Shown here piece after piece: positions 1 to 64,000 of a stretch of 64,000 nucleotides of DNA. The notes under the pieces were generated by a model, which did not search any database, was not told where the DNA came from, and worked only from the letters and a program-made list of their open reading frames with translations. How positions within the stretch are numbered: the stretch's first letter is position 1; every line of letters starts with the position of its first letter. The position numbers were made by a program, and so were the translations under genes. The stretch is from Chloracidobacterium validum. Lineage in GTDB: Bacteria > Acidobacteriota > Blastocatellia > Chloracidobacteriales > Chloracidobacteriaceae. The stretch spans positions 434,001 through 498,000 of the forward strand of contig NZ_CP072649.1 of NCBI RefSeq assembly GCF_018304825.1. The letters run 5' to 3'.

Positions 1-1362
1 ACCATCGAGGCCGCCGGAAGCTACATGCTCAACCTGGGAACGATTTACCGGGCGCTCTTCACGACGCTCAAGGTCACACCGGGCAAGCGTCTGTTCGTGG
101 AGGGAGCTGCGACGGGAACTGGGTTTGAGGCGGTCAAGGTTGGTGTCCGCAACAACGTCAAGGTGACGGGCTTGGTGTCGAACGCTGAGCGCGCCGAGTT
201 TGTCAGGTGTCACGGAGCCACCGGCGTCATCAACCGTCGCGCGCCGGAACTCGCGGGGTGCTTTACGAAAGTGCCCGAGGATGCCGCCCAGTGGGCAGCG
301 TGGGAGTCGGCCGGCGAGCCTTTGCTGGCGACGTTTCGCGCCCAGAACAACGGTCACCTAGCGGATTACGCCATCTCCCACGCCGGCGAACTTTCGTTCC
401 CGCGCAGCTTTCAACTGCTGGCGCCGGGCGGCACGCTGACCTTTTATGGCGCGTCATCGGGCTATCATTTCACCTTCATGGGCAAGCCCGGCGCGGCCGC
501 GCCGGCCGACATGCTCCAGCGGGTCGGCCTGCGGGCCGGCCAGTCGGTTTTGGTCTATTACGGCCTGGGCGAAGACCTGGTGGATGAAACCGGCATCGAA
601 ATCATCGAAGCCGTCCGTGAAGCCCACGCCCGCATTGTGGTGGCAACGCGGACCGATGGACAAAAGGAGTTTGTCGCCAGTTTGGGCTTCGGCGATGCCG
701 TCCGGGGCATCGTCAGCATTGAAGACCTCCAGCGGCGTTACGGTGCCGACTTTGCGTGGCCATCCACCATGCCGGCGTTTCCCGATCCGAAGGCTGATAC
801 CGAAGCCTTCAAAGAGGCCGTCCGTTTGTTCAACGAGATCAATTTCAAGCCCTTCGCCTCAGCCGTCGGCCGCTTGCTGGCCGGGCCGGACAACCCCCGT
901 GGCTACCCGGATATGATCTTTGAACGCGCCGGACAGGATACCCTGGGCATCAGCACGACGCTCGTCAAGCCCTACACCGGGCGCGTGGTGTATGCTGAGG
1001 ACATGTCCGGGCGGCGGTACAGTTTCTATGCGCCCCAAGTCTGGATGCGTCAGCGCCGGATTGACATGCCGACGGCCAACATCTGGGGGACGCACCTCAA
1101 CAACGCCTACGAGATTGTTGCCATGAACGATGCCGTTGCCGCCGGGCTGCTGGATGTCACCCCGCCGGTGGTCGTCGAGTGGGCGGACTTGCCGGAAGCG
1201 CACCAGGCGATGTGGGACAATCGCCATGCCGGAGCGACCTATGTTGTCAATCACGCGCTGCCGCGACTGGGGCTGAAGACCAAAAGTGAGCTGTTTGAAG
1301 CCTGGGCGGCGCAGTCGGCGGAAGCGGCCGATGCGGACGACGCGGCAACCATCTTCCAGTGA
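1..1362 (+). CDS. Medium-chain dehydrogenase/reductase of crotonyl- or acrylyl-CoA reductase type, 5' partial
   Basis: The frame is open from base 1 and the first visible residues (TIEAAGSYMLNLGTIYRALF) are internal, so the gene starts left of the window; 453 residues are visible. A Rossmann nucleotide-binding segment follows (VEGAATGTGFEAVKVG, then ATGVINR), typical of zinc-free MDR enzymes acting on enoyl-CoA thioesters. A second alpha/beta segment (SVLVYYGLGEDL) precedes a C-terminal part ending in a WADLPEAHQAMWDNRHAG stretch seen at MDR C-termini. The likely role is NAD(P)H-dependent reduction of a short enoyl-CoA in the cytoplasm; the exact substrate cannot be told from the sequence. 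The doubled nucleotide-binding-like region makes it longer than a plain MDR enzyme. It is followed by 199 bases without a convincing gene before hemH. Confidence 0.7.
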   Translation, partial: TIEAAGSYMLNLGTIYRALFTTLKVTPGKRLFVEGAATGTGFEAVKVGVRNNVKVTGLVSNAERAEFVRCHGATGVINRRAPELAGCFTKVPEDAAQWAAWESAGEPLLATFRAQNNGHLADYAISHAGELSFPRSFQLLAPGGTLTFYGASSGYHFTFMGKPGAAAPADMLQRVGLRAGQSVLVYYGLGEDLVDETGIEIIEAVREAHARIVVATRTDGQKEFVASLGFGDAVRGIVSIEDLQRRYGADFAWPSTMPAFPDPKADTEAFKEAVRLFNEINFKPFASAVGRLLAGPDNPRGYPDMIFERAGQDTLGISTTLVKPYTGRVVYAEDMSGRRYSFYAPQVWMRQRRIDMPTANIWGTHLNNAYEIVAMNDAVAAGLLDVTPPVVVEWADLPEAHQAMWDNRHAGATYVVNHALPRLGLKTKSELFEAWAAQSAEAADADDAATIFQ

Positions 1363-1561
1363 CGCTTTCAGCCGTGACGCTTGCAGCCACGCCTTGGGGG
1401 CATCTGTCGGTCCGCCGATGGCGTTTGCGGCGGGTGGCGCGGCGCGCGTTGTGTTGGCGGTCTCACGTGAAGTGCTTGGCGCGTGGCGTGGCGCGGCGTA
1501 TAGTCGGTTGGCTTGCCCCCGCTTACTTTTTCACAGCCTGCGCTGAATTGACCACCAAGCA

Positions 1562-2620
1562 ATGAGTATTCGAGCTTTCAAGCGTCCCCAACCACCCCGT
1601 TTTGGCGTTCTCCTCCTCAATCTGGGCGGCCCAGAAAAGTTGGCCGATGTCGAGCCGTTCCTGCGCAATCTTTTTTCCGACCCCTCCATCATTCGGTTGC
1701 CGATTCGGGCGCTGCAACGTCCGGTTGGGTGGCTGATCGCCCGCTTGCGGCGGCGCAAATCCATGCGGCTTTATGAAAAGATCGGCGGCGGCTCGCCGCA
1801 GCGGCGCATCACGACCGAGCAAGCGGCGGCCTTGCAGTCCGAACTCGCCCGGCAGGGGATCGCGGCGCGGGTGTATGTGGGGATGGTGTGTTGGCATCCA
1901 CTGATTGAAAGCACGTTTCAGCAGATTCTCCAGGACCACATCACGCACTTGGTGGTGCTGCCGTTGTTTCCGCATTTTTCGGTGACGACCACGGGCGCGG
2001 CCGCCAAAAAGTTGATTCACTGTTTCGATCAGCATGGCGGCGTGCGCGAAATGCGGCGGAGTTACGTCACCCACTATGAAACCGAGCCGGGTTACATCGC
2101 GGCCCTGACCGACCTCATCGTGGATGAGATGCGGCAGTTTCCTGACCCGCGCCCGGCGGCAATCCAGTTGCTGTTCAGCGCGCACAGCATTCCCACGAAG
2201 TACGTCGAGCGCGGCGATCCCTACCTTCGGCATCACGAGCGCACCATCGCGGCCGTGATGACGGCGCTCGAACGACGATTGGGGACGCGGCCGCCGCATA
2301 CGCTCTCCTTCCAGAGCAAGGTCGGCCCGGTGCGGTGGCTGGAACCGTCCACCGAGGCCACCATCCAGCGTCTGGCGCGTGAGGGCAAGACCCAAGTTCT
2401 CACGATTCCCATTAGCTTCGTTTCCGAGCACATCGAGACGCTTTACGAGCTGGACATCCAGTACCAAGCCCTTGCCCGTGAAGTCGGCATTCCCTATTTC
2501 CGCCGTGTCCCGGCGCTCAACTGTCACCGCGCCTTCATTCGGGGCCTGGCCGCGCTGGCGCGCGCGCGTCTGACCGCTGGTTATCAAGCGCAACCGGCGG
2601 AGCAAGCGGTTGGGGGTTGA
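1562..2620 (+). CDS. hemH: Ferrochelatase
   Basis: A 352-residue protein matching ferrochelatase along its length. It inserts ferrous iron into protoporphyrin IX (or coproporphyrin III), the closing step of haem synthesis. The N-terminus has the family opening (FGVLLLNLGGPEKLADVEPF). The metal-handling His is H208 in FSAHSIPTKYVERGDPY, and the catalytic acidic residue is E292 in SEHIETLYELDIQY. The SFQSKVGPVRWLEP motif lies between them. The length fits a single-domain bacterial enzyme; no transmembrane tail or 2Fe-2S Cys cluster is visible. A response regulator starts 16 bases after the stop, so the two may be co-transcribed, although no functional link is evident. Confidence 0.95.
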   Translation: MSIRAFKRPQPPRFGVLLLNLGGPEKLADVEPFLRNLFSDPSIIRLPIRALQRPVGWLIARLRRRKSMRLYEKIGGGSPQRRITTEQAAALQSELARQGIAARVYVGMVCWHPLIESTFQQILQDHITHLVVLPLFPHFSVTTTGAAAKKLIHCFDQHGGVREMRRSYVTHYETEPGYIAALTDLIVDEMRQFPDPRPAAIQLLFSAHSIPTKYVERGDPYLRHHERTIAAVMTALERRLGTRPPHTLSFQSKVGPVRWLEPSTEATIQRLAREGKTQVLTIPISFVSEHIETLYELDIQYQALAREVGIPYFRRVPALNCHRAFIRGLAALARARLTAGYQAQPAEQAVGG

Positions 2621-2636
2621 GCCTCATGCGCTCCCC

Positions 2637-3344
2637 ATGGAACGTATTCTCGTCATAGATGACGACACCGAACTCTGCGAACTCATCGCGGAATACCTCG
2701 CTGCCGAAGGCTTTCGCGTGGACGTCGTCCACGATGGCGAGTCAGGGGTCAAGCGGGCAACGAATGAGCCGTTTGCGCTGCTCATTCTGGACGTGATGCT
2801 GCCCAAGCTGAGTGGCTTTGAAACCCTCAAGCGCATTCGCGCCGTGTCACACGTTCCGACGCTGATGCTCACGGCGCGCGGGGATGATGTGGACCGGATT
2901 GTCGGGCTTGAGATCGGGGCGGATGACTACCTTGCCAAGCCCTTCAATCCACGCGAGCTGCTGGCGCGCATCCGGGCCATTCTACGGCGGGCGAAGCCCG
3001 AACTCCTGGCCGAAAAACTCGTGGTCGGCGATGTCGAGCTTGACTTTGGCGCGCGGAACGTCCGCAAGCTCGGCAAGCCGGTGGCTGTAACCTCGGTTGA
3101 GTTTGACTTGCTGGCCGTGTTGATGCAGCACGCCGGTCAAATCGTTTCGCGGGATGATCTTTCGTTGCGCGCGCTGGGCCGTCCGTTCCATGCCCTCGAC
3201 CGCAGTGTGGATATGCATGTGAGCAACTTGCGCAAGAAGCTCGGCCCCCACCAGGACGGTAGCGAGCGCATCAAGGCAGTGCGGGGCGTGGGGTATCTCT
3301 ATGCGTTGAGCCAAGCCCCGGAGGAGTCGCCCCCGTCCACCTGA
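2637..3344 (+). CDS. OmpR/CpxR-family response regulator
   Basis: A 235-residue two-domain regulator. The receiver domain (about residues 1-115) has the acidic pocket IDDD near the start, phosphoacceptor D52 (LLILDVMLP), the conserved Thr in MLTARG, and the switch Lys in YLAKPFNP. The C-terminal winged helix (about 130-225) has the OmpR signature VTSVEFDLLAVLM and ends in RIKAVRGVGYLY. I chose the ATG at 2637 because it places MERILVIDDD at the N-terminus; the open frame extends 27 bases upstream to a TTG that would add unneeded residues. The sensor kinase starts 10 bases downstream, so this is a cognate pair. The layout resembles CpxR, but the signal is unknown. Confidence 0.92.
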   Translation: MERILVIDDDTELCELIAEYLAAEGFRVDVVHDGESGVKRATNEPFALLILDVMLPKLSGFETLKRIRAVSHVPTLMLTARGDDVDRIVGLEIGADDYLAKPFNPRELLARIRAILRRAKPELLAEKLVVGDVELDFGARNVRKLGKPVAVTSVEFDLLAVLMQHAGQIVSRDDLSLRALGRPFHALDRSVDMHVSNLRKKLGPHQDGSERIKAVRGVGYLYALSQAPEESPPST

Positions 3345-3354
3345 CGCCAAGCCT

Positions 3355-4716
3355 ATGCGAACGCTTTTCATCAAAATTTTCCTTTGGTTTTGGCTGGCCA
3401 TGGCCGGGCTGACCATTCTGGTTACGGTGGTTGGTTCGCTGACGGCATCCGACGCGATGTGGCCTATCCGCCGAACGCTCACGGCGGCGACCACGCTCTA
3501 CGCTGAAACGGCCGTCTTGCTTTACGAACGGCAGGGGCAAGCCGCCGCGACGGACTACCTACAGCGGATGGCCGAAACCGCCAAGCTCCAGGCCGTGTTG
3601 CTCGATGAGCAGTGGCAACCGCTGGCCGGCGCGCTCCCGCCCGACTGGCCCGCGGGGCGGGATGGCAAGCCCCGTGAAGACTTTGCCGTCGTGGACAGCA
3701 AAACGTTTCTGTCGCGCCCGGTCGCCAGCGCCAGTGGTCGGCGCTATGTGCTCGGCGTGGTGTTCGACCGCAACTTATTGCCGCCACCGCCGATATGGAC
3801 GCGGGGGCGCGTCATTCGCCTGGCGGTCTTCGTCCTGGGCAGCGGCCTGGTGTGCTATGCGCTGGCTTGGTATCTGACCCGTCCGATTGGACGCCTGCGA
3901 CGAACCGCGCAGCGCCTGGCCTCCGGCGACTTGGCGGCGCGCACCGGGGCCAGGCCGGGCCGGCTGACGGATGAGATTGGCGGACTGGCGCGCGATTTCG
4001 ACGCCATGGCCGAACGCATCGAAGCCTTGATCAACGCCCAGCGCCGACTCTTTGGCGATATTTCACACGAACTGCGGTCGCCACTGGCGCGGCTGCGGGT
4101 GGCGCTGGAACTCGCCCAACGCCGGGCAGGCCCGGACGCCCAGCCCTACTTGGGGCGGATCGAACGGGACGCCGAACGCCTTGACGAACTCGTAGGGCAA
4201 CTCCTGGCCCTGTCGCGGCTGGAAAGCGAAGCCACCCTCACCGACGCCAAACTGCTCGATGTGGCCGCGCTGTCCGAGCAGGTCGCCGCCGATGCCGATT
4301 TTGAAGCGCGGGCGGTTGGGCGAAGCGTGCGTTGCCGGATTCTTTCAGCCGATGCCCATCAACCCCTGGTGGCCGATGAGGAACTCATTCGCCGGGCGCT
4401 TGAAAATGTCATGCGCAATGCCATCCGGCATACGCCGGAAGGTTCGTCGGTCGAGGTTGATGTCACATCACAATCGAGCGAACTTCAGGTGAGGATTCGG
4501 GACTACGGGCCGGGCGTTCCGCCCGATGCGCTGGAGGCAATTTTCAAGCCCTTTTACCGTGTCGAGACGGCGCGGGATCGGGCAAGTGGTGGCGTCGGCC
4601 TGGGGCTGGCCATTGCCGCGCGGGCCGTCCGTCTCCACCACGGGCAGATTCAGGCTGAGAACTTGCCCGATGGCTTTCAGGTGGCTTTGCGCCTCCCGCT
4701 CCGGGGTGAGGGCTGA
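3355..4716 (+). CDS. Membrane sensor histidine kinase, CpxA/EnvZ type
   Basis: A 453-residue inner-membrane kinase. A first transmembrane helix (about residues 8-30) and a second (about 158-182) flank a periplasmic sensor region. HAMP follows (LTRPIGRLRRTAQRLASGDL, about 180-235). The HisKA helix carries phosphorylated H238 in DISHELRSPLARLR. The HATPase domain has an N box (ENVMRNAIRHTPEG), a G1 box (RDYGPGVP) and a G2 box (GVGLGLAIAARAVRLHHG). It should autophosphorylate and pass phosphate to the regulator just upstream. The extracellular domain has no motif I can name, so the stimulus is open. It converges with the small DUF190 gene 19 bases downstream. Confidence 0.92.
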   Translation: MRTLFIKIFLWFWLAMAGLTILVTVVGSLTASDAMWPIRRTLTAATTLYAETAVLLYERQGQAAATDYLQRMAETAKLQAVLLDEQWQPLAGALPPDWPAGRDGKPREDFAVVDSKTFLSRPVASASGRRYVLGVVFDRNLLPPPPIWTRGRVIRLAVFVLGSGLVCYALAWYLTRPIGRLRRTAQRLASGDLAARTGARPGRLTDEIGGLARDFDAMAERIEALINAQRRLFGDISHELRSPLARLRVALELAQRRAGPDAQPYLGRIERDAERLDELVGQLLALSRLESEATLTDAKLLDVAALSEQVAADADFEARAVGRSVRCRILSADAHQPLVADEELIRRALENVMRNAIRHTPEGSSVEVDVTSQSSELQVRIRDYGPGVPPDALEAIFKPFYRVETARDRASGGVGLGLAIAARAVRLHHGQIQAENLPDGFQVALRLPLRGEG

Positions 4717-4735
4717 TGCCGGACTCGAAAAACGG

Positions 4736-5080
4736 TCAGTTGTCGTCCTGGTGACGGAGAATCTCCACGTTGAAGCGAATGACCAGCCCATCACGCACCA
4801 GCTCATCCACGATGGGAAGTAACTCGACGATGCGTTCCGGCATGTCAATGACCGTGACCACCACCGGTAGGTCAGTTGCGCCGCCTAACCGGTCGGCAGC
4901 GCGAATTTGGCCACTGAGTCCGAAGCCGGCCATCCCGCGCGTCACCGTCACGCCGGCCGCGCCGGCCAGCCGCAGCCGATGAATCAGCGCCCGGTGCAAC
5001 GGCTCGTTTTCCCACAGGTCATCGTCGCCAATGAAGATTTGAAGGGCTTGCGCTGCGCCTTCAAGTTTCCGTGCCGCCAT
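4736..5080 (-). CDS. DUF190 family PII-like protein
   Basis: A 114-residue protein with the DUF190 pattern: an N-terminal strand (ALQIFIGDDDLWENEPLHRALIHRLRLAGAAGVTVTRG) and a C-terminal strand pair (DLPVVVTVIDMPERIVELLP). DUF190 proteins are small PII-like trimeric alpha/beta proteins that often sit next to fluoride channels or transporters, but no CrcB gene is visible here. It stands alone between a histidine kinase on the other strand and a lipase terminator. The function is not established; a cytoplasmic small-molecule sensor is the family-based guess. Confidence 0.8.
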   Translation of the reverse strand: MAARKLEGAAQALQIFIGDDDLWENEPLHRALIHRLRLAGAAGVTVTRGMAGFGLSGQIRAADRLGGATDLPVVVTVIDMPERIVELLPIVDELVRDGLVIRFNVEILRHQDDN

Positions 5081-5146
5081 GGTTTCTCATGTTCCGCGAT
5101 CAGGTCGAAGCCAAATCAGCCCGTCCTGGGATAAAAAGCTTGGGAT

Positions 5147-5181
5147 AAAAAAAGCAAGCCAATCCGTTGTCATTGGCTTGC
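5147..5181 (-). terminator. Rho-independent terminator of the lipase gene
   Basis: A 10-bp perfect inverted repeat (GCAAGCCAAT at 5154-5163 and ATTGGCTTGC at 5172-5181) with an 8-base loop. On the minus strand it is followed by seven T (5147-5153). It lies 43 bases past the stop of the lipase gene in the right orientation. Confidence 0.85.
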
Positions 5182-5224
5182 CGGGTTGTTACCGCATCTC
5201 TGGCGCGGTAGTGAGTACCAGGCC

Positions 5225-6235
5225 TCAGTTGGTCGCGTGAAACTTCACCATGCGCAGTTGCCAGTAGCCGGTGAGGTCCTTGCAGCCAAAGTGTCCGTAG
5301 GGTGCGGAAGCAAAACTGCGTTCACCGGTTTGCCCTGGAATACGGCAGGTGTTGCGTCCATAGACTAGGCAGCCGTAGCCAACGACTTCATCCACGCTCG
5401 ACCAGATCGAGTAGCGATACGCACCCTCGTAGCCGGCGCTGGAGTTGAGTTCGGTAAGGAACGCGGACACGCCATAGGGGCCGAAGCCGCCCAGCAGGTA
5501 GCCCGGATAAAAGCCGTTCGTGTTGCCGCACGTTGGCGTGGTCGGACCTGACAGGTAGCAGGCTGCCAAGCCCTGGTTGCCACCGGCAATCCCAACGAAG
5601 GTATCCACGATGGAGGTCAGACTTGGTCCGAGGTTGTAGCTGCCCCCGGCGAGTGCGTCTGATGCCGGCCCGCCCTTGATGGCTTTGCGCGCCAGCGTGA
5701 CGCCCATCGAGTGGGCGACGATGTCCACCTTGGCCGCGCCCGTATATTGCCTGACCGCCTGAATGAAGGCGCGCAGCCGGGTGAGGTTTTCACGTGAGTG
5801 ATACTGCTGGGAGGAAAACAGCGCGTTCGCCGGTCCCCAGGTGGTGGCGTAGAGTTCACTCGGTTTATACCCCTGGGAGAGAAAGTACTGAATCGAGGCG
5901 TTCCAGCCGCTCTGGCCGGGCACACCCGTCCCAACCGCCTTGTCCGAGTTGCCGTGGATGAAGATGACCGGTTGGTTGACGACGGTATCGGCATCGTTCT
6001 GGCGTCCGCCATAGCTGCCGCCCACCAAGTCGGTCCGGGCAAAGTCAAAGCTGCCGTATCCGTTGGCAGCTAACCAGTTGCGGAAATGTGGCGTGAGTCC
6101 GGTAGTCGAAACCTGAGCTGCGACTGGCGCGGACGGTTTGCCCTTCGCTGCAACTGGCAACCACGCCAGCGCGACAAACGCACAGAAGAAAAAGCTTACA
6201 GAGGCAAGGTGGTAGCGGTATGTCAAAAAACGCAT
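5225..6235 (-). CDS. Secreted triacylglycerol lipase/esterase, alpha/beta hydrolase fold
   Basis: A 336-residue exported hydrolase. Residues 1-30 form a signal peptide (basic start, hydrophobic core [13 protein letters not shown], cleavage near VAAKG). The oxyanion-side motif VIFIHGNSD comes before the nucleophile elbow AHSMG, with S176 as the catalytic Ser. This arrangement, with the long loop between HGN and AHSMG, is like class 2 lipases (Lipase_2 family). Several Cys pairs in the C-terminal third ([21 protein letters not shown]) suggest disulphides, consistent with secretion. It probably cleaves lipid esters in the periplasm or medium. A strong terminator follows, so it is monocistronic. 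Confidence 0.85.
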
Positions 6236-6332
6236 AAGCTCTCAGCGAGCGGCCAAGCCGCTTACAACGTAGATGGCAACGTAGGTGGCTGACAGGCGCA
6301 ACGGCAAGTATGGGCAAAGGAAAAGTGTATCG

Positions 6333-6368
6333 CCCACCGCCACGGAAGACAACCTCCGAAGCGGTGGG
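6333..6368 (-). terminator. Inverted repeat downstream of the YbjN gene, possible terminator
   Basis: Arms CCCACCGC (6333-6340) and GCGGTGGG (6361-6368) with an inner CGGA/TCCG pair make a stable hairpin 97 bases beyond the stop of the YbjN-domain gene. No T-run follows on either strand, so intrinsic termination is uncertain. Confidence 0.4.
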
Positions 6369-6464
6369 TCGCTGGCATGCGCCGCGCCCCGTCGTCCACT
6401 CACTTGCGTGAACGGGCGCAACATCGCAGCGCCACTGGTGAGCGCGCCCAAGTGCAGCCGGTCA

Positions 6465-6995
6465 CTATTCTTTCATGTACTTCTGAAACTCTTTGGCAAA
6501 GTACACAAAGGTCTTCATCCACTCCTTGACATTCTGCTCAGTGACGCCACCCGTCAGTTCGTAGTCGCTTTCGAGTACCGGGTCATTGTCGTTATCGAGG
6601 TAGGCTTTGGCAAAGCGCTTGCTCCGGTTCCATTCGTTGATGCGGTTGAGTGTCATCCGCTGCCCACCCCACCCTGCGGCCAGCAGCAAGCTTTTGTCGC
6701 GTTTGACCAAGCGCATCTTGAGACCGTCGTTGAGCTGGAGCAGGTAGGCGTTGTTGTCCAACTCGCGCCACTGGACATCGCTGAATGAGCGTAGAATGCG
6801 CTCGACGCGCGTCGTGGTCATGGTGTCGAACACTTCTTGCTGCTGGACTGCTGCCTGTTGGCTTGGCCCACGAAGCGCGGCCGGCGTTGGAAGCGACACC
6901 AGGGGCACGCCGATCAGCAATGACAGTGCCAAACTCAACCGGGCGCTCGTCAGGCGGGTTGGAACAAGTCGGGGAAAGTGGTTACAGGTTGTCAT
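6465..6995 (-). CDS. Exported YbjN-domain protein
   Basis: A 176-residue protein. Residues 1-45 look like a signal peptide or membrane anchor (LSLALSLLIGVPLVSLP). The rest resembles YbjN/type III chaperone-like folds: a VERILRSFSDVQWRELDNNAYLLQL strand-helix start, LNRINEWNRSKRFAKAYLD in the middle and a C-terminal amphipathic helix (VKEWMKTFVYFAKEFQKYM). YbjN domains bind partner proteins; the role here is unknown. A Shine-Dalgarno-like AAAGGA precedes the ATG. It is transcribed away from the large receptor gene. Confidence 0.65.
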   Translation of the reverse strand: MTTCNHFPRLVPTRLTSARLSLALSLLIGVPLVSLPTPAALRGPSQQAAVQQQEVFDTMTTTRVERILRSFSDVQWRELDNNAYLLQLNDGLKMRLVKRDKSLLLAAGWGGQRMTLNRINEWNRSKRFAKAYLDNDNDPVLESDYELTGGVTEQNVKEWMKTFVYFAKEFQKYMKE

Positions 6996-7327
6996 GTAGG
7001 GGTCCTTTCAAAAAGGTGGGAGTAGTCAAGGTCGGTACACCTCAGATGCGCATAGGGTAAGCGAACGTTGGTGGAACCAGTCACTGCATGGCCTGTTTCA
7101 GGTACGATGGGCCGGCCAGTCGAGACACCAGCAGCGTACGTTGCCAGACTTGGTAAGACGGCTCGAGGCTTGTCAGCCTAGTGTAGCTCGGGCAAGAAAG
7201 CAGTTGACGAAGTGACACTTGATGCATTCGCTATGATACGCATTACTGAAGTGAATTTAGCACCATTCAGCGCATCTGAGTGCCCTTTTGTTGAAGTGAA
7301 GCTTGATGTTGAGTCGAGGCAATTCCG
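6996..7327. promoter_or_regulatory. Intergenic region between divergent YbjN and TonB-receptor genes
   Basis: 332 bases with no supportable gene. Its right part is A+T-richer than its surroundings and should hold the promoters for both flanking genes. TTGACG (7204-7209) and TATGAT (7232-7237) resemble -35 and -10 boxes but are 22 bases apart, too far for a normal sigma-70 promoter, so I do not assign one. Confidence 0.4.
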
Positions 7328-10300
7328 ATGAACACCACTATGAACTACGCTCCTTCTCGCATGCTGCGCCGCCGGTTGCTGGGCTGGCTGCTGGTTGGGC
7401 TATGGCTGGTCAGCCTGCCTGTCGGACGCTGGTCAGCCTGGCAGGTCGAGGCCCAGACAACCACCGGCACGATTCTTGGAACGGTCATTCAGCGCGATAC
7501 GACGCCCGTGCCAGGCGCGATTGTCCGCATTCTCAATAAGGTCAACGGACTCACCCGCACCGCCCGCACCGACACCAGCGGCGTCTATCGGTTTGACTTG
7601 ATTTTGCCAGGGTTATACGACATTCGCGCCCAGGCGGACGGCTTTCGTGAGAACGCCATTGAGAACTTCATCGTCGAGGTCAACCGCGAGAAAATCATCC
7701 AACCGCCGCCCATCGTGCTCGATCCGCCAACCGCGCCATTGCCGACCCCGACGGCCCCGGCCAGCGCACCCGGCCAGCCACCGGCCCCGACGCCGGGGAC
7801 GACCCAGGCGAATGTAGCGGATGCCGCCCTGCGTGGCAGCGCCACGGCCGAGTTTATCCTGGCGTTGCCGTTGCGCGGTGTGCGAAATTTCGACACCTTC
7901 GCCTTGCTTGCGCCGGGGGTCGCCCCCCCGCCGACGTTCTTTGGAGCAAGTGGCCCAGGGATTGGCCCGAACGTGGGAGGCGGGGATTTCGTCGTGAACG
8001 GCGTTCGGGCGCGTGGCAACAACTTCACCATTGATGGCGCGGACACCAACGACCAGGACGTCGGCGGCCGCCGCCGTGGTTATGTGGCAACGGCCGCCCA
8101 ACCCATCGAGAGTCTGCGGGAATTTCAGGTCACGACACTGCTGGCGGACGCCGAGAGCGGACGCAATGGTGGGGGGCAGGTCAATGTCGTCTCGCGGACT
8201 GGGGAGAACGAGTTTCACGGCAACCTCTATTCGTTTTTCAACGATGCGCGGCTCAATGCCCGCGACGCCTTTGATTTTCGCGCCGGCTCCGTCCGAATCG
8301 GGAAGCCGGCCTTTACCCGCCACCAGTCAGGGGGCACCCTGGGCGGCCCCATTCAGGCGAATCGCTGGCACTTTTTCACGGCCTTCGAGCGCATTGGGGT
8401 CAATCGCACCCAGGCGACCCACTTTGCCGTTCCCACGGCGGCCGAGCGCGCGGCGGCGCTGGCGCTTGGCGGGCCGCAAAGCTTGCTGGGGCGTGACCTG
8501 CTGGATTTGTATCCGCTGCCGAACAATCCGGGCGGACCGCATGGCAACCACACGCTGACCCAGTTTCTGGCCGGCAACGGGGCCGCGACGCTGTTTTCAT
8601 TCCGCAGCGATTACCAGTTCAATCCGTTCGACCGTCCAACGCTTTTGACCGCGCGCTACAACTTGGCCGACGACCGGGGGCGGCTCCCAAACGTAGGCGA
8701 CAGTCTCAACTCTGGTGTGGATTCCCAGACGCGCACCCACAATGTCGCGCTCGACCTGATCACGCGCCTCTCAGACCGGTTTTCCAACCAACTGCGGCTG
8801 TCGTACGGACGGCAGCGCCTGGGCTTCGATGAAATTCCGGGCAGCCCGTTCATTTTCCAAACCCGCTCAATCGGCGTGGACTTGACCGGTGACGGCCGCC
8901 CGGATGGGCGTAGCGGGCCACTTGGACGAGTCGTTGCGCTGCCTTACAGCAGCATTGGCGTAGACCCCAGCCTGTTCCCCCAGGGGCGCGTGACGAATAC
9001 CATTCAAGTCGCCGATACCTTCATTTGGAATCACGGGCGCGGCACGCTCAAGGCCGGCGGCGATATTCGGTTCATTCGCTCGAATAGTTTCGCCGACATC
9101 AACTATCGGCTGACCCTGAGCTTTGCCCCAGGGATCGTCATTCCACCTTCGGGCGCTTTTCGTTATGCGAGTGGGGTTGATTTCATTGGGCTAGGTCTGC
9201 CGGCCGATATCCGGCAGACCTTCGTGACCGAACCAAATTCGACGCTTGGGCTGCGCACGACGGAATACAATGTCTTCCTCACCGAAACCGTCCGGCTCGG
9301 CTCGCGGGTCATGCTGCGCGGTGGGATTCGTTATGAACTCAATACCGTGCCTGATACCGGTGATGAGCGACTGCGCCGGCAGCTTGCCGTGCGCCCGGAG
9401 GATTTCCCGGTTTCGCCGAACGATCAGCCACGGGCCGCGGCCTTCTTTGCGGCGTTTAACAACTACCAGAGTTTTGTCAATGGTCGGGAGGGCATCTACG
9501 ATCCGTCACGCCGAAATTTTGCCGGTCGCGCCAGCCTGGCCTGGGATGTGTTTGGGAATGGGCGAACGGCCGTGCGAGCCGGTTACGGGATGTTTTATGA
9601 CATCATCCCGCTGACCATCACTGGGCAGTCACGTAACCTCTTCCCCAACAATGTGCAGACCAGTTTCCGGTCAGGGATTGTGTTTCCCGACATCTTGGTT
9701 TCCAATCCAGCCATCTTCCTCGGACCGTCCGGTGGCTGCGGTGGACAGACGCCAGGTCTTCCGATTTCTCCCGGTGGCGAAAACGCCACGCTCAACCCAA
9801 GCTGCGCACCAAGCATCATTGGGTCGCCGGCTGTATTCATCGGTGACTTGTTCGAACGCCGGAATTTTGCGCTGGCCTACACGCTGCCACGGCGCAATAT
9901 GCGGGTGGCGCGCGTCCACCAAGTATCGCTCTCGGTCGAGCAGGCGCTGGCCGACCGGCTGGTAGCTTCAGTGGCCTACGTTGGCACGTTTGGCGGAAAC
10001 CTCATCCGACCCGGCACGCCGAATGGCGGCCCGTTGACGCCGCTGTACTTCTTTCAAGGAACGCAGACAAATCCCTTCGATCGCGTCGAAGTCCTCCAGC
10101 GCCGCAACGATGGTGTGGTCGGTGCGATCTCTGGGTTTTCGACTGATGCCGACTCCACCTACCATGCTCTTCAAATCGGTGTGCGGCAGCGCTATGCCTA
10201 TGGACTTACCTTCCAGGTGGCCTACACGTGGTCGCACGCCATTGACAGCATATCGGACCTCTTTGACACGGCCGGCAACGCCAACCGCTCCCAAATCGAG

Positions 10301-10876
10301 CTTGACATTCCAAATATCGTGCGACTTGAACGCGGCAGCGCGTCGTTTGACATTCGGCATCGTTTCACGACGGGGGTTCAGTACGACCTGCCCTGGATGG
10401 CGACGAACCCGTGGTTGGGCGGCTTCCAGGTTTCAGGCATCGTCACGCTTCAGACCGGACAGCCCTTCACGGTGATTACGGGGCTGGATACCAACCGGGA
10501 TGGCAACCGAACCGACCGGCTGGCAACGACGCAGGGCCTGGTCTTCCGCAACCAGGGCGCGCAGCGGATTGCCCTGGCGCCGGGCATCAATCCACTGACA
10601 CTCACGGCATTCAACTTCACGGAACCCGGCGAAGGGCTGGTTGGCCGCAACACCTTTCGCGCTCCGGGTGTGGCGCTGGTGGACGCCGCTTTGACCAAGC
10701 GGTTTACGTTTGCCGAGCGGTACGCGCTGCTGTTGCGGGTTGAGGCTTTCAACCTGTTCAACCGGACGCATTTCGCGACGCCCGTGCGCCTTCTGGAAGC
10801 TCCGGCGTTTGGTCGCGCGGTGGCGACGGCAGTTCCGCCCCGGCAGATTCAGTTTGCCGTGAAGTTCCAGTTTTAG
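7328..10876 (+). CDS. TonB-dependent receptor with carboxypeptidase-regulatory-like N-terminal domain (Oar-like)
   Basis: A 1182-residue outer-membrane protein. The signal peptide covers about residues 1-43 (LLGWLLVGLWLVSLPVG, cleaved near VEAQ). A carboxypeptidase-regulatory beta-sandwich follows at about 45-125 (GTILGTVIQRDTTPVPGAIVRI), then a proline-rich linker (about 132-160). A plug domain contains NFTIDGADTNDQDVGG and TLLADAESGRNGGGQVNVVSRTG. The remaining some 850 residues alternate short strands as in a 22-strand barrel, ending in VKFQF with the terminal Phe used by the BAM complex. Such Oar-type proteins are abundant in acidobacteria and import oligosaccharides, peptides or other large ligands; the substrate is unknown. 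Its stop overlaps the stop of the convergent kinase gene by three bases. Confidence 0.88.
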   Translation: MNTTMNYAPSRMLRRRLLGWLLVGLWLVSLPVGRWSAWQVEAQTTTGTILGTVIQRDTTPVPGAIVRILNKVNGLTRTARTDTSGVYRFDLILPGLYDIRAQADGFRENAIENFIVEVNREKIIQPPPIVLDPPTAPLPTPTAPASAPGQPPAPTPGTTQANVADAALRGSATAEFILALPLRGVRNFDTFALLAPGVAPPPTFFGASGPGIGPNVGGGDFVVNGVRARGNNFTIDGADTNDQDVGGRRRGYVATAAQPIESLREFQVTTLLADAESGRNGGGQVNVVSRTGENEFHGNLYSFFNDARLNARDAFDFRAGSVRIGKPAFTRHQSGGTLGGPIQANRWHFFTAFERIGVNRTQATHFAVPTAAERAAALALGGPQSLLGRDLLDLYPLPNNPGGPHGNHTLTQFLAGNGAATLFSFRSDYQFNPFDRPTLLTARYNLADDRGRLPNVGDSLNSGVDSQTRTHNVALDLITRLSDRFSNQLRLSYGRQRLGFDEIPGSPFIFQTRSIGVDLTGDGRPDGRSGPLGRVVALPYSSIGVDPSLFPQGRVTNTIQVADTFIWNHGRGTLKAGGDIRFIRSNSFADINYRLTLSFAPGIVIPPSGAFRYASGVDFIGLGLPADIRQTFVTEPNSTLGLRTTEYNVFLTETVRLGSRVMLRGGIRYELNTVPDTGDERLRRQLAVRPEDFPVSPNDQPRAAAFFAAFNNYQSFVNGREGIYDPSRRNFAGRASLAWDVFGNGRTAVRAGYGMFYDIIPLTITGQSRNLFPNNVQTSFRSGIVFPDILVSNPAIFLGPSGGCGGQTPGLPISPGGENATLNPSCAPSIIGSPAVFIGDLFERRNFALAYTLPRRNMRVARVHQVSLSVEQALADRLVASVAYVGTFGGNLIRPGTPNGGPLTPLYFFQGTQTNPFDRVEVLQRRNDGVVGAISGFSTDADSTYHALQIGVRQRYAYGLTFQVAYTWSHAIDSISDLFDTAGNANRSQIELDIPNIVRLERGSASFDIRHRFTTGVQYDLPWMATNPWLGGFQVSGIVTLQTGQPFTVITGLDTNRDGNRTDRLATTQGLVFRNQGAQRIALAPGINPLTLTAFNFTEPGEGLVGRNTFRAPGVALVDAALTKRFTFAERYALLLRVEAFNLFNRTHFATPVRLLEAPAFGRAVATAVPPRQIQFAVKFQF

Positions 10877-12300
10877 CCAACCTGCAGGGGCAAGCGAACG
10901 GTAAACGTCGTTCCTTGCCCGACTGTGCTTTCGACGGAAATCCGTCCGCGATGGGCGGTGACGATGCGTTTGACAATGGCCAGCCCAAGCCCAAAGCCCA
11001 GGCTGGTGCGTCCACTCCCCTGCCGGTAAGGTTCAAACATGGCTGCCTGCATTTCAGGTGGAATCCCCTGTCCGGTATCGGCAATGCGGATGACAACCCA
11101 CTCCCCATCTGCGACCCCGCAGACCGTGATGCGTCCACCCTCCGGTGTGAACTTGACGGCATTGGAAAGCAGGTTGGAGAAGACGCGCTCCAGCTTGGGC
11201 GCATCGCCGACGAACGGTGGCAGATCTTCCGCAACCTCCACGGCCAGCGAGATGCCTTTCTGTTGGGCCGGTAGGCTCGCTTCACGGATGCACCGCTGGA
11301 TGAGCGTCGCTGGAAACACGACGCCCTTGAGCAGGGTCATGCCAGTTTGGTTGGCGCGAAACAGCTCAAGCAGGTCACTGGCGAGTTGCAACACCTTGTT
11401 GAGACCCTGACGGGCAACCGTGATGACTTCCTGTAAAGCTTCGTCTGGTTGCGTGTCGTACCGCTCAAAAAAGTCCAGCGCCATTTGCATGGCGGTCAAT
11501 GGTGACCGGATGTCGTGGGCAACCATGGCCGTGAAATCTTCACGCAACCGCTCGGCCGTCTTGCGCTCCGTGACATCCCGAATGATCGCCACAAAGGCGC
11601 TTTCTTCGTCAGGAATGACCCGCGCTTCAAATTCACACCATTTACCGTGACACAGCGCGCGGTACTCGGCGACTTGCTGCGCCCCGCTGGTCAGATTGGC
11701 GATGGCTCGCTTGAGAAGGGAAGCGCCCTCTGGCGGAAGAATGTCGGCAACGCTGGTCTGAGGCGTGAGAACCAGCCCAAACATCTCCGGTGGGCAGGTG
11801 TCACTCGGCTTGAAGTAGGTGACGGTGCCATCGTGCTGGCCACGAATGACGATATCCGGCAGGCTGTCAACTAGCGTCCGAAACTGACGCTCGCGAGCCT
11901 TGAGAATGGCGTCGCTGCGGGCGACGTGGATGAGTCGTTGCAAGCGGCGGCCAAACAGGTGGAGGTTGATGGGTTTGGCAATGAAGTCGGTGACACCCGC
12001 CTCGAAGGCTTCAGCAATGACCGATTCGGTATCGTAGGCTGTCACGAGTAGAATCGGCAACGCCGCGCCTGTCGGTAAGGCGCGCGTCTGGCGGCAGACA
12101 TCCAGTCCTGATCCGTCAGGTAACATGGCATCCAGCACCAGCGCGTCCGGTAGCCTCTGTTGAATCGCGGTCAGCGCTTCCGCAACACTGGCCACGCTGG
12201 CGACCTGATGGCCGTGCTGCTTGAGAAACAGCTCAAGGATCCGCCGTTGGGCGGCATCATCTTCGACGAGCAAGATACGGGCGGGCTTCTCTAGCGGCAT
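10873..12300 (-). CDS. Hybrid REC-PAS-histidine kinase
   Basis: A 475-residue soluble signalling protein. An N-terminal receiver (residues 1-120) has phosphoacceptor D57 (ALVLDAMLPDG), the Thr in LLVTAYD and Lys in FIAKPINLH. A PAS domain follows (about 130-245; QFRTLVDSLPDIVIRG). HisKA has H262 in MVAHDIRSPLTAMQMALDFF. HATPase has NLLSNAVKFTPEGG, DTGQGIPPEM and LGFGLGLAIVKRIVTAHRG. No transmembrane helix is seen. The receiver at the N-terminus suggests control by another kinase before it signals onward. I chose the ATG at 12300, which gives MPLEKPARILLVEDD; an upstream in-frame start would add 13 residues running into the divergent promoter region. No dedicated regulator gene adjoins it. Confidence 0.88.
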   Translation of the reverse strand: MPLEKPARILLVEDDAAQRRILELFLKQHGHQVASVASVAEALTAIQQRLPDALVLDAMLPDGSGLDVCRQTRALPTGAALPILLVTAYDTESVIAEAFEAGVTDFIAKPINLHLFGRRLQRLIHVARSDAILKARERQFRTLVDSLPDIVIRGQHDGTVTYFKPSDTCPPEMFGLVLTPQTSVADILPPEGASLLKRAIANLTSGAQQVAEYRALCHGKWCEFEARVIPDEESAFVAIIRDVTERKTAERLREDFTAMVAHDIRSPLTAMQMALDFFERYDTQPDEALQEVITVARQGLNKVLQLASDLLELFRANQTGMTLLKGVVFPATLIQRCIREASLPAQQKGISLAVEVAEDLPPFVGDAPKLERVFSNLLSNAVKFTPEGGRITVCGVADGEWVVIRIADTGQGIPPEMQAAMFEPYRQGSGRTSLGFGLGLAIVKRIVTAHRGRISVESTVGQGTTFTVRLPLQVG

Positions 12301-12379
12301 ATCAGGCAGCAAAGTCAACCTCTGGATTGTAACATGCACCGAACATCGGCTGAATGCTCAGGCGTGGAGGTCATCGTCA

Positions 12380-13696
12380 ATGCATTGCTCATTGTGCTCA
12401 GTCTGGTTCGTGGCGGCATGCGGTTGGTTCATTGGTTTGAGTGGGGTTGGGGTGGTTGGCTCTCCGGTCACGGCCGCGCCAACGTACCAGTCGCCAACGT
12501 ACCAGTCGCTGCCAACATCAGAAACGCCGGTTCCCAACCCGTCGGAAGTTTTCCAGCAGGTCCGCGCAGCCGGGTTTGACGCCCTGTACAACCTTGACTA
12601 CCGTGGCGCACGCGACGCCTTCGAGCAACTCACCAAGCTTGATCCAGCGCATCCGGCCGGCTATCTCGACATCGCCAACTGCATGTGGGCGGAGAAGCTC
12701 TACCGCGCGCGCCGTTTGCAGGCCACGACGTACGCCGGCACGTCCTTCTTTGCCGACACGAAGGAAACCTTCGACCGCGACTTTGACCGCCGTTACCGGG
12801 AGGCAATCACGCGCACCATCAAGGTGGCGGACGCCCGACTCAAGGAAAACCCACGCGACACCGTGGCGCTGTACTACAAGGGCGCGGCACACGGTTTGCT
12901 CGGCGCCTACGAAGCAACCATCACCCGCGCATTCCTGGCGGCGCTCAGTCAAAGCAACAAGTCGGTTGCCTTGCATCGTGAGGTTCTCAAACTCGACCCG
13001 GATTATGCTGACGCCAACCTGTCCATTGGGTTGTACAACTACGTTGTCGGTTCGCTTCCGCTTCCGGTCAAGCTGCTGGCGGCTCTGGGTGGCGTGCGCG
13101 GTTCACGGAAGCGCGGACTGGCGCAGGTTGCCAAGGCTGCCGATGAAGGGCGGACGGCACGCGACGCCGCCCGGCTTTTGTTGATTACGCTCTACAAGCG
13201 CGAGAAGCGCTATGCCGATGCGCTGCCTTACCTGGAAGCCTTCACGCGCCAATACCCGGCCAACTATGTAGCCCGGCTGGAGTTGGCGGATACGCTCGTT
13301 CGGGTGGGGCAGACCGACGCAGGCATCGCCGTTTTTGAAGAGTTGATTCGGGTGTCCTCCGCCGGAGCGTACCGGGATGCCATCCACTATCAGCTAGCCG
13401 ATACGTTGTTTTCGGTCGGGCGGGTGCAAGACGCTATCCCGCATCTGCGTACGGTGACGACCTTGCCCGGCGCCAACCCTGACCTCGTGACGCTGGCTCA
13501 GTTGCGGCTGGGCGAGGCACATGATGTTGCCGGGCGACGGGCCGAAGCCATAGATGTTTATCGGAACATTCTCAAACGGCCCAATGTCTTTGACTCTCAC
13601 GCGCGCGCGCAAGCCCATCTCAAAAAGCCCTATGCGTTGCCAACGACAGTCGCCACGCCCACTGACACGGACGCCACGGACGATAGTCAGCCATGA
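12380..13696 (+). CDS. Exported tetratricopeptide-repeat protein
   Basis: A 438-residue protein starting at the ATG at 12380, which has a clear GGAGG (12366-12370) nine bases upstream. The open frame extends back to 12221, but those residues overlap the divergent kinase gene. Residues 1-33 form a signal peptide ([22 protein letters not shown]). A short TYQS repeat is followed by TPR units: [50 protein letters not shown], and further ones to about residue 410. TPRs mediate protein binding, so this is probably a periplasmic scaffold. The DUF2256 gene overlaps its stop by ATGA, implying translational coupling. Confidence 0.8.
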
Positions 13697-13848
13697 CCCA
13701 TAAAAAGCCACATCTGCCAGAAAAAATTTGCCCGGTCTGCCAGCGTCCTTTCACGTGGCGCAAGAAATGGCGTAACACCTGGGAGAAAGTCGTCTATTGC
13801 TCGAAAGCCTGCGCCGGGCGCAAACGCGAATCGTCACCGCGAAAATGA
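13693..13848 (+). CDS. DUF2256 zinc-binding miniprotein
   Basis: A 51-residue protein. It carries the full DUF2256 signature: [14 protein letters not shown], then [15 protein letters not shown]. The four Cys (CPVC and CSKAC) should form a single zinc ribbon and the surroundings are strongly basic. Its ATG overlaps the stop of the TPR gene (ATGA), so it is translationally coupled. The family is small, widespread and uncharacterised, often lying near photolyase or cryptochrome genes; none is seen here. Confidence 0.85.
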
Positions 13849-13893
13849 CCAGAAAGTGATCAGAAAGCGATTGCCGCGTGACTCATGGCTCGC

Positions 13894-14409
13894 TCATGGC
13901 TCGGTTTTCCCATCTGTCGGCGGTTCGTCTGGCGCGAGACGATGTTGCTGGCGAATGTGCGCAAGCAGGTTGCGCGCCGCAATGTCAAGCGCGCGGTAAA
14001 CCAGCTCAAACCCTTCCTCCCCACCAGCATAGGGGTCAGGCACTTCCGCCACGCCAATGGACGGGGCAAACTCCAGCATCATGAAGAGCTTGTGCTCCTG
14101 ACCACGCGGGCAGAGCGACCGTAAGTAGGCCTGGTTGGTTCGGTCCATGGCCAGCAGGTAATCAAATCGGAGGAAGTCGTCACGCCGAACCTCCCGCGAC
14201 CGCAGATCGGCAATATCAATCCCGCGCTTGAGCATGGTGCGCTGTGAGCGCGCGTCTGGCGGTTCACCGATTCGCATCGGTGAGATGGCGGCTGAATCAG
14301 TTTCAATCTGATGCGAGAGCTTCGCTTGAGCGACGAGGTGGCGAAAAATACCTTCGGCCATGGGCGACCGGCAGATATTGGCAGTGCAAACAAACAGGAC
14401 ACGAATCAT
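13894..14409 (-). CDS. Low-molecular-weight protein-tyrosine phosphatase
   Basis: A 171-residue phosphatase. The P-loop VLFVCTANICRSPMAEG holds nucleophile C8 and phosphate-binding R14 in the C-X5-R motif. The general-acid loop is VPDPYAGGEEGFE. It would remove phosphate from Tyr in proteins, in bacteria often on exopolysaccharide-linked tyrosine kinases, or act as an arsenate reductase-like enzyme. I set the start at MIRVLFVC (14409), since the frame open upstream to 14589 crosses the divergent L,D-transpeptidase gene. No partner kinase is adjacent. Confidence 0.9.
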   Translation of the reverse strand: MIRVLFVCTANICRSPMAEGIFRHLVAQAKLSHQIETDSAAISPMRIGEPPDARSQRTMLKRGIDIADLRSREVRRDDFLRFDYLLAMDRTNQAYLRSLCPRGQEHKLFMMLEFAPSIGVAEVPDPYAGGEEGFELVYRALDIAARNLLAHIRQQHRLAPDEPPTDGKTEP

Positions 14410-14456
14410 AATGCGTTGCTTCAAACAGACTTTGAATTGATTTGCTAAAACTTGAG

Positions 14457-15125
14457 ATGGGAAGTGTAGCGATTGTGAGCGGGGTCTGCCATGGCAACCG
14501 ATGGCTGGTGGTTGCGACGCGCTGGTTGCGCTTGGTGTTGCCTTTGTTTCTAGCCGTCCAGGACGGGCGCGCCGCCTCACCGCGTCCACAGGTCAGTCCG
14601 ACGCCAGACGCACTGGAGCGGCTGCGGGCGGCCGCCGCCCAGGCCGGCGTTTCCTTTCCGCTCCAGCACGTTGCGCTGCGGGTGTACAAGCAACAACGCC
14701 GCCTTGAGCTTTGGTCAGGCGAGACCTGCATCAAGACCTACCGGGTCTCACTCGGAGCCGAGCCGGAACTCGACAAGGTACGCGAGGGCGACCACCGGAC
14801 GCCAGTCGGCACGTTTTATGTCTGCACCCGAAATGATCGCAGCCGCTTCCATCTCTTTTTGGGATTGAGCTACCCCAACAAGGAAGCGGCCGAGCGGGGG
14901 CTGCGGGATGGACTGATCACCCGTCACCAGTACCGCGCCATCCAGCAGTCCCATCGGCGGCGCACGCGACCGCCGTGGAATACCCCGCTGGGCGGAGAGG
15001 TCGGCATCCACGGCGGGGGCGTGGGACAGGACTGGACCTGGGGATGCATTGCACTGAACAATGACGACATCGAGGAGCTGTGGTTAGCCTGCCCGCTAAA
15101 GACTCCAGTCACCATCGTTCTTTAG
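14457..15125 (+). CDS. L,D-transpeptidase (YkuD family)
   Basis: A 222-residue exported enzyme. The N-terminal hydrophobic stretch (WLRLVLPLFLAVQ, about residues 23-35) serves as a signal peptide. The YkuD catalytic motif is present: H185 in GIHGGG and C197 in WTWGCIALNNDDIEEL. It would form 3-3 cross-links in peptidoglycan or link proteins to it in the periplasm. The start is uncertain: ATG at 14457 is used here, and an in-frame TTG at 14442 would add five residues. The gene diverges from the tyrosine phosphatase. Confidence 0.85.
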   Translation: MGSVAIVSGVCHGNRWLVVATRWLRLVLPLFLAVQDGRAASPRPQVSPTPDALERLRAAAAQAGVSFPLQHVALRVYKQQRRLELWSGETCIKTYRVSLGAEPELDKVREGDHRTPVGTFYVCTRNDRSRFHLFLGLSYPNKEAAERGLRDGLITRHQYRAIQQSHRRRTRPPWNTPLGGEVGIHGGGVGQDWTWGCIALNNDDIEELWLACPLKTPVTIVL

Positions 15126-15212
15126 TCCAACCTGGGTTGACTTTCGGTCTATAGTCGCCAAGGTTATCGCCTGCGTCTAATAAACTTCATCCGCGCTACG
15201 GACATTGGTTGT

Positions 15213-16073
15213 ATGTCATTCCCTGTACTCCGTTCTCCGTCCTGGCTGAATCATTACCGGCAACGTGGCTGGCGCTGGTTGCCGCTGGCGGTTCTGTGGT
15301 GCGCCCTGCTGCTGACGGCAGCCTGTCAGAAACAGGAAGCTGTCGTGACGGTGCCAACCGAGACCGAGGCCAACGAAATCATTGCCGCACTTCAGGACCG
15401 GGGCATCGAGGCCAAAAAGGAACCGGCAGGCGGCGAAGATCAAAAGGGGTGGCGCATCCTGGTGGTCGAAGACGCCTTTGCGTCCGGCAAGGCCGCCCTC
15501 GCCATCCGTATTTTGCAGGAACTGGGACTCCCGCGCCCAACCGGCACCGGGCTGGGTGAAGATACCGGCGGCGGAACCTTTGGCGGACTCTCCCCAACGG
15601 CAGAAGAGGCCAAGAAAATCAAGCAAATCAAGACCGAAATCGAGCGCCAGTTGCGGCAGTTGCCGGACGTGGCGCGGGTGAGTGTCAACATCGTCCTGCC
15701 GGAAAAAGACATTGCCAGCTTGCAGCCAACGCCGGCCAAGGCATCGGTTTTGCTCGTCACGACTGCCGCCGATACGCGCTTCAAGGAAGATGACGTGCGG
15801 CGGCTGGTGACGGGGGGCGTGCCCAACCTCGATGCCAACAATGTCGTCGTGACGATTTTTCACGAGCCACCGCGCCAGCTTCAGACCCAGCTTTCAGACA
15901 TCGAGAAACGCGCTCGGATCAACAAGCTCGTGACCGTTGTCGGCGTGTCGGTTGGGCTGATCATCCTTGGTTTGGGTGGGCTGTTGTTCTATGCCCGGCG
16001 CCGTCAGTCCGCGCCGGCCGAAGCCGAGGGCGCGCCGGCCGAAGGGTCCGAACGCAAGCAACTCCAGGCTTGA
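15213..16073 (+). CDS. sctJ: Type III secretion inner-membrane ring lipoprotein SctJ (YscJ/HrcJ)
   Basis: A 286-residue protein. Residues 18-38 make a lipoprotein-type signal ending in LTAAC, with C38 the likely lipidated Cys (the -3 position is Thr, slightly off consensus). Next comes the first ring-building motif typical of SctJ (ETEANEIIAALQDRGIEAKK), then a second (EIERQLRQLPDVARVSVNIVLPEKD) and a C-terminal transmembrane helix (about 238-262) with a basic tail. At this length it is an injectisome-type SctJ and not a flagellar FliF (about 550 residues). It would form the inner-membrane ring of a secretion apparatus. It faces the sctQ-fliO-sctR-sctS run on the opposite strand, 45 bases from the end of sctS. 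Confidence 0.85.
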   Translation: MSFPVLRSPSWLNHYRQRGWRWLPLAVLWCALLLTAACQKQEAVVTVPTETEANEIIAALQDRGIEAKKEPAGGEDQKGWRILVVEDAFASGKAALAIRILQELGLPRPTGTGLGEDTGGGTFGGLSPTAEEAKKIKQIKTEIERQLRQLPDVARVSVNIVLPEKDIASLQPTPAKASVLLVTTAADTRFKEDDVRRLVTGGVPNLDANNVVVTIFHEPPRQLQTQLSDIEKRARINKLVTVVGVSVGLIILGLGGLLFYARRRQSAPAEAEGAPAEGSERKQLQA

Positions 16074-16118
16074 TCGCCAGCGCCGGGCCGCGCGGCGTGA
16101 GTTTCCGCAGCGTGGGTG

Positions 16119-16388
16119 CTATGGAAGCGCGCTGACCTTGGGTATGTATGACATCACCTGCTGAGTGAAAGCAATGAGCTGGGTGAACGTCCAGCTTCCG
16201 AAGAAGATGAGCGTCAGGACGGTGGCAATCATCTTGGGCACGAAGGTCAGCGTCTGTTCCTGAATTTGGGTGAGCGCCTGCAACAGACTGATGACCAGCC
16301 CGACGACCAAGCTGACGACCAGCGCGGGCAAGGACAGAATCAGGATCAACCAGAGCGTTTGGTTGGCGAGCGTGAGAAATGTCTGCAT
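16119..16388 (-). CDS. sctS: Type III secretion export gate protein SctS (FliQ/YscS)
   Basis: An 89-residue protein with two transmembrane helices (about 12-38 and 52-76) and the family linker between them (LQALTQIQEQTLTFVPKM). It is part of the SctRST export gate. The ATG at 16388 has GAGGTG five bases upstream; an upstream GTG at 16394 is less likely. It is the last gene of the sctQ-fliO-sctR-sctS run, 29 bases after sctR. SctT, SctU and SctV do not occur in the window. Confidence 0.88.
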   Translation of the reverse strand: MQTFLTLANQTLWLILILSLPALVVSLVVGLVISLLQALTQIQEQTLTFVPKMIATVLTLIFFGSWTFTQLIAFTQQVMSYIPKVSALP

Positions 16389-16417
16389 GGGCACACCTCG
16401 ACTGGCACTCGTGGGCG

Positions 16418-17182
16418 TCAGGCGTAACTCAACACGAGATTCTGGATCAGCGTTACCCAGCCCTTGACCAGCACAAAAAGCAATAACTTGAAGGGAAGCG
16501 AAATCATCGTCGGGGACAGCATGAACATTCCCATCGCCTGGAGGATGTTGGACACCAGCATGTCAATGACCAGGAATGGAATGAACAGCAGAAAACCAAT
16601 CTGAAACGCCTCGGTCAGTTGGCTCGTCACGAAAGCGGGCACGACCACCCGGAAGTCCCGCACGGTAATCGTACTGGGGTCTTTCCCATTTTTCTGGGCA
16701 AGGCGCTGAGCCAAACCCAGAAACAAACGCCGGTCGGCTTCGTGAGCATTCCGCTCAAGGAAAGCGCGCAGCGGCTCCTTGCCTTTGTCGAGCGCCTTGA
16801 ACAGGGTTTCAGCCCGCATTTCCGTAAAGACCGGGGCGGTGGCGTCGGAAAGGCCCGCTTCCTCGAGCATTTTCTCGGCCACCGGCGCCATGATGAACAT
16901 GGTCAGGATTAGCGAAATGCCGGTGATGACCTGGTTGGGTGGGACTTGCTGCGTCCCAAGCGCGTTTCTCAGAATGGACAGCACCACGGAGATTTTCACG
17001 AATGAAGTCATCATGATGAGGGCGAACGGGGCCAGTGCCAGTGCGCCGAGCGTCACGACCAGTACGACTGGGTTGGCTTGGAGTGAACCCTGGGCGGCGG
17101 CGGTGGACGATGAACTCACCCCAATGCCGGCCAACAGCAACGTTGCCGGCAAAAACCTCAACCGACGTGAGCGAACGGGCAT
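16418..17182 (-). CDS. sctR: Type III secretion export gate protein SctR (FliP/YscR)
   Basis: A 254-residue protein. It has an N-terminal signal-like helix (LPATLLLAGIGV), as in FliP, then the family helices (VLVVTLGALALAPFALIMMTSF; SFVKISVVLSILRNALGTQQ), the hydrophilic loop with FLERNAHEADRRLF, and the signature QIGFLLFIPFLVIDMLVSNILQAMGM. The ATG at 17182 has GAGGAAA upstream. SctR makes the main ring of the export gate. Seven bases separate it from the FliO-like gene upstream. The FliP-like signal peptide and FliO neighbour are closer to flagellar than injectisome arrangement. Confidence 0.9.
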   Translation of the reverse strand: MPVRSRRLRFLPATLLLAGIGVSSSSTAAAQGSLQANPVVLVVTLGALALAPFALIMMTSFVKISVVLSILRNALGTQQVPPNQVITGISLILTMFIMAPVAEKMLEEAGLSDATAPVFTEMRAETLFKALDKGKEPLRAFLERNAHEADRRLFLGLAQRLAQKNGKDPSTITVRDFRVVVPAFVTSQLTEAFQIGFLLFIPFLVIDMLVSNILQAMGMFMLSPTMISLPFKLLLFVLVKGWVTLIQNLVLSYA

Positions 17183-17189
17183 GATTTCC

Positions 17190-17594
17190 TCACTTTCGCA
17201 TGAACCACCGCTCCACCGTTTGGGCGAATGGCGGCAGTGGTCGAGCCGTTTCACGGGCAGCAAGCGCCTTTTCAACTGTCGTGGCGTCAAGCGTCTCGAT
17301 GACGTGGATGCCGGCCTCGGACGCGCCAACCAGGAGATATTTTCCGTTGACCTCGATGACGTAGAGCGTCCGCCGTGGTTCGAGCGGCAAAACATCAACG
17401 ACGTTCACCAGTCCCAGCGGCCGGCGCACCCCGATACCACCCAACTTGGGCAGGACGACGCGCAGGGTGACATAAGCCGTGGCGCAGACTACCCCCAGCG
17501 CAACGAGCGTCTGAAAGAGTGCCCAGACAAAGCCTCCACCGGTTGGTGGCAGTGGTTCTGGGACTGGTTGCCATCCAGCGAGCGCCAGCAGCAT
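17190..17594 (-). CDS. FliO-like export-gate assembly protein
   Basis: A 134-residue protein with one N-terminal transmembrane helix (about 24-46, VWALFQTLVALGVVCATAYVTLR) followed by a small cytoplasmic domain with the FliO pattern: VVDVLPLEPRRTLYVIEVNGKYLLVGASEAGIHVIETLD. FliO helps the FliP/SctR ring assemble in flagella and is normally absent from injectisomes. Placed between sctQ and sctR, it keeps the flagellar N-O-P-Q order in this operon. The call rests on pattern and position. Confidence 0.75.
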   Translation of the reverse strand: MLLALAGWQPVPEPLPPTGGGFVWALFQTLVALGVVCATAYVTLRVVLPKLGGIGVRRPLGLVNVVDVLPLEPRRTLYVIEVNGKYLLVGASEAGIHVIETLDATTVEKALAARETARPLPPFAQTVERWFMRK

Positions 17595-17600
17595 GTCGGG

Positions 17601-18920
17601 CTAACTCCGTCCTTGCGTGATGCGAACGCCCAAGCGTCCCTCGACATCCACCAACTCACCCCGTGCAATGGGGCGGCCGTCCACGGTGAGGGTAACGGGG
17701 TCGGTGGGAGCGCAGCCAAGTTCCAGGACGTGGCCCGGACGCAACTGCGCAAGTTCTTCGAGTCGCATGCGGCGGGCGGCGAGTTCAATCCGCACCGTGA
17801 CGGTCAACTCCTCGAGCGCAATGGCGGGTGAGTCGGAGGTTGATTCATTGGTAGGCATTGGGGTTGACTCCTCCTGAGCAAGTAGCGCCGCCGGCAGCAG
17901 GTCCTGAACGGTGAGTCGGTGCGCGTCATCCAGTTCGCCAAAGAGCAGCACTGCATCTGGACTGCCGATCACGGCGGTTCCAACCCCGCCGGGTTGAAGT
18001 GCCGATTGCACCGTTTCGATAATGACGAAATCACCGATTTCGAGGCTTTGCAACTCACCGTAGGTGCCCTCGACCGTCCCGATCACCACGGCCATGGGGA
18101 AGCTGGGCACTATCGTTGCCAGGTCAGCGACGTGTTTCTGGCGGATGAGCGCCAGGGCGGGGTCAGTTACCGGCCGCTCCAGCGTACGTCTGGCAATCGC
18201 GCGGAAGGCCGCCAGCGACTGGACGTCAAAAATGAACTCGGCGAACCCAACGGCTTCGGCAAATTTCAAGCTCACCGTTCCGACCAAGTGACGATGATGG
18301 CGCTCGGCGGTGGATGTCGCCGATTGAAAGTGACCGAACGACAGCCACCGCGCGCAGGATGTGAGCCGGAGAGCCGGTTCACCCAGGAAAGCGTTGATGT
18401 CCCAGGCTAAGGTAAGCAGCAAAAACTCAAGGGCCGTGGCTTCAGCCGATGACACCTGGCGTGGGGTTTCGGGGGGCGTGCCGTTCCCCCCAAGCATCCG
18501 TTCGACGAGCGCCGCCGCAAACCCGGCGTCGGCCTGGAGAAACAGAGTCGCGTTGTCTGGTCCAATACCCAAGGTGGCGCAGAAGCGCCGGTCCTCGGTT
18601 GTTTGACACAACTCGTCCGCGCTGACTTCAGCCAGCCCAAACGAGGTCATGCCAAACAATTCAGGCGGGGTGCGCAGGATGGTCAGCAACCGCGCCGCCG
18701 CCGCGCGAAACATTGCCCCAAACAACCAAGTTGGTACGCCACCCAGTTCTCGACCGGCCGCGACCTCGGCCTGCGAGCACTTGGGGAGGGCGTCAGTCCA
18801 GCGTCGTTCGCGTGGAGCCGTCGCCGCCACGGGATGGACCACCGCCTCCGGCTCGACCGGGGCGACGATTGGTTGGGCAAACAGGTCAAAGGCAAACGGA
18901 TCATCCAGCGTTTGACTCAT
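17601..18920 (-). CDS. sctQ: Type III secretion C-ring/sorting platform protein SctQ
   Basis: A 439-residue protein. The N-terminal about 240 residues are weakly conserved and FliM-like. Two SpoA-type regions follow: one around residues 260-330 (VVIGTVEGTYGELQSLEIGDFVII) and a clearer one at the C-terminus (ELTVTVRIELAARRMRLEEL, then LRPGHVLELG and LTVDGRPIARGELVDVEGRLGVRI). This two-SpoA layout is that of SctQ. It would form the cytoplasmic sorting platform beneath the export gate. It heads the run sctQ-fliO-sctR-sctS. The ATG at 18920 has GAGGTGGGA upstream. The alcohol dehydrogenase gene ends 30 bases before it on the same strand. Confidence 0.8.
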   Translation of the reverse strand: MSQTLDDPFAFDLFAQPIVAPVEPEAVVHPVAATAPRERRWTDALPKCSQAEVAAGRELGGVPTWLFGAMFRAAAARLLTILRTPPELFGMTSFGLAEVSADELCQTTEDRRFCATLGIGPDNATLFLQADAGFAAALVERMLGGNGTPPETPRQVSSAEATALEFLLLTLAWDINAFLGEPALRLTSCARWLSFGHFQSATSTAERHHRHLVGTVSLKFAEAVGFAEFIFDVQSLAAFRAIARRTLERPVTDPALALIRQKHVADLATIVPSFPMAVVIGTVEGTYGELQSLEIGDFVIIETVQSALQPGGVGTAVIGSPDAVLLFGELDDAHRLTVQDLLPAALLAQEESTPMPTNESTSDSPAIALEELTVTVRIELAARRMRLEELAQLRPGHVLELGCAPTDPVTLTVDGRPIARGELVDVEGRLGVRITQGRS

Positions 18921-18950
18921 GACGTTCCCACCTCATCCCCGTCTTCTGGC

Positions 18951-20156
18951 TCACAGCGTGCGTGTCACCAGTGCCAGTATCTCATCCCGTTCTGCCTTGA
19001 CCGGATTGAACGACAGGCAGATGTCTTCCAGGGTCAAGTCGGTGATGGCCGCGGCGGTGTCAGCGTCGGTTGGAACCCCAACTTCCCGGTATTGCATCGG
19101 CACGCCACACCGCTGCTTGAGGTCACGCACGGCGGCAATTGCGGCCTCGGCCAGTTCGTCAGTGGATTGCCCATCCGGTGTGACGCCCAGGGCGCGGGCA
19201 ATCGCGGCATAGTGTGCCGCCACGGCGGGCAAGTTGAATGCCATCACAAAGGGCAGCGCAATGGCGTTTGACAACCCATGATGAACGCCGAAAAGCGCCC
19301 CTACGGAGTGAGCAATGGCGTGGACAGCCCCAACCGGCGAGTTGGAAAACGCCATGGCGGCCATCGTCGCCGCGTATTGCATCTTGGCCCGGGCTTCAGT
19401 CGGGCCGCTTTCCTGGACGGCGGCTTCGAGGTTATCCGCGATCAGTTCGATGGCGCCCAGCGCCAGCGCGGCCGAAATCGGCTCGCGCTCGACGCACGAG
19501 TAGGCCTCGATGGCGTGGGTGAGGGCGTCAAACCCCGTCCAGGCGACCAGCTTGGCCGGGAGCGTTGCCACCATGGCCGGATCGAGCACCGCCATCCGGG
19601 GAAACAGAAAGGGGCTGGCAATGGTGAGTTTGCGCCGTTGAACCGCGTCTTTGACAACCGCCGCCAGCGTGACTTCGCTGCCCGTGCCAACCGTGGTCGG
19701 GATGGCAATGATCGGGGTGATTGGGCCGGGAACCATAAACCCGCCTTCATACTCATGCGCCTCACCACCGTAGGCAGCCATGACTGCGGCGATCTTGGCC
19801 GTATCCATGACGCTGCCGCCGCCAAGCGCGATGATGAGCGAAACGTCTTGTTCCTTCAGTTGAGCTGCCGCTTGCTTCACAAACACCGCATCGGATTCAG
19901 GCGGCGTATCAGCGATCACAGCGACGATGGCATGCTCGGTCTCGGCAAAGGCCTGCCGGACAATGTCGAGCAGGCCAGCCGCTGCCACGCCGGCATCCGT
20001 GAAGACCGCCAGGCGGGTACGTTCGGCCAGGTCAGGCGCAAGTTGCAGGTCAATGGCCAGGTTGCCGACCTTGCCGATCCCATATTTGATTTCGGTTGGG
20101 ACGGCAAAGGTCGAATCAGGTCGCGTCAGAGGCGGGTTGCCGGTGATGAACCCCAT
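18951..20156 (-). CDS. Iron-containing alcohol dehydrogenase (group III)
   Basis: A 401-residue enzyme. The N-terminal domain binds NAD(P) through the GGGSVMDTAK motif. The C-terminal domain carries metal ligands in DALTHAIEAY, AHSVGALFGVHHG and related His/Asp positions. It oxidises or reduces short alcohols and aldehydes with Fe2+ or Zn2+. I set the start at MGFITGNPPL (20156), which is preceded by GAGGGGA; the frame is open to 20318 but that stretch looks untranslated. It sits upstream of the sctQ operon on the same strand, with no obvious functional link. Confidence 0.9.
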   Translation of the reverse strand: MGFITGNPPLTRPDSTFAVPTEIKYGIGKVGNLAIDLQLAPDLAERTRLAVFTDAGVAAAGLLDIVRQAFAETEHAIVAVIADTPPESDAVFVKQAAAQLKEQDVSLIIALGGGSVMDTAKIAAVMAAYGGEAHEYEGGFMVPGPITPIIAIPTTVGTGSEVTLAAVVKDAVQRRKLTIASPFLFPRMAVLDPAMVATLPAKLVAWTGFDALTHAIEAYSCVEREPISAALALGAIELIADNLEAAVQESGPTEARAKMQYAATMAAMAFSNSPVGAVHAIAHSVGALFGVHHGLSNAIALPFVMAFNLPAVAAHYAAIARALGVTPDGQSTDELAEAAIAAVRDLKQRCGVPMQYREVGVPTDADTAAAITDLTLEDICLSFNPVKAERDEILALVTRTL

Positions 20157-20384
20157 AGGAACTTTCCCCTCAAGTGTGCTTGATGACCAAATACGCTTGG
20201 TGAGCAAATGGACGTGAAGATTTCCGTTCGTCGTGAGCGCACTATAGCCTAGACCAGACCCGTCGCCTACCGCTTGACTGCGCCGGACAGCGGCGATGGC
20301 ATCGCATCTCTGTGCCACCCCGCGCGTGAGCTTGCGCTGACGGTCACCACGAGCCAGGCCGAGCGCGCCGGAGCCGACCGGTAG

Positions 20385-21479
20385 TCATTCGGCGAGTGTT
20401 TCCACCGGGTCGAGCCGGGCGGCGCGCCAGGCCGGATAAAGCGCTCCCAGCGCCGTGCTGGCCAGGCTGATAGCCGCTGCCAGGCCTAGCCACCGTAGCT
20501 CGATCGCCGGACGGAGCGCCGTGAAGGACGTGATGCCGGCCACAACGGCATAGGCCAGTCCAACCCCCAGCACGAGACCCATCACGCCCACCAGCAGCGC
20601 TTCAGCTTCAATCGCTTGAATGATCCACCAGGGTGATGCCCCAAGCGACTTCAAAATTCCAATATCCCGCTTGCGCTCGGCAATGGTCGTGTACATGGTC
20701 AGAAACACGAACGTCACGCCTACCGCTACCGCCAACCCAACGACCAGCTTGAGAAATGTATTGAGCGCCGGAATGCCTTGCTCATAAGCGGCCGGTAGGT
20801 CGCGGACGAGAATCACCGTGTTGTCGGGGAGTTCATCCACGATGCGGGCGGCGACGGCTTCCTGCTCGGATGGATTGACGCACTTGACGTAAACGAACGT
20901 GCACCGTTCGGGCGCAGCGAGGAGGTTCTGCATAGTGTCGAGGCGCATTTTGAAGCGGGCCGTGCCGGCCTCCGGCGCATACACGCCGGCAATCCGAAAC
21001 GGGCGCTCGAAAACCTGAACCGTATCGCCAATCTTGACCCGGCGCGTGCGGATGAACTCGGCATCCACGACCGCATCGTATTCGTCCACCGGTGGCGTTC
21101 CGGCCGTGAGCTTGATGCCGGTCAAGCGGGCGTAGCTTTCCCATTCAATCCCTTCGATGATTTCCACGCCGATGCCGTAATCGCTTGGCTTGAGGTACTG
21201 CCCGACCGGGGCGGTAGCCGCCACGCCGGTGACTTGCCGCAGACGATCGGCGTACTGAATCGGCATGACCAGCGCGGACGTTGACGTGAGACTGAACTCA
21301 CGCCAGAACATCAGCTCGGCTTGCACGTTGGTTTCGCGCTGGGCGCGTCCGCGCTGCGAGCCGTTGACCAGTCCGGCATTGACCAGAATGAGGATGACCG
21401 CCAGCGCCACGCCAAAGGCGCTCAAGGCCGTCCGCACCGGACGATGGCGCACATTCGACCAGACGAGTTGAAAGAGCAT
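20385..21479 (-). CDS. ABC transporter permease, FtsX/MacB type
   Basis: A 364-residue membrane protein with four transmembrane helices in the MacB/DevC order: one at residues 14-38, a large periplasmic domain (about 40-240), then three at about 243-268, 290-315 and 330-352. The FtsX-domain signature is ERKRDIGILKSLGASPWWII, and the C-terminus ends PAWRAARLDPVETLAE. It would work with an ATPase subunit that is not next to it; the immediate upstream gene is a methyltransferase. Such permeases act in lipoprotein or lipid handling or peptide efflux; the role here cannot be read from sequence. Confidence 0.85.
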   Translation of the reverse strand: MLFQLVWSNVRHRPVRTALSAFGVALAVILILVNAGLVNGSQRGRAQRETNVQAELMFWREFSLTSTSALVMPIQYADRLRQVTGVAATAPVGQYLKPSDYGIGVEIIEGIEWESYARLTGIKLTAGTPPVDEYDAVVDAEFIRTRRVKIGDTVQVFERPFRIAGVYAPEAGTARFKMRLDTMQNLLAAPERCTFVYVKCVNPSEQEAVAARIVDELPDNTVILVRDLPAAYEQGIPALNTFLKLVVGLAVAVGVTFVFLTMYTTIAERKRDIGILKSLGASPWWIIQAIEAEALLVGVMGLVLGVGLAYAVVAGITSFTALRPAIELRWLGLAAAISLASTALGALYPAWRAARLDPVETLAE

Positions 21480-21502
21480 AGAAATCCGTGGCTTGAAAAG
21501 CG

Positions 21503-22264
21503 TTATGGCTTTCTGCCGATGAGAATGATGCGGCGTGAGGCATCGGCCGTGTACGCCGAGAGGTCATAGTCACCGAAAACAGCGTCCACGCGCAAACCGG
21601 CGGCAGTAAAAAAAGCCTGCAACGTTGGCCGTCGAAGGTCCTTGACGCGCTCGACGAAGCAAAAACGTTGTCCGGCATCTTCGAAAACGATGGTTTTGAG
21701 AATGAATCCATCCACGTACTCGCGCCGGATTTCAAACCGGATGCCGCCGACAACCTGAACACTGAAGGGCGTGAGGCGGGGCACAACCCAATGCGCGTTG
21801 AGAAAGTCAAGGACGAACCCCCCGCCTGGATCGAGGGCCTGGGCGGCAGCCGCGACGACCTGCGCATTTTCCTCATCGGTGGCGAAATAACCAAAACTGG
21901 TGAACATGTTGAATGCGGCGCGATAGCCCCCATCGGCAAACGGCTGCCGCATGTCGTGGACGTGAAACCGCAGGGTCTCGTTCGCGTAGGGTTGCGCCAT
22001 GGCAATGCAGGACGGCGAGATGTCAAAAGCGTCCACGTCCAGGCGATGCTCATGGAGGCAGATGGCGTGGCGTCCACGCCCACAGCCGATGTCGAGCACA
22101 CGGTCGCCCGGCCCTAGCCCAAGGTGGCGGACGAGATTGGCAATGAACAGACAGGCTTCGGTTTCATCCCGGTGGTGGTAGAGCAGGGCATAGTAAGGCG
22201 TTCCAAACCAATCCGTGTCGGTTGCCGCCTTGGCGGCCGGTGGAGGCGATGGCGTCTGCGTCAT
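21503..22264 (-). CDS. Class I SAM-dependent methyltransferase
   Basis: A 253-residue protein. Motif I is VLDIGCGRGRHAICL, followed by an acidic residue in DVDAFDISP, then MRQPFADGGYRAAFNMFTSFGYF for motifs II-III. The start TPYYALLYHHRDETEACLFI is typical of a group of small-molecule methyltransferases. The substrate is unknown. The ATG at 22264 gives MTQTPSP; the frame is open further up to 22399 but without a credible ribosome-binding site. The permease gene follows after 23 bases on the same strand. Confidence 0.85.
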   Translation of the reverse strand: MTQTPSPPPAAKAATDTDWFGTPYYALLYHHRDETEACLFIANLVRHLGLGPGDRVLDIGCGRGRHAICLHEHRLDVDAFDISPSCIAMAQPYANETLRFHVHDMRQPFADGGYRAAFNMFTSFGYFATDEENAQVVAAAAQALDPGGGFVLDFLNAHWVVPRLTPFSVQVVGGIRFEIRREYVDGFILKTIVFEDAGQRFCFVERVKDLRRPTLQAFFTAAGLRVDAVFGDYDLSAYTADASRRIILIGRKP

Positions 22265-22429
22265 GCCGAGAAACCTAGCGACTGCCGGTGGCCGGACGCA
22301 AGTGGTCGGCGTGTAACCCCACAGTGGGCTTCTATTGTGCCAGTCGGCAATATCCACCATAATGTTGCGACTGCTCACCCCTTGTGAACCATCTGGCAAT
22401 ACGACTGACCTGTTGAGAGGGCTGAAACC

Positions 22430-22819
22430 ATGCGCGGATTGGCTGGATTCGTTGGAATTGGATGCTTCCTCGCCGGCATCTACGGCCTTGGACGCAAGAT
22501 TGTGCTCACCGCCGGCAACGGCAGCCTGTACTACAGCTCCTACTGGGGATCGTGGTCTGGCTGGTGGTATGGCATTGCCGCGGCCGGAACGGTTCTGCTG
22601 GCGGTTGCGGGATTGGTTGCGATTGTCTTCCTGCGCGGGCAGGCCCGCTGGATTGGTGGTGGACTCCTCGCGCTGAGTGGCGTGCTGGTCGTCTTTTCGG
22701 GACGCGCGGTGCTGCTTCCGACGACACTGTTCGAGTTTCTGGTGTCAGTCTTTCTGATGGCGATTGGCGTCAAGTTGTTCCTGAACTCGGCCCTGGCCAA
22801 TCGCGGCGCGATCTACTAG
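22430..22819 (+). CDS. Small integral membrane protein, unknown function
   Basis: A 129-residue hydrophobic protein with four predicted membrane helices (about 3-22, 45-68, 72-92 and 97-118). I recognise no family. GAGAGGG lies upstream of the ATG. A second membrane protein follows after 24 bases, so the two may be co-transcribed. Confidence 0.6.
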   Translation: MRGLAGFVGIGCFLAGIYGLGRKIVLTAGNGSLYYSSYWGSWSGWWYGIAAAGTVLLAVAGLVAIVFLRGQARWIGGGLLALSGVLVVFSGRAVLLPTTLFEFLVSVFLMAIGVKLFLNSALANRGAIY

Positions 22820-22843
22820 GTCTCAACCCTAGAAAAGCGGCTT

Positions 22844-23425
22844 ATGAATCCGTATTTCTGGAACGGCTTACAGCATGCCCTCGCCGGTCTGGGGTGTGCC
22901 TGGGGCTTTTTCGTTTTGACCAAGCTGGCGGCCGGCCGTCCATCGGCCGATCTGCCCGAACCCGACGGGAAGCCTGCGGGAAGTCACGTTTGGTTCTGGG
23001 GAGGCTTGGTGATGGGTTCGAGCGCGTTGTTTTTCGTCCCAGCGCATATTGGTCGTCCGGGAACCTGGGTGGATTGGCTCTGGCAGTTTACGCACTATCC
23101 GGTGCCGGACTGGGACATTCTCTGGCTGGGGATGCCCTGGCATCGGTGGTTTCTGACGCACTCGGCGCTTGTGCCATTTGTCGTCATAGGCCTGACCTTC
23201 GAGCATCGGCTGTGGCGCGCGGCCGGCTATGGGCTGGCCATTGGCATTGCCAGCCACCTGGCCTGGGATGCCATTACCCAGGGAAGTCGGACGCCCATCG
23301 TTTTTCTGCCGGATGGTCTGGCCCTGCGGGGAGAGGCGGCGCGCTTATGGTTGCTCATCAACGCTGCCATCGCCTTTGGCATTGCGGTCATTACCGCGCG
23401 CCAACATCCCATGCGGCCCGCGTAG
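22844..23425 (+). CDS. Integral membrane protein resembling YdjM/DUF457 metal-dependent hydrolases
   Basis: A 193-residue protein with about five membrane helices. It has HRWFLTHS at residue about 101 and ASHLAWDAITQ at about 138, like the membrane-embedded His/Asp motifs (HR..THS and SH..WD) of YdjM-type proteins in the DUF457 group. Function unknown. It follows another small membrane protein and ends just before the convergent amidohydrolase gene. Confidence 0.55.
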   Translation: MNPYFWNGLQHALAGLGCAWGFFVLTKLAAGRPSADLPEPDGKPAGSHVWFWGGLVMGSSALFFVPAHIGRPGTWVDWLWQFTHYPVPDWDILWLGMPWHRWFLTHSALVPFVVIGLTFEHRLWRAAGYGLAIGIASHLAWDAITQGSRTPIVFLPDGLALRGEAARLWLLINAAIAFGIAVITARQHPMRPA

Positions 23426-23448
23426 GCGCGCCATCTCCCTCTAGGTCG

Positions 23449-24795
23449 TTACTTGCGTTCCTTGAACTGCTCGTAAAGCTCCGTGTGCCGACTGGTGAGC
23501 TGCGCCGGGCGGCCGTCAATGAAAGCGTATTTGACGCGCGTTCGCGGTTCGAGCAAGTCGCCATCGGCAACGACGACATTGGCCATTTTGCCGACCTCCA
23601 GTGAACCAACCCGGTCACTGACGCCGAGCACTTCGGCCGCCGAAAGCGTCACCGCCCGCAGGGCAACCTTGGGATCAAGCCCGAAAGCCGCGGCCATGCC
23701 GGCGTGGTAGGGCAAGTCACGGACATGCGCGCCGTTGTCGCCCGTCGAGATGCAGAACCTCACCCCGGCCTGATGAAGCTTGGCGGCGTTTTCATAAAGC
23801 ACGTCATACGGGTCATCTTCACGATTGGGCAGGTCCAGCACCCCGGTCAGAATCACCGGGACGTTTTTGGCTTTGAGTTCGGCCGCGCAGACCCAGGCTT
23901 CGTTGCCGCCAACGATAATCGGGCGTAGTCCCATGTCCTCCGCAAAAGCCAACACTGCGCGAATATCCTGGGCGCGGTCAGCGCGGAAAAAAACCGGGGT
24001 TTCACCGCGCAGGGTCGGCAGCAGACTTTCGTACACGACATTGGTTGCCGGACGGGGAATCTTTGGGTCACTGGCTGCGGCTGCTTTGGCGCGGCCATAG
24101 TCGGCGGCTTCGCGCAAGACCTGGCGGAGTTCCTCGACCCGCCGGTTCCGCGCCGCGATCGCTTCGGCAATGTTCGCCGGTGGCGGTTGCCGGAAAGCGG
24201 CAAAGGGTCCGCCGCCGCCGACGTTCAAGCGAGGGAAATTGACGACCAGCCCAAGCGAGGGCACCACCGCCATTTCCTGCGGCGACGTGCCGTACAAGTT
24301 GATGAACGTCGCCTGGCCACAGATAACGCCACCGTCGGGCATGGTTGCGACATTCGTAATTCCGTTGTAGCGCGTCACGCGGACATGCGCGCTATGTGGA
24401 TTGATGGCGACCAGCGCCCGCGCATTCGGGTTGTAATCCCCAACTTCGCCCTGATCAACGGTGGCGGCAACGGCCGGAATCTCAACCAGTCCGAGTGATG
24501 TGCCCGCGTCAATCATGCCTGGATAGACCGTGAGGCCCTTGCCATCAAGAATCTGCGCCCCGGCCGGAATCGGGGCTGAAGCCCCAATGGCGGCAATCCT
24601 GCCGTCCCGAATGACCAGGGTTCCGCGTTCGATGGTTTCACCGCTCACGGTCACCAGCCGGGCATCACGGATGGCCACCGTCGCGCGTGGCGCAATGTCG
24701 AGCTTCTGCTGCGCCTCCGCGCCCAACGTCAGAGCCAAGCTGAAGCCGGCCAGGGCCAGCCATTGAAATGAACGCCATGAGCTACCCAATCGCAT
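23449..24795 (-). CDS. Exported amidohydrolase-family protein lacking the HxH metal motif
   Basis: A 448-residue protein. A signal peptide covers residues 1-28 (cleaved at AEAQQ). It has the amidohydrolase N-terminal beta-sandwich (LVIRDGRIAAIG) and a TIM-barrel ending in VGSLEVGKMANVVVADGD. The usual first metal site after PGxID, an HxH, is replaced by AGTS (YPGMIDAGTSLG). It is the last of four genes on this strand (27357-29360, 26271-27335, 24803-26221, then this one), starting 7 bases after the preceding stop. Members of this group are often annotated as imidazolonepropionase-like. Given the missing ligands it may use another metal scheme or be catalytically weak. Confidence 0.8.
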   Translation of the reverse strand: MRLGSSWRSFQWLALAGFSLALTLGAEAQQKLDIAPRATVAIRDARLVTVSGETIERGTLVIRDGRIAAIGASAPIPAGAQILDGKGLTVYPGMIDAGTSLGLVEIPAVAATVDQGEVGDYNPNARALVAINPHSAHVRVTRYNGITNVATMPDGGVICGQATFINLYGTSPQEMAVVPSLGLVVNFPRLNVGGGGPFAAFRQPPPANIAEAIAARNRRVEELRQVLREAADYGRAKAAAASDPKIPRPATNVVYESLLPTLRGETPVFFRADRAQDIRAVLAFAEDMGLRPIIVGGNEAWVCAAELKAKNVPVILTGVLDLPNREDDPYDVLYENAAKLHQAGVRFCISTGDNGAHVRDLPYHAGMAAAFGLDPKVALRAVTLSAAEVLGVSDRVGSLEVGKMANVVVADGDLLEPRTRVKYAFIDGRPAQLTSRHTELYEQFKERK

Positions 24796-24802
24796 TACGC
24801 CT

Positions 24803-26221
24803 TTACTCCTTCGTCGTTTGCATGCAGTTGTCGCTGTAGCTGTAGGCCGGCCGCCGCCGCGCCGGGATGGTTGGCGGGGCGCCGCCCCCCTGCGGCCGAT
24901 TCACCTCGGCGGCTTCGAGTTCGGCCCGTTCCTTGGCCAGCGCCTCACGTCGCGCCAAGTCGGTTTGCCGGTCGAAAAACACCTCGCCATCAATCAGCGT
25001 GGTTTCAACCCGCGCATAGACGCTCAACGGATGCGCCGTCCAGATGGCCAGATCGGCGTCCTTGCCGACTTCGAGCGAACCCACCCGCCGGTCAATCCCA
25101 AGCTGGATGGCCGGGTTGATGGTAATGAGCCGTAACGCTTCGTTCTCGTTGAGATCGCCGTATTTCATCACGCGCGCCGCTTCCATGTTGAGCCGCCGCG
25201 CGCGCCCGTCGTCATCCGAGTTGAGCGAGACGATGACGCCGGCGCGTGTCATCAGCGCCGCGTCATGCGGAATCGCGTCATAGGCTTCGACTTTGTAAGA
25301 CCAAAAATCGGCGAACGCCGATGCGCCCGCGCCGTGCTTGGCAATCTCACGGGCGATCTTGTAGCCCTCCAGAACGTGCTGGAGCGTCCGGACCCGAAAG
25401 CCGAACTCTTCGGCCAGGTTCATCAGCATCAGGATTTCTTCTGCCCGGTAGCAGTGGGCATGAACGTACCGCTTGCCTTCGAGGACCTCGACCAACGGCT
25501 CGAGCTGCAAGTCGCGCTTGGGTGGGACGACCTGTTCCCCGCGCGCCCTGGCGGCCGTGTAGTCGTCCCATTGTCGTTTGTAGTCACGCGCCCGGACAAA
25601 CGCATCCCGAATGGTTTCTTCCACCCCCATGCGGGAGTTGGGGTAACGCTGGGTTTGTCCCGGAAAGCGGAAGTTGGAGCGTTTGGGGTTTTCACCAAGG
25701 GCAAACTTGATGCCTGGTGGGGCGTCGGGGAAAAGAAACTCCTCAATCGGGCGTCCGTACTTGATCTTGACAACTTGGTTCTGCCCGCCGATGGCGTTGG
25801 CCGAGCCATGCAGCAAGTTCAGCGCCGTCACGCCTCCGGCCAGCGCGCGGTACAAGTCCACATCGTTGGGATTGAGAACGTCGCGGATGCGGCACATTGA
25901 GGTGACCGAGAGCGAACCCTCGTTGACGGCATCCAGCATCGAGTGCGAATGGCAGTCAATGATGCCCGGCAGGACGTACTTGCCCGTCGCGTCAATGACG
26001 CGCGCGCCGTCCGGGGCGGTCAGTCCCTTGCCGATTTTGGCAATCTTGCCGTTTTCAATCAGCAAGTCGCTGTTTTCCAGCGTTCCTTTCGTGACGGTAA
26101 GCAGGGTCGCGTTCTTGATGAGCGTTGCCGGCTTGGCTTTCTGCTGGGCCTGGAGTCCTGGACCGGGTAGGAGCAGGACAACACAGAGCAGAGCGAGGCG
26201 GTGGATACGAGGCAGCATCAT
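24803..26221 (-). CDS. Exported amidohydrolase with intact HxH motif
   Basis: A 472-residue protein starting at the double ATG at 26221/26218, with GAGGG five bases upstream. The signal peptide is residues 1-26 (ending LQAQQ). The metal motif is complete: LPGIIDCHSHSML, then the later His ligands in VHAHCYR and LQHVLEGYK, and a catalytic Asp in SLNSDDDG. It ends in VGSLEVGKDADLAIWTAHP plus a short tail. It probably hydrolyses an amide or lactam of a peptide-like or cyclic compound in the periplasm. An open frame runs 480 bases upstream, but it crosses the phytanoyl dioxygenase gene and is not coding. It is the only one of the three amidohydrolases here with canonical ligands. Confidence 0.88.
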   Translation of the reverse strand: MMLPRIHRLALLCVVLLLPGPGLQAQQKAKPATLIKNATLLTVTKGTLENSDLLIENGKIAKIGKGLTAPDGARVIDATGKYVLPGIIDCHSHSMLDAVNEGSLSVTSMCRIRDVLNPNDVDLYRALAGGVTALNLLHGSANAIGGQNQVVKIKYGRPIEEFLFPDAPPGIKFALGENPKRSNFRFPGQTQRYPNSRMGVEETIRDAFVRARDYKRQWDDYTAARARGEQVVPPKRDLQLEPLVEVLEGKRYVHAHCYRAEEILMLMNLAEEFGFRVRTLQHVLEGYKIAREIAKHGAGASAFADFWSYKVEAYDAIPHDAALMTRAGVIVSLNSDDDGRARRLNMEAARVMKYGDLNENEALRLITINPAIQLGIDRRVGSLEVGKDADLAIWTAHPLSVYARVETTLIDGEVFFDRQTDLARREALAKERAELEAAEVNRPQGGGAPPTIPARRRPAYSYSDNCMQTTKE

Positions 26222-26270
26222 GTTTACCCTCACAGGCGAGAAATCAGAGCCGTGCTCCCGGCGCGCCTTT

Positions 26271-27335
26271 TCAACATTTTGCTCCGCGCCGGAACAGGTT
26301 TTCTTCTTCCGGAAGTAGAGGATTTTCGTAAAGATAGGCACCATTCCAGGACCATCGCTTGGGAATGACGTCGGGCGCGCGCCGGTCGCGCGGATAGGCC
26401 TGAAGCGACGAGTAATGCACCACGAACGAGCGGCGGGTAAGACGTGGATTGTTGACCCGCAGCCCGCCATGGGCCAGCGCGGCGTGCCACATAAACATAT
26501 CACCTTTCCGCGGGAGAAAGACGCGTTGCTCGAGACCAAGCTCGGCGCACGTGGCTTCCAAGTAACGCTGGAAGGCATCCTCGCGCAGTGGTGATTCCGG
26601 CGTAAGAAACAAGCCATTGCCGAAGTTGAACTTCGGGATACGGTGTGAGCCGGGGAAGTACCCGAGCGGACCAGCGTCTGGGTGGACATCTTCCAGCGCA
26701 ATCCACGCTGCGGCGAGGTGGCTGGGAATTTGGGCCACCACGTAGGGAAAGTCTTGGTGCGTACCCTGTTCTGAACCGTGGATGAAGGTCAGTGATTGCA
26801 TCGCCACGACCTCTGCCTGAAACACATGGCGCAGGAAGGTCACGGCAACTCGGTTGAGAGCCAGTTTTTTGCCAGCGATGGAGTGGTTGTGAAAATCCAT
26901 CAATCGCAGGTGATGTTCGGCATCGAGCTGATCGCGTGACAGCTCACGGACCGGCTTGATCCCAAAGCTTTCACCCAAGATGAGTGCGCCGCAGTCACGT
27001 CGGTCGTAAAGTTCTTCGATGTCAGCCAAGTATGCGTCGATGGTTGCCTGGTCAACTGCCTGTGGAAAAAGTGCATAACCCAAGTCGCGCCACGACCGCA
27101 GGGCATCCCCAACCTGGGCCTGTTCTGCCGCAGAAAGGGTGGCAAGGTAGCCTTCGACATCGGCGTCGGGCTGGTCAATCCAGGGCAGCGTCGTCGGATC
27201 GAAATCAAGCGTGGTGTGGCTCGCCACAGGTTGCCTTGTTGAAGACGCCGGTGGCGTGCTGCGATCGGGCCAGACTCGCTGATGCACAGCCGAAGGAAGA
27301 AACGACCAAACTTTCATGAGGCTGCTGGTTTTCAT
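26271..27335 (-). CDS. Phytanoyl-CoA dioxygenase-family 2-oxoglutarate/Fe(II) oxygenase
   Basis: A 354-residue enzyme. The iron facial triad is H193 and D195 in GTHQDFPYVV and H289 in AALAHGGLRV; R301 or R302 nearby would bind 2-oxoglutarate. The middle region (AGPLGYFPGSHR) is typical of the PhyH family. It would hydroxylate a small molecule in the cytoplasm. It sits between two amidohydrolase genes, 21 bases after one and 49 before the next, so it belongs to their transcription unit; an oxygenation followed by hydrolysis of a natural product is possible. The start could also be ATG at 27317. Confidence 0.85.
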   Translation of the reverse strand: MKTSSLMKVWSFLPSAVHQRVWPDRSTPPASSTRQPVASHTTLDFDPTTLPWIDQPDADVEGYLATLSAAEQAQVGDALRSWRDLGYALFPQAVDQATIDAYLADIEELYDRRDCGALILGESFGIKPVRELSRDQLDAEHHLRLMDFHNHSIAGKKLALNRVAVTFLRHVFQAEVVAMQSLTFIHGSEQGTHQDFPYVVAQIPSHLAAAWIALEDVHPDAGPLGYFPGSHRIPKFNFGNGLFLTPESPLREDAFQRYLEATCAELGLEQRVFLPRKGDMFMWHAALAHGGLRVNNPRLTRRSFVVHYSSLQAYPRDRRAPDVIPKRWSWNGAYLYENPLLPEEENLFRRGAKC

Positions 27336-27356
27336 AGCTAGTCGTGTGGTCTTGGT

Positions 27357-29360
27357 TTACTGGGGGCGCGTCCCACTGATGGATGCCGTGCCCTGGGGGG
27401 AGACAACCGAACCCTCCAGGCTATTGCCGTTACCGGTGCCGCTGAGTTGAAGTTCGATGCTCCGTCCCCCGAAATCAACCTGTGCGGTGGCTTCCATGCG
27501 GTTACCGGTGACGCGCCCATTGCTCAACGTGGCGGTGCCGAGCGGCCCTAAGCTCAACGTCCCGGTTAGGCTTGTTCCTTCCTGCCGGAGGGTCATGGTT
27601 GCCGGCAGGCTCTGCGGCCCAAACGACACCACCAGATTCCACGTCCCGGTGAAGTCAAACGTCGCCGCGCCATTGCCACCGGCGGCAGTGCCGGGGGTGG
27701 AGGGCGGCGCGGTTCCCCGCTTGAAAACAAGTTCGGCTTCGGAGCGACCATCAACGACGAATGCGCCCCGCAACTCATCGCCAGTGTACTTGCCGGTGAA
27801 GGTCGCCGGCTTCGCCCCGCCTTCCCGTGGCAGGTCGGCGACGAAGCGGACCGTGGACAGGGAAGCGTCTTCATCCAGGCCCAGCCGTAGCTCGCGCAGC
27901 TCAAGGTCTTTGTCGCCACTTCGCGCCTTGCCCTTGAGTTCACCGTTGTCGCGGCTGAAGGTGAGTGTGAGGCCCTTGGTTTCCCACGTGCCGCTGATTT
28001 CGGTCGGCGTCACATTCGTTCCGCGGAGGTTCACCATCGCGCCGTCAATGAACACGAACGCGACTCTGCGCTTGGCGTCAAAAAGATCGCCCCGAACGGC
28101 AACGAGATTGGCGACTTTGCCGACGTCGAGCGTGCCAAGTCGGTCGGCAAGACCAAAGATGTCAGCCGGACGCAGGGTCAATGCCCGGATGGCCTCAGCC
28201 GCCGGAAGTCCGTTATCTACAGCTTTTTTGACATTTGAGATGGCGTCGGCCGGAGTGAGTCCGCCGGTTTGGAAGGCAAATGGAATGCCGGCGTTGTGGA
28301 GCGCCGTGGCCGTTTTGAGCGCGGCTACCCTGGCGCGCAGTAGCGACAGTGGCTCTGGGTCAGCTTCTGGCGTAAAGGACGTGGCGCGTTTTGGGAAGTT
28401 GAGCGACAGGAGCACCGTCGCTTGAGCCGCTTTCAGGCGGTCGGTGACTTTCTCGGCCTCACGCCCCCCGGCAATGATCGGTCGGAGGTTGAATTCCTGC
28501 GCGAAGTCGAGCGCGCGGATGATTTCACGTTCCGTATCGGCATGGAAAACCACCGGGAGGTCACGGCTGAGCGCCGGGAGCAGGGCTTCCAGTGAAGGAT
28601 CATCGGCCGGGCGCTTCAGCCCGCGCGGATTGGCGCGGTAGGCCGCCCAGTGCGCCTGGTACTGTTGGGCGTCGAGAAAGGCCTGGCGCACCATGGAAAA
28701 GACGCCCATGAGCGAGTTTGGATAGCCACTGCCCGACACGACGCGAAAGGTGATATGGAGGGCGACCGGGGTACGGATGACCATGTCACGCGGTGAGCCT
28801 GCCCCCAGCGCAATGACGGCCGAACGCCCCATGACGATGCCATCGCGCGGAACGGTCAATGCCGTCGTGAATCCGGCCTGGCGGGCCGGCTCAAGTCCAT
28901 CGCCGTTGGTCCGCACCAGCTCCGCCGCGAGTAGCTCTGGCTGAAAGCCGGTCGGGCGGATCGAGTTGGCCAGTCCGCCGACCGGCACGGTGGCCGGCGG
29001 CGTTCCGGGTGTCGCGCGGGCGATGCCGGTGGGAGCCGCGGCCGGCGGCCCAGACTGAAAGCCGACATGGCTGACCGCGTCTATCAGGCCGGGATAGACG
29101 GTGAGGCCCGTGCCATCGAGCTGGCGAACATCGGCCGGCGGTTTGACATCGGCGCCGACTGCGACGATCAGTCCATCGCGGATGACGATGGTACCGCGTT
29201 CAATCGGAGGGCCGGCAACCGGAATGAGCCGAGCATTGACAATGGCGTACGCCCTGGGCGGCGTGACGTCGCCGGGCCGTTCGGACTGGGCAACTGCTGG
29301 AGACCCCAAGGCGCTGCCCAGCAGCAAACAAAGCAGAACCGAAAATGTGGACTTGAGCAT
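27357..29360 (-). CDS. Exported amidohydrolase-family protein with C-terminal beta-rich extension
   Basis: A 667-residue protein. The signal peptide is residues 1-24. The amidohydrolase sandwich (TIVIRDGLIVAVGADV) and barrel follow, with the HxH position changed to VSH (YPGLIDAVSHVGF). The barrel ends at about residue 430 (LGTLDVGKVANLVAVRGDLFD). The C-terminal 220 residues are unlike known amidohydrolases and form two related beta-rich units (GTWETKGLTLTFSRDNGELKGK and TGTWNLVVSFGPQSLPATMTL), joined by a Pro/Gly linker. This tail could bind a ligand or surface. It heads the four-gene run, downstream of the small repeats at 29491-29537. Confidence 0.75.
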   Translation of the reverse strand: MLKSTFSVLLCLLLGSALGSPAVAQSERPGDVTPPRAYAIVNARLIPVAGPPIERGTIVIRDGLIVAVGADVKPPADVRQLDGTGLTVYPGLIDAVSHVGFQSGPPAAAPTGIARATPGTPPATVPVGGLANSIRPTGFQPELLAAELVRTNGDGLEPARQAGFTTALTVPRDGIVMGRSAVIALGAGSPRDMVIRTPVALHITFRVVSGSGYPNSLMGVFSMVRQAFLDAQQYQAHWAAYRANPRGLKRPADDPSLEALLPALSRDLPVVFHADTEREIIRALDFAQEFNLRPIIAGGREAEKVTDRLKAAQATVLLSLNFPKRATSFTPEADPEPLSLLRARVAALKTATALHNAGIPFAFQTGGLTPADAISNVKKAVDNGLPAAEAIRALTLRPADIFGLADRLGTLDVGKVANLVAVRGDLFDAKRRVAFVFIDGAMVNLRGTNVTPTEISGTWETKGLTLTFSRDNGELKGKARSGDKDLELRELRLGLDEDASLSTVRFVADLPREGGAKPATFTGKYTGDELRGAFVVDGRSEAELVFKRGTAPPSTPGTAAGGNGAATFDFTGTWNLVVSFGPQSLPATMTLRQEGTSLTGTLSLGPLGTATLSNGRVTGNRMEATAQVDFGGRSIELQLSGTGNGNSLEGSVVSPQGTASISGTRPQ

Positions 29361-29490
29361 TGAACCTACGTTGCGGAAAGGGAGCGTCCCCTACGAAGTG
29401 CCTCTGAGGTCTGCGTCGAGTGACGATTGGGCCAGACCGAGGCCAGAACTATGGCGCAGCTTCAGCCGTCTGACCAGATAGGAAAACATT

Positions 29491-29537
29491 TCTTTACATC
29501 CAAACTCTTTACATCCAACCGACTCTTTACACCCAAC
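29491..29537 (-). repeat. Three direct repeats of TCTTTACAYCCAAM upstream of the amidohydrolase operon
   Basis: Near-identical 14-base units at 29491-29504, 29506-29519 and 29524-29537 (last copy with one change). They lie between efpL and the start of the amidohydrolase operon at 29360, about 130 bases upstream of its ATG. They may be binding sites for a regulator, or a local duplication. Confidence 0.6.
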
Positions 29538-29546
29538 CGAGGCCGG

Positions 29547-30119
29547 CTACGCTTTCGCGCGGCGGGCGAACTCACCAGTGGTCGTGTCCACGACGATGCG
29601 CTCGCCGACCTCGATGTAGAGCGGAACCTTGACGCTGGCCCCCGTTGAAATCCTGGCCGGCTTGGTCACCTTGCCGGCGGCCGTATCCCCGCGTGTGCCC
29701 GGCTCGGTTTCGACCACTTCAAACTCCAGGAACTGCGGAAGCTCGACGCTGACCAAGGTGCCGTCGTAAAAAAGCGCCTTCAGTTGGGCCTGTTCGGTCA
29801 AGTAGGGCGTCACCGCCGCCATGGCGGCCGCTGGTAGCGCATACTGCTCGTAGGTTTCTTGATCGAGAAAGTAGTATTCGTCGCCCGACTCATAAAGGAA
29901 CTGTACTTCGCGCTGGTCAACGTCAGGCTCGTCGAATTTGTCACCCGACTTGAAGGTTTTTTCCAAAACCGCGCCGGTCAGCACATGGCGGACGCGCGTC
30001 CGCACGAGCGTCGCCGCACCCCGTGCCGATGGCGTTTGCACGGTCCAGTCGAGGATGAGGTATGGCGCGCCGTCCACGAGAATGTAAGCGCCACGTTTGA
30101 AGTCGGACGTCGAAAGCAT
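29547..30119 (-). CDS. efpL: Elongation factor P-like protein of EfpL/YeiP type
   Basis: A 190-residue, three-domain EF-P fold: KOW-like domain I (residues 1-65), OB domains II and III, ending in the family C-terminus KVPLYIEVGERIVVDTTTGEF. The loop that contacts the peptidyl-tRNA CCA end reads QTPSARGAATL with R33 at its tip, and is two residues longer than the PGKGQA loop of standard EF-P. This matches E. coli YeiP/EfpL (SPTARGAATL). EF-P proteins relieve ribosome stalling at proline runs; the EfpL branch has a longer Arg-tipped loop. No modification gene (epmA, earP) is adjacent. The amidohydrolase operon follows. Confidence 0.9.
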   Translation of the reverse strand: MLSTSDFKRGAYILVDGAPYLILDWTVQTPSARGAATLVRTRVRHVLTGAVLEKTFKSGDKFDEPDVDQREVQFLYESGDEYYFLDQETYEQYALPAAAMAAVTPYLTEQAQLKALFYDGTLVSVELPQFLEFEVVETEPGTRGDTAAGKVTKPARISTGASVKVPLYIEVGERIVVDTTTGEFARRAKA

Positions 30120-30140
30120 GGTCGGTTGGTCTCCGGTTGG

Positions 30141-30983
30141 TTAGCTTGGGTCGTAGTCGAGTGAGCGCGCCCAGGCTTCGTGCTGGGTCAGTTCGGCCAT
30201 TTGGCTTTCGAGCTTGGCACGGATGAGGTCCACCGCCCGGTTCCCCATGGCCAGGCGTAGCGGTGGATTTGGCATGTTGACTAGGTCGATCATGGCGCGC
30301 GCGGCTTTGACCGGATCGCCAGCCTGCTTGCCGTCGGCTTGCTCGAAGTAACGGCGCATGGCGCCGGCCGTGGCGGCATAGTCGGGGAGGGCCGGAGCCA
30401 CGACGAGCGACCGCCCGGCAAAGTCTGTTCGGAACGGCCCCGGTTCGATGATGACCACCTTGATGCCCAATGGGGCCAGTTCCTTGGCCAGGGCCTCGGA
30501 GACGGCTTCGAGAGCAAACTTGCTGGCGCAGTACATCCCCAGCCCAGGGTTGGCAATGACGCCGGCAATCGAGGAGAGGTTCAGAATCCACCCCTGGCGT
30601 CGCTGGCGGAGGTGGGGAAGAAAGGCGCGCATCACGGATAGCGCGCCGAAAAAGTTGACTTCCATTTGGCGGCGAATCTGTTCCTCGGTGACTTCTTCGA
30701 TGGCGCCGGCCGTGCCGTAACCGGCATTGTTGACGACGACATCCACCGTTCCAAGCCGTTCGAGGACGTGTGCCACCAGCGGGGCAATCGTGTGGCTTTC
30801 GGTGAGGTCGAGACGGAAGGCATGCGCCCGCCCGGGCGCGAGGGCTTCAAACGCGGCCAAGTCTTCCATCCGCCGCACTGTGCCGGCGACGGTCGCGCCT
30901 TGTTCGAGGAGGAGCTTGGAAAGCTCCAGCCCAAAACCGGTCGAAACGCCGGTAATAAACCATGTCTGGGGTGATTGACGCAT
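30141..30983 (-). CDS. Short-chain dehydrogenase/reductase
   Basis: A 280-residue classical SDR. The NAD(P)-binding motif is GVSTGFG (residues 12-18), with NNAG at 85-88. The catalytic set is S138 or S139, Y151 and K155 (YCASK). An Arg pair after the second strand (TVRRMED) favours NADP(H). Substrate unknown. It lies 21 bases upstream of efpL on the same strand and may be co-transcribed. Confidence 0.88.
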   Translation of the reverse strand: MRQSPQTWFITGVSTGFGLELSKLLLEQGATVAGTVRRMEDLAAFEALAPGRAHAFRLDLTESHTIAPLVAHVLERLGTVDVVVNNAGYGTAGAIEEVTEEQIRRQMEVNFFGALSVMRAFLPHLRQRRQGWILNLSSIAGVIANPGLGMYCASKFALEAVSEALAKELAPLGIKVVIIEPGPFRTDFAGRSLVVAPALPDYAATAGAMRRYFEQADGKQAGDPVKAARAMIDLVNMPNPPLRLAMGNRAVDLIRAKLESQMAELTQHEAWARSLDYDPS

Positions 30984-31055
30984 AGGGATTGCTTTCTCGA
31001 TTTTGGGATGTGCCAGTCAGTGGGGCATTTGCCCCCGGCGAGTATAGGCTGCCCA

Positions 31056-31514
31056 TCACGGTCGCCGGCAACCAAACTGCGCCAGCGCCAGGAGGCTCAA
31101 GCCACCGTGCCCCGTCCAGGCCAGTGTCCTCAGCCAATTGGTGCGTATGAGGGTGTCGAGGGTCGCCGCGTCGAACCCCTGGGCCAGTTGGTCGTGGCAG
31201 GGAACGGAAACCAGGGCCGTGACCCCAAACGCCGCGAGGACGCACACTAACCCACCCCACAGCACGGGCGGCCAAATGCCGGTTGGTGGTTGGAGCGTCA
31301 GCCACGCCGCCGTCAGACCTTCGACCAGCATAGGCAGCGCCACGACCGGGAAGATGGCCGCCACATGCCGCTGGTGATAATCGGCGAAGGCAGCCGCCCC
31401 GACATAGCGCAGCAGGGGGTAGTGGACACACTGCACGAGCCAGATGACACCGGTCATGTAAAGCGCCGCGGCCGTGTTGAGACCGAGCACCCACCAAGTC
31501 AGGTTAGGCAACAT
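31056..31514 (-). CDS. Four-helix integral membrane protein, unknown function
   Basis: A 152-residue hydrophobic protein with four membrane helices (about 5-28, 52-75, 85-108 and 130-148) and a conserved-looking loop with VSVPCHDQLAQGFDAATLDTL and RTNWLRTLAW. I recognise the general pattern from uncharacterised membrane proteins but cannot name a function. The ATG at 31514 gives MLPNLTWW; an upstream in-frame start would add 16 residues. It diverges from GAPDH. Confidence 0.6.
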   Translation of the reverse strand: MLPNLTWWVLGLNTAAALYMTGVIWLVQCVHYPLLRYVGAAAFADYHQRHVAAIFPVVALPMLVEGLTAAWLTLQPPTGIWPPVLWGGLVCVLAAFGVTALVSVPCHDQLAQGFDAATLDTLIRTNWLRTLAWTGHGGLSLLALAQFGCRRP

Positions 31515-31640
31515 GCGCGCGCTCCGGTTGATACGGATACGTGAACGGTCGAAGGGCCGCATTCGGGCGCATGGTATGTTAGTTTCATCACGCTGTTTGT
31601 TCTTTCCCTACCTTTCATCCCTTTCCCGCATGGAGGCACT

Positions 31641-32654
31641 ATGGCAGTCAAAGTTGGCATCAACGGGTTCGGCCGCATTGGTCGCAACATTCTTCGGACG
31701 GCGCTTGGCCACGGCGATATTGAGTTTGTCGCCGTCAACGACTTAACGGATTCCAAAACCCTGGCGCATTTGCTCAAGTATGACTCCATCCTGGGCAATC
31801 TGACCAATCATACCGTTGCCGCGCCGGATGACGACACCATTGCCGTTGATGGGCATCCCATTCGGGTGTTCAAGGTTCGCAACCCGGCTGAAATCGACTG
31901 GGCTTCGACTGGCGCGCAAATCGTCGTCGAGTCAACCGGTTTGTTCACCAACAAGGACAAAGCCATCGGTCATCTGCGCGACAGCGTCAAAAAAGTCATC
32001 ATTTCCGCGCCGGCCAAACAGGAAGACTTGACCATCGTCCTGGGCGTCAACGAAGCCGCCTATGATCCGGCGCAGCATCACGTTGTCTCGAATGCTTCCT
32101 GCACCACCAACTGCCTGGCACCGGTGGCCAAGGTTGTGCATGAAAGCTTTGGTATCGAAAAAGCCATCATGACAACCGTGCATAGCTACACCAATGACCA
32201 ACGAATTCTCGACTTGCCGCACGACGACTTGCGGCGCGCACGCGCCGCGGCGCTTTCGATGATTCCCACTAAAACTGGCGCAGCGCAGGCCGTCGAACTC
32301 GTCATGCCAGAACTCAAAGGCAAGTTTGACGGCATCGCCGTGCGTGTGCCGACACCAAACGTCTCACTGGTGGATGTCACGTTTCAGGTCGAGAAGGCGA
32401 CCGACAAAGCCGGTGTCAACGCTGCCCTGCGGGAAGCGGCCGAAGGCAAACTCAAAGGGATTCTGGGTTACTCCGAAGAGCCGTTGGTTTCGATTGATTA
32501 TCGCGGTGATGACCGGTCGTCCATTGCGGATGGTTCGTTTACGCGGGTCATTGGCGGCCATTTGATCAAAGTGCTCGCTTGGTACGACAACGAGTGGGGA
32601 TATAGCTGCCGCGTGCGCGACTTGATCAAGTTCATGGTCGAGAAAGGCATCTAG
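31641..32654 (+). CDS. gap: Glyceraldehyde-3-phosphate dehydrogenase, type I
   Basis: A 337-residue enzyme. NAD-binding start [15 protein letters not shown]; catalytic C154 in [15 protein letters not shown]; His ligand region HSYTND; C-terminus [15 protein letters not shown]. It converts glyceraldehyde-3-phosphate to 1,3-bisphosphoglycerate in glycolysis. GGAGG (31632-31636) precedes the ATG at good spacing. It is followed by the tandem AAA-ATPase genes after 107 bases. Confidence 0.97.
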
Positions 32655-32761
32655 CCGCGGGTATTGCCGGTTCTATTGCCGGCCGAGGCAGTTCGGTGTG
32701 GGGTATGGGCGTCGCCTTGGCGGTGACGCCCACTTCACATGGAATGCAGGGAAAGTGGACG

Positions 32762-34318
32762 ATGCGGTATTTCAATACGGCTGGGCCGTGTCGCCCGGAC
32801 ATTCACTACATGCTGTCGCCGGTGGAGCGGCTGCCGGGGCTGCGGCGGCTGATTGATCAGCAGGCATACTTTGTGGTGCATGCGCCGCGCCAAGTTGGGA
32901 AGACGACCCTGATGCTGACGCTGGCGCAGCAGTTGACGGCGGAAGGGCGTTACACGGCAGTGCTGTTGTCGCTAGAAGCCGGAGCGCCGTTTCACCACGA
33001 TCCGCACTTGGCGCAGCAGGAAATCATCCGGTCCTGGCGGATTGGGCTGGCGGCCCAGCTTCCATCAGAACGCCATCCGGCGTGGGCGGAGACAATGGAG
33101 ATTCCAACGCTTTCCATATCGGAGGCGCTGGCCCAGTGGGCGCAAACGGCGCCAACGCCGGTGGTGGTGTTTTTGGACGAGATAGACGCGCTTGAGGACA
33201 CGACGCTCATCAGCGTGCTGCGGCAGTTGCGGGCCGGGTATCCGAGTCGGCCGCAGGCGTTTCCGTGGTCGCTGGCGTTGATTGGGATGCGGGACGTGCG
33301 GGATTACAAGGTAGCGGCGGGCGGCAGTGACCGACTGCACACCGCCAGCCCCTTCAACATCAAGATGCGCTCCCTGACCCTGGGGAACTTCACCCAGGAC
33401 GAAGTCGCCCAGCTCTATCGCCAGCACACGACCGAGACCGGACAGGTGTTTACCGACGAGGCGGTGGCTTACGCCTACGACCTGACCGCCGGGCAGCCCT
33501 GGCTGGTCAACGCCCTGGCCAAGGTGTGCGTCGAGGAACTGGTCGAGGACACGGGCCAGACCATCACCCGTGACGACATCGAGGCGGCGAAGTGGGTGCT
33601 GATCGAGCGGCAGGACACGCATTTGGACAGCCTGGCGGAGCGGTTGCGGGAGCCGCGCGTCCGCAACCTCATCGCGCCGATGCTGGCGGGTGATTTGCCG
33701 GGCGACCTGCCGGACGATGACCGGCGGTACGTGCTGGACTTGGGGCTGGTGCGCCGCAACCCAGACACCGGCGTGTTGGAAGTTGCCAACCCGGTGTACC
33801 GGGAAGTGCTGCCGCGGGTGCTGTCGGGCGGGGTACAGGATGCGCTGCCACGTCTTGAGCCGGTATGGCTGGATGGCGAAGGGCGGCTGGTGCCGGAGAA
33901 GTTGCTGGAGGCGTTTTTAGGGTTTTGGCGGCAGCACGGGGAGCCGTTGCTGCGCGGGGTAGCGTATCACGAGATTGCGCCGCACATCGTGCTGATGGCG
34001 TACTTGCAGCGGGTGGAGAACGGCGGGGGGCGGGTGACGCGGGAGTACGCGATTGGGTCTGGGCGGATGGATGTGTGTTTGCGGTACGGTGGGGTGACGG
34101 TGGGGATTGAGCTGAAGGTGTGGCGGGAGGGGGCGGGCGACCCGGAGGCGGAAGGGCTGGAGCAGTTGGAGAGGTACCTAGCGGGGCTTGCGGCTGGGGC
34201 GGTGGGGTGGCTGGTGATCTTTGACCGGCGGGCTGGGCAGCCGCCGGTGGCGGAGCGGACGCGGGCGTACCGGGCGGTGACGCCGGGCGGGCGAACGGTG
34301 ACGGTGGTGCGGGCGTAG
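32762..34318 (+). CDS. AAA-like ATPase with C-terminal PD-(D/E)XK-type nuclease domain, copy 1
   Basis: A 518-residue protein starting at MRYFNTAGPC (the ATG at 32762; the frame extends upstream but all four copies share this start). The N-terminal ATPase has Walker A APRQVGKTTL (41-50) and Walker B VVVFLDEID (134-142), then a LALIGMRDVRDYK sensor-like stretch (171-183). A helical middle (about 200-390) holds HTTETGQVFTDEA. The C-terminus has a nuclease-like core: GRMD with D437, then E450-L-K452 in the order of PD-(D/E)XK enzymes. Substrate and role are unknown; similar AAA-like proteins occur in many copies in cyanobacteria and related phyla. Segment 76-167 is the first variable module. Confidence 0.85.
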   Translation: MRYFNTAGPCRPDIHYMLSPVERLPGLRRLIDQQAYFVVHAPRQVGKTTLMLTLAQQLTAEGRYTAVLLSLEAGAPFHHDPHLAQQEIIRSWRIGLAAQLPSERHPAWAETMEIPTLSISEALAQWAQTAPTPVVVFLDEIDALEDTTLISVLRQLRAGYPSRPQAFPWSLALIGMRDVRDYKVAAGGSDRLHTASPFNIKMRSLTLGNFTQDEVAQLYRQHTTETGQVFTDEAVAYAYDLTAGQPWLVNALAKVCVEELVEDTGQTITRDDIEAAKWVLIERQDTHLDSLAERLREPRVRNLIAPMLAGDLPGDLPDDDRRYVLDLGLVRRNPDTGVLEVANPVYREVLPRVLSGGVQDALPRLEPVWLDGEGRLVPEKLLEAFLGFWRQHGEPLLRGVAYHEIAPHIVLMAYLQRVENGGGRVTREYAIGSGRMDVCLRYGGVTVGIELKVWREGAGDPEAEGLEQLERYLAGLAAGAVGWLVIFDRRAGQPPVAERTRAYRAVTPGGRTVTVVRA

Positions 34319-34351
34319 GAGAAGCGATTGGGCAAGGTGGGAGGCAGGCCA

Positions 34352-35905
34352 ATGCGGTACTTCAACACGGCCGGGCCGTGCAATGCTCAAGACCACTACA
34401 TGCTGGCGCCGGTGGAGCGGCTGCCGGGGCTGCGGCGGCTGATTGACCAGAAGGCGTACTTCGTGGTGCATGCGCCACGCCAGGTTGGGAAGACGACCCT
34501 AATGCTGACGCTGGCACAGCAGTTGACAGCGGAAGGGCGTTACACGGCAGCGCTGTTGTCACTGGAAGCCGGTGCAGCATTTGACAGTGACATTGGCGCA
34601 GCGGAGAACGCGATACTTGATGTTTGGCGGTCGGCGCTCGCCGTCTGGTTGCCGGAAAGTCAACAGCCTCCCCCGTGGCCGGAGGCATCGCCAGGGAGTC
34701 GCCTTCATGCGGCGTTTGTGACTTGGGCGCGGCAAGCACAGACAGCTCTGGTGCTGTTTCTGGACGAGGTGGATGCGCTGCGTGACAACGTGTTGTTGAG
34801 CACGCTACGGCAGTTACGTGATGGTTATAGCTTACGTCCGGCGGGGTTTCCGTGGTCGCTGGCGTTGATTGGGATGCGGGACGTGCGGGATTACAAGGTA
34901 GCGGCGGGCGGCAGCGACCGACTGCACACCGCCAGCCCCTTCAACATCAAGATGCGCTCCCTGACCCTGGGGAACTTCACCCAGGACGAAGTCGCCCAGC
35001 TCTATCGCCAGCACACGACCGAGACCGGACAGGTGTTTACCGACGAGGCGGTGGCTTACGCCTACGACCTGACCGCCGGGCAGCCCTGGCTGGTCAACGC
35101 CCTGGCCAAGGTGTGCGTCGAGGAACTGGTCGAGGACACGGGCCAGACCATCACCCGTGACGACATCGAGGCGGCGAAGTGGGTGCTGATCGAGCGGCAG
35201 GACACGCATTTGGACAGCCTGGCGGAGCGGTTGCGTGAGCCGCGCGTCCGCAACCTCATCGCGCCGATGCTGGCGGGTGATTTGCCGGGCGACCTGCCGG
35301 ACGATGACCGGCGGTACGTGCTGGACTTGGGGCTGGTGCGCCGCAACCCAGACACCGGCGTGTTGGAAGTCGCCAACCCGGTGTACCGGGAGGTGCTGCC
35401 GCGGGTGCTGTCGGGCGGGGTACAGGATGCGCTGCCACGCCTTGAGCCGGTATGGCTGGATGGCGAAGGGCGGCTGGTGCCGGAGAAGTTGCTGGAGGCA
35501 TTTTTAGGGTTTTGGCGGCAGCACGGGGAGCCGTTGCTGCGCGGGGTAGCGTATCACGAGATTGCGCCGCACATCGTGCTGATGGCGTACTTGCAGCGGG
35601 TGGAGAACGGCGGGGGGCGGGTGACGCGGGAGTACGCGATTGGGTCTGGGCGGATGGATGTGTGTTTGCGGTACGGTGGGGTGACGGTGGGGATTGAGTT
35701 GAAGGTGTGGCGGGAGGGGGCGGGCGACCCGGAGGCGGAAGGGCTGGAGCAGTTGGAGAGGTACCTGGCGGGGCTTGCGGCTGGGGCGGTGGGGTGGCTG
35801 GTGATCTTTGACCGGCGGGCTGGGCAGCCGCCGGTGGCGGAGCGGACGCGGGCGTACCGGGCGGTGACGCCGGGCGGGCGAACGGTGACGGTGGTGCGGG
35901 CGTAG
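34352..35905 (+). CDS. AAA-like ATPase with C-terminal PD-(D/E)XK-type nuclease domain, copy 2
   Basis: A 517-residue tandem paralogue 33 bases after copy 1; GGGAGG (34339-34344) precedes its ATG. The N-terminal 74 residues and everything after about residue 167 are nearly identical to copy 1, down to the nucleotide level through the nuclease core (GRMD ... IELK). The intervening segment (about 75-166, bases 34575-34850) is different: AFDSDIGAAENAILDVW replaces PFHHDPHLAQQEIIRSW, yet it still leads to a Walker B LVLFLDEVDAL. The two variable versions are of similar length. This looks like a swapped module in an otherwise conserved frame. Confidence 0.85.
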   Translation: MRYFNTAGPCNAQDHYMLAPVERLPGLRRLIDQKAYFVVHAPRQVGKTTLMLTLAQQLTAEGRYTAALLSLEAGAAFDSDIGAAENAILDVWRSALAVWLPESQQPPPWPEASPGSRLHAAFVTWARQAQTALVLFLDEVDALRDNVLLSTLRQLRDGYSLRPAGFPWSLALIGMRDVRDYKVAAGGSDRLHTASPFNIKMRSLTLGNFTQDEVAQLYRQHTTETGQVFTDEAVAYAYDLTAGQPWLVNALAKVCVEELVEDTGQTITRDDIEAAKWVLIERQDTHLDSLAERLREPRVRNLIAPMLAGDLPGDLPDDDRRYVLDLGLVRRNPDTGVLEVANPVYREVLPRVLSGGVQDALPRLEPVWLDGEGRLVPEKLLEAFLGFWRQHGEPLLRGVAYHEIAPHIVLMAYLQRVENGGGRVTREYAIGSGRMDVCLRYGGVTVGIELKVWREGAGDPEAEGLEQLERYLAGLAAGAVGWLVIFDRRAGQPPVAERTRAYRAVTPGGRTVTVVRA

Positions 35906-35964
35906 GAGAAGCGGCTGCGGCTGGGTTGGTAGACACGCGACTGGGTAAGGTGAGAGGCAAGCCA

Positions 35965-37521
35965 ATGCGGTACTTCAACACGGCCGGGCCGTGCAATCCT
36001 CAAGACCACTACATGCTGTCGCCGGTGGAGCGGCTGCCGGGGCTGCGGCGGCTGATTGATCAAAAGGCGTACTTCGTGGTGCACGCGCCACGCCAGGTTG
36101 GGAAGACGACCCTGATGCTGACGCTGGCGCAGCAGTTGACGGCGGAAGGGCGTTACACGGCAGTGCTGTTGTCGCTAGAAGCCGGAGCGCCGTTTCACCA
36201 CGATCCGCACTTGGCGCAGCAGGAAATCATCCGGTCCTGGCGGATTGGGCTGGCGGCCCAGCTTCCATCAGAACGCCATCCGGCGTGGGCGGAGACAATG
36301 GAGATTCCAACGCTTTCCATATCGGAGGCGCTGGCCCAGTGGGCGCAAACGGCGCCAACGCCGGTGGTGGTGTTTTTGGATGAGATAGACGCGCTTGAGG
36401 ACACGACGCTCATCAGTGTGCTGCGGCAGTTGCGGGCCGGGTATCCGAGTCGGCCGCAGGCGTTTCCGTGGTCGCTGGCGTTGATTGGGATGCGGGACGT
36501 GCGGGATTACAAGGTAGCGGCGGGCGGCAGCGACCGACTGCGCACCGCCAGCCCCTTCAACATCAAAATGGATGCTCTGACACTAGGTAACTTCACCGCC
36601 GACGAGGTGGCGCAACTGTACCGCCAGCACACGACCGAGACCGGACAGGTCTTCACCGATGAGGCGGTGGCTTACGCCTACGACCTGACCTACGGTCAAC
36701 CCTGGCTGGTCAATGCGTTGGCGCGGCAGGCAACGGAGTTCATTCAACCTGACCTGACGCAGCCGATTACCCGTGACCACATTGAAGCAGCGAAGTGGCG
36801 ACTCATTGAGCGGCAGGACACGCATCTGGACAGCCTGGCGGAGCGGTTGCAGGAGCCGCGCGTCCGCAACCTCATTGCGCCGATGCTGGCGGGTGATTTG
36901 CCGGGCGACCTGCCGGACGATGACCGGCGGTACGTGCTGGACTTGGGGCTGGTGCGCCGCAACCCAGACACCGGCGTGTTGGAAGTCGCCAACCCGGTGT
37001 ACCGGGAGGTGCTGCCGCGGGTGCTGTCGGGCGGGGTACAGGATGCGCTGCCACGCCTTGAGCCGGTATGGCTGGATGGCGAAGGGCGGCTGGTGCCGGA
37101 GAAGTTGCTGGAGGCATTTTTAGGGTTTTGGCGGCAGCACGGGGAGCCGTTGCTGCGCGGGGTGGCGTATCACGAGATTGCGCCGCACATCGTGCTGATG
37201 GCGTACTTGCAGCGGGTGGAGAACGGCGGGGGGCGGGTGACGCGGGAGTACGCGATTGGGTCTGGGCGGATGGATGTGTGTTTGCGGTACGGTGGGGTGA
37301 CGGTGGGGATTGAGTTGAAGGTGTGGCGGGAGGGGGCGGGCGACCCGGAGGCAGAGGGGCTGGAGCAGTTGGAGAGGTACCTGGCGGGGCTTGCGGCTGG
37401 GGCGGTGGGGTGGCTGGTGATCTTTGACCGGCGGGCTGGGCAGCCGCCGGTGGCGGAGCGGACGCGGGCGTACCGGGCGGTGACGCCGGGCGGGCGAACG
37501 GTGACGGTCGTGCGGGCCTAG
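35965..37521 (+). CDS. AAA-like ATPase with C-terminal PD-(D/E)XK-type nuclease domain, copy 3
   Basis: A 518-residue third tandem copy, 59 bases after copy 2. Its variable module (residues 76-167) is the same as in copy 1. It differs from copies 1, 2 and 4 in a second region (about residues 202-298, bases 36568-36856): MDALTLGNFTADEV, then LARQATEFIQPDLTQPITRDH in place of LAKVCVEELVEDTGQTITRDD. The remainder, including Walker A, GRMD and IELK, is conserved. So a second internal segment can also vary. The intergenic leaders of copies 2 and 3 share the taggagaagcg opening, showing that the duplicated unit includes the spacer. Confidence 0.85.
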   Translation: MRYFNTAGPCNPQDHYMLSPVERLPGLRRLIDQKAYFVVHAPRQVGKTTLMLTLAQQLTAEGRYTAVLLSLEAGAPFHHDPHLAQQEIIRSWRIGLAAQLPSERHPAWAETMEIPTLSISEALAQWAQTAPTPVVVFLDEIDALEDTTLISVLRQLRAGYPSRPQAFPWSLALIGMRDVRDYKVAAGGSDRLRTASPFNIKMDALTLGNFTADEVAQLYRQHTTETGQVFTDEAVAYAYDLTYGQPWLVNALARQATEFIQPDLTQPITRDHIEAAKWRLIERQDTHLDSLAERLQEPRVRNLIAPMLAGDLPGDLPDDDRRYVLDLGLVRRNPDTGVLEVANPVYREVLPRVLSGGVQDALPRLEPVWLDGEGRLVPEKLLEAFLGFWRQHGEPLLRGVAYHEIAPHIVLMAYLQRVENGGGRVTREYAIGSGRMDVCLRYGGVTVGIELKVWREGAGDPEAEGLEQLERYLAGLAAGAVGWLVIFDRRAGQPPVAERTRAYRAVTPGGRTVTVVRA

Positions 37522-37539
37522 CCGCTTCAGCCGACGGCC

Positions 37540-40386
37540 CTATTCATCTTCAGGCAAGAGCGCATGCCCATCGAGCATCTCCACGTAGTCGTAGGCTGCC
37601 TGTTTGACGACACGTGGCTTGCTTCCGTCAATCGGGCCAATGAATCCCTCGCGCTCCATCATATCGAGAATGGCTGCCGCGCGTCCGTACCCGATCCGCA
37701 GTCGCCGTTGGAGCACGGAAGTTGACGCCTTGCCCATCTGCACGACGATGCGAACCGCTTCGTCATACAGCACGTCCCGTTCGCCCACACCGGCTTCGGC
37801 GGCTTCGACTTCTTCTTCTGACATCTGGACGCTTTCGTCGTACTGTGGCGCGCCCTGTTGCTTGATGAACTCGATGATGCGGTTGATTTCGGCCTCACTG
37901 ACGTAAGCGCCGTGAATTCGAATCAGCCGCGACGAGCCGGGGGAAAACAGCATATCGCCCTGCCCAAGCAACTGCTCGGCCCCGTTGGTATCGAGAATCG
38001 TGCGCGAGTCCACCTTTGAAGACACCCGGAATGAAATTCGCGCCGGAAAGTTGGCCTTGATCAAACCAGTGATGACATCCACAGATGGTCGCTGCGTGGC
38101 AATGACCAAATGGATGCCTACCGCGCGCGCCATTTGCGCTAACCGGGCGATAGAGGTTTCAACGTCGCTTGATGCGACCATCATCAGGTCGGCCAGCTCA
38201 TCAATGACAATGACGATATAGGGCAGACGTGGTGGTGGTCCGTCGGGAAATCGGGTTGGATCGGGAGACTCGCTTACCGCGCGATTGAAGCCTTCGATGT
38301 TTCGCACCCCTACGCTGGCGAGTAGCTTATAACGGTTTTCCATCTCACCCACTGCCCAGTTGAGCGCGTTCGCCGCGCGCTTCGGGTCCGTAATAATCGG
38401 GGTCAACAGGTGCGGAATCCCGGCGTAAAGCTCTAGCTCAACGCGCTTTGGGTCAACCATGATGAGCCGGACTTCATTGGCTGTGGACTTGAACAGAATC
38501 GAGCAAATCAGTGAGTTGATCATGACCGACTTGCCCGACCCGGTTGAACCGGCAATGAGAAGGTGCGGCATTTTGGCCAAATCGGTCGCGTAAGGCTCTC
38601 CGTTGATGGTTTTCCCAAGCGCAATTGGCAATCGTCCCGGATTGTCGCGGAAGACGTCCGACTCGATGATTTCGCGCAGGTAGATGGTGTCGCGGCGGGT
38701 GTTGGGAACTTCAATGCCGACGGTTGCCTTACCGGCAATCCGGTCAATGCGTACCGATTCAGCCTGGAGTCCGAGGCAAAGGTCATCCACCAGGCCAACC
38801 ACTCGACTGTATTTGACACCCGGATCAGGCTTGAAGCCAAAGGTGGTCACAACCGGCCCCGGCTCGATTTCGAGAATTTCACCAATGACGTTGAACTCGC
38901 GACACTTTTCCGCAAGTAGCCGGGCGCGGGCGTGCAGTTCTTCGTCGGACTGATTGGTTTGTGGTGGGGCCGGTGTCAACATGTCCACCGAAGGCAACGT
39001 GTAGGTTGTCTCAACGAAGGCCTCGCCCTTCGGCGGGTCAGGCTTGGCCGGGGACAGGGCCGCCGCTGCCGAATAGCCCCCGCCGACCGGGGTGGTTGCT
39101 AGGGGGCGGTTGGCCGGCGAGGCTGGGTTGATGGTTGCGTTGTTTGATGAAGGGACGGTTGCCAGCGCGGCCGCCGGCAGAGGCGTTGGCGGCGTGGACT
39201 GGCGGCGGACGATCTGGACGCCCTGCACCATCTTGGCGACATCCTGCTCGGCGTTGTTGGGGGCTTGGTTGTCGGTGGCTGCCAGTCGGCGACGCGCGGC
39301 GGAGACCTCCGGCGGACTGCTTGGCTTGTCCCGGACGAGTGCATTGTTGCCGCTGTTACGCCGTTCGATAGCCTCGCGCGCCAGACGGCGCACATCCGCC
39401 CCGGGCGGGCGTGGCACTTCCGGCTTGGGTGGGCTGGGCGGCGGGACCGTCGCTGGTGGAGACGATGGCGCAGGCTCGTCGGTAGGGTTCGCTCTGGACG
39501 CCGAAGCTGCCGGAATATCCACCTGAGCTGACGGTGGCGCGTCGAGGTCAACCGCCGGGATGCCATGCGGCGTCCGGCGGGCTGGGGAGACAATGCCAGG
39601 CGCGTCATCTCCATAGAGGGCTTCGGCTACGCGCTGCTCGTGCTGGCTCTTATCGCTCACCGTTTCGGTGAAAGGTTTGTGTCCGTTGACGCTGGCTTTG
39701 GTACGCTGCCGTTGAGCGGTCGAGGTGGTTTGAGAAGGCGCTGCCGCGGCTTGGTCGTCGTTGGTCACGGCCGGTTGCTTAGCCTTGCCAAAGGGGAGTT
39801 CCTGCCACCACTTCAGCAGCCAGTGCCGTGGTGAAAATGCTGTGGCCAGCATCAGCGAAAGCAACGCTGCGCCGCCAAGCGCGAGTCCGGTGCCGACGGG
39901 GTTGAGCGCCGACTCCAACCAGCGTTCGAGTGTGAACCCTATGAAGCCTCCGAGCCGGATGCGCTCTCGAAACAGTGGCAGTTCTTGAAACAATGAGAGG
40001 AATCCGGCCAGTGAAAGCAACAGCCCGGTGATGCCGGTGGCTTGTTCGGCCGACACCAGGAGTGCCTTGCCCCGAAAAACGTTGACGGCGTGCAACCCAA
40101 GCAAGACGGGCAGCGTGTAGGCGACGAGGCCGAGTCCCTGAAGCAATCCATCTGCCACCCGCGCCCCAACGATGCCAACGGCATTCTGCGTTTGGCTGAC
40201 CTGTGCGCTGACGCTCCACGAGGGATCTTCCGGGTGAAACGACAAAAGGGCAATCGCCAAGGTGAGCGCGCCCAACCCAAGGGCAATCCCCAGCGCTTCG
40301 CCCAGACGTGAGGGCACGACGTACGTCGTGGTTTCCCGTGCAATGGGGGGTGGAAGGCCATTCGTCATCGTTGGATTGGTCATCAT
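37540..40386 (-). CDS. ftsK: DNA translocase FtsK/SpoIIIE
   Basis: A 948-residue protein. Four N-terminal membrane helices lie in about residues 30-185. A proline- and alanine-rich linker follows to about 440. The motor domain has Walker A GSTGSGKS (K619), Walker B YIVIVIDELADLMM, and then VIATQRPSVDVITGLIK. The C-terminal gamma winged helix (about 875-935; LYDEAVRIVVQMGKASTSVLQRRLRIGYGRAA) would read KOPS-type sequences. It moves chromosome DNA at the division septum and helps resolve dimers. It lies 60 bases after prfB on the same strand, so the two may be co-transcribed. Confidence 0.95.
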   Translation of the reverse strand: MMTNPTMTNGLPPPIARETTTYVVPSRLGEALGIALGLGALTLAIALLSFHPEDPSWSVSAQVSQTQNAVGIVGARVADGLLQGLGLVAYTLPVLLGLHAVNVFRGKALLVSAEQATGITGLLLSLAGFLSLFQELPLFRERIRLGGFIGFTLERWLESALNPVGTGLALGGAALLSLMLATAFSPRHWLLKWWQELPFGKAKQPAVTNDDQAAAAPSQTTSTAQRQRTKASVNGHKPFTETVSDKSQHEQRVAEALYGDDAPGIVSPARRTPHGIPAVDLDAPPSAQVDIPAASASRANPTDEPAPSSPPATVPPPSPPKPEVPRPPGADVRRLAREAIERRNSGNNALVRDKPSSPPEVSAARRRLAATDNQAPNNAEQDVAKMVQGVQIVRRQSTPPTPLPAAALATVPSSNNATINPASPANRPLATTPVGGGYSAAAALSPAKPDPPKGEAFVETTYTLPSVDMLTPAPPQTNQSDEELHARARLLAEKCREFNVIGEILEIEPGPVVTTFGFKPDPGVKYSRVVGLVDDLCLGLQAESVRIDRIAGKATVGIEVPNTRRDTIYLREIIESDVFRDNPGRLPIALGKTINGEPYATDLAKMPHLLIAGSTGSGKSVMINSLICSILFKSTANEVRLIMVDPKRVELELYAGIPHLLTPIITDPKRAANALNWAVGEMENRYKLLASVGVRNIEGFNRAVSESPDPTRFPDGPPPRLPYIVIVIDELADLMMVASSDVETSIARLAQMARAVGIHLVIATQRPSVDVITGLIKANFPARISFRVSSKVDSRTILDTNGAEQLLGQGDMLFSPGSSRLIRIHGAYVSEAEINRIIEFIKQQGAPQYDESVQMSEEEVEAAEAGVGERDVLYDEAVRIVVQMGKASTSVLQRRLRIGYGRAAAILDMMEREGFIGPIDGSKPRVVKQAAYDYVEMLDGHALLPEDE

Positions 40387-40446
40387 CGCGCATCTATGGA
40401 AGAAACAACTAGAAACAAACTGGTTTCGCTCCCCTTGGTCTTGGGG

Positions 40447-41581
40447 TTAGTCGTCGTCGCCAGCCGTCAAGAACCCTTCGGGATGGCGGCTCCGGGCAAC
40501 CAGGTATTCTTTGATGAAGTCATCGAGGTCGCCGTCGAGAACACTTTCCACATCGCTGCGTTCAAGCTTTGTGCGCGCGTCTTTGACGAGTCGGTATGGA
40601 TGTAGCACGTAATTGCGAATTTGGGAACCAAAAGAGATGTCGCGTTTGGTGGCTTCCAGTTTGGCGCTTTCGGCGCGGCGGCGTTCGACTTCCAGCTCGT
40701 AGAGCCGTGACTTGAGAACCTTCATCGCCACTTCGCGGTTTTGATGTTGAGAGCGCTGGTTCTGGCACGACACGACGATGCCAGTGGGCAGGTGCGTGAT
40801 GCGAATGGCGGAATCTGTGACGTTGACGTGCTGGCCACCAGCGCCCGATGAACGATAGGTATCCACGCGCAGGTCTTTCTCATTGATCTCGATCTCGATG
40901 TCGTCTTCAACTTCAGGCGTGACGAAAATCGAGGCAAAGCTCGTCTCACGGGTGCCGGCCGAGGAAAAGGGCGAAATTCGCACCAGTCGGTGGACGCCGC
41001 TTTCGCACGACAGCAGCCCGTAGGCATAGTCGCCTTCAACGGTAAACTCTGCCGAAGTAATCCCTGCCTCCTTGCCAGGCTGAACGTCCAGCACGCTGGT
41101 TTTGAAGCCACGCCGCTCACACCAGCGCAGGTACATCCTCAGCAACATTTCCGCCCAATCCTGGGCGTCAGTGCCACCCGCGCCAGACTGAACCCGCACA
41201 ATGGCATTGTTGGCGTCTTGGGGGCCGGCCAGGAGCATCTGGGTCTCGGCGGCTTCGACCTTGGGCTGAAGTGCGCGCAAGCGCTGCTCGAGCTCGCCGA
41301 GCGAACCCGAATCCGCTTCGGCAAACTCAAAGAGCACTTCCAGGTCGGCCAGTTCCCGATCATAGAAAGCCGCCAGTTCGATGGCATCGGCCAGTCGTCG
41401 CCGCTCTTTGAGGACCTTCTGCGCCTGCTCCTGATCGTTCCAGAAGCCGGGGTCGGCTACGCGCTTTTCAAGTTTCTCAAGTTGGGGACGCTTACCCTCT
41501 GGGTCAAAGGAACCTCCGCAAGTGCGTGATGCGTTCCAGTAGCTCATTGTAAGTGTGGCGAAGTTCGAGCAAATCCGACAT
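40447..41581 (-). CDS. prfB: Peptide chain release factor 2, decoded by +1 frameshift
   Basis: The full product is 377 residues: 25 codons from the ATG at 41581, then a +1 shift at CTT-TGA-C, then 352 residues to the stop at 40447. The first frame reads [20 protein letters not shown] and on to FL before TGA (41506-41504). The shifted frame continues [14 protein letters not shown]2 hallmarks: SPF (in RISPFSSAG) for stop recognition, and GGQ ([15 protein letters not shown]) for peptidyl-tRNA hydrolysis. It ends translation at UAA and UGA. Its frameshift is autoregulatory: low RF2 lets the ribosome shift at its own UGA. The GGAGAGGG before the ATG is a good ribosome-binding site. Confidence 0.95.
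41503..41518 (-). promoter_or_regulatory. Programmed +1 frameshift site of prfB
   Basis: On the minus strand: CGGAGG (41518-41513), TTC, CTT, TGA, C. This keeps the classical arrangement: an internal Shine-Dalgarno-like element three bases before CUU, then UGA C. In E. coli the same layout (AGGGGG UAU CUU UGA C) directs the shift. Without the shift the product would be only 25 residues. Confidence 0.93.
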
Positions 41582-41864
41582 GGTGGGTGGGCCCTCTCCT
41601 ATGGTTCTGAGCGAATGTTTCTGCTAGATGAAAGCTAAACCAAACGGTGGTATCTGAAAACCAAGCATTGCCTCGGAAACAGAAAAAGCAAAAGCCTTGT
41701 GGAAGGTGGGTTGGTTGGCGAGTCAGTCGAGTCGTGGCCCCCTGGGCAGAAGGTGGTGAACGTCTCTATTCACGGCCTGCGTCTTTCAACTAGCTTAGTC
41801 GAAGCCTGTGGTCGGTTCCAGCCCGGCACTACCGTAATCCACGTTTTTCCATGATTTTGCGCTT

Positions 41865-43769
41865 ATGAGTCAGCCCGATGACGAAATTCTTGGCAAAGCC
41901 TATGACCATCGCCTTGCCAAACGGCTTTTCGCGTATTTGAAACCCTACTGGGGGCGGGTGGCGCTGGCCATCCCCCTCATTGCCCTCACGGCTGGTTTTG
42001 AGTTGCTGGCGCTCAACCTCACGATGGCGGCCGTGGACCTGTTCCTGATGCCGCCGGCCACGGAGCGTCTTGGCTTCTTTTCGCGCCTGACCGCATCAGT
42101 GTTTGAGGCGCTTGGCGGGCGACCGTCGCCGGTGGATGGTGTGAGTGTAATCGGCGGCCTGTATCTGGGATTGATGCTGGTGGTGTTTGGACTTACCTAC
42201 TGGCAAACCATGCTGCTGAATGGCACTGGGCAGTTTGTGATGTATGACCTGCGCCGGGAACTCTTTGCCAAGTTTCAGCGCCTGCCGCTCAGTTACTATG
42301 ACCGCACGCCGATTGGGCGCATGACGACACGTCTGACCTCGGATGTGGATGCCCTGAATGAGCTGTTCACGTCCGGCTTTGTCACGCTTTTCAGCGATGT
42401 GGTCGTGCTGGTCGGTATCTTGTTGTTTCTGTTCCTGGTCAACTGGAAGCTGGCGCTGGTCAGTCTCTTTGTCGTGCCGCTACTGGCGGCCGTAACCGCC
42501 TGGTTTCGGGTCAACGCCACCCGGACGTACCGGGAAGTGCGCACCCGCCTGGCCCGCATCAATGCGTTTTTGCAGGAGCATCTCTCCGGCATGGCCACGG
42601 TGCAGTTGTTCAACCGCGAACAGCGCGAGTTTCAGGCCTTCGATGCCATCAACGACGCCCACCGGCGCATCAACATCGAGACGATTTTCTACTACGCCGT
42701 ATTTTATCCGGCGATTGGCTTCGTCAGTAACGTCGGCGTGGCGCTGGTCATCTGGTACGGCGGCGGACAGGCCTTGACCGGCGCGCTTTCGCTCGGCGCG
42801 CTAATCTTCTTCATTCAAGCCATGCAGCGGTTTTACGAACCGATTCAGGACATCAGCGAAAAGTACAATATCTTGCAGGCGGCGATGGCGGCGGCAGAGC
42901 GGGTCTTCAAGGTGCTGGACGAGCCGCTGGTCATCACGTCGCCGCCGACGCCCAAGCAGCCATCGGTCAAACGCGGGGAAATCGAGTTTCGGAACGTGTG
43001 GTTTGCCTACAAAGGTGAGCACTGGGTGCTGCGCGATGTTTCGTTTCGGGTTGCGCCGGGTCAAACCGTTGCTTTGGTCGGCGCCACGGGGGCCGGAAAG
43101 ACCTCGATCACCAGTCTGCTCATGCGCTTTTACGACGTGCAGCGCGGACAGATTCTGATTGATGGCGTTGATGTACGCGATTTCGACCTCGCTGAGTTGC
43201 GCCGCTACTTTGGGGTTGTGTTGCAAGACCCAACGTTGTTTGCCGGAACCATTGCCGATAACCTCCGCCTTGGAGCTACGGACATTGACGACGCGCGTCT
43301 GATGGCGGCGGCGCGCGAGGTGCAGGCCGATGCGTTCATTCGGCGACTGCCCGGCGGCTACCAGGCAGAAGTCAAGGAGCGCGGCGCGACGCTGTCGGTC
43401 GGGCAGAAGCAACTCCTGGCCTTGGCGCGGGCGCTGGCCTTCAGTCCCCGGATTTTGATTCTGGATGAGGCAACGGCCAGCATTGATAGCGAAACGGAGG
43501 GCTTGATTCAGTCGGCCATTGAACGAGTCCTGGTCGGGCGCACCTGCGTGGTCATTGCCCATCGGCTCTCCACCGTGCGCAAGGCCGACTGCATCATCGT
43601 GATGCACCGGGGCGAAATTCGGGAAATGGGGACGCACGCCGAACTGGTTGCTCGCCCGGACGGTATTTATCGGCGGCTGTATGCCTTGCAGTACCAGGAA
43701 GCCCGGCCGGCAGCGCGCACGACCGCCACTGGTCTGCCGGCGACCGCGCCACTGATGCCCGGAGCCTGA
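41865..43769 (+). CDS. ABC transporter, fused permease and ATPase (MsbA/exporter type)
   Basis: A 634-residue half-transporter. Six transmembrane helices in residues 30-345. The ATPase has Walker A GATGAGKTS (K412), the Q loop in LQDPTLF, signature LSVGQKQLLALARALAF, Walker B ILILDEATAS and a H-loop in IAHRLSTV. It probably dimerises and exports a lipid, drug or peptide; the family cannot be narrowed. It is divergent from prfB across 283 bases and convergent with the giant kinase gene. Confidence 0.92.
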   Translation: MSQPDDEILGKAYDHRLAKRLFAYLKPYWGRVALAIPLIALTAGFELLALNLTMAAVDLFLMPPATERLGFFSRLTASVFEALGGRPSPVDGVSVIGGLYLGLMLVVFGLTYWQTMLLNGTGQFVMYDLRRELFAKFQRLPLSYYDRTPIGRMTTRLTSDVDALNELFTSGFVTLFSDVVVLVGILLFLFLVNWKLALVSLFVVPLLAAVTAWFRVNATRTYREVRTRLARINAFLQEHLSGMATVQLFNREQREFQAFDAINDAHRRINIETIFYYAVFYPAIGFVSNVGVALVIWYGGGQALTGALSLGALIFFIQAMQRFYEPIQDISEKYNILQAAMAAAERVFKVLDEPLVITSPPTPKQPSVKRGEIEFRNVWFAYKGEHWVLRDVSFRVAPGQTVALVGATGAGKTSITSLLMRFYDVQRGQILIDGVDVRDFDLAELRRYFGVVLQDPTLFAGTIADNLRLGATDIDDARLMAAAREVQADAFIRRLPGGYQAEVKERGATLSVGQKQLLALARALAFSPRILILDEATASIDSETEGLIQSAIERVLVGRTCVVIAHRLSTVRKADCIIVMHRGEIREMGTHAELVARPDGIYRRLYALQYQEARPAARTTATGLPATAPLMPGA

Positions 43770-43803
43770 ACCGGCGGCCGGCCAGTGCCGGCTGGTTGCC
43801 CGG

Positions 43804-46800
43804 TCACCCAAGGCGGACGCCGACCAGGGTGACATCATCGCGTTGTGGTTCTCCGGCCCGGTGTTGGTCAAAGTCCTGTTCGATCTGCTGCCGCTGGAGC
43901 GGAAGGGGCTGCGGCGCGACCATCGCCAGCAACTGCTTGAGCGCGCGCGACCCGTAACGTTGTCCGAGCGGGTTGTTTTGGTCGGCAAAGCCATCCGAGC
44001 CAAGGTAAAGCATGGCGCCGGGCGCGAGTGAAAGGCGCTGCTCGGTAAAGCGCCGCTGCCGGATGCGACTACCGATGCTGCCCCGGTCGCCGCGAACCTC
44101 CCGCAAAACGCCACGTTCAACGATGTAAAGCGGACGCCCCGCGCCAGCAAACGTCACGCTTCCGTCGGCATCGAGCCGACAGAGCGCGACATCCATCCCG
44201 TCGCGCTGTCCATCCTGGCGGGCGTCGTGCCGGAACGCCGCCCGAATGCTCGCATCCAGGGTGTCGAGCGCCGCCGCCGGGGATTCAATCCCCCGCTCGA
44301 TCACGATCTGGTTGAGCAACTCATTGCCGATCATCGCCATCAGCGCGCCGGGGACGCCATGCCCGGTGCAGTCCACCACCGCCAGCCACCGCGCTTGGCC
44401 GCCGGGGGGCTTTCCACCATAAAGCCAGTAAAAGTCGCCCGATACGATGTCGCGGGGGCGCCAGAACACGAAGTGCTCGATAATGCACTGCGTAAATTCC
44501 TCCGGCGTGGGCAGGATCGCCCGCTGAATGCGTTCGGCATAGCGTAAGCTGTCCAGAATCTCGGACGTGGTTTGTTCGAGCCGGCGGTTCTTTTCGGCCA
44601 GCTCTTCGGTGCGCCGCCGGACTTTCTCCTCGAGACTGGCGTACAGGCGGGCATTTTCAAGCGAAACCGCCGCCTGCGCGGCCAGAATCGTTAGCGCCTC
44701 GCGGCGCTGAACGGTGAAAGCGTTGGTCACGGCGCGGTGTTCCAGGTAGAGAACGGCGCGAATCTGTCCCCGATGTTGAGCTGGCAGGCAGAGCACCGAC
44801 CGTACGCCGGTCGCCTGAACATAGGGATCGGCGCCAAAATCCGCCGATTCGGTCGCGTCCGCCAGCAGGACACTCTCGCCGGTTCGGGTGACGAGGTGAA
44901 TGACGCTGGCCGGAAGCGTGTTCGTTTCGGTGAGTCGTCGGGACGGCTGCCCGTCCACCGACTGATGCACATCGCGTTCGGCCTCGACGTACCACTGTCC
45001 ATCGTCATGCGGCAGGAGGAGTACGCCGCGTGTTGCTCCGGCGTTTTCCAGAGCAATGCGCAACAGCGCGTCGAGCAGTTGTTCCTGCACGATTTCGCCG
45101 GATAGCACCCGCGCGGCCTTCATGACGCTGGCCACATCAAAGCTGGTGCTCCCGGTCGTGGTGTGGTCGGCCGTGCCGGTTCCCGTCAGCGCCAGGTGCG
45201 TCCCGGTTGAGCGCAGGAAGTTGACCTCGCCTAGCGCAACTTGAAACTGCTCATCCAGATGGCGAACCTTTTCGGTTGCGCCCCAGCGGGCGTAGGCCCG
45301 GCGGGCATCAGCGGCGTAAGCGCGGGCAATCTTGGTTCTGCCTTGTTCCAGAAAGAATCGCGCCGCGCATTCGTTCGCCATGGCTTCCTCGTGGATGAAG
45401 CCCTGTTCGCGCGCGACGGCAATGGCCCGGTCATAGGCGTCCAGCGCCGCGCCTGTCTCGCCACGCGCCGCATGGATTTCAGCGTCCACCAAGTGGAGTT
45501 TCTGGGCGTAGTTCATCGGCGCCAACTCGGCCCACCGTGCCAGACGCCGGCGCGTCTGTCCGAGCCAGTCCCACATCGCGTTGGCTTCCGGCTCGTCCAC
45601 GCCGCCGGCGCGCAGCCGCGCCAAGCGCGTCAGCGCGCCGAACAAATACACATTCGGTTGCAGGCAGGATGACTGGAGTCCGGTCATGTTGGTTTCACAC
45701 AGCACGGACTGTTCATAGGCGCGTTGGATGTCGCCAAAGAAGTACGCCAGCTTCATGCGCAGATAGGCTAGCGTCCCCAGCGTGCCGTAATCGCCCGTTG
45801 CTCGGACAGCGGCGTCATCCAGGGGCTGGTTACCCTCGCCCCAGGTCAGTTGCATCGGATCGTCCGTCTTGACGCGCAGGTTTCGGGTGTAAGCAAGGCA
45901 CAACTGATTCGTCCGGTAGTTTCGTTCCTGGCGCAGCGCGCGAATGGCATCGCCATGGGCCCTGACATCGCGTTCCAGCGCATCCAGCGGCTGTCCAATG
46001 AAAATACCAACCCAGGTCAGCGCCAGCAGGGCCGTCGAGGCAAACTCCAACTCGCCGGTTTCGACGCCTTCCCGGTAGGCAGCCCGCAGCGGCTCGATGG
46101 TCTCACGGACCGGCTCGCGCCAGATATGCAGGAAAAAGTAGTAGGAAGTCAGGGTGCGGACGCGAGCTTCGCTCGACGGGAGACGGTCGAGCAAGTTGCG
46201 CGCGAAGCGGCCGAACAGGGAGCCCCGCGCCGGATCGTCAAACCCGCCGCTCACCACGAGTCCGAGCGCCACGAAGGATGAAGCGGTCAGGGTGTTGATC
46301 CCGTGCCGCAACGTCAGCTCGACGCGCCACAGGACGACCAGCGTGAACAAGACGCTATCGCTCAGGAACGCCGGAACGGATATCCGGTACAGAAGGCGCA
46401 TCGCCGCGTGCGCCTGTGGGTCCTCCAGGTCAGGCATGGACAGCAACGCCTCGAGGTCGAGCGAGGTCAGGCGCGATTCGAGCCGGACCCAGAGCGGGCC
46501 AATGTCAGCGCGCGTTGGCTGCTCTGGCAGGTCGACGCCGAGTTGCCGGAGGACGCTTCGGCCGTGGCCGATCGCGTCATGGAAGCGGTACTGGGCCGAA
46601 TAAGCCAGAATGGCGACTTCGTGGGCTGGAAGTGCGTCGGCCAAGCTCCGCGCGTGGTCAAAGACGGCTTGCGCCAGGCCTTCCGCCGTTTGCGGCCTGG
46701 CGCTGAAAAAAGCGGCTTCAGCGGCTTCGAGGTGCAAGTGGAGCGCCAGTTCGTAGTGGGTCGTCCAGGCTGTTTCCGGCAGCAGACCAAGGCCGGTCTG

Positions 46801-49131
46801 CAAGTACACCAGGGCCGGCGCGAAGGCAGCGGCTCGTTTGGCCGCCCGTCCGGCATGCAGGTTGAGGTGGGCCAGTTCTTCGCGCTCGGCAGCCGTCGCC
46901 AAGTGGTGTCCGCGGTTGAGGTGAGTGGCGATGTCAAAGAGCCGGGCCGCGGAACTCGCCGTCGAGGTGGACGGCGCGGATGGGTTCAAGTCGTTGAGCA
47001 AGTTGCGTCCGATGCGCCAGTGGCGGGCTTGGCGTTCAGCTTCCGGGACGAGTTCGTAGGCGGCTTGCTGGACACGGTCGTGGACGAACAGAAAATGCGT
47101 CGGGCGGCGTCCGGCGACGGCCTCGCCGACGACGAGATTGGCTTCGACGGCCGCCTCCAGCGCGGCTTGCACATCGGCTACGGTCGTTTCGGCCGCCAAG
47201 GCGACTTGCGCGGTTTCGACATGGTTCCCAAGACAAGCGGCCGCCTGGAGAATCCGCTGCACATCAGGCGCGCAGCGGTGAAGCTTTTCAATCAAAAACG
47301 CCACGACGTGCTCGGTAATCCGGGCCGTGGCGATGCCTGCCAAGTCGGCGCGCCATCCTTGTTCGGGCTGATAGGTCAGCCAGCCATCGGCGGCAAGTCG
47401 CTCCAGGAGTTCGCGGACGAAAAACGGATTGCCGCCGGTCTTGCGGTGAACGACCTCTGCCACCGCTGTGGCATCCGGCGCGTGGTCCATGGCCGCTGCC
47501 GTCAGTTGCGTGACGCTCTCCAGCGTGAGCGGTGACAGCTTGATGTGGGTCATCGTCAACCCGGTCGCACGAATGGCGTCGAGTGTCAACAGCAGGGGAT
47601 GTCCGGGTGGCGTTTCCTGGTCGCGGTAGGCCAGAATGAACAGCGCCTGGGTGGTGTGCCGGCTGCGCGCCAGGGCTGCCAAAAGGTCGAGCGAGGCTGC
47701 GTCCGCCCACTGAACATCGTCCAAAAACAGGACGATTGGACGTTGCCGGGTGGCAAACGCGCCAAGGAGCGACGCGAAGGCGGACTCAAGCCGAGGCCGT
47801 GCCTCCATAGCCGAAATTTCGACTACCGGCTGGGCTTCGCCGACAATCAGCGCCAGCTCCGGGACGAGCGGGAGCAGGATGGCCGCTCCTGAGCCAAGGG
47901 CCGCGGTGAGCGTCGCGCGCCAGCTTGCGAGTTCGGCGTCGCTTTGCGCAAGGAGCTGCCTGGCAAGCTGTCGGCAGGCGGCGCTGATGGCCGAGTAGGG
48001 GGTGTTGCCGCGCAGTTGGTCGTATTTTCCCGTGATGAAAAATCCCCGGCGCGCCAGGACCGGCACCTGGATTTCCCCGATGAGCGCCGTTTTGCCGATG
48101 CCAGACGCGCCGCTGACGAGGACCATCTCGTGCCCGGACTGACAAACGCGGTCAAAGGCTTCCTGCAGGAGGGCGATTTCACGCGCTCGGCCGTACAGGC
48201 GCTTGGGCACGACAAAGGTGGCCGCATCTCGCCGCCCCAGTGGAAAGGGTGTCAGGGCCGGCTGGGTGTGGTCGCCCTGCTGGGTGAGTTGATGTAGGAC
48301 CTCGGCCAAATCGAAACGCGCCCCGGCGGCCGTCTGGTAGCGGTCGTCCGGTGACTTGGCCATCAGTTTCGCCACGATGTCCGACAGCACAGGCGGAAGT
48401 CGCCGGTTGCGCTGATGCGCCGGCGGTGGCGTGAGCGCCAAGTGGCCATGGAGCATCTCCAGGGCATCGTTGGCGTGGAAGGGCAGCGTCCCGGTCAACA
48501 GTTCATAAAGCGAAACGCCGAACGCATAGAGGTCGGCGCGCGCGTCCACGGTCCGGCTCAGTCGCCCGGTTTGCTCGGGAGCAATGTAGGCCAGGGTGCC
48601 TTCAAACGTTTCCGCCGCCAAACGACCGGCCGTGACGCGCCGACTCTGAACCGCAATCCCAAAGTCAATGAGCTTGACCTGCCGGGTCGTGCGATTGATG
48701 ACGATGTTTGCTGGGTTGACATCCTTGTGCAGGATGCCGGCGGCATGGACGGACTCGATAGCGGTGAGGACCTCGATGGCTATCGCCAGGCGTTCGGTGA
48801 GCGGCAGGTCGGTGTAGGCGTTGACCGCGTAGCGCAACGCCTGTCCGCCAAAATCTTCAGCCACCAGGACGGGGCGGTGTCCGACGCGGGTCAGGTCATA
48901 GGCCCGCGCGACTTGGGCGGAGGGCTGGGAGGCCGCCAGCAGCGAAAGCAACGACCACTCGTGGTCATAGCGCAGGACGAGCGCCGCCGCCGGAACGGCT
49001 TCAACGGTTGTTTTGAGGATGACCGGTTCGCCAGTTTCCATCCGCTGCGCCCGAAGCACCAACGTTCGGTCACTGCGGTACACTTCAGATAGAACTTGGT
49101 AGCCGGGTGGTACGCAGTCGTAAACCAGCAT
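43804..49131 (-). CDS. Giant Ser/Thr kinase - AAA ATPase - GAF - SpoIIE phosphatase protein
   Basis: A 1775-residue cytoplasmic signalling protein. Kinase domain (residues 10-275): VILK with K40, HKDVNPANI with D137, DFG at 156-158, APEQTGR. Signal-transduction ATPase (about 320-620): Walker A GASGIGKT near 342-349, Walker B IVLFLDDVQWADAAS. A long helical region (about 700-1330) follows. GAF (about 1345-1490; LRIALENAGATRGVLLL). A coiled coil (about 1500-1545) leads to SpoIIE/PP2C (about 1550-1775; DIVSGDFYWLY, VVDCTGHGVPGALMAMIGNELL, LYLGSDGFADQNN). Bacterial relatives usually end in a histidine kinase; here the output is a phosphatase, so kinase and phosphatase share one chain. Divergent from the 155-residue gene at 49459. 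Confidence 0.9.
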   Translation of the reverse strand: MLVYDCVPPGYQVLSEVYRSDRTLVLRAQRMETGEPVILKTTVEAVPAAALVLRYDHEWSLLSLLAASQPSAQVARAYDLTRVGHRPVLVAEDFGGQALRYAVNAYTDLPLTERLAIAIEVLTAIESVHAAGILHKDVNPANIVINRTTRQVKLIDFGIAVQSRRVTAGRLAAETFEGTLAYIAPEQTGRLSRTVDARADLYAFGVSLYELLTGTLPFHANDALEMLHGHLALTPPPAHQRNRRLPPVLSDIVAKLMAKSPDDRYQTAAGARFDLAEVLHQLTQQGDHTQPALTPFPLGRRDAATFVVPKRLYGRAREIALLQEAFDRVCQSGHEMVLVSGASGIGKTALIGEIQVPVLARRGFFITGKYDQLRGNTPYSAISAACRQLARQLLAQSDAELASWRATLTAALGSGAAILLPLVPELALIVGEAQPVVEISAMEARPRLESAFASLLGAFATRQRPIVLFLDDVQWADAASLDLLAALARSRHTTQALFILAYRDQETPPGHPLLLTLDAIRATGLTMTHIKLSPLTLESVTQLTAAAMDHAPDATAVAEVVHRKTGGNPFFVRELLERLAADGWLTYQPEQGWRADLAGIATARITEHVVAFLIEKLHRCAPDVQRILQAAACLGNHVETAQVALAAETTVADVQAALEAAVEANLVVGEAVAGRRPTHFLFVHDRVQQAAYELVPEAERQARHWRIGRNLLNDLNPSAPSTSTASSAARLFDIATHLNRGHHLATAAEREELAHLNLHAGRAAKRAAAFAPALVYLQTGLGLLPETAWTTHYELALHLHLEAAEAAFFSARPQTAEGLAQAVFDHARSLADALPAHEVAILAYSAQYRFHDAIGHGRSVLRQLGVDLPEQPTRADIGPLWVRLESRLTSLDLEALLSMPDLEDPQAHAAMRLLYRISVPAFLSDSVLFTLVVLWRVELTLRHGINTLTASSFVALGLVVSGGFDDPARGSLFGRFARNLLDRLPSSEARVRTLTSYYFFLHIWREPVRETIEPLRAAYREGVETGELEFASTALLALTWVGIFIGQPLDALERDVRAHGDAIRALRQERNYRTNQLCLAYTRNLRVKTDDPMQLTWGEGNQPLDDAAVRATGDYGTLGTLAYLRMKLAYFFGDIQRAYEQSVLCETNMTGLQSSCLQPNVYLFGALTRLARLRAGGVDEPEANAMWDWLGQTRRRLARWAELAPMNYAQKLHLVDAEIHAARGETGAALDAYDRAIAVAREQGFIHEEAMANECAARFFLEQGRTKIARAYAADARRAYARWGATEKVRHLDEQFQVALGEVNFLRSTGTHLALTGTGTADHTTTGSTSFDVASVMKAARVLSGEIVQEQLLDALLRIALENAGATRGVLLLPHDDGQWYVEAERDVHQSVDGQPSRRLTETNTLPASVIHLVTRTGESVLLADATESADFGADPYVQATGVRSVLCLPAQHRGQIRAVLYLEHRAVTNAFTVQRREALTILAAQAAVSLENARLYASLEEKVRRRTEELAEKNRRLEQTTSEILDSLRYAERIQRAILPTPEEFTQCIIEHFVFWRPRDIVSGDFYWLYGGKPPGGQARWLAVVDCTGHGVPGALMAMIGNELLNQIVIERGIESPAAALDTLDASIRAAFRHDARQDGQRDGMDVALCRLDADGSVTFAGAGRPLYIVERGVLREVRGDRGSIGSRIRQRRFTEQRLSLAPGAMLYLGSDGFADQNNPLGQRYGSRALKQLLAMVAPQPLPLQRQQIEQDFDQHRAGEPQRDDVTLVGVRLG

Positions 49132-49458
49132 TGCCCTACTTGACTCGATGCCACAAAAATGTTTGGGAGGCTTAGTCTAAAATTTGTCAAGGGGAATGCC
49201 AAAGAAAGTTTGGAAACGATCCGGTTGTGCGGTCGCCAGCCTCGCCGTTGGGTTGCCACGTGCCGTTGGGTTGCCATGTCGCAGACTTGGTGTTGCGTCA
49301 TGGTGTGGAAGGCAAGCGACACCCGGCGGGAGATGTGTCGGGTCGGTGCTTCGGCGTGGGCGCCGGCCGCGGCCGACTTCCCATGCGCTACCGGACTTGG
49401 GCTATAGTAGTGGGTAGTCGGTGACAGAGATTCCCAGATCGAAAAGGGGCAGCGCCGC
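49132..49458. promoter_or_regulatory. Intergenic region between the divergent kinase and 155-residue genes
   Basis: 327 bases without a gene. It holds two direct copies of GCCGTTGGGTTGCCA (49244-49258 and 49262-49276), 18 bases apart, which could bind a regulator. Promoters for both flanking genes must lie here but I cannot fix one with confidence. Confidence 0.5.
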
Positions 49459-49926
49459 ATGGCAACGCAGGAAGACGCCCAGCTCATTCTGAAACTTTAC
49501 GAACTCCGCCGCGAGCCGGTGATGCGCGAGGCAAGGGACTTCGTTTCATTCAAGTTTTTCCCGGAATCGGCCCAGGACATCAAGGATTTGCTTTTTGACA
49601 AGCGCAATCCGGTGTATGGCGCGTACTGGCGGCAGGTGACGACCTACTGGGACATGACGGCAGCACTCGTCAACCATGGGACGCTCGACGAGGCGCTCTT
49701 CTTTGACACCAACACGGAATGTTTCGCCGTCTTTGCAAAGATTGAGCCATTCTTGCCGGAACTCCGGGAGATGTTTGGCCCGTGGTACATGGTCAACCTT
49801 GAAAAACTGATCCGGCGCTATCCGAACTACAGCGAGCGTTTGAGCAGTTTGCGGACCCGTCTGAAGCTGTATGGCGAGGCTTACAAGGGCAAGAAAACAC
49901 GTGGCTTTCACCCGGAAGAGGATTGA
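49459..49926 (+). CDS. Conserved-looking hypothetical protein
   Basis: A 155-residue, mostly helical soluble protein rich in aromatic residues (PVYGAYWRQVTTYWDM, FGPWYMVNLEKLIRRYPNY). I recognise no family. It has no signal peptide or Cys. It stands just upstream of the selenoprotein candidate, 47 bases away on the same strand, so they may be co-transcribed. Confidence 0.6.
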   Translation: MATQEDAQLILKLYELRREPVMREARDFVSFKFFPESAQDIKDLLFDKRNPVYGAYWRQVTTYWDMTAALVNHGTLDEALFFDTNTECFAVFAKIEPFLPELREMFGPWYMVNLEKLIRRYPNYSERLSSLRTRLKLYGEAYKGKKTRGFHPEED

Positions 49927-49973
49927 CGGAGGCGTGACGGTGGGAGTGGACATCCCCGCCTCAGGGAGTCGGC

Positions 49974-50498
49974 ATGAACATCGCCAAAATTCTTGAGCTA
50001 CCGTTCAAAGGGAACTTCATTCCTTACCCCAGTCGGTCTCTGGTCGAGGTTGGCCAAGCCGCGCCGGATTTCACGCTCCCGGATACACACGGGAAGCCCT
50101 TCACCTTGTCGGCACTTGAGCCGCGGTGGTGTTTGCTCTATCTGACACGCATCGTTGATCGAGGTTTTATCTGACCGTTCTGCTATCCGCGACTGGTCGA
50201 GTTGCGTGACCGATACAGTGAATTCCAGGCAAAGGGCGTCGAGGTGGTGGTCGTCACCACGACGGACGTGGCAACCTCAAAGCTCATTGCCGAAGACTTG
50301 GCGCTCCCGTATCCCTTGCTGAGTGACCCGGAGTGGGTCGTGTTCAAGGGCTATGGAACCGGAGCGGCGCTGGGTGTGCCGTTGCCGGCGCAGTTTTTGA
50401 TTGACGGGCGTGGGCAAGTTGTCGAACGCTACCTGTGTGATTTGATGCCGGACCATCCACCACTCGACGCGACCTTGGCGCGGGTTCCGGCGCGCTGA
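49974..50498 (+). CDS. Redoxin/peroxiredoxin-like protein with in-frame TGA, selenoprotein candidate
   Basis: One frame runs from ATG 49974 to the stop at 50498 (174 residues) with a single TGA at codon 67 (50172-50174). The upstream part (APDFTLPDTHGKPFTLSAL, then LLYLTRIVDRGFI) and the downstream part (PFCYPRLVELRDRYSEFQAK, VPLPAQFLIDGRGQVVERYL) are both AhpC/TSA-like and stay in register. The TGA falls where homologues carry the first Cys of a CPFC redox motif, giving U67-P-F-C70. A stem-loop with GGUC in its loop lies 20 bases past the TGA. Selenocysteine insertion is the best reading. A nonsense mutation or sequencing error is the alternative. GGGAG precedes the ATG. Annotation tools would split it into two genes. 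Confidence 0.78.
50180..50218 (+). promoter_or_regulatory. Candidate bacterial SECIS stem-loop
   Basis: Upper helix of seven pairs: CGCGACT (50188-50194) with AGTTGCG (50200-50206), one G-U pair, loop GGTCG (50195-50199). A lower helix of TATC (50184-50187) with GATA (50212-50215), and CTG (50180-50182) with CAG (50216-50218), is offset by a bulge at 50207-50211. The loop starts 20 bases after TGA; bacterial SECIS loops lie about 16-37 nt downstream, and the E. coli fdhF loop also reads GGUC. Confidence 0.7.
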
Positions 50499-50565
50499 AT
50501 CGTCGTGTTTTGCTCCTGCCCGTGGTCCTGGAAGCTGGGAAGTTCAACCGCGGAAGCGACTGCTC

Positions 50566-51933
50566 ATGAAAGCTTGTCCAAAGTGTGAAACGCTCTGGGA
50601 TGACAGCAAGCGGTTTTGCCCTTACCATGGTGTGCTCCTGACGGAAGTGCCGGAAGGGGATGCCGTGGTGGAACGTGATGGCTCAGACGCGGCAAAAGGT
50701 GACCTTGTGGACATCGAATTGACCGTACGCATGAGCGAAGAAGAACGCGCCCAACTGTTCACCCCGCAGTTTCCGCCGCCGCCTTCGCCGCTGGCTACCC
50801 CGTCGCCGGCGAGCGTGACAGATGAAGCCCTCTTCCAGACAGGCCGGGAGGCGGAACGCCCTGACCCGGCCCTACCCTTCGCGCCGGAACCGTTGCCCCC
50901 GTCGTCATTCGAGACGGCGGCTTACCTTGAGGACCCGCCTACCGCAAAGTCCGGCCGCGTTGTTGCCACCACCGAGCCACCGCCTGATGCGTTTGACCCG
51001 TTTATTCCGCCGACGGTTATTGTTGCGCCTGCGGCGCTTCCCCCTGAGTCGCGGCAGGTCACGCCCCCGCCCAGGCTGGATGTGGTTATTCCCCCGACTG
51101 TCGTGGTGGCTTCGGCTGAAGCTGGCCTGGCTACCCCATCCCAGTTGGAAGGCGGCGTGGCTGGGCCGGCTGCCACTTCCCGCCTGGCTGACGACTTCAG
51201 CCCATTGACGGTGAATCCCGGCGCCGCCCCAACGACGCCTATGGATGCGTCGGCCACGCATGTCCACTTGAATTTGCCCATGCCCAGTGGCCCGCGTCCG
51301 CCGGTCTTTCCCCCCGAACTCAAAGCTTCGGACGTGGAGGATGATGTGGGCTTTATTCTGGACCTTGGCGAGAAAAGCAGCGCCCGCCTCACCCCGCCAC
51401 CAGTGCCTGCGGCAGTTGAGTCGCCTCAGCCACCAGCCGGGCGGAGCCTGACGCCCTCCGCCGTTCCCTCGCTGGTTCCGCCGGTGTCCCCAACGATCAA
51501 GCGGCTTACAGCCGTGCAGTATTTCAAGCTGTTCAACGAACGCAAAAAAGTCATTCAGCAGTTTGTTCAGCAGCTTGATCCCAAAAAGGCACAAATCGCC
51601 GAGGGGCACAGTAACCAGGAAGACCTGTTACTGCACCGCTATGACCTTACTTTTCGGGCCCTCCACGCCACGCGAACTTTTCCGCTTGTGATTATTTTGC
51701 AACGGAAGCCAGTCTATGGCTTGCTCACGTCAATTGACCTCTACGAAATTGCCGAATCCCAAATGCTGCGCGAAGAGCGCACAAAAAGCCTTGGTGGAGA
51801 TTGCAAGTCAACGCCGAATGGGGTTCTCTACTATTTGTCCTATGCTGAAGACCTACCCACCGAGCAGTTTGGCGATTGGCTCCGGGCAAAGTTTCAAGCG
51901 ATTGTGGGATTGATTCCGGGCGCTAGCCTGTAA
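50566..51933 (+). CDS. Zinc-ribbon protein with proline-rich linker, unknown function
   Basis: A 455-residue protein. A short N-terminal ribbon has CPKCETLWDDSKRFCPYHG (residues 4-22), likely to bind zinc. A long disordered Pro/Ala/Ser-rich region (about 70-310) includes IPPTV repeats (PFIPPTVIVA and VVIPPTVVVA). The last 130 residues fold (KRLTAVQYFKLFNERKKVIQQ; LQRKPVYGLLTSIDLYEIAES). No membrane helix. I cannot name a family. Confidence 0.6.
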   Translation: MKACPKCETLWDDSKRFCPYHGVLLTEVPEGDAVVERDGSDAAKGDLVDIELTVRMSEEERAQLFTPQFPPPPSPLATPSPASVTDEALFQTGREAERPDPALPFAPEPLPPSSFETAAYLEDPPTAKSGRVVATTEPPPDAFDPFIPPTVIVAPAALPPESRQVTPPPRLDVVIPPTVVVASAEAGLATPSQLEGGVAGPAATSRLADDFSPLTVNPGAAPTTPMDASATHVHLNLPMPSGPRPPVFPPELKASDVEDDVGFILDLGEKSSARLTPPPVPAAVESPQPPAGRSLTPSAVPSLVPPVSPTIKRLTAVQYFKLFNERKKVIQQFVQQLDPKKAQIAEGHSNQEDLLLHRYDLTFRALHATRTFPLVIILQRKPVYGLLTSIDLYEIAESQMLREERTKSLGGDCKSTPNGVLYYLSYAEDLPTEQFGDWLRAKFQAIVGLIPGASL

Positions 51934-51938
51934 GTTTT

Positions 51939-52922
51939 ATGGTGATGGAGACGGCTTTAGCGGAGGCGTCCACGGCGGCTGAATCTGGGTTGTGCCAGGT
52001 GCCGGCGTCCGCCGTGGGGGTCCGGCTCGATGTCTTTTTGTCCACGCATTTGGGGGTCAGCCGGGCGCGTGTCCAGCGCGCCATCACCGATGGTGAGGTT
52101 CGGGTCAATGGGCAGGTCAAGCGCCCAAGTTACCGGCTGGAATCAGGAGATGACATCGAGGCTGACCTTCCGGCTCCAGTGACGACCGACTTGGTGCCGG
52201 AAAACTTGCCGCTGCGGGTGCTCTTTGAAGATGAATCCATCCTGGTGCTCGACAAGCCGGCCGGACAGGTCGTTCATCCCGCAGCCGGCGTCTGGCAGGG
52301 AACGGTTGCCAATGCGCTGGCCTTTCACTTTGGCGCGCAGCGTCCAGGCGCAGAGGCCTGCCGTCCGGGCATCGTCCACCGACTCGACCGGGATACGTCC
52401 GGCGTGATGGTGGTGGCCAAGACGGATACGGCGCTGGAGCATCTGGCTGCCCAGTTTCGGGAGCGGATGGTGGAAAAACACTATGTGGCGCTGGTTCATG
52501 GCGATTTGATTGAACCTGGTGTCATTGACGCCCCACTGGCCCGCGACCGAAAGCATCGCCTCAAAATGGCCGTTGATGCCCAAGGTCGCCCGGCCCGGTC
52601 GCGCTATGCCGTCCGGCAGCGGCTGGGGCAAGTGACACTGCTCGATATTCAGATTGAAACCGGGCGAACGCACCAGATTCGTGTTCACTGCGCGCATATC
52701 CGCCATCCGGTGGTTGGCGATCCGCTCTATGGGCTAGGGCGTGATAACCAACTGCGGGATGCGGCACAGCGCCAGGCTGTTGCACGGTTAGGAAGGCAGT
52801 TTCTGCACGCGGCTCGACTGGCGTTTCTGCATCCATCCTCTGCCCAGCCGGTCTGCTTTACTGCTCCGCTCCCACCAGATTTGGAAGCGTGTTTGAACGT
52901 CTTTACCAGTGCATCCAGCTAG
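51939..52922 (+). CDS. rluD: RluA/RluD-family pseudouridine synthase
   Basis: A 327-residue enzyme. An N-terminal S4 RNA-binding domain (about residues 27-75; GVRLDVFLSTHLGVSRARVQ) precedes the catalytic domain with HRLDRDTSGVMVVAK, catalytic D150, and the RTHQIRVH motif. It would convert uridines in 23S rRNA (RluD-like) to pseudouridine. The start is the ATG at 51939; an in-frame ATG six bases on is an alternative. No clear ribosome-binding site is seen, and it begins 5 bases after the previous stop, so it may be coupled. Confidence 0.88.
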   Translation: MVMETALAEASTAAESGLCQVPASAVGVRLDVFLSTHLGVSRARVQRAITDGEVRVNGQVKRPSYRLESGDDIEADLPAPVTTDLVPENLPLRVLFEDESILVLDKPAGQVVHPAAGVWQGTVANALAFHFGAQRPGAEACRPGIVHRLDRDTSGVMVVAKTDTALEHLAAQFRERMVEKHYVALVHGDLIEPGVIDAPLARDRKHRLKMAVDAQGRPARSRYAVRQRLGQVTLLDIQIETGRTHQIRVHCAHIRHPVVGDPLYGLGRDNQLRDAAQRQAVARLGRQFLHAARLAFLHPSSAQPVCFTAPLPPDLEACLNVFTSASS

Positions 52923-52933
52923 ACATCTCCACC

Positions 52934-52964
52934 AAAAAAACGCGCGGGGACAAGCCCCGCGCGT
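52934..52964 (-). terminator. Rho-independent terminator of the Cys-rich protein gene
   Basis: Strong GC stem (CGCGCGGGG 52941-52949 with CCCCGCGCG 52955-52963) with a 5-base loop, followed on the minus strand by seven T (52934-52940). It also lies 18 bases past rluD and may act on both strands. Confidence 0.85.
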
Positions 52965-52995
52965 GAACAAGGTCGTTGAGATTGGGCTCAGGCCT

Positions 52996-53262
52996 TTACG
53001 CTGACTTTTTGGTCTTCTTGCTGGCAGTGCACTGTCCATCCACGCAGCAGTCGCTCCCTGGGGCGCAGCACTCGGCGCCCATGTCACAGGACTGTCCGGT
53101 GCAGCAGTTGGGTTTCGCGCAGCAGGCGGCACTTTCCTTCTTCTTGGTTGCGCAGCAGGTGGCCGGGGCTTTTTTCGCCGATTTTGGCGTTTTCGGAGTC
53201 GCAAAAGCGCCGCCAAAGGTGGTCGCAACGAGGAACAAAGCTGGAACAAGAACCTTCAACAT
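52996..53262 (-). CDS. Exported Cys-rich protein with CC motifs
   Basis: An 88-residue protein. The signal peptide covers about residues 1-20 (VLVPALFLVATTFGGAFA). The mature part is short, Lys-rich and contains repeated Cys pairs: ATCCATKKK, SAACCAKPNCCTGQSC, AECCAPGSDCCVDGQC. Thirteen Cys in about 65 residues suggest metal binding or a disulphide knot in the periplasm. AAGGAG precedes the ATG at 53262 at good spacing. The upstream gene encodes another exported protein with a CC motif. Function unknown; metal sequestration is an inference. Confidence 0.7.
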   Translation of the reverse strand: MLKVLVPALFLVATTFGGAFATPKTPKSAKKAPATCCATKKKESAACCAKPNCCTGQSCDMGAECCAPGSDCCVDGQCTASKKTKKSA

Positions 53263-53362
53263 GATGTGTCTCCTTTTTTTCAAGTTCAAAGTAACTAGTT
53301 GTGAAGTCCTGACCCTCGGTAGAGGATCGTTAGCCAACGCGACCAGACTTGCAACTAAGGTA

Positions 53363-53995
53363 CTAAATTCTGAAGACACAATGTTTTAGGTAAGTTTCAC
53401 GCCGTGATGCCAAATAGACGCTTGCCGCCACCGGGCGTGGCTGGCAGGGCTTGGCGGTTACCACCCAGGTCAGCCGCGCGGGCATCACCGTGGGCAGCGG
53501 CGCGGCAAAGGTAAACGTTTGGGTGACTGTGAACCGGGTTGGCGCGGATGACCGATGGCAGCCACAACCGGCATCATCACTGCCGGTCAAAAGCCGCGTT
53601 GGGTGCTCGCCGTCTGACGCGCTTTGCCCGTCACCATTGATCAGTTGGGGCGGACCTGGTTGACAGTCTTTGGCTGACCGGCCGGGCAAACTGGCTTGAT
53701 CCGCTGGCTTGGCAGGTTTCCTGGTAGCGCAGCAGGCAGGCGTGTGGCGCGTAACGCGCTCGGTGCTCAACGCGGCCGGCGCAGACGTTTGCCGTGTATT
53801 CACCAACCGTGTTTGCGTGTCCAACGGCGCGCGCGTGATGGACTCTGGCGCTGCGGCTGCGTCCACGGCGCGCGACTGGGCGGCATGCAGGCAGCCCCCC
53901 AGCAAGCAGGTCAGCACACAGGCCAGCGGCGTCACCCAGAGGCTTGAAACCACGAGCAGGGAAATCGGTGCTGGCCAACGAGACAAACGCATCAT
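53363..53995 (-). CDS. Exported protein with CC motif, unknown function
   Basis: A 210-residue protein. The N-terminal signal (about residues 1-35, LLVVSSLWVTPLACVLTCLLGG) ends near CLHAAQS. The mature chain has HTPACCATRKPAK, then a CQPGPPQL segment, GCGCHRSSAPTRF and a C-terminal strand region. It shares the CCATxK motif with the 88-residue gene downstream. A double ATG (53995/53992) gives the start, though no clear ribosome-binding site is visible. Function unknown; with its neighbour it could handle a metal. Confidence 0.55.
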   Translation of the reverse strand: MMRLSRWPAPISLLVVSSLWVTPLACVLTCLLGGCLHAAQSRAVDAAAAPESITRAPLDTQTRLVNTRQTSAPAALSTERVTRHTPACCATRKPAKPADQASLPGRSAKDCQPGPPQLINGDGQSASDGEHPTRLLTGSDDAGCGCHRSSAPTRFTVTQTFTFAAPLPTVMPARLTWVVTAKPCQPRPVAASVYLASRRETYLKHCVFRI

Positions 53996-54032
53996 GGGCA
54001 GAACTCTAGTGCAGTTCCGCCGGGATGTCAAG

Positions 54033-54557
54033 TCAGGCTGCGGCTTGGAAGACATCCAGGACAAGGCGCTGCGGCAACGGAGTGGATGCCCGGCAGATGA
54101 CGGCTGTCCCCAGGATGCTGCCAATCAACCCTTCAAAGAAACCAGCGAGAAGGTGCGCTGTGGACGGTTGTCCGTCCTGAATGTGGACGGACAAGGTCGG
54201 TTCCTGCGCGATGAAGGCACAGGTTCCAAAGCCATGCGTCTGGAGATAATCACGGCACAGGTCAAGAAAAAGCTCAACCGGAAACTGGCTCAGGGATGCC
54301 GCTTGCCCGATTTGCTCGGCAAGGAGTTGCGTGAAGCGCCCGGCCGTTTGCTTGCCCCAGGTATGGCCAATGTGGCGCAGAGCGTCTAGCGCGTCGGTCT
54401 CGGTTTCGTGGAGCGTGGCAAGCAGGTCATCCAGCGCCGGGGCTGCCATCCCCGGCGCACCCGTTGCATCGGCGCAAATGCCGTGCTTGCCGTCCATCTG
54501 AAGAAATAGATTGCCAGGTGCTGGGTCCATCGGTAAACCGTACGGCGTTGGCGCCAA
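54033..54557 (-). CDS. Hypothetical protein, V4R-like pattern
   Basis: A 174-residue protein. The middle helices and the segment AHLLAGFFEGLIGSILGTAVIC recall the V4R/heme-NO-binding-like fold, where a similar GFxxGLxxxxxG segment occurs. This is a pattern guess only. The start may be TTG at 54557 or ATG at 54530 (MDPAPGNLF). It follows a larger gene by 6 to 33 bases and precedes the exported CC protein. Confidence 0.5.
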   Translation of the reverse strand: MAPTPYGLPMDPAPGNLFLQMDGKHGICADATGAPGMAAPALDDLLATLHETETDALDALRHIGHTWGKQTAGRFTQLLAEQIGQAASLSQFPVELFLDLCRDYLQTHGFGTCAFIAQEPTLSVHIQDGQPSTAHLLAGFFEGLIGSILGTAVICRASTPLPQRLVLDVFQAAA

Positions 54558-54563
54558 GTTGAA

Positions 54564-56024
54564 TCATCCAAAACCAAAGCCACCGCGCCCAAACGAGCCG
54601 GAGCGCCCGGCCCGGGTGCCCGTGACGCGCCCGCCGGAGCCAACGCGGACGGTGCTGCGACCAAAGCCGCTGGGCTTGCTGCGTCCCACGCCGCGTCCGC
54701 CGCCCACGCGCGATGCCGAAAACATCGTTGGGCGTGAGGTGGGTGTGTAACTCGGCACCCGCCCGGCCATTGGATTCGTTGCCGGCGTCACCGTCCGGTA
54801 GTAAGGCGTTCGACTGACATAGACCGGCGACGGCGCGTAAAAAGGGTAAGCGTAGAAGAACCATACACCGCCCATGGGATGGCCGCCGTAGTAGTACCGG
54901 GGACGACTTCCGGCTGCGGTGGTCTGGTTTGGGTCGGCGATGAACTCGTTTGCGGGGAGAATGGCGACGTTGAGGCCAGCCTCTTTGTATTCCACAAAGT
55001 CTTCGTTGAGGTCGTCCATCTCAACTTTGCGGGAACTGTCCGGCGTGACGTAAATGATGTTTTTGATGCCGGCTTCCTTGAGCTTGGCGGCCGGCGGAAC
55101 CTTCGCCAGATAGCGATTGTCAAACTGGTTGTCGGCGTCCTTGTACTCATTGAGCCGATAGGCATCGAGCAAAAACACTGGCGGCGCATTTTCCGCGAGG
55201 GTCGCCTGCTTGCTGGCGATTTCATCCGCGTAGTACAGCATAGCCGCCAGCGTTTCATGGGATGGCACGACCCCAAGTGGGTGTGGGTAGTTGTCAAACA
55301 GCGTCACGAGGCGGCCATGCGAGGCGAGGCCGGCCGCATAGGCCACGCTGTCCCGTCCGATCAAATCCACGATGATGGCGGTTTCGCCTGGGTTTGAGGC
55401 GTTCGCCAGGATGTCTTCGGCGAGCGCCTGTCCGCGTCCATAGCTGGCTTCCATGCTCGGCGCGAGGATTGGACTCAGTTGACTTCGCAACGATTCGGCC
55501 TGGAGCGACTGGATGAGTGTCGGCACGAAATACGGCTGCCATTTGCCGCGCGCTTCAAAGGCGGTCAGCATGGTGTTCTGGTCAAGGTACGTTTTCCAGG
55601 CCTGACCGTTGCGTGAGTCAATTTGGGTTTTTGGAACGCTGAAGTTGAGCGGACGGTCTTCGGAGCCGATGTTCCAGCCGTTCTTTTTCTGGAGTTCGAG
55701 TGAGTCGGTGTCAACTTCTTTCTCGCCAAACAAGGTGACAAGGCCCGCAATGCCGCCAATCGTGACGACACCGGCCGTTGCACCGCCAATGATCCATCCG
55801 CGCCGCGACACCTTTTGCCACCAGGGTTTGGTTCCCCCGGCATAGGCCGTGCCCGCTGCTGCATAGGGGTTGGCGGCGTAAGCCGGTGGAGCATAATTGA
55901 TCCGTCCAACGCCTGCTGACCCCATGAACTGCTCGCTGGGCGGCTGATTCGGGCTGTTGGCCGGGCCGGGTGGAATCTGGACGGGTGGTTTGGGCGCTGA
56001 CGGTGGAATGTTTTGCTCTGGCAT
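54564..56024 (-). CDS. Membrane-anchored protein with glycine/arginine-rich C-terminus, unknown
   Basis: A 486-residue protein starting at MPEQNIPPS. The N-terminal 70 residues are Pro-rich. One membrane helix follows at about residues 76-98 (GWIIGGATAGVVTIGGIAGLVTLFG). A soluble domain (about 100-380) has RGQALAEDILANASNPGETAIIVDLIGRDSVAYA. The last 100 residues are low-complexity Gly/Arg/Ser (GGGRGVGRSKPSGFGRS) after a Tyr-rich stretch (YYYGGHPMGGVWFFYAYPFY). I recognise no family. The frame is open upstream to 56081, but no better start is seen. Confidence 0.55.
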   Translation of the reverse strand: MPEQNIPPSAPKPPVQIPPGPANSPNQPPSEQFMGSAGVGRINYAPPAYAANPYAAAGTAYAGGTKPWWQKVSRRGWIIGGATAGVVTIGGIAGLVTLFGEKEVDTDSLELQKKNGWNIGSEDRPLNFSVPKTQIDSRNGQAWKTYLDQNTMLTAFEARGKWQPYFVPTLIQSLQAESLRSQLSPILAPSMEASYGRGQALAEDILANASNPGETAIIVDLIGRDSVAYAAGLASHGRLVTLFDNYPHPLGVVPSHETLAAMLYYADEIASKQATLAENAPPVFLLDAYRLNEYKDADNQFDNRYLAKVPPAAKLKEAGIKNIIYVTPDSSRKVEMDDLNEDFVEYKEAGLNVAILPANEFIADPNQTTAAGSRPRYYYGGHPMGGVWFFYAYPFYAPSPVYVSRTPYYRTVTPATNPMAGRVPSYTPTSRPTMFSASRVGGGRGVGRSKPSGFGRSTVRVGSGGRVTGTRAGRSGSFGRGGFGFG

Positions 56025-56382
56025 AGGCGCGCGCTGTTTCTTGGGGAGGGAGTCGAAAAGGAATGATTTGTCTGAGGGCAACCGCCAAGCGTGAAAAAAC
56101 TGGCAGTTTGTTACTTAGCATACTTTTGGCGAGCGCGTGAACCTTGTTTGGGAGAAAGTGAATCGGACCGGTTTCTAACGGCGCGGAAAACTCGGTTTGC
56201 GCCATGCCGTTTTGTGTATTGACGCAACCAAGTACGTTTTCGGTCAGCCTAACGTTGCATTGTGTTTTTGCGGCGAGTAGCGTAAAAGCTGAGGTAGCGA
56301 AAGCGCGAGTGGAAAGCGCCTCGCAGGGGGCGTCAAGGCGACGGTAAGGGTCAAGGCGACGGTAAGCGACGAGGTATTGAGT
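56025..56382. promoter_or_regulatory. Intergenic region with an 18-base tandem repeat before the molybdenum hydroxylase operon
   Basis: 358 bases with no supportable gene. The right end holds two direct copies of GTCAAGGCGACGGTAAG (56332-56348 and 56350-56366), 18 bases apart. They end five bases before the GAGG ribosome-binding site (56371-56374) of the operon. Confidence 0.55.
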
Positions 56383-56856
56383 ATGTCGATCACGGTGACG
56401 GTCAACGGCGTCAAGCAAGCTTGCAACGCGCCGGCTGACATGCCGCTTTTGTGGGTGCTGCGTGATGTCTTGGGTTTGACTGGGACAAAGTACGGTTGTG
56501 GCGCTGGTCTGTGCGGGGCTTGTACCCTGCATGTGGACGGGGTAGCCGTCCGGGCTTGCGTGTTTCCACTCTCAGGTGCCGAAGGCAAGACCGTCACCAC
56601 CATTGAGGGGCTGTCGCCGGATGGCACGCATCCGGTGCAGGTTGCCTGGAAGCTTGAAGACGTGGCGCAGTGTGGCTACTGCCAGCCGGGGCAGATCATG
56701 GCGGCCGCGGCGCTGCTGGCCAAAAATCCAAAGCCCACGGATGACGACATTGCCAATGCGCTGGCGGGGAATCTCTGCCGGTGTGGGACCTACCAGCGCA
56801 TCCGCGCGGCCGTCAATCGCGCGGTGACCTTACGGAAGGCGGAGAAACGCGCATGA
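56383..56856 (+). CDS. 2Fe-2S subunit of a molybdenum hydroxylase (isoquinoline 1-oxidoreductase alpha type)
   Basis: A 157-residue protein with two 2Fe-2S sites. The plant-type cluster: C39, C44, C47 and C59 ([17 protein letters not shown]...C). The second: C97, C100, C132 and C134 ([15 protein letters not shown]). It passes electrons from the molybdenum subunit to an acceptor. The ATG at 56383 has GAGG eight bases upstream. The large subunit gene overlaps its stop by ATGA. Confidence 0.92.
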
Positions 56857-58985
56857 CGACGGTTACGAATCTCTCACGTCGTGATTTTCTCACCGGGGTT
56901 ACGCTGGCCGGCGCGGCACTGACGCTGGGCTGTCAGGTCGAGTCAGCCGACAGCCGGGTGACGGCGGCCGGGGGGGCGGCGCTGGCGCCCAATGCTTTTC
57001 TGACCATCCACCCGGATGGGCGGATTCTCATCACGGTCAATAAAACCGAAATGGGCCAGGGCGTGCGCACGGGCTTGCCGATGCTCGTTGCCGAGGAACT
57101 CGATGTGGACTGGTCGGCCGTCACGGTGGAGACCGCTTCGTTCGATCCGTCCCGGTATGGGTTTCAGGGCACCGGCGGCAGCGGTAGTCTCCGGGGCGCG
57201 TGGGAACCGCTCCGGCGCACCGGTGCCACGGCGCGCACCATGCTGGTTGAGGTAGCCGCCCGGCGCTGGAATGTGGCAGCGGCCGACTGCCGGACGGAAG
57301 CCGGATACGTGCTACACCCTTCCGACCCGGCGAAAAAACTCAGTTACGGGGAACTGGTCGCCGATGCGGCCGCGTTGCCAGCGCCCGACCCCAAAACGGT
57401 CAAACTCAAAGACCCCAAAGACTTCAAGCTGATTGGGCGGCGCGTCGCGCGATACGACAACCCAGACATCGTCACAGGCAAGGCCGTCTATGGCATGGAT
57501 GTCCGGCAGCCGGACATGCGGTTTGCCACGATGGTGCATGCGCCGGTCTTTGGCGGCAAGCCGAAGCAGGTGGACGATCAGGCGGCCAAAGCCATTCCCG
57601 GCGTCGAGCAGGTTTTCGTGACCGACCGTGGCGTAGCCGTGGTGGCAACCAATACGTGGGCGGCCTTTGAGGGCGCAAAAAAGCTGCGCGTGACTTGGGA
57701 TGATGGGCCACATGCGGAGCTATCCAGCGCGTCCATTCGCGCCCTGTTTGCCGAAAAAGCCAAGGCGTCGGGCGATATTGCCCGCAACGATGGCGATGCG
57801 GAGTCGGCGCTTGCCCAGGCGGCCAAGCGACTCGAAGCCATTTATGAGGTTCCCTTTCTGCACCATGCCACGCTCGAGCCACAGAACTGTACGGCCCGAG
57901 TGACGGCGGAAAGCTGTGAAGTCTGGGCGCCGACGCAATTTCCAAACTTCGTGCTGGACGAAGCCCGGCGCATCACGGGCTTGGATGCCGCGCGGATCAA
58001 GATTCACGTCACCTTGCTCGGTGGCGGCTTTGGACGGCGCATCGAGGCCGATTACGCCGCGGACGCCGTCGAGGTCGCCAAACGACTCAACGGCCGACCA
58101 GTACAGGTAACCTGGACCCGCGAAGAGGACATGCAGCACGGTTGGTACCGTCCGGCCAGCCTCCACGTCGTCAAAGGTGGCTTATCTGAGCAGGGGCAGC
58201 CGGTGGCCATCCTGCACCGGCTGGTCGCTCCCTCGATTCGTGGACAGCGCCAGCCGGACGGTGGCAAAGGCGTTGATCCGGGCGCGATGGCCGGCATCAG
58301 CTCGATGCAATATGACGTGCCGAACTTCCGTGCCGAGTACGTCCGCGCGAACACCGGCGTGCCGATTGGTTTCTGGCGGGCGGTGTTCGACTCGCAAAAC
58401 GCCTTTGTGCAGGAATCCTGGATCGATGAACTGGCCCACGCCGCGCAGGCCGATCCGGTGGCGTTTCGCCTCAAACTGCTGGGGAAGTCGCCACGCCTGA
58501 AGCAGGTCCTGGACGTTGCGGCGAAAGCTGCCGGGTGGGGCAAGCCACTTCCCAAGGGACAAGCTCGCGGTGTCGCGGCGCATTTTTCATTTGGGGCGTT
58601 TTGCGCCCAGGTCGCAGAGGTTTCAATCGAGGACGATCTGCCGCGCATTCACCGGGTGGTCTGCGCCATGGATGTTGGGACGGTGGTCAATCCCAGCCAA
58701 GTCGAAGCCCAAATCGAAGGCAGCATCGTTTTTGCTCTGAGCGCCGCGCTCTATGGAGCGATTACGGTTGAGAAGGGGCGGGTTGTCCAGTCGAACTTCA
58801 ACGACTACCCGCTCCTGCGATTGGGTGAGATGCCAAAGGTGGAAGTTCACCTCATCCAGAGCGGAGAAGCGCCGTCGGGCGCGGGTGAGCCGGCGCTGCC
58901 GCCGACCGCGCCGGCCGTGTGCAATGCGCTTTTTGCCCTGACCGGAAAGCGGATTCGGAAGCTCCCCATCGAACTCGACGTATGA
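56853..58985 (+). CDS. Molybdopterin-binding large subunit of the hydroxylase, Tat-exported
   Basis: A 710-residue subunit of the xanthine oxidase family. The N-terminus has a twin-arginine signal ([19 protein letters not shown]), so the enzyme is probably moved folded to the periplasm, as for isoquinoline 1-oxidoreductase beta. MPT-binding motifs include [19 protein letters not shown] and LLGGGFGRR. The catalytic Glu lies in [14 protein letters not shown] near the C-terminus. It would hydroxylate an aldehyde or N-heterocycle; the substrate is unknown. Its ATG overlaps the previous stop (ATGA) and a D-aminoacylase-type gene overlaps its own stop. Confidence 0.88.
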
Positions 58986-60634
58986 GCAGGCCAAAGCAAC
59001 CGCTCTGGTGGTTGGTGTTGCTGGTTCTGGTGTCAGGTAGTTGGGGCCCGGCGTGGCGTGCGGCGGCGCATGCGCCACTGATGATATCGTCTTCCTCTGA
59101 CGAAAAAACAGCCGGCTACGATGTGCTCATCAAAAACGCCCGGGTCGTGGACGGCACGGGCAATCCCTGGTTTCGGGCCGACGTCGCGCTGCGCGACGGA
59201 CGCATTGCGCGGGTTGGTCGCCACCTTCCCGGCACGGCCAGGGTGGTGGTGGATGCCAAAGACCGGATCCTGGCGCCGGGGTTCATTGATGTTCACGCCC
59301 ATGTCGAGGACATCTTCAGCTACCCCGACGCCGAGAACTTCATCCGCATGGGCGTCACCACGCTGGTGACGGGGAACTGCGGGGCATCGGTGACCAATGT
59401 CGGTGAGTTTTTGGGGCGTTACCGCGAGACGCCGCTGACGGTCAATCTGGCGACGCTCATTGCCCATGGTTCGGTGCGGGCGGCCGTGATGAAGTATGCC
59501 GACCGCGAACCGACGGCGGATGAGTTGGCCGAGATGAAGCGACTCGTGGCGAAAGCCATGGAGGAGGGCGCGGTTGGGCTTTCCACGGGCCTGATTTATG
59601 CGCCGGGCAGCTTTGCCAAGACCGATGAAGTCATTGCCTTGGCGGAAGTGGCCGGCGCGGCCGGCGGGCTCTATGTCACCCACATGCGCAATGAAGGCAA
59701 TGGTGTTTTGGAAGCCATCGAGGAAGCTCTGACCATCGGCGAACGTGCCAAGCTGCCGGTTGACATTTCACATCTCAAGGTTGCCACGCCACGGCTGTGG
59801 AGACAGAGTGACCGTGTGTTGGGTCTGATTCGAGCCGCCCGCGCACGGGGGCTGGAGGTGACGGTAGATCAGTATGCCTACACGGCTTCCTCGACCAGTC
59901 TGGAGAGCATGCTTCCCAACTGGGTGCTGGCCGGGGGGCAGCAGGAAGCGCGGCAGCGCCTGGCCGATCCGGCAACGCGGGAGCGCGTGAAACGGGAATT
60001 GCGGGAAAGCCTGGAGTCGAAGCAGCGCACGGATTTCAGCTATGCCGTCGTGGCCTTTTACGGGGCGAATTTAGACTATAACGGCAAAAATTTGGTCGAG
60101 GTGACGCGCCTGGCGCAGGAAACGGACAGTTTGGATGCCCAGCTCGAGCAAATCGTCGTCATGTATGAGCAGGGCGGCGCCGGGATGATCTATCACTCGA
60201 TGCATGAGGACGACGTCGCGCGCATCATGCGCGAGCCGTTCACGATGGTGGCATCCGATGCCGGCGTGCGGAAGGTGGGGGTTGGGTCGCCGCATCCGCG
60301 TGGCTACGGCAACAACGCGCGCGTGCTGGGGCGCTACGTCCGGGAGCTTGGGGTTCTGACCCTGGAGGACGCCGTCCGCAAGATGACCAGCCTGCCGGCG
60401 CGTACCTTCCGGTTAGGTCAGCGGGGACTCATCCGGGAAGGTTTCATTGCCGACCTCGTGCTGTTTGACGACCGAACGATTCAAGATACATCCACTTATG
60501 AGGACCCACACCATTTTCCGACCGGGGTTGATGCGGTGTGGGTCAACGGTAGCCTGGTGTTTCAGGACGGGAAGCTAACCGGCGCGCGTCCGGGGCAGCC
60601 GGTGCGGCGGGCCGTGTTGGGCGAGGTCGAATGA
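58982..60634 (+). CDS. Exported N-acyl-D-amino-acid deacylase-like amidohydrolase
   Basis: A 550-residue protein starting at ATG 58982 (ATGA overlap with the previous stop). A signal peptide covers about residues 1-31. The D-aminoacylase pattern follows: [12 protein letters not shown] with the HxH metal site, [11 protein letters not shown] with a Cys ligand, AHGSVR, THMRNEG, ISHLKV and catalytic Asp in SDAGVRK. It would deacylate N-acyl-D-amino acids or related cyclic amides. The unit with the molybdenum hydroxylase suggests a joint pathway, with oxidation then hydrolysis. Confidence 0.88.
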
Positions 60635-61557
60635 CGCCTGTGCCAGTCGAGTTTGCGCCTGACGTGGCGGTTGCCTTGGCGGAGGGGCGGCCGGTGGTGG
60701 CATTGGAAAGCGCGGTGATTAGCCATGGGCTACCGTATCCGGTCAACATCGAGACAGCCTTGGCCTTAGAGGCAGTCGTGCGGGCGGGTGGGGCGGTGCC
60801 GGCGACGATTGGGGTGAGCGGTGGAGCCGTCCTGGTTGGGATGGACAAGCATCTGATAACGCAATTTGGGCGGGCAACCCAGGATGGACGGTCGGTGGCC
60901 AAGTTGAGCGCGCGCGATCTGGCGGCGGCAGTTGCGCTGAGGCAGGACGGGGCAACTACCGTTGGCGCGACGGCGCGCGTGGCGGCGATGGCTGGCATCG
61001 AAGTGATGGCGACTGGTGGTATCGGTGGCGTTCACCGGGGGGCGTCCCGGACGTGGGACATCAGCGGGGATTTGCCGGCGCTGGCGCGCTATCCGGTACT
61101 GGTCGTTTGTGCCGGCGCAAAGGCAATTTTAGACATTCCGGCGACGCTCGAATGGCTCGAGACGCTTGGCGTTCCGGTCGTGGGCTGGCGCTGCCGTGAG
61201 TTCCCGGCCTTTTACACGGCAAGCAGTGGTTACACGCTGAACGTCACGGTTGAGCGGCTGGAGCTACTGGCTCACCTATGGCGGGTGGAGCGCACTTGGC
61301 AAGGTGGGGGCATGCTGGTTGTCCAGCCGCCGCCAGAGGAATTACCAGACGCCGAGATGGTCATCCAGACAGCACTCGCCGAAGCCGAAGCCGAAGGTGT
61401 CCAGGGCGCTGCGGTGACCCCTTTCCTGTTATCGCGCGTATGCACTTTGAGTGGGAACAAAAGTCTGGATGTCAATGTTGCGTTACTAAAGTGCAACGCT
61501 TCGGTAGCTACGCTTCTTGCCTGTGAGCTAGCTCGCCAGAGAGAGAAGATGATCTAA
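60631..61557 (+). CDS. psuG: Pseudouridine-5'-phosphate glycosidase
   Basis: A 308-residue enzyme matching PsuG across its length: VVALESAVISHGLPYPVNIETA at the N-terminus, VGATARVAAMAGIEVMATGGIGGVHRG in the middle, and RCREFPAFYTASSGY and NKSLDVNVALLKCNASVA towards the C-terminus. It splits pseudouridine 5'-phosphate to uracil and ribose 5-phosphate. It has an ATGA overlap with the aminoacylase-like gene. The kinase PsuK is not next to it. The terminator pair at 61565-61632 follows. Confidence 0.92.
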   Translation: MTPVPVEFAPDVAVALAEGRPVVALESAVISHGLPYPVNIETALALEAVVRAGGAVPATIGVSGGAVLVGMDKHLITQFGRATQDGRSVAKLSARDLAAAVALRQDGATTVGATARVAAMAGIEVMATGGIGGVHRGASRTWDISGDLPALARYPVLVVCAGAKAILDIPATLEWLETLGVPVVGWRCREFPAFYTASSGYTLNVTVERLELLAHLWRVERTWQGGGMLVVQPPPEELPDAEMVIQTALAEAEAEGVQGAAVTPFLLSRVCTLSGNKSLDVNVALLKCNASVATLLACELARQREKMI

Positions 61558-61564
61558 TAAACAC

Positions 61565-61599
61565 CAATGAAACAAGTTGTAAAAAAACATGTTTCATTG
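61565..61599 (+). terminator. Inverted repeat after psuG
   Basis: Arms CAATGAAACA (61565-61574) and TGTTTCATTG (61590-61599) with a 15-base A-rich loop; it lies 8 bases past the psuG stop. Confidence 0.6.
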
Positions 61600-61602
61600 A
61601 AG

Positions 61603-61632
61603 AAAACGCCCGGACAATGTGCCGGGCGTTTT
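61603..61632. terminator. Bidirectional Rho-independent terminator
   Basis: A perfect inverted repeat AAAACGCCCGG (61603-61613) and CCGGGCGTTTT (61622-61632) with an 8-base loop. The T run on either strand can end transcripts of psuG (plus) and of the small exported protein (minus). Confidence 0.85.
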
Positions 61633-61658
61633 GGCTAAGACACTACCAGTTTCTTAGT

Positions 61659-62027
61659 TTATTGATTTGGGGCAGCTTGGGCGCTGGTGACGTTGAAGCG
61701 GTCGCGGGAGCCGTCGAATTTGACGCTCTTGAGAACGTTTGTGTCGCCGCTCTGGGTAAGGGCGATTTCATCGCCATTAGCCTTACGCTCGTCGGTTGCA
61801 AGTGTAACCGTTGTCTTTGCAACCACTTCCTTGCCATTCAAAATGGTCATCTCGCCCGTTTCCTTGTTGATTTTGACCTTGTAAGTTCCCTTTTTCACAA
61901 CCGTGCCGTTGACCGAGATGTCACGGTTGAGCGTCAGGGTCTTGGTCATTTCTCCTGCCAGAGCTGAAACACCAAGCAGGGCAGTCAGGGTCATGGCGAG
62001 AACGAGAGATTTTCCGAAGAAACGCAT
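61659..62027 (-). CDS. Small exported protein, unknown function
   Basis: A 122-residue protein. The signal peptide is residues 1-24 (LVLAMTLTALLGVSALAG). The mature part alternates short strands (KTLTLNRDISVNGTVVKKGTYKVKI) and looks like a beta-sandwich; similar short exported proteins are common in acidobacteria. Function unknown. It is transcribed towards the bidirectional terminator. Confidence 0.65.
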   Translation of the reverse strand: MRFFGKSLVLAMTLTALLGVSALAGEMTKTLTLNRDISVNGTVVKKGTYKVKINKETGEMTILNGKEVVAKTTVTLATDERKANGDEIALTQSGDTNVLKSVKFDGSRDRFNVTSAQAAPNQ

Positions 62028-62174
62028 AAGAGCTCCTGTAAAGTCTTCCGAAGATTACGATATGGAATAAGTCTCTAGTTGCTTTTCCATATCGTTGTCT
62101 TGCGACGTAATCCGTAACGATACAGGGCTGCTTGAGGTTCAAAAAATTCCGAAATTTTTGCCGGCTGTCACCTG

Positions 62175-63731
62175 TCAGGCCCGGACGACCGTCACCGTTC
62201 GCCCGCCCGGCGTCACCGCCCGGTACGCCCGCGTCCGCTCCGCCACCGGCGGCTGCCCAGCCCGCCGGTCAAAGATCACCAGCCACCCCACCGCCCCAGC
62301 CGCAAGCCCCGCCAGGTACCTCTCCAACTGCTCCAGCCCTTCCGCCTCCGGGTCGCCCGCCCCCTCCCGCCACACCTTCAGCTCAATCCCCACCGTCACC
62401 CCACCGTACCGCAAACACACATCCATCCGCCCAGACCCAATCGCGTACTCCCGCGTCACCCGCCCCCCGCCGTTCTCCACCCGCTGCAAGTACGCCATCA
62501 GCACGATGTGCGGCGCAATCTCGTGATACGCTACCCCGCGCAGCAATGGCTCCCCGTGCTGCCGCCAAAACCCTAAAAATGCCTCCAGCAACTTCTCCGG
62601 CACCAGCCGCCCTTCGCCATCCAGCCATACCGGCTCAAGGCGTGGCAGCGCATCCTGTACCCCGCCCGACAGCACCCGCGGCAGCACCTCCCGGTACACC
62701 GGGTTGGCGACTTCCAACACGCCGGTGTCTGGGTTGCGGCGCACCAGCCCTAAGTCCAGCACGTACCGCCGGTCATCGTCCGGCAGGTCGCCCGGCAAAT
62801 CACCCGCCAGCATCGGCGCGATGAGGTTGCGGACGCGCGGCTCACGCAACCGCTCCGCCAGGCTGTCCAAATGCGTGTCCTGCCGCTCGATCAGCACCCA
62901 CTTCGCCGCCTCGATGTCGTCACGGGTGATGGTCTGGCCCGTGTCCTCGACCAGTTCCTCGACGCACACCTTGGCCAGGGCGTTGACCAGCCAGGGCTGC
63001 CCGGCGGTCAGGTCGTAGGCGTAAGCCACCGCCTCGTCGGTAAACACCTGTCCGGTCTCGGTCGTGTGCTGGCGATAGAGCTGGGCGACTTCGTCCTGGG
63101 TGAAGTTCCCCAGGGTCAGGGAGCGCATCTTGATGTTGAAGGGGCTGGCGGTGTGCAGTCGGTCGCTGCCGCCCGCCGCTACCTTGTAATCCCGCACGTC
63201 CCGCATCCCAATCAACGCCAGCGACCACGGAAACGCCTGCGGCCGATTCCGATACCCATGCCGCAACTGCCGCAACACCGACACCAGTGTTTCGTTCTCT
63301 AATGAATCAATCTCATCCAGAAAAAGCACCAATGGACGTGGACAGGTCTGCGCCCAAGTTGTCAATGCCGACAACAACCGCTGTCCGGCCGGCGCGTTGG
63401 CCTCCAGGGCAGGCAAGCCCAACGCCGGCGGCAGCCACACCCGACTGTCCACCTGCCACGCGCCCAGAATCGCCACTTCTGCCCGGTCAGGGTCAGTATT
63501 GAACGCCGCGCCGACTTCGAGTGAGAGCAGGACCGCCGCATAGCGCCCTTCTTCCGTCAACTGCCGCGCCAGCGTCAGCATCAGGGTCGTCTTCCCAACT
63601 TGGCGCGGCGCATGCACCACGAAGTATGCCTTCTGGTCAATCAGCCGCCGCAGCTCTGGCAGCCGCTCCACCGGCGACAGCATGTAGTGGTCTTGAGCAT
63701 TGCACGGCCCGGCCGTGTTGAAGTACCGCAT
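62175..63731 (-). CDS. AAA-like ATPase with C-terminal PD-(D/E)XK-type nuclease domain, copy 4
   Basis: A 518-residue dispersed paralogue of the tandem array, on the opposite strand about 25 kb away. Start at MRYFNTAGPCNAQDH (63731); the open frame continues upstream but overlaps the neighbouring gene's end. Its variable module (residues 76-167, bases 63506-63230) is a third version (AFNTDPDRAEVAILGAW; LVLFLDEIDSL). The rest, from LALIGMRD through GRMD and IELK, is almost identical to copies 1 and 2, including the DNA. The gene begins 22 bases after the stop of the AtuA-like gene on the same strand, so it may be read from that gene's promoter. Confidence 0.85.
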   Translation of the reverse strand: MRYFNTAGPCNAQDHYMLSPVERLPELRRLIDQKAYFVVHAPRQVGKTTLMLTLARQLTEEGRYAAVLLSLEVGAAFNTDPDRAEVAILGAWQVDSRVWLPPALGLPALEANAPAGQRLLSALTTWAQTCPRPLVLFLDEIDSLENETLVSVLRQLRHGYRNRPQAFPWSLALIGMRDVRDYKVAAGGSDRLHTASPFNIKMRSLTLGNFTQDEVAQLYRQHTTETGQVFTDEAVAYAYDLTAGQPWLVNALAKVCVEELVEDTGQTITRDDIEAAKWVLIERQDTHLDSLAERLREPRVRNLIAPMLAGDLPGDLPDDDRRYVLDLGLVRRNPDTGVLEVANPVYREVLPRVLSGGVQDALPRLEPVWLDGEGRLVPEKLLEAFLGFWRQHGEPLLRGVAYHEIAPHIVLMAYLQRVENGGGRVTREYAIGSGRMDVCLRYGGVTVGIELKVWREGAGDPEAEGLEQLERYLAGLAAGAVGWLVIFDRRAGQPPVAERTRAYRAVTPGGRTVTVVRA

Positions 63732-63753
63732 GGGGATGCACCTTGGCGTGACA

Positions 63754-64000
63754 TCAAGCCAGGAGCGAAACCTGGGGCGTGACCACCGACTTAGGAATGA
63801 GCGCTGGGAAGTACGCCACGACTTCCTCGACCTTGGGACGCCCTGACCCAAAGCCGGTCACGGTTGGCGGACCGTTGAGGGCTAGTGGCGCGAGTTCTTT
63901 GGTAAAGCGTTCGACACTGGCTTGGTCGCTTGATCGGACGGCAACCCGCAGGACGACTTCCGGGATGTCACGCGATGGTTCTCCGGCCAGTTGTAAGCCA
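63754..64000 (-). CDS. C-terminus of an AtuA/DUF1446-like protein, partial
   Basis: The stop is at 63754-63756 and the frame is open to the window edge (82 codons); the 5' part is outside. The visible end includes [40 protein letters not shown] and [14 protein letters not shown], which resembles the C-terminal region of DUF1446/AtuA proteins of acyclic terpene utilisation. The call is moderate because only the last 81 residues are seen. The AAA copy 4 gene follows on the same strand. Confidence 0.5.

Follow-up and report, generated by a model that had tools for sequence, protein, structure and literature searches.

An open reading frame of the redoxin type in Chloracidobacterium validum, at 49974–50498 on the forward strand of the 64,000-nucleotide stretch of DNA analyzed here (the window), is interrupted by a TGA codon at 50172–50174, raising the question of whether this codon terminates translation or is read as selenocysteine (Sec). 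The genome is nearly complete and assembled in two contigs of 2,659,040 and 1,000,103 bases, of which the smaller holds the window. The sequence confirms the arrangement given in a preliminary description of the locus: the frame is closed by a second TGA (50496–50498), contains a single internal TGA, and reads through as MNIAKILELPFKGNFIPYPSRSLVEVGQAAPDFTLPDTHGKPFTLSALEPRWCLLYLTRIVDRGFI-U-PFCYPRLVELR..., a protein of 174 residues in which Sec would be residue 67, within a U67-P-F-C70 motif (Cys70 at 50181–50183). The accompanying claim of family similarity on both sides of the TGA also holds, as the Pfam AhpC-TSA domain (PF00578) matches residues 26–151 of the read-through protein across the TGA (1.3e-25; 90.2 bits vs a gathering score of 26), and the Pfam Redoxin domain is likewise unbroken over it (1.3e-15). 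UxxC or CxxU motifs around a TGA that has 50 or more open codons to either side are not rare in the window (11 cases, this one included), so the case for U67 rests on comparison; it is the family match, together with conservation and a downstream hairpin, that sets this TGA apart from chance motifs.

Conservation was assessed in all seven available species-level genomes of Chloracidobacterium, which are independent assemblies. In 7/7 genomes, the gene has a single internal TGA, always at codon 67, and no other frame break, with the UPFC motif kept throughout, and the proteins of the six congeners are 78–87% identical to the C. validum redoxin over residues 1–174. Mean dN is 0.094 before the TGA and 0.098 after it, with mean dS values of 1.2 and 1.05, respectively (values of about 1.0–1.3, synonymous sites being near saturation); the near-equal dN at high dS on both sides indicates that selection on the protein is equally strong in the two halves. 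The six congener loci that were searched also share the gene order, in which a gene for a DUF4760 protein (49459–49926, forward strand, 155 residues; PF15956, 8.4e-25) lies upstream of the redoxin gene, and genes for a 455-residue protein and for an RluD-type pseudouridine synthase lie downstream. The 455-residue protein (50566–51933, forward strand) is Pro-rich with N-terminal Cys pairs, has no Pfam match, and is 46–55% identical in the six syntenic loci; both immediate neighbors are given for context only. Two further genes in the vicinity are recorded here in their own right: a small Cys-rich open reading frame of 127 residues on the reverse strand (52996–53379; CCATKKKESAACCAKPNCCTGQSCDMGAECCAPGSDCCVDGQC), which has no Pfam match and looks, from its sequence, like a metal-binding or metallothionein-like protein, and a reverse-strand gene at 43804–49131 for a 1775-residue protein that combines a Ser/Thr kinase, an AAA_16 ATPase, a GAF domain, and a SpoIIE phosphatase in one chain.

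The machinery for Sec incorporation is complete. The C. validum genome contains selA (441 bits), selB (341 bits, over its cut-off), and selD (380 bits), together with a tRNA-Sec gene (selC; 63.5 bits, over its cut-off) with the anticodon UCA (TCA in DNA), thus the absence of selB and selC that the preliminary description had named as grounds for rejecting the reading is not what the genome presents. The SelD protein of Chloracidobacterium is itself a Cys form (AGCAAK; L062, G000:C2:357789–358715), and the selD genes of relatives outside the family, from the same order and class (G010–G019), contain one in-frame TGA; a Sec/Cys exchange in SelD is therefore observed inside the class Blastocatellia.

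Bacterial SECIS elements are hairpins just downstream of the UGA that present a G-U containing apical loop about 16–37 nt from it. Comparative evidence places such a hairpin at 50188–50206 on the forward strand, with a 7 bp helix (50188–50194 paired with 50200–50206) and a GGUCG apical loop (50195–50199). The seven-pair helix and the loop are as previously described, but the spacing of 20 nt that had been attributed to the start of the stem belongs to the start of the loop; the helix begins 13 nt past the TGA. The position and loop thus agree with the bacterial rule, and the element is conserved and co-varying. The 20 nt from 50187 to 50206 are identical in the seven species, whereas no other invariant run in the gene exceeds 8, and codons 72–77 are all synonymously invariant, compared with 10/112 comparable codons elsewhere (Fisher p = 2.4e-6; run permutation for the invariant synonymous stretch, p = 2.2e-4). 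Across 20 distinct acidobacterial sequences, homologues that were picked for fitting the SECIS register (FYRGYW-type rows have hairpins in other registers), all 120/120 cells of the six inner pairs can pair, vs 17–39% in slid-partner controls. Double changes occur at two helix pairs in this set (GC to AU at one, GC to CG or UA at the other); the helix covariation score was reached by no shuffle, and the count of doubly changed pairs did not exceed what shuffles give (69/500). As the independent double changes number only about three and the coding sequence also constrains the helix, we take pairing and covariation as supporting, not decisive, evidence for the putative element. Folding the region downstream of the TGA, a check that the preliminary description had proposed, gave no support, since shuffled sequences fold about as stably as the lone 50-nt region (z = −0.53); the evidence for the hairpin is therefore comparative. 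The minimum-energy folds of 48 nt from two orthologues adopt alternative structures lacking the SECIS helix, and no Rfam model matched within 49000–52000.

Homologues were sought by a profile search over 396 genomes of the phylum, in which the genus scored about 370 bits and all else at most 71. Many of the next relatives are themselves UGA-containing redoxins, and among these, nearly all that were read in a redoxin frame have their UGA in the same column, followed by xxC (SRSADWUPYC, FYRGYWUPFC, and similar). Cys versions of that column also exist (SRSVDWCPYC, SRSADWCPYC, and FYRGGWCPFC, with CPYC or CPFC in L073, L081, and L094), and Cys70 is invariant in 35 aligned proteins. In BCP/PrxQ-type proteins, the U67 column is occupied by Thr and C70 aligns with the peroxidatic Cys. 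The expectation that homologues would carry a redox residue at this position is thus borne out, as Sec or Cys, by the nearer acidobacterial homologues but not by the BCP-type proteins, in which the column holds the Thr of peroxiredoxins. A tree of the 35 proteins places the genus as the long-branched sister of the SRSADWUPYC clade with support of 93/86, below the strict threshold, and the Cys proteins are nested among the Sec proteins; plasmid records yielded only distant proteins, mostly BCP and about 30% identical. Two observations concern the wider family. Some genomes encode two UxxC redoxin paralogues, or Sec and Cys versions together (L072/L126 in G079, L108/L109 in G346, and L122/L073 in G163), and the SRSADWUPYC group is widespread in acidobacteria, with a GCAGCU/AGCUGC SECIS helix at fixed spacing (L077, L087, L095, L111, L113, L115, and others); its members are possibly mis-annotated in many genomes.

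Three explanations of the TGA other than Sec insertion have to be weighed against these data. That it represents a sequencing error or a recent nonsense mutation, in a gene that truly encodes Cys or is dead, might be entertained because a Cys codon is one base away and some homologues have Cys in the U67 column; however, the TGA recurs in 7/7 species-level genomes from independent assemblies, although the proteins diverge by up to 22%, and on either side of it dN is about 0.1 while dS exceeds 1. Sequencing error (a TGC or TGT at 50172–50174, as had been envisaged), a pseudogene, and a split gene are in practice excluded by this combination, and we consider the explanation extremely unlikely. 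A genuine stop, giving a 66-residue peptide and a second protein from a downstream start, is also very improbable. UGA is an ordinary stop elsewhere in the genome and an in-frame TTG is present at 50202, the first available, but the PFCYPRLVE segment between stop and TTG would then be untranslated, yet it is conserved as protein; each half would lack part of the redoxin fold, the homologues are one continuous chain with U or C, and we see no other function for the invariant hairpin. Low-level read-through of UGA by near-cognate suppression does occur in bacteria, and UGA could on such grounds, or through a code change, be read here as Trp or Cys. We give this hardly any credence: the genome has a dedicated tRNA-Sec (UCA) and the full sel set, residue 67 falls at the redox Cys/Sec column, and UGA has not been reassigned, since it terminates this very redoxin gene in most of the seven species. 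The conserved UGA, the equal constraint on both sides, the sel machinery, the conserved hairpin, and the U/Cys column of the homologues together indicate that Sec is almost certainly inserted at 50172–50174.

UxxC selenoproteins of the Prx-like kind have been published (PMC1088965, PMC2398784, PMC13188914) and known since at least 2005 (PMC1088965), under the names ‘Prx-like protein’ (PMC1088965), ‘Prx-like 1’ (PMC2398784), and ‘Prx-like thiol:disulfide oxidoreductase’ (PF00578, UxxC/UxxU; PMC13188914 Table 1), the last being listed as a predicted class (PMC13188914); a survey of 2006 counted 4 selenoproteins from 3 families in Acidobacteria (PMC1794560). The C. validum redoxin shares with this class a PF00578 match above the cut-off, a UxxC motif with Sec in the N-terminal position, and a large distance from canonical Prx, a likeness that holds by the published definition (domain and motif) and not by alignment to the representative WP_010940744.1. 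It differs in its own long branch, a 4-residue insertion before the motif, and an N-terminal extension. From its sequence, we regard it as a new and divergent member of the known Prx-like UxxC class, one that would form a long-branch subfamily of its own. Its identity to the aligned acidobacterial homologues is 28–43%. It has UPxC in the same column as the SRSADWUPYC and FYRGxWUPFC redoxins, and shares the spacing of the SECIS helix and a sister relationship (93/86) with the SRSADW group, but reads TRIVDRGFIU where they have FSRSADWU; members of the SRSADW group are, moreover, mostly parts of longer open frames (350–400 codons), unlike the Chloracidobacterium gene.

The preliminary description had called the gene peroxiredoxin-like, and it does encode an AhpC/TSA-type redoxin. 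By the BCP/PrxQ alignment, the protein is not a canonical peroxiredoxin (PxxxTxxC/U): the position three residues ahead of the peroxidatic C/U, where such enzymes have their catalytic Thr, is U67, and the active site is a thioredoxin-like UxxC one, of the Prx-like thiol:disulfide oxidoreductase type. The canonical Sec peroxiredoxin PrxU (PxxxTxxU) has the AhpC/TSA fold in common with it but has Sec where the redoxin has Cys, and Thr where it has U (NF040737, 34 bits vs a cut-off of 270). The SelL-related redox protein shares a Prx-like fold and a UxxC/CxxC-type site (NF040769, 40.7 bits vs 120), and the ResA/TlpA thiol-disulfide oxidoreductases have CxxC at the place of UPFC (ResA NF002854, 50.2 bits vs 170); unlike in ResA/TlpA, Sec replaces the first Cys and no membrane anchor was seen by eye. 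The redoxin scored below every NCBIfam cut-off, as did the acidobacterial relatives tested, including those of the SRSADWUPYC group.

The closest solved structures by sequence are ResA thiol-disulfide oxidoreductases and PrxQ/AhpE peroxiredoxins. An AlphaFold2 model built from four sequences has a thioredoxin fold of moderate quality (pLDDT 67, pTM 0.70) with U67 just before helix 70–86, and Foldseek returned ResA first and then peroxiredoxins (E of about 1e-9 to 1e-8). These matches to the model agree with the sequence searches but do not separate disulfide from peroxide chemistry. Action chiefly as a peroxidase, with the selenolate reacting with H2O2 or alkyl peroxides, is an alternative that we rate as less likely than not to be correct but far from negligible. 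In its favor, the best domain is AhpC-TSA, structure searches place AhpE, PrxQ, and BCP nearby, and C70 occupies the column of the peroxidatic Cys in BCP-type proteins. Against it, U67 itself stands where TxxC/TxxU has the catalytic Thr, the top matches by both sequence and fold are ResA-type thiol-disulfide oxidoreductases, and the class has been published, as a prediction, under the name thiol:disulfide oxidoreductase (PMC13188914).

Overall, we are highly confident that the data are best explained by a thioredoxin-fold, Prx-like UxxC selenoprotein that receives Sec through SECIS and SelB and performs selenol redox chemistry at U67. Sec-tRNA would be made by SelD and SelA, and the UGA would be read by tRNA-Sec (UCA), delivered by SelB bound to the SECIS hairpin just downstream. 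The selenol of U67 is predicted to lie just ahead of the first active-site helix, where thioredoxin/ResA-like CxxC proteins have their nucleophile; it may attack a disulfide or a peroxide and then form a selenenylsulfide with C70, to be reset by a thioredoxin-type reductant. Sec incorporation, catalytic chemistry, substrate, and reductant are all predictions for this redoxin, drawn from sequence. Its location is probably cytoplasmic; no signal peptide was seen by eye.

The C. validum genome contains 16 AhpC/TSA matches, and only the U67 redoxin has a TGA. None is present in three molybdopterin oxidoreductases, six thioredoxin matches, or one CMD protein, a SelW-type Rdx is absent from the genome, and no other selenoprotein was found there in the families tested. 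Searches of two genomes with a UP[FY]C codon pattern gave 22–23 matches each, vs 17–18 for a reversed control, and none of the matches with loci resembled a second redoxin. It is conceivable, though we hold the idea only tentatively, that the whole Sec machinery (selA, selB, selC, and selD) is kept essentially for this one redoxin, a subfamily of its own with TRIVDRGFIUPFC.

We found no paper linking Chloracidobacterium with selenoproteins or selenocysteine; the present analysis indicates that selenocysteine is very probably in use in the genus, and that a conserved redox enzyme, its activity being predicted, is encoded by a gene that is apt to be split or labeled a pseudogene. Chloracidobacterium lives as a phototroph in oxygenated microbial mats, and a selenol redoxin may therefore be relevant to how it deals chemically with oxidative stress. 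If the redoxin is indeed the sole Sec client, the genus would offer a clean system, in which losing this one protein ought to have the same effect as losing the entire Sec pathway.
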